From positions 1,658 through 42,720 of the forward strand of contig NZ_NHOA01000157.1 of NCBI RefSeq assembly GCF_002727125.1: 41,063 nucleotides of DNA. Reading direction: 5' to 3'. Position numbers and translations under genes: made by a program. Below the pieces are notes generated by a model. The model did no database searches, was not told where the DNA came from, and saw only the letters and a list, made by a program, of their open reading frames with translations. Shown piece after piece: positions 1 to 41,063 of the stretch. The DNA is from Halorubrum persicum. GTDB lineage: Archaea > Halobacteriota > Halobacteria > Halobacteriales > Haloferacaceae. Numbering within the stretch: position 1 is the stretch's first letter; each line of letters begins with the position of its first letter.

Positions 1-1618
1 CGGCCTCGGCGTACGAGGGGAAGAAGGCGAGCGTGTTCCCCGGCGTGAAGCGGATCGCGTCGCGCAGCAGCGCCGACACCGTCTCCTGCGTCTCCGGGTC
101 GTTGCGCTCGGAGGCGAACAGCGGGGGCGTATCGACCGCGAACGTCCGGCGGTTCTCCTCGGGGTATCCCATCTCGTACGCCAGCGCCGCCACGTCCTCC
201 AGCCCGAGCACGTCCTTGGTGACGTCGAAGGGGCGGAGCGTCGCGCTCATCAGCACCGACGCGGCGACCTCGTCGAACAGCGCCTCGGTGACGCGGCGGG
301 GGATGCAGGTGTACAGCTCCGCGCGGCCGTACACCTCGTCGGTGGCGCCGTCGCGGCGCACGGAGACCACCGGATACTGCCCCAGTTCGGTCCCCTCCTC
401 CATCCACGTCGAGACGAACCGGGCGACCTGCAGGGTCTGACACTCCGTGCGGGTCGTGGTCTCGCCGTCGCGGTAGCGGCGCTCGTACTCCTCGTCGAGC
501 GCCTGCCCGAGCTGGACGGCGAGCTCGGTCTCCGTGTCGATCCCCTTCCCCTCGTAGTTGCGGAGGAACGCGAGCGTCAGGTCGTCGCGGCGGTCGTCGT
601 TGGCGATCGACAGGTCTTCCCAGTTCTCGCCGACCGACTCGCGCTGCCCGACGCCGAGCGCGTCGTCGCGAGTCTCCACGAGAGCGTCGCGGAAGGCCCG
701 TACGACGTTCTCGGCCGCCTCGGCGCGGGAGTCGTCGCTGTCAGCGAGCTCGTCGAGGGCGGCGTCGAGCGTGTTCTCGGTGAGGGTGCGGGTGGCGTGG
801 TCGCGGGCGGCGTCCTCGACGTTGTGGGCCTCGTCGAAGACGGTGATTATCTCGGCGGGGTCGCGGTCGATCCACCGGAAGAACTGCTCGCGGATGTTGG
901 GATCGAGCAGGTGGTGGTAGTTGCACACCACCAGATCGACGCCCTCCATCCCCTCCTTCAACAGCTCGTAGCCGCACAGCTCGCGCTCGTCCGCGTACGC
1001 GTACACGTCCTCGGGGGTGCGGACGTCCTCGAACAGCCACCCGAAGAACTCGTCGGTGTCCTGGACCAGGTTGTTCCGGTAGTGGGCACAGACGTTCGCG
1101 GTCTCGTACTTATCGATCGCTTCTTCCAGCTCGTCGAGCTCCTCCATCACCGACTCGCGAGCCTCGGCGGCCCCCGCGTCGCCCTCGCGGCTCTCGGCCA
1201 GCAGCTCGCGCTGGCGCGTCTCCAGCTCGCGGACCTCGCTCTCCGTCTCCACCAGCTCGCGGGTGGTGTCCCGGAGGGTCTGACACTCCTGATAGTCGAC
1301 GTCGATGTGGCACATCGACGACTTCCCCTTGAAAACGACGGCGCGGATTGGCTCCTCGCGGGTGATCGCGCGGGCGTCCTCGACGAACTGCCGCATCTGC
1401 TGGTGGACGTTGGTCGTGATCACGACCGTGCGGTCGTGTTCCCGGGCGTGCTCCAAGGCGGGCACGAGCGCGGAGAGGGTCTTCCCCGTCCCCGGCGCCC
1501 CCTCGAACAGCACGTCCTGCCCGCGGTCCAGCGCGTTGGCGACCCTGTCCATCGCCTCGCGCTGGTTCGGGTACGGCTCCTCGTACGGGAAGAACCGAAG
1601 ATGCGGCGACTCTGACAC
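1..1618 (-). CDS. Rad3/XPD-type ATP-dependent DNA helicase (C-terminus cut by window edge)
   Basis: Superfamily 2 helicase of the Rad3/XPD/DinG group, expected to unwind DNA 5'-3' in repair or replication. Read on the minus strand from a GTG at 1618 the protein begins VSESPHLRFFPYEEPYPNQR. It shows a Walker A loop (EGAPGTGKT), cysteines in the CHIDVDYQEC and later CAHY / CGYE contexts that fit the XPD iron-sulphur cluster, and a DEAH box (VFDEAHN), then an HELICc2-like region with SATLRPF. The reading frame stays open to base 1, so the C-terminus lies outside. The upstream ATG near 1632 is in another frame, so GTG 1618 is preferred. A TATA-like ttttag lies about 26 bases upstream, which fits a leaderless mRNA. 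Family assignment is firm; exact substrate is not. Confidence 0.88.
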   Translation of the reverse strand, partial: MSESPHLRFFPYEEPYPNQREAMDRVANALDRGQDVLFEGAPGTGKTLSALVPALEHAREHDRTVVITTNVHQQMRQFVEDARAITREEPIRAVVFKGKSSMCHIDVDYQECQTLRDTTRELVETESEVRELETRQRELLAESREGDAGAAEARESVMEELDELEEAIDKYETANVCAHYRNNLVQDTDEFFGWLFEDVRTPEDVYAYADERELCGYELLKEGMEGVDLVVCNYHHLLDPNIREQFFRWIDRDPAEIITVFDEAHNVEDAARDHATRTLTENTLDAALDELADSDDSRAEAAENVVRAFRDALVETRDDALGVGQRESVGENWEDLSIANDDRRDDLTLAFLRNYEGKGIDTETELAVQLGQALDEEYERRYRDGETTTRTECQTLQVARFVSTWMEEGTELGQYPVVSVRRDGATDEVYGRAELYTCIPRRVTEALFDEVAASVLMSATLRPFDVTKDVLGLEDVAALAYEMGYPEENRRTFAVDTPPLFASERNDPETQETVSALLRDAIRFTPGNTLAFFPSYAEA

Positions 1619-1759
1619 GGGACGAAGTTCGTCGCCATCGGCTAAAAGGGGTGGGGTGCCGCGGCGGAACTGATCGGCTCGCGTCGGACTCGGAACATTT
1701 CACACTCGCTAGTTTCAATGTTTATATACGTTCGGGGAATGTGCATCCGAGACACACGT

Positions 1760-1780
1760 TACCAGCATATATTACTGGTA
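1760..1780 (+). promoter_or_regulatory. TATA box enclosed by an inverted repeat (possible operator)
   Basis: TACCAG (1760-1765) and CTGGTA (1775-1780) are perfect inverted arms around the AT-rich spacer catatatta, which is itself a good TATA box about 33 bases before the ATG at 1803. A second TATA-like element, tttatata, lies at 1721-1728. The arms would let a dimeric regulator cover the TATA box; the regulator is not known. Confidence 0.5.
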
Positions 1781-1802
1781 CTCTCCCGACCTCCGAGCCG
1801 CT

Positions 1803-2282
1803 ATGGCGACTGAAACCGCGACCGCGACGACCGACGTATCGACCGGAACGGGAAGTTGGAAGGCGGGCGTCGTCGGAGGGCTCACCGGCAGCGTCGTCTT
1901 CGGACTCGTGATGACGTACGCCATTCCGAACCCGCTGTTGGCGATCGTGATCCCGTCGATGTACGGCCTTGCCCCGCCCGCGGCGCCGTTCGTCGGCTGG
2001 GTGATCCACATGTCACACGGAGCGGTTCTCGGCGTCGGCTTCGCCGCGCTCGTCGGTCTGAGGCCCTCGATCGGCGGGAACGCCGCGAAGTCTCTCGGCG
2101 TCGGTGCGGCCTACGGGATCGCCGTCTGGATAGCCCTCGCCGTGATCGTGATGCCGATCTGGCTCTCGGCGGTCGGTTCGCCCGCGAACCCGCCCCTGCC
2201 CAACGTGAGCGCGCTGAGCGCCCTCGGTCACCTCGCGTACGGAGTCGTGCTCGGAGGCACGTACGCGGGGCTGTCTGGCTGA
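1803..2282 (+). CDS. Small integral membrane protein, function unknown
   Basis: 159-residue protein with a short polar Ala/Thr-rich N-terminus (about residues 1-20) followed by about four hydrophobic segments, near residues 24-45, 57-85, 97-122 and 138-158. Histidines and glycines occur in the segment WVIHMSHGAVLGVG and in LGHLAYGVVLGGTYAG, which look like related half-motifs. I do not recognise a family with certainty; similar haloarchaeal proteins are usually annotated as hypothetical membrane proteins. The gene stands alone between the divergent helicase and the ACT-domain gene. ATG 1803 is chosen because it lies at a sensible distance from the TATA box near 1770. The promoter is unusual in having inverted arms on both sides of the TATA box. 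Confidence 0.75.
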   Translation: MATETATATTDVSTGTGSWKAGVVGGLTGSVVFGLVMTYAIPNPLLAIVIPSMYGLAPPAAPFVGWVIHMSHGAVLGVGFAALVGLRPSIGGNAAKSLGVGAAYGIAVWIALAVIVMPIWLSAVGSPANPPLPNVSALSALGHLAYGVVLGGTYAGLSG

Positions 2283-2382
2283 TACCGAGACACCGTAACT
2301 CTGCGATCGTCGCGCCGTTTCCCCGGTGGTCTGAGGGCTCCCCCGGGTGTTTTAACCGTTCGCGGCGACCAGCCGGAGACGA

Positions 2383-2883
2383 ATGTTCGACGAGATCCTC
2401 GAGAAGTTCGAGGGATCGCCCAGTCAACAGGCGGTGATCCGGCTGTTCTTGGAGCGCGGCTTCTCGGTCAACGAGGAGGGCCGAGTCGTCTCCGGCGGGA
2501 TCGAGATTCCGTACACCGGTATCGCGCGCGAGCTCGACGTCGATCGGCGCGTCGTGGATTCGACGACCGACGCGATACTGGCTGACCCGGAGCTGAAACG
2601 CATCTTCACCAACATCTCGTCGGTGCCGAGCCTGATGGACTTGGCCCCCGTCCTCGATCTCACGGTCCTCACGATCGAGGTCGCGGCGGCCGACGAGGCC
2701 GGAATCGTCGCCGAGGTGACCGGTATCCTCGCCGACCACGACGTCTCGATCCGCCAGGTCCTCAGCGAGGACCCGGAGTTCACCGACGACCCGAAGCTGT
2801 ACGTCATCACCGACGCCGACCTCTCCGGCGACCTGCTCGTGGAGATCCGCGATCTGGCGTACGTCCGCCGCGTCGGGTTCTGA
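2383..2883 (+). CDS. ACT-domain protein with N-terminal winged-helix-like region (putative amino-acid-responsive regulator)
   Basis: 166 residues. The N-terminal part (about 1-85) reads like a helical DNA-binding domain (SQQAVIRLFLERGFSV, then GIARELDVDRRVVDSTTDAI, a typical helix-turn-helix pattern). The C-terminal part (about 92-166) is an ACT domain: LTVLTIEVAAADEAGIVAEV, then LADHDVSIRQVLSEDPE and the final strand. ACT domains bind amino acids and often control biosynthetic genes or enzymes. From this layout I infer an amino-acid-sensing regulator; the ligand and targets are unknown. A TATA-like gttttaac at 2348-2355 lies about 30 bases before the ATG, so the transcript is probably leaderless. 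The nearby arginine genes are not close enough to assign it to them. Confidence 0.8.
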   Translation: MFDEILEKFEGSPSQQAVIRLFLERGFSVNEEGRVVSGGIEIPYTGIARELDVDRRVVDSTTDAILADPELKRIFTNISSVPSLMDLAPVLDLTVLTIEVAAADEAGIVAEVTGILADHDVSIRQVLSEDPEFTDDPKLYVITDADLSGDLLVEIRDLAYVRRVGF

Positions 2884-3072
2884 GGCGGTCGGCCGAGGCG
2901 AGAGCGACGCTCACCGATCGGCGAGCACCTGCCGACGGTCGAGCGGCGAACCCCGATCAGTTCCGCCGCGACGATGAACTGTCACCTCCCCCGGAGCCTT
3001 ACGTGCGATGCCGAGCCAGTCCTGAGCGCTGTTCCCGCCCGATTTTCACTTTCACTCGGGTGTAAACCAGTC

Positions 3073-3079
3073 TTTATAC
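3073..3079 (+). promoter_or_regulatory. TATA box of radA
   Basis: The sequence ctttatacg centres about 29 bases before the ATG at 3105. This places transcription start at or just before the ATG and argues against the in-frame GTG at 3096. Confidence 0.6.
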
Positions 3080-3104
3080 GGGGTGGCGAACAAGAGTGGA
3101 GTAC

Positions 3105-4136
3105 ATGCCAGAAGACGAACTCGAGGACCTCCCCGGAGTCGGCCCCGCCACCGCAGACAAGCTCGTCGAGAACGGGTTCGAGAGCTACCAGTCGATCGCC
3201 GTCGCGAGCCCCGGCGAGATGTCGAACACCGCCGACATCGGTGAATCTTCGGCCGCAGACATCATCAACGCCGCCCGCGACGCCGCCGACGTCGGCGGCT
3301 TCGAGACGGGCGCGACCGTGCTGGAGCGCCGGCAGGAGATCGGGAAGCTCTCGTGGCAGATCGACGAGGTCGACGATCTGCTCGGCGGCGGGATCGAGAC
3401 GCAGTCGATCACCGAGGTGTACGGCGAGTTCGGGTCCGGGAAGTCGCAGGTGACCCACCAGATGGCGGTCAACGTCCAGCTCCTGCCGGAGAACGGCGGG
3501 CTCGACGGCGGCTGCATCTTCGTCGACACCGAGGACACGTTCCGCCCGGAGCGGATCGACGACATGGTCCGCGGGCTCGACGACGAGATCCTCGCCGAGG
3601 AGATGGAGCGCCGCGAGATCGAGGGTACGCCGAGCGACGAGGAGGCGATGGAGGAACTGGTCGAGGCCTTCTTGGACCAGATCCACGTCGCCAAGGCGTT
3701 CAACTCCAACCACCAGATCCTGCTGGCGGAGAAGGCCAAAGAGCTCGCCGGCGAGCACGAGGAGGGCGAGTGGCCGATCCGGATCGTCTGTGTCGACTCG
3801 CTGACCGCCCACTTCCGCGCGGAGTACGTCGGCCGCGGCGAACTCGCGGAGCGACAGCAGAAGCTCAACAAACACCTCCACGACCTGATGCGGATCGGCG
3901 ACCTGTTCAACACCGCCATCCTCGTCACGAATCAGGTCGCCTCCAACCCCGACTCCTACTTCGGCGACCCGACGCAGGCGATCGGCGGAAACATCCTCGG
4001 GCACGCGTCCACGTTCCGGATCTACCTCCGCAAGTCGAAGGGTGACAAGCGGATCGTCCGCCTCGTCGACGCGCCCAACCTCGCCGACGGCGAGGCCGTG
4101 ATGCGCGTGCAGGGTGAGGGGCTGAAGCCGGAGTAG
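3105..4136 (+). CDS. radA: DNA repair and recombination protein RadA
   Basis: Archaeal Rad51/RecA-family recombinase that forms ATP-dependent filaments on single-stranded DNA and drives strand exchange. 343 residues from ATG 3105. The N-terminal helix-hairpin-helix domain ([17 protein letters not shown]) is followed by the linker and polymerisation region ([13 protein letters not shown]), Walker [10 protein letters not shown] around residues 107-115, Walker [11 protein letters not shown], and the loop regions ending [20 protein letters not shown]. No intein interrupts the ATPase domain. A haloarchaeal-type acidic insertion lies around residues 155-185 ([19 protein letters not shown]). It is monocistronic, with its own TATA box upstream and a hairpin downstream at 4174-4192. 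Confidence 0.97.
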
Positions 4137-4173
4137 CGGCTGAACGCTCGCAGACCGATCGCTGCGTCCGCCG

Positions 4174-4192
4174 GCCGGTCCGGCTGACCGGC
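4174..4192 (+). terminator. Hairpin downstream of radA (possible terminator)
   Basis: GCCGGTC and GACCGGC form a perfect 7-bp stem with the loop CGGCT, 37 bases after the radA stop. A short T-run (tttt) follows about 18 bases later. Archaeal terminators mainly need T-runs, so this is only a candidate. Confidence 0.3.
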
Positions 4193-4596
4193 AGCCCGCT
4201 TCGGACGGATTTTGCGGCGAACGCACGTGGAACACGCGACGCTGTAGGAATGGAGTCCCCGGACCGGACGCCGACAGACAGATCGGTTGACAAACGTCAT
4301 TTTCTCGCAGGACCGCCTGATACGCCCGATAGCGGGTGATTCAGGTCGGATCGGTCGTCTCCGGCGATTTTCCGGGTGGCAAGTATTTCCACCAGACGCC
4401 GCGCCCGGCGTTTTGCGGCCCGAAACCGCCCGTTCCGGCAACTTTTGACGCTCAGATAACACAACACCCGTCCGCTTTCGTCGCAAATATTGCTACTGTC
4501 TGCTGAAGAATATGTCCTTATACAACATTGATCTGACCTTATATTGAACACCTTCTGTATCATCAAACGTATTTCTTGTGAAACTCAACTAGAACG
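4193..4596. other. Long AT-rich intergenic region upstream of the ammonium transporter
   Basis: About 400 bases without a convincing gene. The second half is clearly richer in A and T than the surroundings (for example 4480-4600), as expected of a regulated promoter region. A minus-strand reading frame at 4297-4566 has a cysteine- and basic-residue-rich composition unlike haloarchaeal proteins and is not called. No clear operator was identified. Confidence 0.5.
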
Positions 4597-4605
4597 TTTA
4601 TATAT
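4597..4605 (+). promoter_or_regulatory. TATA box of the upstream ORF and amt-PII transcript
   Basis: tttatatat at 4597-4605 is the strongest TATA box in the region. A start about 26 bases downstream falls at 4627-4630, that is on the GTG at 4628 and well before the transporter start at 4699. Confidence 0.65.
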
Positions 4606-4627
4606 CCTCATTACTCCCTGTGGAAAC

Positions 4628-4702
4628 GTGATTCAGAACATGAACACGGACGAAACGCGCTGTATGACGAACAAACGTTCACCCGAGGTGGTCGAGGCGT
4701 GA
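4628..4702 (+). CDS. Putative short upstream ORF overlapping the ammonium transporter start
   Basis: A 24-codon reading frame from GTG 4628 (or 20 codons from ATG 4640, [20 protein letters not shown]) ends with TGA at 4700-4702. The stop overlaps the transporter GTG at 4699 as GTGA, the arrangement used for translational coupling. The GTG at 4628 sits exactly where transcription is expected to start, which fits a leaderless first cistron. The frame of the transporter itself has no ATG or earlier usable start upstream, so the transporter probably depends on this leader cistron or on internal initiation. No homology is recognised, and so short a frame could be chance. Confidence 0.35.
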
Positions 4703-6417
4703 CGGCCGACGTACTCGCGACCGTCGACCCGAGCACGTTCGCGTCCGCGATGAACGGGACGTGGATCCTCGTCGTGACGTTCCTCATCTTCTTCATGCAC
4801 GCGGGCTTCGCCATGCTCGAAGCCGGGCAGGTCCGCTCGAAGAACGTCGCCAACCAGCTGACGAAGAACCTCCTGACGTGGAGTGTCGGGGTGACGGTGT
4901 TTTTCCTGATCGGAACGGCGTTCACCAGCGTGATGAGCGGCTCCGGCGGGCCCGTCTCGGCCGCCGGGTCGCTGTTTTCCGGCGGTGAACTCGCGGTCGA
5001 CGCCGGCGCGGTCGGCCCGTACGTCAACTGGCTGTACGGCGCCGTCTTCGCCATGACGGCCGCGACGATCGTCTCCGGCGCGGTCGCCGGCCGCGCGAAG
5101 CTCCGCGCGTACGTGACCTACACGTTCCTGCTCGCCGCCGTCATCTACCCGATGGTCATCGCGTTCACCTGGTCGGCCTCCGGCGACGGACTCGTCGCGC
5201 AGCTGACCGGTACCGCCTTCCACGACTTCGCGGGCGGGATGATCGTCCACGGGATGGGCGGCATCGCTGGTCTCACGGCAGCGGCCGTCCTCGGGCCGCG
5301 GATGGACCGCTACGCCGAGGACGGCTCGACGAACGTCATCCCCGGTCACTCGCTGACCTTCGCCGTCCTCGGGACGCTCGTTCTGGCGTTCGGCTGGTAC
5401 GGTTTCAACGTGGGTACGGCCTCGATCGTCAGCGGCGGCGTGTTCAACACGCTGACGCTCAACCTCGTCGCGATGGGGACGACCATCGCGATGGCGGCCG
5501 GCGGGATCGGCGCCGCCCTCGTCGTGTGGCTGAAGACCGGCAAGGTCGACACGCTCTACGTCGCCAACGGCCTGCTCGCCGGGCTGGTCGGTATCACCGC
5601 GATCCCGGACACCACGGCGTGGTGGGGGGCCCTGGTCGTCGGCGGGCTCGCCGGCGCGCAGCTCCCCATCGTCTTCGAGTTCGTCTCGGACACGCTCAAG
5701 ATCGACGACGTCTGTGCGGTGTTCCCGGTCCACGGCAGCGCGGGCGTCCTGGGGACGCTTCTGTTCCCCTTCGTCGCCGCGCCGGGCACCCTCAGCGCCG
5801 GCGTCGGGGCGCACTTCATCGCCCAGCTGACCGGGGTCGTCATCATCGGCGGCTGGACGCTCACTGCGACCGCGGCCGTCTGGTACGCCCTCAAGCTGAG
5901 CGGTGAGGCACGCGTCACGCAGGAACACGAACAGGAGGGTCTCGACATCTCCGAACACGGCGTCGAGACCTACCCCGAGTTCGGTGGCGACCGCGTCGCG
6001 ACCGACGGCGGCCCCTCCGTCATCGACACCACCGACGACTCCCCGCGTGCCGACGGCGGCGTGGAGGCCGGCACGGGGATCAAGATGGTTACGGCGGTCG
6101 TCCGCCCCGACAAGCTCGGGGCCATCAAGCAGGCGCTCGCGGAGATCAACGCGCCATCGCTCACGGTGACGAACGTCTCCGGCCGCGGCAGCCAGCCCGC
6201 GAAGACGGGCCAGTGGCGCGGCGAGGAGTTCACGGTCGACCTCCACCAGAAGGTGAAGATCGAGGTGGTCGTCGCGGACATCCCGGCGGACGAGGTGGCG
6301 GACGCGATCGCCGACGCCGCGAAGACCGGGGAGCCGGGCGACGGCAAGGTGTTCATCATGCCCGTGGAGGACGCGCTGCAGGTCCGCACGGGAACGACCG
6401 GTCCGGAGGCGGTGTAA
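4699..6417 (+). CDS. amt: Ammonium transporter (Amt) with fused C-terminal PII/GlnK domain
   Basis: Membrane ammonium channel of the Amt/MEP/Rh family carrying its own PII signalling domain. The Amt part (about residues 1-420) has about eleven hydrophobic segments and the family's key residues: Asp176 in FHDFAGG and the pore histidines His184 (VHGMGG) and His345 (PVHGSAG). After a polar linker (about 421-460) a complete PII domain runs from about 462 to 566: [20 protein letters not shown], the T-loop region [31 protein letters not shown], and [23 protein letters not shown]. The positions of the usual T-loop tyrosines hold Trp506 and Phe511, so the uridylylation tyrosine is missing. PII proteins normally are separate and block Amt when nitrogen is ample; here the gate is covalently attached. 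GTG 4699 is the only plausible start in frame. Confidence 0.94.
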
Positions 6418-6612
6418 GCCGGACCGACGGTTTCGACGCGGACCGACGCTGAAACGACGGCGGACGCGGCGACTTTCGGCTGCCGACTTTTGCGCGACGC
6501 TGCGTCACCCGGCGGTGGCACCGCTCGCGGTCGCGACGCGCCCCCGCGTTCCGATCGCTTCTCGTTGCCCGGTTCGGCAACAACTTTCACCCCGCCGACC
6601 GAACGCCGGGAC

Positions 6613-7950
<1,338 letters not shown>

Positions 7951-8000
7951 CCGACGCCGCCGACCGGCAAACGTTGCGATCGGTCACCAAGTGCGGAACG

Positions 8001-8010
8001 CTTTTATACC
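8001..8010 (+). promoter_or_regulatory. TATA box in the hemL-argG gap
   Basis: cttttatacc at 8001-8010 is a good archaeal TATA box, centred about 27 bases before an ATG at 8033. It is more than 280 bases before argG, which has its own TATA box, so it should serve a separate short transcript. Confidence 0.45.
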
Positions 8011-8032
8011 GGAGATCAGATAGTTACGGACG

Positions 8033-8161
8033 ATGATCGCGGAGGCTCGTCTCGACGCCGCCCTCGGCCGAGGCCGACGAGCCCCGCGACCGCGACGAGG
8101 CGTCCGACCGCCGCGACCGGCTTCCGGCGCGGCGCGACGACCGGCCCCTTCGGGCCAGTAA
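8033..8161 (+). ncRNA. Candidate structured small RNA or 42-codon ORF
   Basis: Downstream of the TATA box at 8001-8010 lies a GC-rich segment with strong secondary structure. GGCTCGTC (8044-8051) pairs with GACGAGCC (8076-8083), and inside is the perfect palindrome CCTCGGCCGAGG (8062-8073). A second hairpin, GGCCC-CTTC-GGGCC, lies at 8143-8156 and is followed by a pyrimidine-rich stretch. The same segment can be read as a 42-residue, arginine-rich frame from ATG 8033 to TAA 8161. Such arginine-rich composition is unlike haloarchaeal proteins, so an RNA is the better guess. No known RNA family is recognised. Confidence 0.28.
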
Positions 8162-8240
8162 CCTTCCTCCCTCGTCGCGTTCGCGCCGCTCCGTTCCGGA
8201 GAGTGACAGCTACGTCGTCGGTTAGCGCCTGCGCCGCCAT

Positions 8241-8272
8241 TTGTTTACAACATCTAAAGCGATGAATTTAAG
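8241..8272 (+). promoter_or_regulatory. argG promoter with a palindromic TTGTTTACAA element
   Basis: aatttaag (8265-8272) is centred about 29 bases before the argG ATG at 8298 and is taken as the TATA box, so the mRNA is leaderless. Just upstream, TTGTTTACAA (8241-8250) has inverted TTGT/ACAA arms. Closely similar elements occur before lysW (11186-11195 and 11236-11245), which suggests a shared arginine operator. Confidence 0.5.
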
Positions 8273-8297
8273 GGGTATAGGCTACTCTACTCCGGTA

Positions 8298-9524
8298 ATG
8301 GCAACCGTTGCACTCGCGTTCAGTGGGGGACTCGACACGACAGTCTGCGTGCCGCTGTTGAAAGAGGAGTACGGCTACGACGAAGTCATCGGCGTTAACG
8401 TCGACGTCGGGCAGCCGACTGAGGAGTTCGACGAGGCCGAGGAGACCGCGGAGGCGCTCGGCCTCGACATCCACGTCGTCGACGCGAAAGCGGAGTTCGC
8501 GGACCTGTGTTACGACGCGGTGAAGGCGAACGCGACGTATCAGGGGTACCCGCTCGGCACCGCGCTCGCGCGTCCCGTCATCGCCGAGGCGATCCTCGGC
8601 GTCGCCGAGGAGGAGGGCTGCGACGCCATCGCACACGGCTGCACGGGGAAGGGGAACGACCAGCTCCGGTTCGAGGCCGTCTGGCGCGGCTCCGACCTCG
8701 AAGTGATCGCCCCCGTGCGTGAGCTCGGCCTCACCCGCGAGTGGGAGATCGACTACGCCGCGGAGAAGGACCTGCCCGTCGAGGCCGGCGACGGCGGCGT
8801 CTGGTCCATCGACGAGAACATCTGGTCGCGCGCGGTCGAGGGCGGCAAGCTGGAGGACCCGAACTACGAGCCGCCGGAGGACATCTACGAGTGGACCGCG
8901 GAGCCGGAGGGCGAGACCACGATCGAAGTGGCGTTCGAGGAGGGCGTCCCCGTCGCCGTCGACGGCGAGGCGATGGACCCGGTCCCGCTCATCCAGCACC
9001 TCAACGAGTACGCCGGCGGCTACGGCATCGGCCGCACCGACGTGATGGAGGACCGCATGCTCGGGCTGAAGGTGCGCGAGAACTACGAGCACCCGGCGGC
9101 CACCGTCCTCCTGACGGCCCACCAGGCGCTCGAGGACCTCGTCCTCACCAAGAACGAGCGCTCCTTCAAGAAGGGGATCGAGCAGGAGTGGTCGGAGAAG
9201 GCGTACCAGGGACTCGTCTTCGCCCCGGTCGTCGACGCGCTCGACGCGTTCATCGACGAGACGCAGGACGTGGTGACCGGCACCGCGACCGTGAAGGTCT
9301 CCGGCGGCAACTGCCGCGTCGTCGCCCGCGACTCCGAGTACGCGGTCTACTCCGAGGAGATGGCCTCGTTCAACACCGAGGACGTGGCCGGCATCGCGCA
9401 GGAGGACGCCACGGGCGTCGCGAAGTACCACGGGCTGCAGGAGCGCCTCGCCAACGACGTGAAGCAGTCGGTGTCGAAGCCCGAACTGGCGACGGACGGC
9501 TCCGGCGAGGCGGACGAGAAGTAG
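8298..9524 (+). CDS. argG: Argininosuccinate synthase
   Basis: Joins citrulline and aspartate with ATP to give argininosuccinate, the penultimate step of arginine synthesis. 408 residues from ATG 8298. The N-terminal ATP-pyrophosphatase P-loop is clear (ALAFSGGLDTTV, residues 6-17), and other family motifs include GCTGKGNDQLRFE, YAAEKDLPVEAG-type and VWSIDENIWSRAVEGGKLEDP, and GRTDVMEDRMLGLKVRENYEHP. The frame is open upstream to 8241, but MATVALAFSGG is the normal N-terminus and fits the TATA box. argH begins on the very next base after the stop, so the two are an operon. Confidence 0.97.
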   Translation: MATVALAFSGGLDTTVCVPLLKEEYGYDEVIGVNVDVGQPTEEFDEAEETAEALGLDIHVVDAKAEFADLCYDAVKANATYQGYPLGTALARPVIAEAILGVAEEEGCDAIAHGCTGKGNDQLRFEAVWRGSDLEVIAPVRELGLTREWEIDYAAEKDLPVEAGDGGVWSIDENIWSRAVEGGKLEDPNYEPPEDIYEWTAEPEGETTIEVAFEEGVPVAVDGEAMDPVPLIQHLNEYAGGYGIGRTDVMEDRMLGLKVRENYEHPAATVLLTAHQALEDLVLTKNERSFKKGIEQEWSEKAYQGLVFAPVVDALDAFIDETQDVVTGTATVKVSGGNCRVVARDSEYAVYSEEMASFNTEDVAGIAQEDATGVAKYHGLQERLANDVKQSVSKPELATDGSGEADEK

Positions 9525-11039
9525 ATGACCGACGACGATCCCCACCCGGTGGCCGACGACGCGGACGCGTCCGACGCGACGAGCGGAACGGCCGTCCGCC
9601 GCAACCGCTTCAGCGGCGGTCCCGCCCGCGAGTTCCTGTCGAGCCTCGCCGCCGACGCGGCGATCTTCGAGGCCGACCTCGCGGTCGATCGCGCGCACAC
9701 GGTGATGCTCGCCGAGCAGGGGATCGTCGACGACGAGACCGCCGGGGAGATACTCGCCGCCCTCGGCGACGTGGAGTCCGCGGGCCACGACGCCCTCCCC
9801 GACGGCGAGGACGTTCACGAGGCGATCGAGACGGCGGTCATCGACCGGATCGGCCCCGACGGCGGACGGATGCACACCGCCCGCTCGCGCAACGACGAGG
9901 TGGCGACCTGTATCCGGTACCGCCTGCGCGAGGACCTGCTCGCGGCGGCCGAGGCGACGGTGACGCTCCGCGAGGCGCTCGTCGACGCGGCGAGCGAGCA
10001 CACCGAGACCACGATGCCCGGCTACACGCACCTCCAGCCGGCCCAGCCGACGACGGTCGCGCACTACCTGCTCTCCTACGAGAGCGGGGTCGCCCGCGAC
10101 ACCGAGCGCCTGCTCGACGCGTACGACCGGGTCAACCGGTCGCCGCTCGGCGCGGCCGCGTTCGCGGGGACGCCGTTCGACGTCGACCGCGATCGGACCG
10201 CCGAGCTGCTTGGCTTCGGCGGGACGGTCCGGAACTCGACGGACGCGGCGTCGGCGCGCGACTTCCTCGCGGAGGGCGCGACCGCGTGCGCGACGCTCGC
10301 GACGACGCTGTCGGGGCTCGCGGAGGACCTCATCCTCTTCTCCAACAAGGGGTTCGTGGAGCTGTCGGACGCGTACTCCTCGACCTCCTCGATCATGCCC
10401 CAGAAGAAGAACCCCGACACGCTGGAGCTGACTCGCGGCGTCGCCGGCGACGCGATCGGTGAGGCGACGGGGACGCTGAGCCTCCTCAAGGGGCTCCCCC
10501 GCGCGTACAACCGCGACCTCCAGCGCGCCCACGCGAGCGTGTTCGAGATCGTCGACGACGTGCGCGAGGCGACCGAAGTCGCCGCGGGCGCGGTCGCGAC
10601 CGCCGGCTGGGACGAGACGACCCTCGCGGACGCGGCCGGCGAGGGGTTCTCGACGGCGACCGGCGTGGCCGACCTGCTCGCGATGGGCGGTATGCCGTTC
10701 CGGACCGCTCACGAGATCGTCGCGACCGCCGCCGAGAGCGTCTCCGACGACGACTCGCCCGCGGCCGCAGCCGCAAAAGTTGACGAGGCCACTCGAAACG
10801 TGACGGGCGAGCCCCTCTCGACGCACGTGAGCCGCGACGACGTGGAGTCCGCGCTCGATCCGGCCGCCAGCGTCGCGAGCCGCGACTCCGCCGGCGGACC
10901 CGCCCCCGACGCGGTCGCCGACGAGCTCGCGACCGCCGAGGCGGGGATCGAGGCCGACGCCGGGTCGCTCGCCGACGAGCGGGAGTCGCTCGCGGCGGCG
11001 GCGGCGCTGCTGGACGCGGAGGTGGAGTCGTATGCGTGA
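9525..11039 (+). CDS. argH: Argininosuccinate lyase
   Basis: Splits argininosuccinate into arginine and fumarate, the last step of the pathway. 504 residues, fumarase/aspartase superfamily. Motifs include RFSGGPAREFLSSLAAD near the N-terminus, HTARSRNDEVAT, TTMPGYTHLQPAQPTT, and the signature loop SSIMPQKKNPD near residue 288. The start codon directly follows the argG TAG, so translation is coupled. The C-terminal 60 residues are a long Ala/Asp-rich tail that reads as an ordinary haloarchaeal extension. Confidence 0.96.
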   Translation: MTDDDPHPVADDADASDATSGTAVRRNRFSGGPAREFLSSLAADAAIFEADLAVDRAHTVMLAEQGIVDDETAGEILAALGDVESAGHDALPDGEDVHEAIETAVIDRIGPDGGRMHTARSRNDEVATCIRYRLREDLLAAAEATVTLREALVDAASEHTETTMPGYTHLQPAQPTTVAHYLLSYESGVARDTERLLDAYDRVNRSPLGAAAFAGTPFDVDRDRTAELLGFGGTVRNSTDAASARDFLAEGATACATLATTLSGLAEDLILFSNKGFVELSDAYSSTSSIMPQKKNPDTLELTRGVAGDAIGEATGTLSLLKGLPRAYNRDLQRAHASVFEIVDDVREATEVAAGAVATAGWDETTLADAAGEGFSTATGVADLLAMGGMPFRTAHEIVATAAESVSDDDSPAAAAAKVDEATRNVTGEPLSTHVSRDDVESALDPAASVASRDSAGGPAPDAVADELATAEAGIEADAGSLADERESLAAAAALLDAEVESYA

Positions 11040-11156
11040 GCCGCCGGCCCCCGTTTCCGGACGGCGACCGCGACCGCCGCGCCGACCGGCGCCGTCGACG
11101 GTCGGGTCCCGACCGCCGACGACGCCGCCGTCCCCGCGAGGGGACACACTAACTAC

Positions 11157-11216
11157 TGAAATCTGACACCGGATTTCACACGGCGGTTGTACAACCGATT
11201 TTCGCCCGCTAGCGGG
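11157..11216 (+). promoter_or_regulatory. Array of three palindromes upstream of the lysW promoter
   Basis: Three inverted repeats follow one another within 60 bases: TGAAATC/GATTTCA (11157-11163 and 11172-11178, 8-base spacer), the perfect 14-mer CGGTTGTACAACCG (11184-11197), and the perfect 12-mer CCCGCTAGCGGG (11205-11216). A further imperfect element, CTGTTTTACAAG, lies at 11235-11246. They sit just upstream of the lysW TATA box and look like a multi-site operator; the first could also help end argH transcription. Confidence 0.5.
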
Positions 11217-11252
11217 TAGCTTATTTACTGTAATCTGTTTTACAAGTTCGAA

Positions 11253-11260
11253 GGGTTTAT
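11253..11260 (+). promoter_or_regulatory. TATA box of the lysW-argE operon
   Basis: gggtttat at 11253-11260, preceded by a purine-rich cgaa BRE-like stretch, lies about 32 bases before the ATG at 11289. The in-frame ATG at 11259 is part of this TATA box and therefore is not a usable start. Confidence 0.55.
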
Positions 11261-11288
11261 GCGGGTTCACGGTCGAGTAGGTGGTACG

Positions 11289-11477
11289 ATGACGAGCGAC
11301 ACTGATCCGGTGATGGCAGAGGACCCGATTACGGGCGAGGAGATCGAGCTTCCGGCCGATGTCGAGGTCGGTGAGATCATCGACAGCCCGGTCACCGGGA
11401 CCGAGCTGGAGGTCATCTCGCTGGACCCCGTCGTGTTGGAAGAGGCCCCCGAACTCGAGGAGGACTGGGGCGAGTAG
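11289..11477 (+). CDS. lysW: LysW-type amino-group carrier protein (ArgW) lacking the zinc cysteines
   Basis: Small acidic carrier whose C-terminal glutamate is linked to the amino group of glutamate (or aminoadipate), protecting it through the following steps. 62 residues from ATG 11289; an internal ATG at 11313 would give 54 residues, the usual length of LysW. The end is the family's invariant EDWGE, and ELEVISLDPVVLEEAPELEEDWGE is close to known LysW. The two CPxC zinc knuckles of LysW are replaced: Asp12-Pro-Ile-Thr15 and Ser33-Pro-Val-Thr36, so all four ligands are gone while the prolines and the glycine after each pair remain. It opens the operon and is followed by its ligase, lysX. Identity is secure from the tail and context; the loss of the cysteines is the odd point. 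Confidence 0.92.
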   Translation: MTSDTDPVMAEDPITGEEIELPADVEVGEIIDSPVTGTELEVISLDPVVLEEAPELEEDWGE

Positions 11478-11518
11478 ATGGCGACGACCGCCACGACCGC
11501 GACACGCGAGTGGTCGAC

Positions 11519-12445
11519 ATGCAAATAGGGATCCTCTACTCGCGGATCCGGAAAGACGAGAAGCTGCTGCTCGGTGAGCTCCGCGAGCGCGGCCACGAGG
11601 TCACCAAGATCGATGTCCGCAAGGAGCGGTTCGGGTTGGAGTCGACCACGGCCGACGTCGCCGACCTCGATCTGGTCGTCGACCGCTGCCTGTCGACCAG
11701 CCGCTCGCTGTACGCGACCGAGTTCCTCGACAGCTACGGCGTCCCGGTGGTGAACGCCCCCGAGACGGGCGACGTCTGCGCCGACAAGGCGAAGAACTCG
11801 CTCGCGCTCGCGGAGGCCGACATCCCCACCCCGGCGACGGAGGTCGCGTTCACCAAGGAGACCGCGATGGAGGCCATCGAGGAGTTCGGCTACCCCTGCG
11901 TGCTCAAGCCCGTCGTCGGCTCGTGGGGCCGGCTGATGGCGAAGATCGACACGCGGAGCGCCGCAGAGGCGATCTTAGAGCACAAGGAGACGCTCGGCCA
12001 CTACGAGCACAAGGTGTTCTACATCCAGGAGTTCGTCGATAAGCCCGGCCGCGACATCCGCGTGCTGGCGGTCGACGGCGAGCCGGTCGCCGCGATGACC
12101 CGGTCGTCAGACCACTGGCTCACGAACGCCGCGAAGGGCGGCGAGACCCAGTCGTTCGAGCTCGACGACCGCGCGCTGGAGCTGGTCGAGCGCGCGTCTG
12201 CGGCCGTCGGCGGCGGCATGCTCGGCGTCGACCTGATGGAGGTGGGAGTCGAGCCGGAAGCTGACACCGGGGAGACCGGCGGCGCCGGCTCCGGCGAGTA
12301 CACCGTCCACGAGGTGAACCACACGGTCGAGTTCAAGGCGCTGAACACCGCCACCGACGTCGACGTGCCCGCGAAGGTCGTCGACTGGCTGGAGGCGAAG
12401 GCGGCCGCGGCGGCCGGTGACGACGCCGCGGAGGCGCACACATGA
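11519..12445 (+). CDS. lysX: LysW-glutamate (aminoadipate) ligase, ATP-grasp
   Basis: RimK-related ATP-grasp enzyme that attaches the amino group of glutamate (ArgX activity) or aminoadipate (LysX activity) to the C-terminal glutamate of LysW. 308 residues from ATG 11519 (MQIGILYSRIRKDEK); a GTG at 11510 would add three. ATP-grasp signatures are KPVVGSWGRLMAKI, VFYIQEFVDKPGRDIRVLAVDG and the metal-binding EVNHTVEFK. An acidic insertion (residues about 243-257) sits before the last motif. The next genes and argF/argG/argH show that the pathway here makes ornithine and then arginine, so the expected substrate is glutamate. Haloarchaea are known to make lysine mainly through diaminopimelate, which supports this. 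Confidence 0.93.
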   Translation: MQIGILYSRIRKDEKLLLGELRERGHEVTKIDVRKERFGLESTTADVADLDLVVDRCLSTSRSLYATEFLDSYGVPVVNAPETGDVCADKAKNSLALAEADIPTPATEVAFTKETAMEAIEEFGYPCVLKPVVGSWGRLMAKIDTRSAAEAILEHKETLGHYEHKVFYIQEFVDKPGRDIRVLAVDGEPVAAMTRSSDHWLTNAAKGGETQSFELDDRALELVERASAAVGGGMLGVDLMEVGVEPEADTGETGGAGSGEYTVHEVNHTVEFKALNTATDVDVPAKVVDWLEAKAAAAAGDDAAEAHT

Positions 12446-13491
12446 CCGACGAGACGTACACCGCGAGCGTCGTCGGCGGCACCGGCTTCACCGGCGGCGA
12501 GCTGTTGCGGATCCTCTCTGGTCACCCCGAGTTCGAGGTCGTGCAGGCCACGTCGCGGTCGGCCGACAACATGACCGTCGGGCGCTCGCACCCGAACCTG
12601 CGCGGGCTCGACCTGCGCTTCTCCGACCCCGACGACCTCGAATCGGTCGACGTGCTGTTCTCGGCGACGCCTCACGGCGTCTCGATGGGCCGGATCGACG
12701 AGTACTTCGAGGCCGCCGACACGGTCGTCGACCTCTCGGCGGACTTCCGGCTGCCCGAGGCCGCGCTGTACGACGAGTGGTACGACGGCCACGAGTCGCC
12801 CGAGTACCTGGAGCGCGCGGAGTACGCGCTCCCCGAGCTCAACCGCGACAACCTCTCCGGCGCCGACCTGATCGCCGGCGGCGGCTGCAACGCGACCGCG
12901 ACGATCCTCGGGCTCAAGCCCCTCGTCGACGCGGGCGCGCTCGGTCCCGACGCGGGCGAGGTCGTCGTCGACGTGAAGGTGGGCTCCTCGGAGGGCGGCG
13001 CCGGCGGCGGCGCGGCCTCCTCGCACCCGGAGCGGTCGGGCGTCGTGCGCCCGTACGCGCCCACGAGCCACCGTCACGAGGCGGAGATAGAGGCGTACCT
13101 CGGGCTCGACGTCTCCTTCACCGTCCACGCGGTCGAGATGGTGCGCGGCGCGAGCGCGACCTGCCACGTCTTCCCCGACGAGCCCGTCTCGAAGGCGGAC
13201 CTCTGGCAGGCGTACCGCGGCGCCTACGCGGACGAGCCGTTCATGCGGATCGTCTCCGGCGGGGGCGGCGTCTACCGCTACCCCGAACCGAAGGCGGTCG
13301 CCGGCACCAACCACGGCGAGGTCGGCTTCGAGCTCGACCCCGGCAACCGCCGCATCGTCGTCTTCTCGGCGATAGACAACATGATGAAAGGCTCCGCCGG
13401 GCAGGCGGTCCACGCGGCGAACGTCGCACTCGAACTGCCAGAAGACGCCGGCTTGGAGTTTCAGGGGCTTCACCCCGTGGGATCGCCATGA
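12442..13491 (+). CDS. argC: [LysW]-glutamyl/aminoadipyl phosphate reductase
   Basis: NADPH-dependent reductase that turns the LysW-bound acyl phosphate into the semialdehyde. 349 residues. An N-terminal Rossmann motif (VVGGTGFTGGELLRILSGHP) precedes the catalytic Cys149 in IAGGGCNATATI, and GGAASSHPERSGVVRPYAPTSHRHEAE and KGSAGQAVHAAN are typical of the family. The start overlaps the lysX stop (ATGA), so the genes are translationally coupled. Because the substrate carries LysW, the enzyme differs from bacterial ArgC that uses N-acetylglutamyl phosphate. Confidence 0.95.
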   Translation: MTDETYTASVVGGTGFTGGELLRILSGHPEFEVVQATSRSADNMTVGRSHPNLRGLDLRFSDPDDLESVDVLFSATPHGVSMGRIDEYFEAADTVVDLSADFRLPEAALYDEWYDGHESPEYLERAEYALPELNRDNLSGADLIAGGGCNATATILGLKPLVDAGALGPDAGEVVVDVKVGSSEGGAGGGAASSHPERSGVVRPYAPTSHRHEAEIEAYLGLDVSFTVHAVEMVRGASATCHVFPDEPVSKADLWQAYRGAYADEPFMRIVSGGGGVYRYPEPKAVAGTNHGEVGFELDPGNRRIVVFSAIDNMMKGSAGQAVHAANVALELPEDAGLEFQGLHPVGSP

Positions 13492-14423
13492 CGGGCGAGC
13501 AGTCCCGTGCCGGCGGCACGCCCGCCGACGAACCCCCCGTCGTGGTCAAGATCGGCGGCGCGAAGGCGGTCGATCCGGCGGGCGCCGTCGGCGACGTGGC
13601 CCACCTCGCCGCCAACGGGCGGCGGGTCGTCGTCGTTCACGGCGGCTCGACCGTCGTGGACGAGGTCATCGAGCGGCTCGGCATGGAGCCCGAGTACGTC
13701 GAGTCCGCCTCCGGCGTCACGGGTCGGTTCACCGACGCGGAGACGATGGAGGCGTTCACGATGGCGATGGCCGGCAAGCTCAACACCGAGCTGACGGCGC
13801 AGTTCCGCGAGGCCGGCGTCGACGCGGTCGGCCTCTCCGGCGTCGACGGCGGGCTCCTCTCGGGGCCGCGCAAGTCGGCGGTCCGGGTCATCGAGGACGG
13901 GAAGAAGAAGATCCGCCGCGGCGAGCACTCCGGCCGGATCGAGTCGGTGAACGCCGACCTGCTCTCCGGCCTCCTCGCCGACGGCTACACGCCCGTCGCC
14001 TCGCCCCCGATGGAGGGGACGGAGAGCGACGGCGGCGTCACGCCCGTTAACGCCGACGCGGACCGGGCGGCCGCCGCGGTCGCGGGCGCGCTCGGCGCAG
14101 ATCTCGTCCTGCTCACGGACGTGGCCGGCGTGTACGCGGACCCCGACGACCCCGACACGCTGATCGAGTCGGCGGCGACGCCCGACGAACTGGCGACGGT
14201 CGAGAACGCCGCCGAGGGGTTCATGGGGAAGAAGGTGATGGCCGCGACGGAGGCGCTCTCCGGCGGCTCCGGGCGCGTCGTCGTCGCCGACGCCAACATC
14301 AACGATCCCATCGTCGCCGCGCTCGGCGGCGGCGGGACGACGATCGAGCGGTCGGCGCTCGGGGACGAGGCAGACGGCGACGCCGAGGAGGCGGACGCCG
14401 AAACCGGAGGTGAGACCGCATGA
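13488..14423 (+). CDS. argB: [LysW]-glutamate/aminoadipate kinase
   Basis: Amino-acid kinase family enzyme that phosphorylates the side-chain carboxylate of LysW-bound glutamate. 311 residues from ATG 13488, which overlaps the argC stop as ATGA. Motifs include VVKIGGAKA at the N-terminus, VVVVHGGSTVVDEV, ADLVLLTDVAGVYADP and GFMGKKVMAATEAL. A short acidic tail (GDEADGDAEEADAETGG) ends the protein. The frame is open far upstream but that part is shadow sequence in argC. Confidence 0.95.
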   Translation: MTGEQSRAGGTPADEPPVVVKIGGAKAVDPAGAVGDVAHLAANGRRVVVVHGGSTVVDEVIERLGMEPEYVESASGVTGRFTDAETMEAFTMAMAGKLNTELTAQFREAGVDAVGLSGVDGGLLSGPRKSAVRVIEDGKKKIRRGEHSGRIESVNADLLSGLLADGYTPVASPPMEGTESDGGVTPVNADADRAAAAVAGALGADLVLLTDVAGVYADPDDPDTLIESAATPDELATVENAAEGFMGKKVMAATEALSGGSGRVVVADANINDPIVAALGGGGTTIERSALGDEADGDAEEADAETGGETA

Positions 14424-15547
14424 GCGGGTTCGTCTTCTCCGAGAAGCCGATCGAGATCGCCTCGGGCGACGGCGTGACGCTCACCGACACGAACGGGACC
14501 GAGTACCTCGACTTCGGCGCGAGCTACGCCTGTACGCCCGTCGGCCACTGCCACCCCGAGGTCGTCGACGCCGCGACGAGTCAGATAGAGGAGCTCATGT
14601 ACGTGCAGGCGTCGTACCCGCACGCGGCGCGGACCGCGCTGTACGAGCAGCTCTCCGACGCCGGGCCGGGCGACGTGGACAACGTCTGGCTCTGTAACTC
14701 CGGCACCGAGGCCAACGAGGCCGCCCTGAAGTTCGCCCGGCACGCCACCGGTCGCGAGAAGATCGTCGCGACGGCGCAGGGGTTCCACGGTCGGACGATG
14801 GGCGCGCTCGCGACCACCTGGAAGGAGAAGTATAAGGACGGGTTCGAACCCCTCGCGGGCGGGGTCGAGTTCGTCGAGTACGGCGACGCCGACGCGATGC
14901 GCGAGGCGGTCGACGACGAGACCGCCGCGGTGATCCTCGAGCCCCTGCAGGGCGAGGGCGGGATCAACCCCGTCGCCACGGGGTATCTGCAGGCAGTCCG
15001 GGAGGCGACGGACGAAGCGGGCGCGGCGATGGTCCTCGACGAGATCCAGACCGGGCTCGGTCGCACCGGCTCGCTGTGGGCGGCCGAGCGCCACGACGTG
15101 GTGCCCGACGTGCTCACCACCGCGAAGGGGCTCGCCAGCGGGCTCCCGATCGGCGCGACGCTGTGTCGCGACTGGATCGCCGAGGACGCCGGCAACCACG
15201 GCTCGACGTTCTCCGGCGGGCCCGTCGTGTCGGCCGCGGCGGGGGCCACGCTCGACGTGATCGAGCGCGAGGACCTCGCCACGCACGCCGACGAGACGGG
15301 CGCGTACATCCGCGGGCAGATCGAGGAGCGCCTCGGCGACGACGTCCGCGACGTCCGCGGTGACGGCCTGATGATCGGCATCGAGGTGAAGCGCGGTTCG
15401 AACCGCCTGCTGCGGGACCTGGCGATCGAACACCAGGTGCTCGCGCTGCCGGCGGGCCGCACCGTGTTGCGTCTGCTCCCGCCGCTGACGATCGACCGCG
15501 AGCACGCCGACGCGGTCATCGACGCGATCGCGGAGGTGATCGGGTGA
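14420..15547 (+). CDS. argD: [LysW]-ornithine/lysine aminotransferase
   Basis: Class III PLP aminotransferase that converts the LysW-bound semialdehyde to LysW-ornithine, using glutamate as amino donor. 375 residues. Visible features are CNSGTEANEAALKFAR, FHGRTMGALATTWK, the PLP aspartate in MVLDEIQTGLGRTG and the PLP lysine Lys236 in TTAKGLASGLPIGA. The ATG overlaps the argB TGA, and the next gene starts inside or at the argD stop, so it is the middle of a tightly coupled operon. Confidence 0.95.
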   Translation: MSGFVFSEKPIEIASGDGVTLTDTNGTEYLDFGASYACTPVGHCHPEVVDAATSQIEELMYVQASYPHAARTALYEQLSDAGPGDVDNVWLCNSGTEANEAALKFARHATGREKIVATAQGFHGRTMGALATTWKEKYKDGFEPLAGGVEFVEYGDADAMREAVDDETAAVILEPLQGEGGINPVATGYLQAVREATDEAGAAMVLDEIQTGLGRTGSLWAAERHDVVPDVLTTAKGLASGLPIGATLCRDWIAEDAGNHGSTFSGGPVVSAAAGATLDVIEREDLATHADETGAYIRGQIEERLGDDVRDVRGDGLMIGIEVKRGSNRLLRDLAIEHQVLALPAGRTVLRLLPPLTIDREHADAVIDAIAEVIG

Positions 15548-16722
15548 TGTCGACCGGGAAGGAGCGCGACGCCGCCGACGCGGACGATCCGGTGACCGAG
15601 TCGGACGCGGACGAGTCGTCGGCGGCCGGGACCGACGTGGTCGCGGGCGGCGGCTACCCCGAGGCCTGCGACACGCCGGCTCGGAAGCTGCTGTACGACA
15701 TGGTCTCTATCCCCTCGCCGTCGGGCGAGGAGGAGCAGGCGGCGAAGCGCCTCGTCGACTTCTTCGAGGCCAACGGCCGGGCGGCGCGGATCGACGAGGC
15801 CGGCAACGTCCGCGCGCCCGCCAGCGACGCGGTCCTGCTGACCTCGCACATCGACACCGTTCCCGGCGACATCCCGGTCGAGGTGAAGCCGGCGGCCGAG
15901 GACGGCGCGGTCGGCGAGCCGGGCGAGCCAGTGCTCTGGGGGCGCGGGAGCGTGGACGCCACCGGGCCGCTCGTCGCGATGGCGGTCGCGGCGGTGAAGA
16001 CGGGGGTCTCGTTCGTCGGCGTCGCCGGCGAGGAGACGAACTCTCGGGGCGCCCGGTTCCTCGTCGAGGACCGCGACGCGCCCGAGGCGGTGGTGAACGG
16101 CGAACCCTCCGGCTGGGACGGCGTCACCCTCGGCTACCGCGGGTTCCTCGCGGGCACGTACGTGAACACGAGCGAGTCCGGACACACCTCGCGTCCGGAG
16201 CCGAACGCGATCCAGCACGCGATCGACTGGTGGCACGGCGTCGAGGAGGCGTTCGACCCCACCGACGACGACACGCCCGTCTTCGAACAGGTGACGACCA
16301 AGCCCGTCTCGGTCGACGGCGGGCTCACCGACGACGGGCTCGCCGTCGAGGCGACGATGGACGTGCAGCTCCGCGTCCCGCCCAACCGGACGGTCGACGA
16401 GATCCACGAGCTGGCCGAGACGGAGCTGTCGACCGGCTCGGTCCACTGGAAGGAGCCCATCCCGCCGGTGATGGAGAGCCCGCGGACGGAGCTGGCGCGG
16501 GCGTTCCGGGTCGCGATCCGGGGCGCCGGCGGCGACGTTCGGCTGCTGCGCAAGACCGGCACGAGCGACATGAACCTGTTCGCGGCCGCGTGGGACTGCC
16601 CGATGGTCACCTACGGCCCCGGGAACTCGGACCTCGACCACGCGCCCGACGAGCGGCTCCCCCTCTCGGAGTTGGACCGCGCGACGACGGTGTTGAGCGA
16701 CGTCTGCCGGGACCGACCGTAG
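15547..16722 (+). CDS. argE: [LysW]-ornithine/lysine hydrolase (M20 family)
   Basis: Metallopeptidase that releases ornithine from LysW, regenerating the carrier. 391 residues from ATG 15547; a GTG at 15544 would overlap the argD stop as GTGA and add one residue. Metal and catalytic motifs are LLTSHIDTVPGD, the aspartate in GRGSVDATGPL, the adjacent glutamates in VAGEETNSRGARF, VVNGEPSGWD, and a C-terminal KTGTSDMNLF. The first 35 or so residues are a Asp/Glu-rich extension ahead of the peptidase fold. As it sits with the other arg genes, ornithine release is the likely job (ArgE/LysK). Confidence 0.92.
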   Translation: MSTGKERDAADADDPVTESDADESSAAGTDVVAGGGYPEACDTPARKLLYDMVSIPSPSGEEEQAAKRLVDFFEANGRAARIDEAGNVRAPASDAVLLTSHIDTVPGDIPVEVKPAAEDGAVGEPGEPVLWGRGSVDATGPLVAMAVAAVKTGVSFVGVAGEETNSRGARFLVEDRDAPEAVVNGEPSGWDGVTLGYRGFLAGTYVNTSESGHTSRPEPNAIQHAIDWWHGVEEAFDPTDDDTPVFEQVTTKPVSVDGGLTDDGLAVEATMDVQLRVPPNRTVDEIHELAETELSTGSVHWKEPIPPVMESPRTELARAFRVAIRGAGGDVRLLRKTGTSDMNLFAAAWDCPMVTYGPGNSDLDHAPDERLPLSELDRATTVLSDVCRDRP

Positions 16723-16850
16723 GCGTCACGGCACCGCCCGTGGCGCCGGCTCCTTTTGACCCGCCTCGCGTCGCTTCCGACGATTGACCGCACCGCGGTC
16801 ACGACCCAAGACCACCGACACCATCTCGACTCTACACACACCACTTACCC

Positions 16851-17750
16851 ATGCCACTCGCCACCGACGACTTCCTCGACATCGACGACGTGACGCCAGT
16901 CGAACTGGACGCCCTGCTCGACCGCGCCGCCGCGATGAAGGCGGGCGAGACCGACCCCCGACTCGGAGATTCGACGCTCGGAATGATCTTCGAGAAACCC
17001 TCGACGCGCACCCGCGTCTCCTTCGAGACGGGGATGACCCGACTGGGCGGTCACGCGATGTTCCTCGGGCCCGACGACATCCAACTGGGCCACGGCGAGC
17101 CGCTGCGCGACACCGCTCGCGTGCTCGGTCGGTACGTCGACGGGGTGATGGCGCGGCTGTTCGATCACGACGACGTCGAGACGCTCGCCGAGTACGCCGA
17201 CTGCCCCGTGATCAACGGGCTCACCGACGAGGCGCACCCCTGCCAGACGCTGGCCGACCTCCTGACGATCCGCGAGACGGTCGGCGAGGACGCCACGGTC
17301 GCGTGGGTCGGCGACGGCAACAACGTCGGGCAGTCGTTCGTCGTCGGCGCGGCGATGGCCGGGATCGACGTCGAGGTCGCCACCCCCGCCGACTACGGTA
17401 TGAATCCCGCCGTCTTCGATCGCGCCGCGGCGTTCGGCGCCGACGTGACCCCGACGACCGATCCCGAGGCCGCGATCGACGGCGCCGACATCGTCTACAC
17501 CGACGTGTGGATCTCGATGGGGCAGGAGGACGAACGCGAGGAGAAGCTCGCCGCCTTCGACGGGTTCCAGGTGAACGCTGACCTGCTCGCCGGCACCGAC
17601 GCGAAGGTGATGCACTGTCTACCCGCACATCGCGGCGAGGAGGTCACGAACGACGTGCTCGAATCCGACCGCGCGCTCGTCTGGGACCAGGCCGAAAACC
17701 GGATGCACGCGCAGAACGCGCTGCTCGTCGAGCTGCTCGGCGGGGAGTGA
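16851..17750 (+). CDS. argF: Ornithine carbamoyltransferase
   Basis: Makes citrulline from ornithine and carbamoyl phosphate. 299 residues. The carbamoyl-phosphate loop STRTR is at residues 51-55 (KPSTRTRVSFETGM), HPCQ at 129-132 (EAHPCQTLADLLTIRE), and the ornithine-binding HCLPAHRGEEV begins at 255. It follows argE after 128 untranslated bases, so it may have its own promoter or be read through; the gap contains a TATA-like ccttttg near 16751-16757 but it is too far from the ATG for a leaderless start. Together with argG-argH it completes arginine synthesis. Confidence 0.96.
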   Translation: MPLATDDFLDIDDVTPVELDALLDRAAAMKAGETDPRLGDSTLGMIFEKPSTRTRVSFETGMTRLGGHAMFLGPDDIQLGHGEPLRDTARVLGRYVDGVMARLFDHDDVETLAEYADCPVINGLTDEAHPCQTLADLLTIRETVGEDATVAWVGDGNNVGQSFVVGAAMAGIDVEVATPADYGMNPAVFDRAAAFGADVTPTTDPEAAIDGADIVYTDVWISMGQEDEREEKLAAFDGFQVNADLLAGTDAKVMHCLPAHRGEEVTNDVLESDRALVWDQAENRMHAQNALLVELLGGE

Positions 17751-17812
17751 CCCGGTACGCCGGCGGACCCACTGATTAATACCTCGGCGGCGGATCGTGC
17801 GACTGCGAAGCC

Positions 17813-18220
17813 ATGAACGTGCCCTCCAAGCGATCGATAGACGCGCTCGCGGTCGGAACGATGGCGCTCCCGCTCGTCGCCGCGGTCCTGCTCTGGGGAT
17901 CGCTTCCGGCGGAGATGGCGGTTCACTGGAGCGGCGGGACGCCGGACACGGTGGCGTCGAAGCCGGTCGCGACGGTCGGCCTGTTCGCGTTCGGCGTCGC
18001 GACCGTCGCCTTCGTCCGGATCGCGCCGGACTCGATGACGAACACGCCGGGCGGGACGACCCTCTCCGTGCTCTTTCTCGGCGCCACGTTCGGCTGGGTC
18101 CAGACGATCGTCCTCGTCTGGAACCTCGGGTACCGGTTCGACGTGACGCTCGCGCTGCTGCCGATCCTCGCGGTCGCCGCGCTGCTGGTCGCGTTCGCGG
18201 TCCGAACGGGTCGGCGCTGA
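17813..18220 (+). CDS. DUF1648-type membrane protein
   Basis: 135 residues with about four hydrophobic segments (near 11-30, 50-68, 82-104 and 112-128). After the first one comes GSLPAEMAVHWSGGTPDTVASK, which matches the DUF1648 pattern (LP..., a short run, H, then G.PD) known from SdpI-like immunity and membrane proteins. It is therefore called by domain only; what it does in haloarchaea is not known. TATA-like attaatacc (17775-17783) precedes the ATG by about 34 bases. It stands alone after argF. Confidence 0.75.
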   Translation: MNVPSKRSIDALAVGTMALPLVAAVLLWGSLPAEMAVHWSGGTPDTVASKPVATVGLFAFGVATVAFVRIAPDSMTNTPGGTTLSVLFLGATFGWVQTIVLVWNLGYRFDVTLALLPILAVAALLVAFAVRTGRR

Positions 18221-18270
18221 CTGGGGACGCCCGCCGGGCCGCGCGGCCCGCGGCCCGCGATCAGCGACGG

Positions 18271-18426
18271 TCACGGCCGCCGCGGCGGCTCGCGGTCGTC
18301 CATGAGGAAGACGCTGTCCTGGTTCGGGTCGAAGTACACCTCCAGCGCGCGGAGGGCGCCCACGTACGCCGCGACCGCGGCGAACACGAACGAGACGGCG
18401 GCCGGAACGAGGAGTCCGAGGACCAT
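18271..18426 (-). CDS. 51-residue single-span membrane protein
   Basis: Minus-strand frame from ATG (18426-18424) to TGA (18273-18271). The protein starts MVLGLLVPAAVSFVFAAVAA, one clean membrane segment (about residues 3-24), followed by a polar acidic tail with EVYFDPNQDSVFLMDDREPP. Composition is typical of haloarchaeal proteins and it is in the opposite orientation to the DUF1648 gene, with converging 3' ends. A TATA-like cattagt lies about 27 bases upstream on its strand. It is too short for most gene finders. No family recognised. Confidence 0.6.
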   Translation of the reverse strand: MVLGLLVPAAVSFVFAAVAAYVGALRALEVYFDPNQDSVFLMDDREPPRRP

Positions 18427-18454
18427 ACCGAGCCGATCTGCCGCGGCGGACTAA

Positions 18455-18570
18455 TGCGTATCGGCGGAGCGGCTGGGGCTTTGGGGGTGATCGTCGGCGA
18501 TCAGCAGGTGTCTGCGTATAGCCGAGCGGCTGAGTCTTTGACAATGTCCGCCGTCGATCCGCAATCAATG
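18455..18570. repeat. Two-copy imperfect tandem repeat, unit 58 bp
   Basis: Units begin TGCGTAT at 18455 and again at 18513 (period 58). Shared blocks include GAGCGGCTG, then CTTTG, and GTCG.CGATC..GCA. The second copy differs by scattered substitutions. It lies between the 51-residue gene and tatCo. It could be a remnant of a dispersed intergenic element or an inactive duplication. Confidence 0.5.
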
Positions 18571-18592
18571 GTGTAAACAGCACCGACCCGAT

Positions 18593-19771
18593 CTAGTTGC
18601 CGGTCCAGCGCAGCACCGCGAGCGTCCCCTCGTACAGGATGATCATGGTGAGCGTCACGATGATCGGCGCCATCCCGGTCGGGTCGGGGCTAAAGAGGAA
18701 CGCGATCCCGAGGAACGACCCCCAGAAGATCAGGCGCTTCGCCTCCAGCCACTGCCGGGTGACAAGGTTCATCATGATCGCGAGCATGATGAACAGCGGG
18801 ATCTGGAACACGATCGCCATGAACGCGAGCATGATGACGATCAGGTTGAACGTCTCCGCGAGGCCGAACGCGATCGTCGCGGCGTCGGACGTGTAGGTGG
18901 TGAAGTACGAGAAGATCGCGGGCAACACGAGGAAGTGCGCGAACGCGATGCCGACGCCGCCGAGGACGAGACTCGTCGGGACGGCGGCGAGGTAGTAGCG
19001 CCGCTCGTTCTCGTACAGCCCCGGTTTCATGAACCGGTAGGTCTGGTAGACGAACGCCGGGAGCCCGACGACGACGCCCGCGAGCCCGGCGACCTTCAGC
19101 CGCGTGAGCGGGAGCTCGAGGGGGCCGTACAGCCGCGGGCGGTTCTCCATCGGCGCGGGGATGTGGTAGCTCCAGAAGTAGTTGATGAGGTCGGTCGACT
19201 CCGTGACGACGACCAGCGTCGCCAACCCGCCGAAGACGAAGACGACCGCGAGCCGCCGCATCATCTCCTCGATGTGGGCCGCGAGCGGCATCTCCTCGTC
19301 CGTCTCGGGAGCCTCGATCCCGCTGAACTCCTCCTCGCTCTCGACGGACCCCCCACTCGCGATACCGCCGTCTTCGACGGTCAGCGCGTTTGCGTCGTCC
19401 GCGTCTGTATCGTCGCCATCTGCGTCGTCCGCGTCGTCGTCGGAGTCGGAACCGAGATCCGGCTTCCTGCTGTCGTCGAGGTGCTTCGCGCTTCCCGGCT
19501 CGTGCGCGTCGAAGGTGTCGTCGCCGTCCTCGTCGCCCGCGCTGTCCTCGTCCGTCCCGATCTCCGACGTGACCTCGGGCGAGACCTCCGGCTCGACGCC
19601 CGCCGACTCGCCACCTTCCTCGTCGCCTACTCGGCCGTCTCCGGGAGTCTCATCGGATTCTTCGGCCGATCCGTCCTCCGGAGAGTCGGCGCTGTCGACC
19701 CTCCCGTCGTCGGCGACCGAGTCGTCCTCGGGGGCCGAGGGCTCGTCACGCGACCGGTCCGAGTCGTCCAT
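18593..19771 (-). CDS. tatC: Sec-independent protein translocase subunit TatC (TatCo type) with long acidic N-terminus
   Basis: Core receptor of the twin-arginine translocase, which exports folded proteins and carries most of the exported proteome in haloarchaea. 392 residues. The last 230 or so form a standard six-span TatC: PLAAHIEEMMRRL at the start, then RLKVAGLAGVVVGLPAFVYQTYRFMKPGLYENERR, FAHFLVLPAIFSYF and IFQIPLF-type segments, ending in TLAVLRWTGN. The first 160 or so residues are almost entirely Asp, Glu, Ser and Gly, presumably disordered cytoplasmic sequence. A TATA-like cctatagt lies about 27 bases upstream of the ATG. It is divergent from the double TatC gene, a known haloarchaeal arrangement. 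Confidence 0.93.
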   Translation of the reverse strand: MDDSDRSRDEPSAPEDDSVADDGRVDSADSPEDGSAEESDETPGDGRVGDEEGGESAGVEPEVSPEVTSEIGTDEDSAGDEDGDDTFDAHEPGSAKHLDDSRKPDLGSDSDDDADDADGDDTDADDANALTVEDGGIASGGSVESEEEFSGIEAPETDEEMPLAAHIEEMMRRLAVVFVFGGLATLVVVTESTDLINYFWSYHIPAPMENRPRLYGPLELPLTRLKVAGLAGVVVGLPAFVYQTYRFMKPGLYENERRYYLAAVPTSLVLGGVGIAFAHFLVLPAIFSYFTTYTSDAATIAFGLAETFNLIVIMLAFMAIVFQIPLFIMLAIMMNLVTRQWLEAKRLIFWGSFLGIAFLFSPDPTGMAPIIVTLTMIILYEGTLAVLRWTGN

Positions 19772-19892
19772 TCACTTCTTCTACGCAACCGGGTGACTAT
19801 AGGCCTTTTCGGATGGCGGCGAGCGCCGCCGCGGCACGCGGACGCGAGCGCGGTCGAAAAGGTTGATAACGGCGACGGACTTCCGGTCTCGT
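19772..19892. promoter_or_regulatory. Divergent promoter region of the two tatC genes
   Basis: The 121-base gap has a TATA box on each strand at the right distance: cctatagt around 19795-19802 for the minus gene and aggttgataac around 19860-19870 for the plus gene. Both place transcription starts near the start codons. The two translocase genes could be regulated together from here. Confidence 0.55.
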
Positions 19893-22136
19893 ATGGCGAG
19901 TGCCCTCGACGAGGATACCCAGCAGTCGCTCGCGGAGGGACGCGAGTCTGCGAAGGCCTTCCTCCGGTCGGTTCAGAAAGACCTCCAGAAGGTGTTCGTC
20001 GTCTTCCTGCTGGGGTTCCTCGCGACGTTCTGGGCGCTCCGCGTCTACATCTGGGACCAGCTTCGGGCGATCACCGAGGCCAACATGTCGCCCTCGGTCG
20101 CCGCCGAGACGGACGTGATCGCGACGACCCCGTTCGAAGTGATCCTCCTGCAGGCGAAGATCGGGCTGATCGTCGGCGTCATCTTCGCGATTCCCCCCTT
20201 CATCTACGTCTCCCGCGACGAGCTCCGCGCTCGCGGGGCGTGGCCGCAGTCGCCGATCCAGCGCTGGAAGCTCGCCGGAATCGGTCTCCTCGGCTTCGGT
20301 CTGTTCGCGGTCGGCGTCGGGTACGGCGTGTACGCCTTCTTCCCGATCATGTTCTCCTTCCTCGCCGGCTTCGGGTTGGAGGCCGGGCTCCAGCCCACCT
20401 ACGGGATCGTGATGTGGACGGAGTTCATCGTCTTCCTCTCGCTCTCCTTCGGGCTCGCCGGGCAGATGCCGCTTCTCATCACCGGGCTCTCCTACTCGGG
20501 GATCGTCCAGTACGAGACGTTCCGCGACAAGTGGCGCTACGCGGTCGTCGCCATCTTCGTCTTCGGTGCCGTGTTCTCGCCGCCGGACCCGTTCACCCAG
20601 CTGATGTGGGCGTTCCCGCTGATCGTTCTGTACGGCTTCAGCCTCTACCTCGCGAAGCTCGTCGTCACGGCCAAACGAAGCTCCGACCGCATCCACGTGC
20701 TCGGCGCGGCCTGGAACCACTGGAACGTCGTCGGCGGAGCGGCCGTCCTCGGCGGCGGGCTCGTGTACGCCTTCTACGAGTACGGCGGCCGGACCGCCGT
20801 TAACGATCTCCTCCGCCTCGCCAACAGCGACTGGCGCTTCCTCGAGCCCGGCGCGGGCCTCGGCACCGACCCCGCGACGGCGGCCGGCATCTACGCCGCC
20901 GTGTGGGCGCTCGCGTTCGTCGCTGTCGCGACGCTGTGGGCCGTCTACGCCGACCTCGACACGACGAGCGCGGGGTACCAGTACGGCGATCCGTCGGCCA
21001 TCGACGTGAGCGAACTCGACGCCGCCGGCGTGCGCGCAGCGCCGGACGACGTGTTCGCGGCGATGGACGAGGAGGAGTCGCTCGCGATCGCGCAGGCCGC
21101 GATCGACGACGACGACCCGGAGAAGGCGCAGGCGGTCCTCGACCGGTTCGACGCGGTGCACGACGGCGACGCTGGGGGCGGTGACGGCGACGGTTCGGCT
21201 GCCCCCGACGCGACGGGAGGCGGCGGCGGTGCGGGTGGCTCCGGCGGTTCCGGGGGTGGCGACGGCCTGGTGGGCACCGTTCAGGACCGGACCTCTCGGG
21301 CCAGCTCCACGTTCCTCTCCGAGCTCACCGACGGCGACGAGGACGAGGCGGAAGACGACATCGGCGGCTACTACAAGGACCTCAAGTTCATCTTCGACTC
21401 GCTGCGGTCGCGGTCGTTCCGACTCGTCGCCGTCTTTGGCGGCGTGATGGCGGCCGCGTTCACGTGGCTGTACCTCGGCGGGCTCGCGACGGTGCGCAAC
21501 GACTTGGAGTCCCGCGTCCCCGCCGAGATCGGGGGTGGGATCAACATCATCACGCTCCACCCGGTCGAGGCGCTGATCTTCATGGTGAAGTTCTCCGTCC
21601 TGCTCGGGATCGTCGCCGTGTTCCCGGTCGCCCTCTACTACGCGTGGCCCGCCCTCCGCGAGCGCGGTTTCGTCGCCGGCCGCATCTATCAGGTGTATCT
21701 CTGGGCCGGCGCGCTGTTCGCCGGGCTGTTCGGCGGCTTCGCGCTCGGGTACGCCTACATCGCCCCCGGGATCATCGGGTGGCTCGTCACCGACGCCGAG
21801 CTGGCGAACATGGTCATCACCTACCAGGTGAGCGACTTCCTCTGGCTCGTCGTCTACACCACCATCGGGATCGGCTTCCTCGCGGACATCCCGATCGCGA
21901 TGCTCCTGTTGAACAACGCCGGGGTTCCGTACCGGGTCTTCCGGAGCCGCTGGCGCGAGGTCACCGTCGGGATCATGCTGTTCGCGGCGGTGTTCACCCC
22001 CGCCGACGTGATCACGATGCTCCTCGCGACGCTCCCGCTGATGGCGGCGTACGGCGTCGGTGTCGGCGTCCTGTTCCTCGTCACCTTCGGGGGCCGGCGG
22101 AACCTCTCGCCGCCCTCGGAGTTCGTCGGACGCTGA
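19893..22136 (+). CDS. tatC: Double TatC translocase subunit (TatCt type)
   Basis: 747 residues from ATG 19893. Two TatC domains are fused: the first about residues 1-280 (RSVQKDLQKVFVVFLLGFLATFW ... IPPFIYVSRDELRARG ... VVAIFVFGAVFSPPDPFTQ), the second about 490-747 (KFSVLLGIVAVFPVALYYAWPALRERG ... TVGIMLFAAVFTPADVITM). Between them are two further membrane segments and a Gly/Asp-rich soluble linker near residues 425-450 (GGGDGDGSAAPDATGGGGG). TatCt of this form is known from haloarchaea, where it supports Tat export together with TatCo. Start is set by the normal MASALDEDTQQ and the TATA distance; a TTG at 19863 is unlikely. TatA genes are not in this window. Confidence 0.95.
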   Translation: MASALDEDTQQSLAEGRESAKAFLRSVQKDLQKVFVVFLLGFLATFWALRVYIWDQLRAITEANMSPSVAAETDVIATTPFEVILLQAKIGLIVGVIFAIPPFIYVSRDELRARGAWPQSPIQRWKLAGIGLLGFGLFAVGVGYGVYAFFPIMFSFLAGFGLEAGLQPTYGIVMWTEFIVFLSLSFGLAGQMPLLITGLSYSGIVQYETFRDKWRYAVVAIFVFGAVFSPPDPFTQLMWAFPLIVLYGFSLYLAKLVVTAKRSSDRIHVLGAAWNHWNVVGGAAVLGGGLVYAFYEYGGRTAVNDLLRLANSDWRFLEPGAGLGTDPATAAGIYAAVWALAFVAVATLWAVYADLDTTSAGYQYGDPSAIDVSELDAAGVRAAPDDVFAAMDEEESLAIAQAAIDDDDPEKAQAVLDRFDAVHDGDAGGGDGDGSAAPDATGGGGGAGGSGGSGGGDGLVGTVQDRTSRASSTFLSELTDGDEDEAEDDIGGYYKDLKFIFDSLRSRSFRLVAVFGGVMAAAFTWLYLGGLATVRNDLESRVPAEIGGGINIITLHPVEALIFMVKFSVLLGIVAVFPVALYYAWPALRERGFVAGRIYQVYLWAGALFAGLFGGFALGYAYIAPGIIGWLVTDAELANMVITYQVSDFLWLVVYTTIGIGFLADIPIAMLLLNNAGVPYRVFRSRWREVTVGIMLFAAVFTPADVITMLLATLPLMAAYGVGVGVLFLVTFGGRRNLSPPSEFVGR

Positions 22137-22248
22137 CGCGCACCGGGGTCGGTTCTCGCTCCTCGTCGTCCCTCTTCTCGCTCCGCCAGCGCCGCAGACC
22201 GCCGAGACCGACGGGTATTCCCGCGCGCGCACGCAACAGGGGACAAGA

Positions 22249-25200
22249 ATGAGCAAGGACTACATCGAGGTCCGCGGCGCCGAGGAACACAACCTCAAGG
22301 ACCTCGACGTCCGGATCCCGCGCGAGGAGTTCACCGTCGTCACCGGGCTCTCCGGGTCGGGGAAGTCGTCGCTCGCGTTCGACACCGTCTACGCCGAGGG
22401 GCAGCGCCGGTACATCGAGTCGCTTTCGGCGTACGCCCGCAACTTCCTCGGGCAGATGGACAAACCGCAGGTGGAGTCGGTCGAGGGGCTCTCGCCGGCG
22501 ATCTCCATCGACCAGAAGAACGCCGCGAACAACCCCCGCTCGACCGTGGGGACCGTCACCGAACTCCACGACTACCTCCGGCTGCTGTACGCCCGGATCG
22601 GCACCCAGTACGACCCCGTCACCGGCGAGGAGGTCGGCGAGCAGTCCGCACAGGACATGGTGAACCAGATCCTCGAACTGCCCGAGGGGACCCGCGCGAA
22701 GGTCGCCGCGCCGGTCGTCCGCGACCAGAAGGGCGCGTTCGAGGACCTGTTCGAGGAACTCGTAAGCGACGGGTACGCCCGCGTCGAGGTCGACGGCGAG
22801 GGGATGGACCTGACCCTCGACGACCCCGACCTCGACGAGAACTACGACCACACCATCGACGTGATCGTCGACCGGATCCGGGTGTCGCCCGACGCCCGCT
22901 CGCGGATCACGGACTCGGTGGAGACCGCCTTGGAGGAGGCGGACGGCGCGCTCAAGCTGATCGTTCCCGACCCGCCCGAAGACGTCCCCTTCGCCTCGAA
23001 CGCGCGGTCGACCGGGTCGCTGGCGGCGGACGCCGACGCCGACGACCGGCTGGTCGTCGAGTTCTCCGAGGAGCTCGGCAACCCCAACTCCGACGTGCAG
23101 TTCTCCGCGATCGAGACGCGCTCCTTCTCCTTTAACAGCCCGTACGGCGCCTGTCCCGAGTGCGAGGGGATCGGCTCGACGAAGGAGGTCGACGAGGACC
23201 TCGTGATCGAGGACCCCTCGAAGCCGCTCAAACACGTCTTCGAGCCGTGGAGCTACGACCGCACCTACTACTCCCGCCAGCTCGACAACGTCGCCGACCA
23301 CTTCGGCGTCTCGCTCGACACGCCCTTCGCGGAGCTCGACGAGTCGATTCGGCGGCAGTTCCTCTACGGCACCGACGACCTCGTCCATTTCGAGTGGACC
23401 ACGAAGAACGGCACGCGCGAGAAGACCGAGCGCTTCGAGGGGGTCATCCCGAACCTGGAGCGTCGCCACGTCGAGACCGACTCCGAGCGCGCCCGCGACC
23501 ACATCGAGGAGTACATGGCCGTGACGACGTGCCCGGAGTGTGACGGCACTCGCCTGAAAGAGCAGTCGCGACACGTGCTCGTCGCGGGCACCGCGATCAC
23601 CGAGGTGAACGAGATGTCGATCGCGGAGGCGCGGGAGCACTTCGAAGGGATGGAGGCCGAGCTGAACGAGCGCGACACGACGATCGCCGAGGAGATTCTC
23701 AAGGAGATCCGCGCGCGCCTCGGCTTCATGGAGGAGGTCGGCCTGGAGTACCTCACCCTCGACCGCGAGGCGTCGACGCTCTCCGGCGGCGAGAGCCAGC
23801 GCATCCGGCTCGCCACGCAGGTCGGCTCCGGGCTCGTCGGCGTGCTGTACGTCCTCGACGAGCCGTCGATCGGGCTCCACCAGCGCGACAACGACCGCCT
23901 GCTGAACACCCTGGCCGGACTGCGCGACCTCGGCAACACGCTCGTCGTCGTCGAGCACGACGAGGAGACGATGCGCCGCGCCGACGAGATCATCGACATG
24001 GGGCCCGGCCCCGGCAAGCGCGGCGGCGAGGTGGTCGCGCAGGGCGACTTCGACGACGTGATCGCCGCCGACGAGTCGGTCACGGGGGACTACCTCGCGG
24101 GCCGCAAGGAGATCCCGGTGCCCGAGGAGCGCCGCGAGCCGGACGGCGAGCTGACGGTGCGCGGCGCCCGCCAGCACAATCTCGCGGACCTCGACGTGTC
24201 GGTCCCGCTCGGCACGCTGACGACCGTCACCGGGGTCTCGGGCTCCGGGAAGTCGACGCTCGTCAACGACATCCTGTACAAGGGGCTCGCCCGCGAGATG
24301 AACGACAACACCTCCGTCGACCCCGGCGAGCACGACGCGATCGACGGCGTCGATCGGGTCGAGACGGTGCGGCTCATCGACCAGTCGCCGATCGGGCGGA
24401 CCCCCCGCTCGAACCCCGCCACGTACACGGACGTGTTCGACTACGTCCGCGAGCTGTTCGCGGAGACCAAGCTCTCCAAGCGCCGCGGCTACGAGAAGGG
24501 GCGGTTCTCCTTCAACGTGAAGGGCGGGCGCTGCGAGGAGTGCGGCGGACAGGGGACCGTGAAGATCGAGATGAACTTCCTCTCGGACGTGTACGTCCCC
24601 TGCGAGGAGTGCGGCGGCGCGCGCTACAACGACGAGACGCTCGACGTGGAGTACAAAGGCGCGACCATCTCGGACGTGCTCGACATGAGCGTCGACGAGG
24701 CGTACGACTTCTTCGAGAGCCACCAGGGGCTCCAGCGCCGCCTGAAGCTGTTAAAGGACGTGGGGCTCGGCTACATGGAGCTCGGCCAGCCGTCCACCAC
24801 CCTCTCCGGGGGCGAGGCCCAGCGCGTCAAGCTCGCCGAGGAGCTGGGGAAGAAGGCGACCGGCGACACCCTCTACCTGCTCGACGAGCCGACGACGGGG
24901 CTCCACAAGGCGGACGAGCGGAAGCTGATCGACGTGCTCCACCGCCTCGTCGACGCCGGCAACACCGTGGTCGTCATCGAACACGAGCTCGACCTGGTGA
25001 AAAACGCCGACCGCGTGATCGACCTCGGCCCGGAGGGCGGCGACGGCGGCGGCGAACTCGTGGCGAGCGGCACGCCCGAGGCGGTCGCCCGCAGCGACGA
25101 CTCCCACACCGGACGCTACCTGCGCGACCTTCTCCCCGATGTCGACATCGCGGGGCCGCGAGACGACCGGCGAAAGCCGGCGGCCGCGGACGACGACTGA
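22249..25200 (+). CDS. uvrA: Excinuclease ABC subunit UvrA
   Basis: Damage-recognition ATPase of nucleotide excision repair, acting with UvrB and UvrC. 983 residues from ATG 22249 ([20 protein letters not shown]). Two ABC ATPase halves have Walker A loops GLSGSGKSS and GVSGSGKST and signatures [12 protein letters not shown] and [12 protein letters not shown], each followed by a Walker B ([24 protein letters not shown]). Zinc-binding cysteines occur in CPECEG, CPECDG and the long CEECGGQG...CEECGG module. It is a full-length, ordinary UvrA; the frame open upstream to 22060 is not part of it. Haloarchaea obtained Uvr genes from bacteria, as is generally accepted. Confidence 0.97.
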
Positions 25201-25304
25201 GCGCCGTCGTCCGCGCGGAGATCGCCCCGCGCTCCCGATCTCGCCGTGCATCCGGGTCGGAGCGACCCGCAGTTTGATGCCGCGGGGCGCCGTCGCTCCG
25301 AGCG

Positions 25305-25685
25305 ATGCACGAGATCACGACGGACGACGTGCCCGAGGCGCTCGGGCCGTACTCGCAGGGGATCGTCTCCGGTGACACGGTGCACGTATCGGGGAAGACC
25401 GGCGTCGACCCCGACACCGGCGAGGCCCCCGAGTCGGTGGCCGAGCAGACGACGCAGACGCTCGCGAACGTCGCCGCGATACTGGAGGCGGCCGGCACCA
25501 CCCCGGACGCCATCGTGACGGCGACCGTCTACCTCACGGATATGGACGACTACGACGCCGTGAACGAGGCGTACGAGTCGTTCCTCTCGGAGCCGTACCC
25601 GGCCAGGACCTGCGTCGAGGTGTCTCGGCTCCCGGCGCCGCTCGACGTCGAGATCACCGTCACGGCCGAACTCGACGACGACTGA
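25305..25685 (+). CDS. ridA: RidA family protein (enamine/imine deaminase)
   Basis: 126-residue YjgF/YER057c/UK114 protein; canonical RidA hydrolyses reactive enamines and imines made by PLP enzymes. It has the family's GPYSQGIVSGDTVHVSGKTGVDP and the active-site region YPARTCVEVSRLP, whose arginine is the substrate-binding residue of active RidA. A TATA-like agtttga at 25271-25277 lies about 30 bases before the ATG at 25305. It stands alone between uvrA and the convergent MutS-like gene. Confidence 0.9.
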   Translation: MHEITTDDVPEALGPYSQGIVSGDTVHVSGKTGVDPDTGEAPESVAEQTTQTLANVAAILEAAGTTPDAIVTATVYLTDMDDYDAVNEAYESFLSEPYPARTCVEVSRLPAPLDVEITVTAELDDD

Positions 25686-25714
25686 GCCCGGACGGGTCGC
25701 CATCACCCCCCGGC

Positions 25715-27718
25715 TCAGAACTTCTCCAGCAGCGACTCGTAGAACTCGGTGTCGCGGTCGCCGGCGAGCTTCTCGACGATGAGCTCCGGCGTCGACCGCG
25801 CGAGGTGTCCCTTCCGCGGCGACCGGTTCACCCGGAGTTCGCCGTCGACGAGGCCGGCGGCCTCGATCCCGTCGACGGCGACGTCGAAGTCGGCGGCGTC
25901 GCGGATCTCGCGGGCGAGGTGGGAGACGAAGACGGCGGTCGCGTCCTGCTCGTCGAGCGCTTCGAGGATGCCCGCGATGATCTTCGCGGAGGCGCCCGGC
26001 TCCGTGATCGACTCCAGCTCGTCGACGAGGACGAGCCGGCCGTCGGCGCCCTCGACGAGGTCGCCGAAGTCACGGAGCGTCGCCTCGAACGCGCCCGCGT
26101 CGAGGGTGCCCTGCGACTTGGCGTAGTAGTGGACCTCCTCGAAGCGCTCGACGGTCGCGGACGCGGCGGGGACGGGCATCCCCATCTGCGCCAGCACCAC
26201 CACGAGCGCCACGAGGTCGAGCGTCGACGTCTTCCCGCCGGAGTTGACCCCCGAGAGCAGCGTCGCGCCCGACACGGCGTAGTCGATCGGCTCCGCGTCC
26301 TCGAACGCGACGTCGAGAAGCGGGGAGCGACCGTCCTCGATGCGGAACCCCTTCCCCGCCGTCTCCGGTTCACCTTCTGCGTCCGGCTCGACCACGTCCG
26401 GCATGACGCAGTCGAAGTCGCGGGCGAACCGCGCGATCGCCAGCTCCACGTCGAGTTCGAGGGCGTCCCGCACGAGCTCCTCGACCGGCTCGCGCAGCTC
26501 GCCGAGATCGCTCGCGAGCTCCGCCTTCAGTCGGGCGGCCCGTCGGTCGCGCGCCGCCGAGAGCTCGGTGCGCAGCCGAGAAACCGCGCTCTCGTCGTGC
26601 TCGACGGGGAAGGAGGGGTCGCCGCCGAAGACGCGCTCGGCCAGCTCCGCCTCCTCGGGCTCCAACCGGAGCGCGTCGGCGAACTGCTCGCGGGCACGGG
26701 CGATCGCCTCGTCGTACTCGTCGGCGAGCTCCCGGTCGAGGAGCGAGTCGACGCGGGCGCCCTGCTCGACCAGCGAGAGGAAGTCGGTCCCCTCGATCGT
26801 CACGTCCCGCTCCCGGATCGCCTCCCGGAGCCGGTCGTCGGCGACCGACTCGGCGGTCGACACCGCGGCGTCCAGATCGTCGACGGCGGCCGTCAGCCGT
26901 TCGAGCTCCGCGTCGCCCACGACCGTCCCGTCGTCGTCGAGCCGCGCGAGCGCGTCGCGGAGGCTTCCGAGATCCGCCGCGGGTGAAAGGTCAGCCGCCT
27001 CGTGGACCGCCGCGGCCGCCTCCAGCCGCTCGCGGTTCGCCGCGAAAAAGGCGAGCAGGCGTTCGGGGACGGTCTCGGCGGGGGTCTCCAGCGCGTCCGG
27101 GCGGACGTGCACGTCGCCCTCGACGTCCAGTCCGGCGAACGCCTCGTCGAGGACGATCACGGTGGCGTACGACCGCGCGAGCTCGGAGATGTCGCGGGCG
27201 TCCTCGACGGTCTCGACCGACAGCTCCGGGACGGCGGACTCGGCGCGGGCCAGCGTCTCGGCGTCGGCGGTCGCGAGACACCGGTCGCGCACGCGGACGG
27301 TCGGCGGGTCGGTGAGGGGTTCGACGCCGGTCAGCGCATCCCGGACCGCGGGGTCGGGATCGCGCTCCGTCGCCGCCTCGACGAACGACTGCGCCTCGTC
27401 GATCCGCGAGGCCGAGGCGCTCGGGTAGAACGTCTCCAGTCGCTTCGCGGCGTAGTCGGTGACGGTGCGCTCGCGCAGCAGGTCGATCGCCGAGCGGTAC
27501 ACCTCGCGGGCCCGGTCCGTCGCCAGCACGCGCCCGTCGTCGCCGTGCCGGCGGCGGATCGCGCCGCGGGCGATGCGGGCCGCGCGGGCCTCGTTGACGC
27601 CGGGGGCGCGAGCGATCGCGGCCACGTCGCCGGACTCGACGGTCGTGCCCGGATCGTCGAGCTCGCGCAGCGCCGCGGCCGTCTTCGCGCCGATGCCGGG
27701 GATCGCCTCCAGCTCCAT
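25715..27718 (-). CDS. MutS-family ATPase with N-terminal helix-hairpin-helix
   Basis: 667 residues. The N-terminus is a helix-hairpin-helix (LEAIPGIGAKTAAALRELDDPG), followed by a long helical middle region rich in Glu, Arg and Ala, and a C-terminal MutS ATPase: Walker A GVNSGGKTST near residue 490, MGMPVPAASATV, and the Walker B RLVLVDELESITEPGAS, then FVSHLAREI. No mismatch-recognition domain is visible, so it resembles MutS2/MutS5-like proteins rather than MutS. Archaeal proteins of this kind are annotated as DNA-binding MutS2-like; mismatch repair is not shown. It faces larE divergently, across a 134-base gap with an inverted repeat CCGCG/CGCGG near 27722-27736. Confidence 0.88.
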   Translation of the reverse strand: MELEAIPGIGAKTAAALRELDDPGTTVESGDVAAIARAPGVNEARAARIARGAIRRRHGDDGRVLATDRAREVYRSAIDLLRERTVTDYAAKRLETFYPSASASRIDEAQSFVEAATERDPDPAVRDALTGVEPLTDPPTVRVRDRCLATADAETLARAESAVPELSVETVEDARDISELARSYATVIVLDEAFAGLDVEGDVHVRPDALETPAETVPERLLAFFAANRERLEAAAAVHEAADLSPAADLGSLRDALARLDDDGTVVGDAELERLTAAVDDLDAAVSTAESVADDRLREAIRERDVTIEGTDFLSLVEQGARVDSLLDRELADEYDEAIARAREQFADALRLEPEEAELAERVFGGDPSFPVEHDESAVSRLRTELSAARDRRAARLKAELASDLGELREPVEELVRDALELDVELAIARFARDFDCVMPDVVEPDAEGEPETAGKGFRIEDGRSPLLDVAFEDAEPIDYAVSGATLLSGVNSGGKTSTLDLVALVVVLAQMGMPVPAASATVERFEEVHYYAKSQGTLDAGAFEATLRDFGDLVEGADGRLVLVDELESITEPGASAKIIAGILEALDEQDATAVFVSHLAREIRDAADFDVAVDGIEAAGLVDGELRVNRSPRKGHLARSTPELIVEKLAGDRDTEFYESLLEKF

Positions 27719-27852
27719 CTGTCCGCGGATATCGCGGCAACGCGCAAAAGGATAGGGGGTCCGGGCCCGCCGAGATCGCTCGCTCGACCCGCGCTGATTC
27801 CCGATCGTCCGCGGCCGACGCGCTTTTTCCCGCCGACCGCGAACCCGGAGCC

Positions 27853-28782
27853 ATGAGCCAGCACACTCTCGCCGCCGAGGGCGATCTCGCCCCCGAGACG
27901 GCGGCGAAGGCGGCGGCCGCCCGCGACGCGATCGGCGAGCGCGACGGGGTCCTCGTCGCGTTCTCCGGCGGTGTCGACTCCTCGGTCGTCGCGGCGCTCG
28001 CGCGCGACGCGCTCGGCGACGACGCGGTCGCCTGCACGGCGCGCAGCGAGACGCTCCCGGCCGCGGAGCTCGACGACGCGAAGCGCGTCGCCGACGAGAT
28101 CGGCATCCGCCATGAGACGGTCACCTTCTCGGAGCTCGACGACCCGAACTTCGTCGCCAACGACGGCGACCGCTGTTACCACTGCCGGACGATGCGGCTC
28201 GGCCGGATGTACGAGACGGCACAGGAGCTCGGGATCGGCACGGTCTGTGACGGGACCAACGCCGACGACCCCGGCGAGGGCCACCGCCCCGGCCTGCGCG
28301 CGGTCGAGGAGCTCGACGTGTTCTCGCCGCTTCTCGACGCCGCGATCACGAAGGCGGAGGTCCGGGCGATCGCCGAGGCGTACGACCTGTCGGTCGCCGA
28401 CAAACCCTCGATGGCGTGTCTCTCCTCCCGGATTCCGACCGGGTTGGAGGTCACCGAGGAGCGGTTGACCCGCGTCGAGAAGGCCGAGCGGGTGCTCCGC
28501 GAGTGGGGGTTCGAGGGGTTCCGCGTCCGCGACCACGACGGGCTTGCGCGCGTCGAGATCGCCCCCGACGAACTGGAGCGCGCGCTCGATCCCGCCTTCG
28601 CCGATGCGGTCCACGAGCACCTCACCGACGTGGGGTTCGACTACGTCACCCTCGACATGGCCGGCTACCGAACCGGGAGCGTGAGCCCGGGCGGCGACGG
28701 CGAGCCGACCGACGAGGAGACGAGCGACAACACGGGCGACAGCGGGACGAGCGCCGATCTCGGCCGGCAGTACCCGCGCTGA
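27853..28782 (+). CDS. larE: LarE-type ATP-dependent sulfur transferase
   Basis: Adenine-nucleotide alpha-hydrolase of the PP-loop family ([14 protein letters not shown] near residue 35). Canonical LarE gives up its own cysteine sulphur to build the nickel-pincer cofactor of lactate racemase. The family motif KPSMACLSSRIPTG contains the sacrificial cysteine, and RCYHCRTM holds two more. The last 40 residues are an acidic, low-complexity tail (GDGEPTDEETSDNTGDSGTS). No larA, larB or larC is nearby, so the role here may be in another sulphur-transfer pathway; that is inference. Confidence 0.85.
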   Translation: MSQHTLAAEGDLAPETAAKAAAARDAIGERDGVLVAFSGGVDSSVVAALARDALGDDAVACTARSETLPAAELDDAKRVADEIGIRHETVTFSELDDPNFVANDGDRCYHCRTMRLGRMYETAQELGIGTVCDGTNADDPGEGHRPGLRAVEELDVFSPLLDAAITKAEVRAIAEAYDLSVADKPSMACLSSRIPTGLEVTEERLTRVEKAERVLREWGFEGFRVRDHDGLARVEIAPDELERALDPAFADAVHEHLTDVGFDYVTLDMAGYRTGSVSPGGDGEPTDEETSDNTGDSGTSADLGRQYPR

Positions 28783-28891
28783 GACGACTGCGGGAGACCG
28801 CGATGCGGGCAGACCCAGTCGGTCGCGATGCGGGACTGACTCGACCGAACGCGAGCAAGGCGTTATCACCCGAGAGAACCCGACGCGAACG

Positions 28892-28899
28892 TTTATCTA
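28892..28899 (+). promoter_or_regulatory. TATA box of the 67-residue membrane protein gene
   Basis: gtttatct at 28891-28898 is centred about 27 bases before ATG 28922, which supports a leaderless transcript and the reality of the small gene. Confidence 0.5.
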
Positions 28900-28921
28900 C
28901 AGTGTTGACGAACCGACACGT

Positions 28922-29125
28922 ATGAGCGAATCGAAGACGCTCGCGATCATCGCCGGCGGGGTGGGCGGGGCCGTCGGCTCGTTCGTCGGCGTCGCGATCG
29001 GCGGGACCACGCTCACCGTGACGCTGACGACGCTCGTCGTCGCGATTCTCGTCGGCGCCGCGGTGATCGCGAGCGCCGTCATCGCCGGCGACGTGGAGTT
29101 CTTCGCGAGTGCCGACGGCGAGTGA
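28922..29125 (+). CDS. Small two-span membrane protein, function unknown
   Basis: 67 residues beginning MSESKTLAIIAGGVGGAVGS. Two hydrophobic, glycine-rich segments (about 7-27 and 33-56) are followed by an acidic tail. GGVGGAVGSFVGVAIGG is a glycine-zipper-like helix. No family recognised. It has a well-placed TATA box and typical haloarchaeal composition, so I think it is a real gene. Confidence 0.65.
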   Translation: MSESKTLAIIAGGVGGAVGSFVGVAIGGTTLTVTLTTLVVAILVGAAVIASAVIAGDVEFFASADGE

Positions 29126-29448
29126 GCTGCCGCTTCGACGGCGGCTCCGTTCTCGATCCCTCGACTCCGACAGGAGCAGCGTGCTGCGTGGTGGGCGCGT
29201 ATACGATCCGCTCAGTCACGGCTGTTCCGCAGACGAAATCAAGGGGTACGCAAACGCGGGCGGCGCGGTTCGATCGACGAACTGCCTCCGGGAATCGCCA
29301 TATTGCGTCGGCGTCGATGTGAGGATATGGAGACCTACTGAGTGCAATTTGGTGTGTTTCTCGTGGAGACGGAGAGCGTCGACCCCGCCTCTCACGGAAG
29401 ATGCGACGGCGTCTCGCAGGCGATTTCGCGAGCCGGCGACCGCCGCCC
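29126..29448. other. Intergenic stretch without an identified feature
   Basis: 323 bases between the small membrane protein gene and the convergent S2P gene. G+C is lower than the surrounding genes in places (for example 29320-29370). I see no gene, tRNA or strong repeat in it. Longer frames on the plus strand (from 29109, 29342, 29401) have serine/arginine-rich composition and are judged spurious. Confidence 0.5.
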
Positions 29449-30633
29449 TCAGAACACGCCGGGGCCGCCCTCGGTCTGCTGTCGGCGGCCGCTGATGATG
29501 CTCGGAGTCCCGCCGGTCTGGATGATGTTGAACGCGGTCATCAGGTCCGTCCGGGAGATGATCCCGACCAGCTCGCCGCTCCGGTCGACGACCGGGAGCC
29601 GACCGACGCCGTTCTCCTGCATCGTCTGCAGCGCCGTCACCGCGTCCGCCTCGGGGCCGACGCCGACGATGTCCCTCTCCATCACGTCCTCGACGGTGTA
29701 GGCGTCGCGCTCGACGTCTCGGACGGAACGCGCGTCCTCTAAGGTCACCATCCCGACGAGGTCGTCGCCCCGGAGCACGGGGTAGCCGGTGTGACGCTCT
29801 TCGAACATCCGGCTCATCAGGTCCGCGACCGAGGTGTCCTCGCTGACGGTGTGGAGGGACTCGCGACGAGTCATCACGTCGGCGACGGTGACGTCTTCGA
29901 AGGCGGCCTTCAGGGTCGTCTGTTGGGCCTCGCCCGAGGCGGCGATGTAGATGAAGAACGCCAACACGATCAGCAGCAGCTGGAAGGTGAACAGCCCGAT
30001 CAGCCCCATGAAGAAGGCGAACACCTTACCGACCGCGGCGGCGCGCTGGGTCGCCTGCGCGTGCGGCTGGTTCCGCGCGAGGAGCGCTCGGAGAACGCGC
30101 CCGCCGTCCATCGGAAAGGCGGGGAGCATGTTGAACACCGCGAGCACGAGGTTCAGCAGCGCGAGGTAGCCGAAGACGAACAGCGCGGCGTTCGAGCCGA
30201 CCGGCGCGAGCACGAACACGCCGTAGCAGGCGAGCCCCACCGCGATGCTGACGACCGGTCCCGCGATCGCGATCCAGAACTCGTGTTTCCAGTCCTCGGG
30301 GAACTCCGCGAAGTTCGCCAGTCCGCCGAGCAGCCACAGGGTGATCGACTCGATCTCGTAGCCGTACCGCATCGCGACGATCGAGTGCCCGAACTCGTGG
30401 AGCAGGACGCCGCCGAACAGTCCGAGCGCGGCCGCCAGCCCGAGCGCCCACGGCGTGAATCCTCCGGCCAGCCCGGCGGGGTCGATGCCGGCGCCGAGCG
30501 ACTCGTTCATCACCTCGGCGATCATCCCGACCTGCGAGCCGATGAGGTACGCGAAAAGCGGCAGTACGATCAGAAACGTCCAGTTGAGCCTGACCGGGAT
30601 CCCCAGCACCGTCCCGATCTTGAGTCCTCGCAT
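29449..30633 (-). CDS. Site-2 protease (M50 zinc metalloprotease) with two CBS domains
   Basis: Intramembrane zinc protease. 394 residues from ATG 30633 (MRGLKIGTVLGIPVRLNWTF). The zinc motif is HEFGH at residues 79-83 (GGVLLHEFGHSIVAMRYGYE), and the third ligand is in FNMLPAFPMDGGRVLRALLA. About six hydrophobic segments are followed by two CBS domains (from about residue 246: VTVADVMTRRESLHTVSEDT ... YTVEDVMERDIVGVGPEADA ... GELVGIISRTDLMTAF), which usually sense adenosine nucleotides. The start is set by gttaaac at 30658-30664, a TATA box 28 bases upstream; an in-frame extension to 30741 would run over that TATA box and overlap the cupin gene. Substrate is unknown. Confidence 0.9.
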   Translation of the reverse strand: MRGLKIGTVLGIPVRLNWTFLIVLPLFAYLIGSQVGMIAEVMNESLGAGIDPAGLAGGFTPWALGLAAALGLFGGVLLHEFGHSIVAMRYGYEIESITLWLLGGLANFAEFPEDWKHEFWIAIAGPVVSIAVGLACYGVFVLAPVGSNAALFVFGYLALLNLVLAVFNMLPAFPMDGGRVLRALLARNQPHAQATQRAAAVGKVFAFFMGLIGLFTFQLLLIVLAFFIYIAASGEAQQTTLKAAFEDVTVADVMTRRESLHTVSEDTSVADLMSRMFEERHTGYPVLRGDDLVGMVTLEDARSVRDVERDAYTVEDVMERDIVGVGPEADAVTALQTMQENGVGRLPVVDRSGELVGIISRTDLMTAFNIIQTGGTPSIISGRRQQTEGGPGVF

Positions 30634-30727
30634 ACCCGCGAGTTGGGCGGGTGGGTGGTTAAACGTCCGGGCGCCGCCGAAGACGGCGCTCCGGCGTTTA
30701 TAAGCCGCCGGCGGTCGATCGGCCGGT
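30634..30727. promoter_or_regulatory. Divergent promoter between S2P protease and cupin genes
   Basis: TATA boxes on the two strands are gttaaac (30658-30664, read leftward) and tttataag (30698-30705, read rightward), each 27-28 bases from its start codon. Confidence 0.6.
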
Positions 30728-31129
30728 ATGCGTGACACCACCGACGACGCGGCGACGGCTGACGACCCGGCCCCCGTTGTGAAGCGCGGCGACGAGATCG
30801 GCTACGAGGCCGTCGACGCCGCCGAGGGCCTCCGGAAGGGCGTCCTCCTCGACGAGTCGGACGGCGCCCCGAACTTCGCGATGCGGCGGTTCGAGCTCGC
30901 TCCCGGCGCCGCGGTCCCGCGTCACACGAACGCGGTCGAACACGAGCAGTACGTGCTCGCCGGCGAGTACGTCGTCGGGATCGGCGAGGCGGAACACGTC
31001 GTCGGTCCCGGCGACGCGCTCCTCATTCCGGCGGGCGTCGAGCACTGGTACCGGAACGAGGGCGAGGAGCCGGGGGCGTTCATCTGTGCGGTGACGAACG
31101 GCGACGACGAGATCGAGCTGGTCGAGTAA
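30728..31129 (+). CDS. Cupin-domain protein
   Basis: 133 residues with a single cupin barrel: metal-ligand pattern HTNAVEHEQYVLAGEYVVGIG (first motif, with two His and one Glu) and GDALLIPAGVEHWYRNEGEE (second motif). The N-terminus is short and acidic. Such small cupins have many roles (sugar or organic-acid binding, isomerases, sensors), so no reaction is assigned. It is divergent from the S2P protease and ends a few bases before the convergent aspartoacylase-like gene. Confidence 0.82.
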   Translation: MRDTTDDAATADDPAPVVKRGDEIGYEAVDAAEGLRKGVLLDESDGAPNFAMRRFELAPGAAVPRHTNAVEHEQYVLAGEYVVGIGEAEHVVGPGDALLIPAGVEHWYRNEGEEPGAFICAVTNGDDEIELVE

Positions 31130-31144
31130 CCGTCGGCCGCCCCC

Positions 31145-31948
31145 TCACTCGATCGTGCCGACCCGGTCCGCGACGTAGCCGAACTGGTCGCGGTAGCCGT
31201 ACGGCGACAGCAACACGGGGTAGAAGGGTTCGTCGGCGCGGAGCTGCTCGTCGCCGGCGGCCGCGAACGCCTCGCCGGCCTCGACGCGCTCGAAGTTGTG
31301 CGCGAACACCTCGTACACCTCGGCGTCCGGCTTGGGGATCCGGTCGCGGAGGCGGAACACCTCCACGTCCTCGCGACCGCCGGCGTCGACCACGCTCTCC
31401 GCGCCGGGCGCCGGGGTGACGCCGGTCGCCGCGAGGAAGGCCCGCGCGAGCCAGTAGGCGTTGTCCGCGGCGCCGTCGGAGCCCTGCAGGCCGGCCTCCA
31501 CTTCGAGGGTGTGCGGGTGCTCGATGAGCCGCCCCTCGGTGAACGCGTCGGTCTGGATAACCGCGTCGACCGGCAGGTGCGGGGCGACCGCCCGAGCGAC
31601 CTCGTCCATCGAGTCGACGACGGCGAACGGCTCGGCGTACGACTGCGTCGAGTGGATCGCGAGCGTGGAACAGCCGTCGAGCGCGCCGAGCAGCTCGTCG
31701 GCCAGCCGCTCCTCGTGCGCTTCCGCGTCCGGATCGCCGGGGAACGACCGGTTGAGGTCGGCGTCGAGGTAGCGGACCTCGGCGTCGAGCGCCGCATCGT
31801 TGGCGACGATCAGCCGGACCGGTCGCTCGACGTCGAGGTCGGCGTCGACGAGCCGTCGGACCGCGCGGGCACCGCAGGGCTCGTCGCCGTGGATCGCGCC
31901 GACGACCGCGATCTCCGGCTCCCCCTCGCCCAGATCGTGAACGTCCAT
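31145..31948 (-). CDS. Succinylglutamate desuccinylase/aspartoacylase family zinc hydrolase
   Basis: 267 residues from ATG 31948 (MDVHDLGEGEPEIAVVGAIH). Zinc ligands of the M14-like family are clear: His20 and Glu23 in GAIHGDEPCGARA, and the histidine in LAIHSTQSY; DADLNRSFPGDP matches the substrate-binding region. The family removes acyl groups from amino acids (for example N-acetylaspartate or N-succinylglutamate) or acts on related peptides; the substrate here is not known. The frame remains open to 32650, but that upstream portion is arginine-rich shadow of the DUF309 gene. It ends 15 bases from the convergent cupin gene. Confidence 0.85.
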   Translation of the reverse strand: MDVHDLGEGEPEIAVVGAIHGDEPCGARAVRRLVDADLDVERPVRLIVANDAALDAEVRYLDADLNRSFPGDPDAEAHEERLADELLGALDGCSTLAIHSTQSYAEPFAVVDSMDEVARAVAPHLPVDAVIQTDAFTEGRLIEHPHTLEVEAGLQGSDGAADNAYWLARAFLAATGVTPAPGAESVVDAGGREDVEVFRLRDRIPKPDAEVYEVFAHNFERVEAGEAFAAAGDEQLRADEPFYPVLLSPYGYRDQFGYVADRVGTIE

Positions 31949-32033
31949 ACGTCCGCGAGGAGCCCTGCCGATAAGTGGCGTTCGGATCCGGAACGCGGCT
32001 CGGTGCGCTCGCCGCTCCGACGCGAGCGTCGGC

Positions 32034-32594
32034 TCAGTGCTCCTCGTCGACCCGCTCCGCGTACTCGTAGTCGGCCGGGTACGCCTCCGGGCGGGCGCCG
32101 TCGATGGCGATCTGCCACCCGTCGACGGCGGACGGATCGTCCAGCGCGTCCCGGAGTGTCGCCCGGACCCCGTCGAGATCGACCCCGTAGAAGTCCCCCG
32201 GAAGCCCGCGGAGGTACCCCAGTGCGGTCTCGAACAGCGAGCGCATCCCGTCGTCGTTCTCGAAGCCGACGCGCTTGTACGCGCCCGCGGCGACCTGCAC
32301 CATCCCGTGGAGGAAGGCGCTCTCGGCGGTGCCGCTGCCGTAGTTGTACCACTCGTCCTCGAAGCAGTCGTGGGACTCGTGGTACGCGCCGGCGTTGAAC
32401 AGCCGGACGCCGTGTTCGGTCGCCCGCCGGAGGGTCGCGTGCTCCCAGTGACCGCCGGCGATCCGCGCGTCGGCGGCGGGATCTTCGTCCGCCGCGGCGC
32501 CCTCGTCCGCCGCGGCGCCCTCGTCCGCCGCGTGCCACCCGGTCGGGTTCCCGAGCGGCGGGGCGACGCCCGGATCGCGGGTGTGGTCGTCCAT
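32034..32594 (-). CDS. DUF309 family protein
   Basis: 186 residues. The DUF309 core is plain: [24 protein letters not shown], followed by [21 protein letters not shown] and [12 protein letters not shown]. The His/Glu-rich core is helical. Function of the family is unknown. The N-terminal 45 residues are Ala/Asp-rich, with a short repeat ([20 protein letters not shown]). It is co-directional with the aspartoacylase-like gene, 85 bases upstream of it, and a TATA-like element (cctaacc, read on its strand as ggttagg) lies about 26 bases before its start. Confidence 0.85.
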
Positions 32595-32693
32595 GGGGTC
32601 GTGTCGCGCCCGCAGCGACCTAACCGTTTCGCGGGGGTGACCGCTTCCACCGGATCGAACGCTTCTTTCCCCCGCCGGGCGTCGGGTCGGCCA

Positions 32694-33587
32694 ATGGACG
32701 CCGGCCTCCTCTCCGCGATCGGCGCCGCGGTCGTCTGGGGGACCTACATCTTCGTCCTCAAGCGCTCCTTCGCGGGGTATCCGCCCGCCGGGCTCACGGT
32801 GCTGATCAACGCCTCGGCGATCGCGTGGTTCCTCCCGGTCACCCTCGCGACGACCGATCTCGCGACCGGCGGGATCGGGGGAATCGTCCGCGGGGTGGCC
32901 GGCGCGGGCCTCCCGGCCGTCGCCGTCGTCGCCGGTACCGCGGCGGCGACCGCGGCCGCGTTCGTGCTGTTCCTCCGGGCGATCGACGAGGGGGACGTCT
33001 CGTACGTGACCCCGATCAACAAGGTCGTCCCGATGTTCGTGCTCCCGCTAGAGGTGCTGTTGCTCGGCGAGGTGCTCGCGCCGATACAGGTCGCCGGGGT
33101 CGTCGTCGCCACGGCGGCCGTGTACGTCGCGAACTACGAGCCGGGGGGCCTCCTCGCGCCGCTCACCAGCGCGGTCCACTCTCGTCCGGCCCAGCTCGCC
33201 CTGGTGAGCGCGGCGTGTTACGCCGTCGCCGACCTCGGGAGGCGGGTGGCGCTTCAGGAGCTCGCGATCCAGGGGACGCTGTGGGTCCCGCTGCTGCTCG
33301 CCGGCGTGGCGCTCGTGTTGCTCCCGAGCGCCCTCCGGAACCCGGCGAGCGTGACCCGCCGCGACGCGCCGAAGTTCCTCGCCGTCGGCGCTCTGGTCGC
33401 GCTCGGCGAACACCTGACCACGGTCGCGTTCGCGGCGCTGCCCGCTAGCGTCGCCTCTCCCGTGATCAACACGCAGGCCATCGTCGCCGTCGTGCTCGGC
33501 GGGGTGATCCTCGGCGAGCGCTACTTCCGCGTCCGACTCGTCGCGGCCCTCCTCGCGGTCGCCGGCGTCGGGATGATCGCGCTGTGA
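32694..33587 (+). CDS. EamA family (DMT superfamily) transporter
   Basis: 297 residues from ATG 32694 ([20 protein letters not shown]) with about ten membrane segments in two EamA repeats: the first about 1-140 ([14 protein letters not shown] ... [36 protein letters not shown]), the second about 155-297 ([11 protein letters not shown] ... [27 protein letters not shown]). The repeat structure and the P..N/P..Q positions fit drug/metabolite transporters; the substrate cannot be told. The frame open upstream to 32037 is shadow of the DUF309 gene. Transcribed away from the DUF309 gene. Confidence 0.9.
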
Positions 33588-33644
33588 GGTCGCCGGAGTC
33601 AGACGCTGGACCTCCCCCGACCGCTCGCCGGGCGCGACCAATCG

Positions 33645-33655
33645 ATGAAATAAAG
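33645..33655 (+). promoter_or_regulatory. TATA-like element of the tRNA-Leu gene
   Basis: gatgaaataaa lies about 30-38 bases upstream of the tRNA at 33684, as expected for an archaeal tRNA promoter. Confidence 0.45.
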
Positions 33656-33683
33656 GGAGGTGACACCCAAGCCCAGTCCGCGT

Positions 33684-33767
33684 GCGAGGGTAGCCAAGCC
33701 CGGAAACGGCGGCGGATTCAAGCTCCGCTCCTGTAGAGGTCCGTGGGTTCAAATCCCTCCCCTCGCA
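33684..33767 (+). tRNA. tRNA-Leu (anticodon CAA)
   Basis: 84 nucleotides. The acceptor stem pairs GCGAGGG (33684-33690) with CCCTCGC (33760-33766), discriminator A at 33767. The D-arm begins TAGCCAAGCC. The anticodon stem GCGGA/TCCGC encloses TTCAAGC with anticodon CAA at 33719-33721. A long variable arm (TCCTGTAGAGGTCC) and the TTCAAAT T-loop complete a type II leucine tRNA. The T-stem has one T-T mismatch (GTGGG against CCCTC). No intron is visible and CCA is not encoded. Confidence 0.93.
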
Positions 33768-33771
33768 TCGT

Positions 33772-33818
33772 CGGGGTTCACCCCCGTGATGCGGAAGACG
33801 CTCTCGGAGCGCTCTTCC
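33772..33818. repeat. Two hairpins just downstream of tRNA-Leu
   Basis: CGGGG-TTCAC-CCCCG (33772-33786) is followed by GGAAGA-C-GCTC-TCG-GAGC-GC-TCTTCC (33793-33818), which pairs 6+4 bp with a small bulge. An 8-base copy of the tRNA 3' end, CCCTCGCA, lies at 33817-33824. They may be terminator or attachment-region structure. Confidence 0.4.
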
Positions 33819-33824
33819 CTCGCA

Positions 33825-34082
33825 ACACTTCACTCGAACGCCACCAGCGTCGGCTACTTGGCTCCGTGATCGGGAATCGGTGATCTCGATCGCGAGGGAA
33901 CTGCGCCTGATGCGATGGCGCGCGCCTCGCCCCCAAGTCGTCGCAGCAGGGGGGTTGGAGGTGTTTCCCGCCGTCCGTCTCTGTTGCCGTATCGGTTACG
34001 AACCCTCAGTAGGCGTCTGTATCGCCCACGCCATCACCGCTGAAACTGCGGGAGGGACTCGTCGGAACAGGGGGCGTCGGCA
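33825..34082. other. Gap between tRNA-Leu hairpins and the unknown minus-strand gene
   Basis: 258 bases. No gene, recombinase or clear repeat is seen. Composition shifts toward lower G+C and the strand-biased purine skew of the neighbours is lost, as in acquired or decaying sequence beside tRNA genes. Confidence 0.4.
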
Positions 34083-34898
34083 TCAGAGTTCAACCTTGGC
34101 GTCGGTGAGGAACTCCTGTTTCGCCCGTTTGGCCTCTGGCCCCTCATCGACGAGGCCGGGCGTCGACGGCTCGCCATTGAACCGGTCCGGGTCCGGGGAA
34201 AGGGACTCCAGTATCTCGTTGAACGTGGCTCCGTTCCTCCCGGTGATATGGACGAACCCTCCGTATCGGCGCTGTTCGAACGGCGTCGTATCCGGATCTG
34301 GGACGGCTTCTCGAATGCAGTCGGTTTTCTCCCGAAGATATTTCGCAGCTTCGTGCTGTGAGCGCTGGCAGTCGCCGTACAGCTGTTGTTTATCCTGCTC
34401 GTCGAGGTCGGCTTCGACGTGTTTGGTGGACTCGTATCTAACACCCTCGGGGCCGAAATCGCCGGTGAGGAAACTGAGGTTCACGGTGAAACAGTTCGGG
34501 TAGCGCAGAATCACCAAAAAGAAGATCTGCTCGTCAACCGTGTAGCGTTCCTGCAAGCGATAATAACACTCCAAGTAGTACGCCGCGAGTGCGCCAACCC
34601 AGTCGTCGCGATCGCCCTCGAGATACGCGGTTGCGATATCGTAGTAGTTCTCGCCAGCAACGTGTTGCAACCGATGCTCGAAACTCCGCCGCATCTCGGC
34701 CAGCTCGTCTTCGTAGACATCCGTCAACGGCACGTCCGGGTCGTCAAGCAACTCGCTTTTTCGGTCGCCAGCGGCCGCGATTCGCATCATGTTCTGGTGG
34801 AAGGACCGCTCTGCCTCCACGTCTGGGAGCGGAACCCGAACCGCTTGTCGGCGCAGAATCTCCGAACTGGATTCCAAGCGCTCGCTCCAATTCTCCAT
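34083..34898 (-). CDS. Unrecognised 271-residue protein, probably horizontally acquired
   Basis: Minus-strand protein starting MENWSERLESSSEILRRQAV. It is soluble, mainly helical by appearance, with a central segment IFFLVILRYPNCFTVNLSFL and a later RYGGFVHITGRNGATFNEIL. It holds several cysteines and many Tyr, Lys and Gln residues, which is unusual beside the very acidic haloarchaeal proteins around it, and its DNA is visibly less G+C-rich with more varied third positions. I know no family for it. It lies 316 bases from a tRNA-Leu gene, faces it, and the neighbours on both sides are ordinary. The start ATG at 34898 has an AT-rich TATA-like region (ttttttaag on its strand) 20-28 bases upstream. 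The frame stays open further upstream but without a better start. Confidence 0.72.
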   Translation of the reverse strand: MENWSERLESSSEILRRQAVRVPLPDVEAERSFHQNMMRIAAAGDRKSELLDDPDVPLTDVYEDELAEMRRSFEHRLQHVAGENYYDIATAYLEGDRDDWVGALAAYYLECYYRLQERYTVDEQIFFLVILRYPNCFTVNLSFLTGDFGPEGVRYESTKHVEADLDEQDKQQLYGDCQRSQHEAAKYLREKTDCIREAVPDPDTTPFEQRRYGGFVHITGRNGATFNEILESLSPDPDRFNGEPSTPGLVDEGPEAKRAKQEFLTDAKVEL

Positions 34899-34990
34899 GA
34901 GAGTATGACAAATTCTTAAAAAATCAACCTTTCGGTGGAACGTATTCTTTTGGTTCGCACGCCCGTTCTCCCGGTTCATTCGCACCGGGC

Positions 34991-35422
34991 TCACCCGCGC
35001 ATCCGCGATCGACCGAGCGCGAGCCCGGCGAACGCGACGATCGCCAGCTCGACGCCGACAGCGGCGGCGGAGCCGAGCGTGCCGACGGCGGCGATCCACC
35101 GCTGATTGGGACCGAGCCACAGGACGACGGCGCCGGATGCGACGAGGTACGCGATTCCGCCGATTGCGGCGGTGGCCAGCGTCGTCGCACCGGCGTCGAT
35201 CGCGTCGCCGTCGCGGCGACCGACGCGGTACGCGACGCCGAGGAGCAGTCCGTAGACGAGGACGAACGCGGCGGCGCGCCCGCCGAGCGTGTAGAGGCTG
35301 AGCGCGCCCGGGCCGGGGATTTCGATGGGCGATTCCACGACGATCGGCGGAATGCGACGCACGAGGCCGACCGCGACCGCGACGACGGCCGCGACCGCGG
35401 GAGGGAGTGGGGACCAGTTCAT
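34991..35422 (-). CDS. Hypothetical membrane protein, four spans
   Basis: 143 residues beginning [20 protein letters not shown]. About four hydrophobic segments (near 8-22, 45-66, 76-100, 112-135) with short charged loops (RRDGDAID). No family recognised. Transcribed away from pyrG across a 169-base gap. Typical haloarchaeal composition, so it probably belongs to the resident genome rather than to the lower-G+C segment next to it. Confidence 0.7.
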   Translation of the reverse strand: MNWSPLPPAVAAVVAVAVGLVRRIPPIVVESPIEIPGPGALSLYTLGGRAAAFVLVYGLLLGVAYRVGRRDGDAIDAGATTLATAAIGGIAYLVASGAVVLWLGPNQRWIAAVGTLGSAAAVGVELAIVAFAGLALGRSRMRG

Positions 35423-35591
35423 GGGGCGACTGGGGCGTGCGTCCCCGTTCCGTGAGTAGTTTTCGCTCCCTCGTCGCCCGTTCCACGCCGCAGTTGCGAC
35501 CCGCTCGCGTTCCGCGCGACAGAACGTCACGAACGTCCACTCGAAACGAAGGGTCCGAAACGGTTTTGCCGGCCCCTGACGGACGGTCGAT

Positions 35592-37247
<1,656 letters not shown>

Positions 37248-38165
37248 ATGGTCGAGACGGAGGAATTCATCGCGGAGGCGAAAGCGGAGATACGGGAGGC
37301 GATCGGCGACGCGAACGCCGTGATCGCCCTGTCGGGGGGCGTCGACTCCTCGGTCGCGGCGACGCTCGCGTACGAGGCGGTCGGCGACCAGCTCACCCCG
37401 GTGTACGTCGACACCGGGCTGATGCGGAAGGGCGAGACCGACGAGATCCGCGACACGTTCTCCTTTATGGAGTCGCTGCGGGTGATCGAGGCGCAGGACC
37501 GCTTCTTCGACCGACTGGCGGGCGTCACCGACCCCGAGGAGAAGCGCCACGTCATCGGCGAGGGGTTCATCGACGAGTTCGAAACCGTCGCCCGCGACGT
37601 GGACGCCGACTTCCTCGTGCAGGGGACGATCTACCCCGACCGCATCGAGTCCGAGGGGAACATCAAGTCGCACCACAACGTCGGCGGGCTGCCCGAGGTC
37701 GTCGACTTCGAGGGGATCGTCGAGCCCGTGCGCGACCTCTACAAGGACGAGGTCCGCGAGGTCGCTCGCGAACTCGGCTTAGAGGAGATCATCTCCGAGC
37801 GCATGCCGTTCCCCGGCCCCGGCCTCGCGGTCCGGATCGTCGGCGAGGTCACCCCCGAGAAGGCCGCGGTCGCCCGCGAGGCGACCCACGTCGTCGAGGA
37901 GGAGCTGGAGGAGTACGACCCGTGGCAGGCGTTCGCCGCCGTGCTCGGGAAGGCGACGGGCGTGAAGGGCGACAACCGCGTCCACGGCTGGGTCGTCGCC
38001 GTCCGCTCGGTCGAGAGCCGCGACGGGATGACGGCGCGCGCCCAAGAGCTCGACTGGAGCACCCTCCAGCGGATCCAGAGCCGGATCACCGGCGAGAACG
38101 AGAACGTGGCGCGCGTCGTCTACGACGTGACCCACAAGCCGCCCGCGACGATCGAGTACGAGTGA
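37248..38165 (+). CDS. guaA: GMP synthase, ATP pyrophosphatase subunit (GuaAb)
   Basis: Makes GMP from XMP using ammonia from a separate glutaminase. 305 residues. The PP-loop is [18 protein letters not shown] near residue 28; other motifs are [37 protein letters not shown] and the C-terminal dimer region [13 protein letters not shown] ... [16 protein letters not shown]. As in many archaea the glutaminase (GuaAa) is not attached; it is not in this window. The ATG directly follows the pyrG TAG, and the next gene overlaps the stop (TGATG), so CTP and GMP synthesis are coupled. Confidence 0.96.
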
Positions 38166-38518
38166 TGGCGGACCAACCCATCGCGGTCGTCGCCGGCCCC
38201 GACGAGCACGGCCTCGGCGAGGAGCTCGACGCGCTCGGCGTCGAGATCCGCCGCATCGAGGGGCTCGTCACCGCAGACGCGCTCTCCGCGACCGGCATCG
38301 CCGAGGCCGCCTACTTCGTCCTCACCGACGTGGAGGAGGCGACCGGCATCCCCGTCGCCAAGGAGCTGCACCCGGAGGTGCTCGTCGTGACGTACGCGGG
38401 GCGGTCGCTGCCGGAGTTCGTCGCGGGCGTCGCCGACCTCGCGGTCGACCCGGACCTCATGGACCCCGAGACGGTCGCTGAGGAACTGGTCGGCGGCGCG
38501 GCCGATCGGGAGACGTAA
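38165..38518 (+). CDS. Small haloarchaeal protein of the pyrG-guaAb operon, function unknown
   Basis: 117 residues starting [20 protein letters not shown]. It looks like a small alpha/beta domain: strand-helix repeats such as IAVVAGPDEHG, AAYFVLTDVEEATGIPVAKELHPEVLVVTYAG and RSLPEFVAGVADLAVDP. The start overlaps the guaAb stop, so it should be made together with the two nucleotide enzymes. I believe similar proteins are attached to this operon in other haloarchaea as a domain of unknown function, but cannot verify it here. Possible regulator or partner; inference only. Confidence 0.82.
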   Translation: MADQPIAVVAGPDEHGLGEELDALGVEIRRIEGLVTADALSATGIAEAAYFVLTDVEEATGIPVAKELHPEVLVVTYAGRSLPEFVAGVADLAVDPDLMDPETVAEELVGGAADRET

Positions 38519-38541
38519 CCCCGCGTCGTCTCACGGGACCT

Positions 38542-38574
38542 GTGCTGTATCTATTCGAACACAGTACATCTTTT
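38542..38574 (+). terminator. Possible terminator of the pyrG operon
   Basis: GTGCTGT (38542-38548) can pair with ACAGTAC (38561-38567, one G-T pair), followed by catctttt, a T-run as used by archaeal terminators. Confidence 0.4.
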
Positions 38575-38613
38575 AATCCGAACACATCTGTTCCGACCGA
38601 AGTTCCGTCGGCA

Positions 38614-38746
38614 TCTGTATAAACGCCGAATAAACCGCGGAAATCGGCCATATAGTCTGTTTAAACGAGGCTTAAACGACCACAACGATACTCTGATCGC
38701 TGTCGAGTAAACAGAGCCAAAGTGGCTGATTTCTGTTTAGAAAACG
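38614..38746. promoter_or_regulatory. Cluster of TCTGTTTA-like motifs in an AT-rich intergenic region
   Basis: Within about 130 bases occur TCTGTATAAACG (38614-38625), TCTGTTTAAACG (38656-38667), TTCTGTTTAGAAAACG (38731-38746) and, inverted, GAGTAAACAGAG (38705-38716). A tandem TTAAACGA with period 11 is at 38661-38679. The region (38519-38847) has no gene. The repeats could be operator sites, although neither neighbouring start codon lies close by: rdfA is read from the far side, and the pyrG operon ends here. Confidence 0.4.
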
Positions 38747-38799
38747 TATACGGTGGTCTGAAGGCCTAAATCTGTCATCGTCTTCGCTCTCCCCGACTA

Positions 38800-38809
38800 G
38801 TATAATATT
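38800..38809 (+). promoter_or_regulatory. TATA-like sequence pointing into the 3' end of rdfA
   Basis: gtataatatt is AT-rich and TATA-like on both strands. On the plus strand it would start a transcript near 38830, antisense to the end of the RdfA gene at 38848. Nothing else supports a gene there. Confidence 0.2.
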
Positions 38810-38847
38810 TCTTGGGTTATGTAGAAAGTATGTATTTTCTTATGTTT

Positions 38848-39516
38848 CTATCGCTGCCCCTCGCCCGATCCGCCGTCCGGTCCCGACGACTCGGGTGCCG
38901 CGTTCGCCTCGCAGTCGCATCCCCCCGCCGAGAGCAGTTCGGTGACGCCGTACCGCGAACCGCAGTCCGTACAGAGCACGCCGACGTCGACCAACACCTG
39001 AAACTCCCCGAGGGTGAGCGCCGGCGTCTGTCGGAGGGCCCGGAGCTTCGACTCCGTCACCGCGACCAACCGACCGCGGAGCTTCCCGATCGCCCGTGCC
39101 GCGGTCCCCGCGCGGTCGTCGCTGTCGCGCTCGTACTCCGCGCCGCGGTGGTCCCGGAGGTAGCTCCGGACCGCCTGATAGCTGACCACGTCGCGGTCCA
39201 GCGCGTCGACGTCGACCCCCTCGCGTTCGAGCCGTCGCCGGAGCTGCATCCGGTCGGCGGCGGTCTCTTCTTCCCCCGTCAACAACCCGACCACGGCGGT
39301 GAGCTCTCCCACTGATAACCGCACTCCGGCCTCGTCGAGGCGCGTCTCGACGAGCCGCCGATTGAACTCCTCGGCGAGGTCGCGCAGGCTCGTGTGGGCG
39401 TCACCGGTCGCGGTCCATCGCGCCTCCAGCTCGTCGCCGACGCCGCCCAGATCGTACTCGTCGACGAGACGCGCCACTTTGTTCCGGCGGCCCCCCGCAT
39501 CGTCCGTGTCGCTCAT
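38848..39516 (-). CDS. rdfA: RdfA family protein (rod-determining factor)
   Basis: 222 residues starting MSDTDDAGGRRNKVARLVDE. The signature patterns ARLVDEYDLGGVGDELEARW, SLRDLAEEFNRRLVE, LRRRLEREGVDVDALDRDVV and SYQAVRSYLRDHRGAEYERD fit the haloarchaeal RdfA family, reported to be needed for rod-shaped cells in Haloferax volcanii. Near the C-terminus there is a zinc-binding-like pair, CTDCGSRYGV and GGCDC. Several RdfA paralogues commonly occur in a genome, so this copy may not be the shape-determining one. The start is the ATG at 39516; the last 20 residues are a Gly/Ser/Glu tail. Confidence 0.82.
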   Translation of the reverse strand: MSDTDDAGGRRNKVARLVDEYDLGGVGDELEARWTATGDAHTSLRDLAEEFNRRLVETRLDEAGVRLSVGELTAVVGLLTGEEETAADRMQLRRRLEREGVDVDALDRDVVSYQAVRSYLRDHRGAEYERDSDDRAGTAARAIGKLRGRLVAVTESKLRALRQTPALTLGEFQVLVDVGVLCTDCGSRYGVTELLSAGGCDCEANAAPESSGPDGGSGEGQR

Positions 39517-39637
39517 TCGTCTGGATCACCGTCGAGCAGCGGCAAAGGTATTGCCGTGGGGTTCCCGCCGCAACCGCCCGGACCGACCGGGACGGTCGAC
39601 ATCCGCCGCGGCCTCGACCGGTCCCCGCTTTGGGAAT

Positions 39638-39645
39638 TTATAAGG
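39638..39645 (+). promoter_or_regulatory. TATA box of the LhgO gene
   Basis: tttataag at 39638-39645 lies about 33-36 bases before the two adjacent ATG codons at 39674 and 39677, giving a leader of only a few bases. Confidence 0.55.
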
Positions 39646-39673
39646 CCCCCCTTCCGGATCCGAAAGACGAGCA

Positions 39674-40876
39674 ATGATGCGCCACGATGTCGCCATCGTC
39701 GGTGGCGGTTGCGTCGGGCTGTCGGTCGCCAAACACCTCGCGGAGCGCACCGACCTCGACGTCGCCGTCTTGGAGAAGGAACACCACCTCGCGTCCCACC
39801 AGAGCGGCCGGAACTCCGGCGTGCTCCACCCGGGGTTCAACTACCCGCCGGACTCGAAGAAGGCGCGGTTCGCCACCGAGGGCACCGCCCGGATGAAGGC
39901 GTACTGCGACGAGCACGACGTGCCCTGTGACGAGCTCGGCGTTCTCGTCATCGCGACGGACGACGAGGAGGAGGCGCGGCTCGACGACCTCGCCGAGCAG
40001 GCCGAGGCCAACGGCGTCGCTTACGAGCTGCTCGACTCCCGCGAGGCGATCCGCGAACACGAACCGCACGCCGAGGGGCAGGCGGCCCTCCACGCTCCCG
40101 AGGCCGCCTCCGTCGACGCCGAGCAGTACGTCTACGCGCTCGCGAGGGAGGTCCGGGACGCGGGGGTCACGGTGTACACGGGGTACGAGGTCTCGCAGAT
40201 CGAGTCGGCGGCCGAGGGGTACCGACTCGACACGAGCAACGGTCGGTTCGAGGTCTCGTACCTCGTCAACGCCGCGGGGCTTCATGCCGACACCCTGGCC
40301 CACCAGGTCGGCGTCGGCGAGGAGTACCAGGTCGTTCCGTTCCGCGGGGAGTATTACGAGGTCCGCCCCGAGCGCAGCGAGCTCTGTGAGACGATGATCT
40401 ATCCGACGCCGAACCCCGAACTCCCGTTCCTCGGCGTCCACTACACGCGCCGCACCGACGGAAAGGTGATCGTCGGCCCGAACGCCGTCCTCGCGTTCGG
40501 CCGCGAGGCGTACGACAACACGGACGTGAATCCACGGGAGCTGCTGGACACGCTCAGCTACGTCGGGTTCCAGCGGCTGCTCGCCTCGCCGCTGATGCTC
40601 TCGGTCGCGTGGTCGGAACTGAACAAATCCTACCGCAAAGAGAAGTTCGCGGCCGCCTCCCAGAAGCTGGTGCCCGCGGTTCGGGCCGAGGACCTCCGGA
40701 AGAGCTACGCGGGGATCCGCGCTCAGCTCGTCAGCGAGGACAGCGAGCTGGTCAAGGACCCGCTGTTCGTCGAGCGCGAGGACGCCGTCCACATCCTCAA
40801 CGCCGTCTCGCCCGGGCTCACCTCCTCGCTGCCGTTCGGCGATCACATCGCGGAGCGGCTCGCGGCGAAGGTGTGA
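39674..40876 (+). CDS. lhgO: L-2-hydroxyglutarate oxidase (FAD-dependent)
   Basis: 400 residues; oxidises L-2-hydroxyglutarate to 2-oxoglutarate, a DAO-family flavoenzyme. The FAD-binding Rossmann motif is VAIVGGGCVGLSVAKHLAER; SGRNSGVLHPGFNYPPDSKKARF is the strong LhgO signature, and VPFRGEYYEV, LGVHYTRRTDGKVIVGPNAVLAFGREAY and a C-terminal VLNAVSPGLTSSL-type segment (HILNAVSPGLTSSLPFGDHI) agree. ATG 39674 and 39677 are both possible; the second gives MRHDVAIVGGG. No related genes are next to it, so its metabolic partner is unknown. Confidence 0.92.
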   Translation: MMRHDVAIVGGGCVGLSVAKHLAERTDLDVAVLEKEHHLASHQSGRNSGVLHPGFNYPPDSKKARFATEGTARMKAYCDEHDVPCDELGVLVIATDDEEEARLDDLAEQAEANGVAYELLDSREAIREHEPHAEGQAALHAPEAASVDAEQYVYALAREVRDAGVTVYTGYEVSQIESAAEGYRLDTSNGRFEVSYLVNAAGLHADTLAHQVGVGEEYQVVPFRGEYYEVRPERSELCETMIYPTPNPELPFLGVHYTRRTDGKVIVGPNAVLAFGREAYDNTDVNPRELLDTLSYVGFQRLLASPLMLSVAWSELNKSYRKEKFAAASQKLVPAVRAEDLRKSYAGIRAQLVSEDSELVKDPLFVEREDAVHILNAVSPGLTSSLPFGDHIAERLAAKV

Positions 40877-40950
40877 CCGCGGGTCCGCGCCCCGCCGCTG
40901 CGTCCCGATCGGGACGACGCGGGCGACGCACCCTTCCCCCGAAGCTCATG

Positions 40951-41063
40951 GTTTAAGTCCCGGCCCTCCGAGGCTTCGACCACCACGCGCGGGGCCGGGC
41001 CGAGGAGGCGTCCCAAGCTTCCGCCGCGCGACCCGCCCCGCCCCCACGATCATGTCACCACAC
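40951..41063 (+). other. Promoter-like sequence and GC-rich stem at the window end
   Basis: gtttaag at 40951-40957 is TATA-like. CCCGGCCC (40959-40966) can pair with GGGCCGGG (40992-40999). An ATG at 41052 (ATGTCACCACAC) may open the next gene, but only four codons are in the window, so no product can be named. Confidence 0.25.

Follow-up and report, generated by a model that had tools for sequence, protein, structure and literature searches.

The plugging of Amt channels by PII regulators is textbook channel gating, studied as an interaction of two separate proteins. In a 41,063-nucleotide stretch of the Halorubrum persicum genome, which we call the window, channel and regulator are encoded by a single gene, and the locus therefore raises the question of how a channel would be controlled when it carries its own regulator, and whether such an arrangement is an oddity of one genome. 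Here we address whether the fusion is real, which of its residues bear on control, how widely it is found, and how it has evolved within the genus. A natural single-chain Amt-PII protein fixes the stoichiometry of the two partners and makes ligand-only gating directly testable.

The gene is one unbroken open reading frame (Table 1), and its Pfam content consists of two domains only. Ammonium_transp matches residues 22-425 (E 4e-95; 319 bits against a cut-off of 23.2; profile positions 2-399 of 399) and P-II matches residues 462-565 (E 1.2e-26; 93.4 bits against a cut-off of 25; profile positions 2-101 of 102)—both are far above cut-off and full length. The H. persicum genome (3.58 Mb in 158 contigs, 97.65% complete) contains a single Amt and a single PII, each of them within this protein. 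Sequencing error or frameshift can be ruled out, as the full-length fusion is found in 51 of 52 Halorubrum genomes, the sole exception being a draft that is 92% complete. An earlier sequence-only reading of the window had claimed an Amt channel joined to a complete PII domain in one protein, had named a stop or frameshift between the domains on resequencing as a refutation, and had placed Trp506 and Phe511 where GlnK has Tyr46 and Tyr51; the domains and the single open frame agree with the first, the congeneric genomes speak against the second, and alignment places the two residues exactly so. The two halves are joined by an acidic linker, which in other fusions spans 20-73 residues (median 32).

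Table 1. Features of the Amt-PII fusion locus, in positions of the window.
Feature	Position	Strand	Basis
Putative TATA-like stretch TTTATATAT upstream of the gene	4597..4605	+	read from sequence
Upstream ORF, 20 codons, stop overlapping the GTG start (GTGA)	4640..4702	+	intact in 46/47 A/B loci
Shine-Dalgarno-like GAGGTGG before the GTG start	4685..4691	+	sequence and conservation in genus
amt::PII gene for the 572-aa fusion, from GTG to TAA	4699..6417	+	ORF, Pfam, homologues in 51/52 genomes
Amt half, residues 1-428, 11 TM helices and C-terminal region, allele type A, exchanged part	4699..5982	+	Pfam, AF2, allele analysis
Cytoplasmic Amt tail, residues 401-428, ends YPEF, conserved	5899..5982	+	invariant alignment columns, breakpoints
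Acidic linker, residues 429-460, predicted disordered	5983..6078	+	fusion comparison, AF2
PII half, residues 461-572	6079..6414	+	Pfam, genus-wide identity
T-loop, residues 496-516, flexible: Gln499 (Q39), Trp506 (46), Arg507 (R47), Phe511 (51)	6184..6246	+	alignment, AF2
TTC codon for Phe511, Tyr51 position	6229..6231	+	sequence, alignment

The residues expected of a working channel and a working regulator are retained. Across 46 fused proteins the Amt half is invariant at the twin histidines (His184 and His345), at Asp176 (Asp160), at Phe117 and Phe236 of the Phe gate, at Trp158 of the external site, and in much of the cytoplasmic tail through YPEF. In the PII half the invariant residues are Gln499 (Q39), Arg507 (R47), Lys520 (K58), the GDGK of the B-loop (547-550), and Arg563 (R103); R47, the counterpart of Arg507, is the pore plug in E. 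coli GlnK. The nucleotide site has Gln561 in place of the usual Arg101, as does GlnK2 of Haloferax mediterranei (4ozj). An AF2 model shows an Amt of 11 helices together with a PII fold (mean pLDDT 74, pTM 0.67), with pLDDT below 50 only in loops, in the tail and linker (415-448), and in the T-loop; the model is of the monomer, so insertion of the T-loop into the pore lies outside it.

The nearest Amt halves in the PDB are sensor Amts, Ks-Amt5 (6eu6) and Sd-Amt1 (8qj3), which lead by fold—AmtB and the AmtB-GlnK complexes (2ns1, 2nuu) come next—and by sequence (E 9e-52, against 2e-31 for AmtB). Since Ks-Amt5 bears a C-terminal signalling domain (PMC5764959), these matches could suggest that the fusion is an ammonium receptor and not a regulated channel, with the Amt half binding external ammonium and altering the state of the PII half. 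We consider this unlikely: the fusion is the genome's only Amt, just one of the three Ks-Amt5 pore blockers (F27, Y30, and F34; PMC5764959) is matched (F37, L40, and Q44 here, with L40 and Q44 invariant in fused haloarchaeal proteins), and both the AmtB-like tail and the Arg47 of the PII-gated complex are invariant. Ks-Amt5 likewise joins an Amt to a cytoplasmic signalling domain; however, the output of Ks-Amt5 is a histidine kinase, and Pfam finds no kinase or other enzymatic output domain in the fusion.

In the T-loop, the closest solved PII, Hfx. mediterranei GlnK2 (4ozj), has QWRGEEYTV where the fusion has QWRGEEFTV; in that species AmtB1/2 and GlnK1/2 are encoded by separate genes and Tyr51 is present. 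Trp46 and Phe51 occur together in all Halorubrum fusions sampled. Elsewhere in the haloarchaea, our whole-genome survey finds Trp46 in all PIIs, fused and free, except for one with Tyr, and Tyr51 in every PII, fused or free; among named genomes, two metagenome-assembled genomes (MAGs) from soda lakes (L238 and L242) have Phe51, both in fusions, and no free PII among those sampled has it. Trp46 as a derived loss is ruled out by its near-universal presence in haloarchaeal PIIs, Phe51 as a result of fusion is ruled out by the other fusions that have Tyr51, and Phe51 is nearly, but because of the two MAGs not strictly, confined to Halorubrum.

The sequence-only reading had described the usual tyrosines as absent and had tied their loss to the fusion. 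Both residues do differ; however, Trp46 is the haloarchaeal norm and only Phe51 is unusual, and the tie to fusion fails, as the fusions sampled outside the genus in the whole-genome survey share the architecture and linker class and keep Tyr51. Its argument against control by uridylylation of Tyr51 fared better: position 51 is Phe511, and the GlnD domain PF08335 is found neither in the H. persicum genome nor in a Haloferax volcanii control, although PMC3831643, citing Pedro-Roig 2013a, reports PII of Hfx. mediterranei as uridylylated at Tyr51. On sequence grounds, control by modification of Tyr51 is excluded here; this is a trait of the genus and does not come with fusion as such. Since Tyr51 does not define the PII family, Phe511 excludes membership of the uridylylated class only.

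E. coli AmtB-GlnK (2ns1, 2nuu) and the fusion share a 1:1 ratio of Amt to PII, a twin-His pore, and a conserved tail, and the Arg47 T-loop, Gln39, Lys58, and GDGK are retained here; in contrast, the E. coli system is two proteins and the fusion one, and the Tyr51 that GlnD uridylylates in E. coli is Phe51 in a protein whose genome lacks a GlnD domain. With a 1:1 tether, no Tyr51, no PF08335, and conserved ligand and plug residues, ligand control in the absence of covalent modification is a reasonable expectation, and the fusion is likely a ligand-controlled, self-gated channel. A trimeric Amt channel would have a PII trimer of its own, attached by acidic tethers that are flexible; nitrogen sufficiency would be signalled by ADP/ATP with low 2-oxoglutarate, upon which three T-loops, through Arg47, would close off the pores of the trimer to which they are tethered; ATP with 2-oxoglutarate would then pull the T-loops out, with no covalent change at position 51. 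The gating and its ligands are the part of this explanation that we infer. A related observation comes from Hfx. mediterranei, where GlnK binds AmtB after ammonium shock (PMC3831643). We judge it somewhat probable that the whole proposal is right—a self-plugging, ligand-gated Amt-PII trimer whose Amt half is, in addition, an interchangeable allelic module.

The tether may instead serve to bring glutamine synthetase (GS) to the membrane via the T-loop, coupling ammonium entry to assimilation and leaving gating secondary. In Halorubrum no free PII is left for GS or other targets, and H. persicum itself has none to serve GS; GlnK activates GS in Hfx. mediterranei, according to a citation in PMC3831643, and in Methanosarcina mazei it acts as a glue for GS (PMC10651883); and Amt (Hlac_2623) and GS rose together in biofilms of Halorubrum lacusprofundi (PMC5118699). 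However, M. mazei GlnK1 binds GS with a T-loop of different sequence, and nitrogen limitation alone would be expected to raise Amt and GS together. Such a role is improbable as the main function of the tether, in our estimate, and we retain self-gating as the preferred reading.

Fusion of this kind is common and recurrent in haloarchaea. A class-wide search finds PII in 373 of 391 haloarchaeal genomes; many of the matches listed are frames of 550-640 aa, from at least seven haloarchaeal families, and most others are 110-200 aa. Among the 185 PIIs whose loci were fetched, a sample weighted toward Halorubrum, 109 are fused, 75 lie behind an Amt gene, and one stands alone; most non-fused PIIs begin 4-33 nt after the Amt stop. 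Every one of the 43 named haloarchaeal loci that the genome collection yielded (L204-L246) is a fusion. Restriction of the fusion to one genome or genus is thereby ruled out, and the idea that it is exceptional finds no support. In the rest of the phylum, the PII matches listed include no fusion (the longest frame is 343 aa), and the bacterial PII matches seen, from beyond the scope of the survey, are free PIIs. Our search of the literature, which covered open-access papers and not subscription ones, found no account of Amt-PII fusions and likewise no description of Amt allelic exchange; the component families are known ones, and of the two findings the allelic module surprises more.

The label fused or adjacent changes 10 times on a tree of 100 Amt halves, with at least seven changes forced by well-supported branches; fusion or fission has therefore recurred. 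Such turnover, and the tight operons of the neighbours, would fit a fusion of no functional consequence, made when a tight amt-glnK operon lost a stop codon, PII being released all the same by internal initiation or cleavage—Met463 lies near the PII start. We find this very unlikely, because dozens of species keep the linker open and similar in length, some have another residue in place of Met463 (e.g., Leu in L108), and the genus is fixed for the fusion, the H. persicum genome having no free copy. Some loci are of interest in themselves. The fusion at L143 (G121) has an Amt from a different subfamily and a long linker built of TDGGE-like repeats, and likely arose independently; L016, L024, L081, and L133 have a fused PII plus a separate free PII close by, and the two might form mixed trimers.

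Within Halorubrum, the two halves of the gene have different histories. Protein identity to the H. persicum fusion is bimodal in the genus (92-96%, or mostly 67-75%); whichever Amt allele is present, PII halves in the genus are 87-99% identical. By identity of the Amt half to that of H. persicum, we distinguish type A, to which H. persicum belongs (92-97%; 17 genomes), type B (about 60-65%; 30 genomes), type C (76%; one genome), and type D (59%; two genomes). All four occupy one locus, radA - amt::PII - hemL, in which RadA is 92-99% and HemL 86-97% identical. Types A and B are 62% identical in Amt, compared with about 95% in PII and the flanking genes; for H. persicum against the B-type genomes G363 and G343 the values are 62% (Amt), 99% (PII), and about 95-98% (flanks). 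At the DNA level, the same comparison gives about 95% over most of radA, 50-84% over Amt, about 95% over PII, and 87-96% over hemL. Divergence between A and B begins at the start codon, within the first codons, and ends in the tail or linker (+1260 to +1395), and the upstream 180 bases are common to most A/B pairs examined (about 80-98%). Downstream of hemL (8241-17750, + strand) lies an arginine biosynthesis cluster, with a semialdehyde dehydrogenase, class-III aminotransferase, M20 peptidase, and ornithine carbamoyltransferase by Pfam, and argininosuccinate synthase and lyase by sequence reading. Its genes are 90-98% identical in the closest pairs, with no comparable A/B split; a TatC-like gene and another gene farther downstream are less conserved, in both types alike.

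Paralogues in place of alleles are ruled out by the single Amt at one locus per genome, with one exception. This is MAG G393 (A07HR67; L109/L201), where a Phe51 fusion with a type C Amt is accompanied by a second copy—an Amt fragment followed by a free Tyr51 PII, beside a second hemL—which is possibly a foreign copy or an assembly mixture. Type D is found in Hrr. vacuolatum and Hrr. alkaliphilum, which are alkaliphiles. The two soda-lake MAGs with Phe51 (Natronomonas sp., Haloarculaceae) have D-like Amt halves as these two species do, a pattern for which exchange across families is possible.

Two clades do not account for the bimodal identity, as type follows neither the flank tree nor the tree of EF-2. 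With one genome per species, type requires 15 changes on the flank tree and 16 on the PII tree, compared with three on the Amt tree; on the independent EF-2 tree it requires 19, against a mean of 17 for shuffled labels (resolution of the EF-2 and flank trees is only partial). Type A as a single clade is rejected by EF-2 (p 4e-7), the flanks (p 6e-27), and PII (p 0.011). Third-position divergence is equal for AA, BB, and AB pairs in radA (0.19), PII (0.18), hemL (0.22), and EF-2 (0.13); the Amt values are 0.21 inside either type and 0.34 between the two, with amino-acid differences of 0.06-0.10 within types against 0.34 between. Within types A and B, Amt and EF-2 distances are correlated (rho 0.67 and 0.55, respectively; 0/500 permutations). 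Each of these two types is as diverse as the genus and tracks EF-2, and both have therefore persisted for long. Type A falls with genus g11, type D with g8, and type B with g3/g20; the alleles therefore cross genera.

Taken from sequence comparison, these results show the Amt half behaving as an allelic module, whose versions replace each other at the same locus by homologous recombination while the recipient keeps its own promoter, linker, and PII half. Free recombination is documented in Halorubrum (PMC3990103) and provides the means of exchange. By the same comparison, the age of A and of B is roughly that of the genus, and species have repeatedly traded them as whole units. The locus has two deeply diverged alleles that species share against the phylogeny; the transporter module thus shows a trans-species dimorphism of ancient date, while the regulator joined to it is common to both forms.

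The exchange also reveals which surface of the channel has been kept, and supplies a natural set of chimaeras. With loop limits set by eye, identity between A and B is 86% in the inner loops and tail, 69% in the helices, and 33% in the outer loops. The kept surface is the cytoplasmic face, which would dock PII, and we infer that it is conserved so that any Amt version works with the same PII. Outer loops diverge about twice as fast as helices, within and between types, and no extra diversification of outer loops is found between A and B relative to that within them; the excess between types being no greater than that within, diversifying selection is unsupported.

Types A, C, and D may have entered from other genera by chance and been spread by recombination, which is generally high in haloarchaea, leaving a dimorphism with no selective cause; this is an evenly balanced prospect, favoured by the free recombination of the genus (PMC3990103), by the groupings with g11, g8, and g3/g20, and by the unexceptional divergence of the outer loops. 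It fits less well with A and B being each as diverse as the genus and tracking EF-2, or with genes through the arginine cluster showing no comparable split. More tentatively, two or more ancient Amt versions may have been kept as modules before one PII, passed on by recombination and held by selection; candidate agents would be, for example, viruses exploiting the outer loops, or differences in ammonium or pH regime, to which the presence of type D in Hrr. vacuolatum and Hrr. alkaliphilum may be relevant. If selection does hold the modules, archaea would have in this locus a counterpart to long-lived balanced polymorphism, limited to half a gene. With so deep a split confined to half a gene, and with alleles whose age matches that of the genus, the causes of lasting allelic diversity in archaea would become testable.

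The region upstream of the gene has one further feature, a short conserved open reading frame that runs into the start codon of the fusion (Table 1). Across the A/B loci the other frames are mostly closed, and no excess of the third-position signature of translation is found in it. This upstream frame is a possible leader peptide, or a possible means of coupling to the gene that follows.
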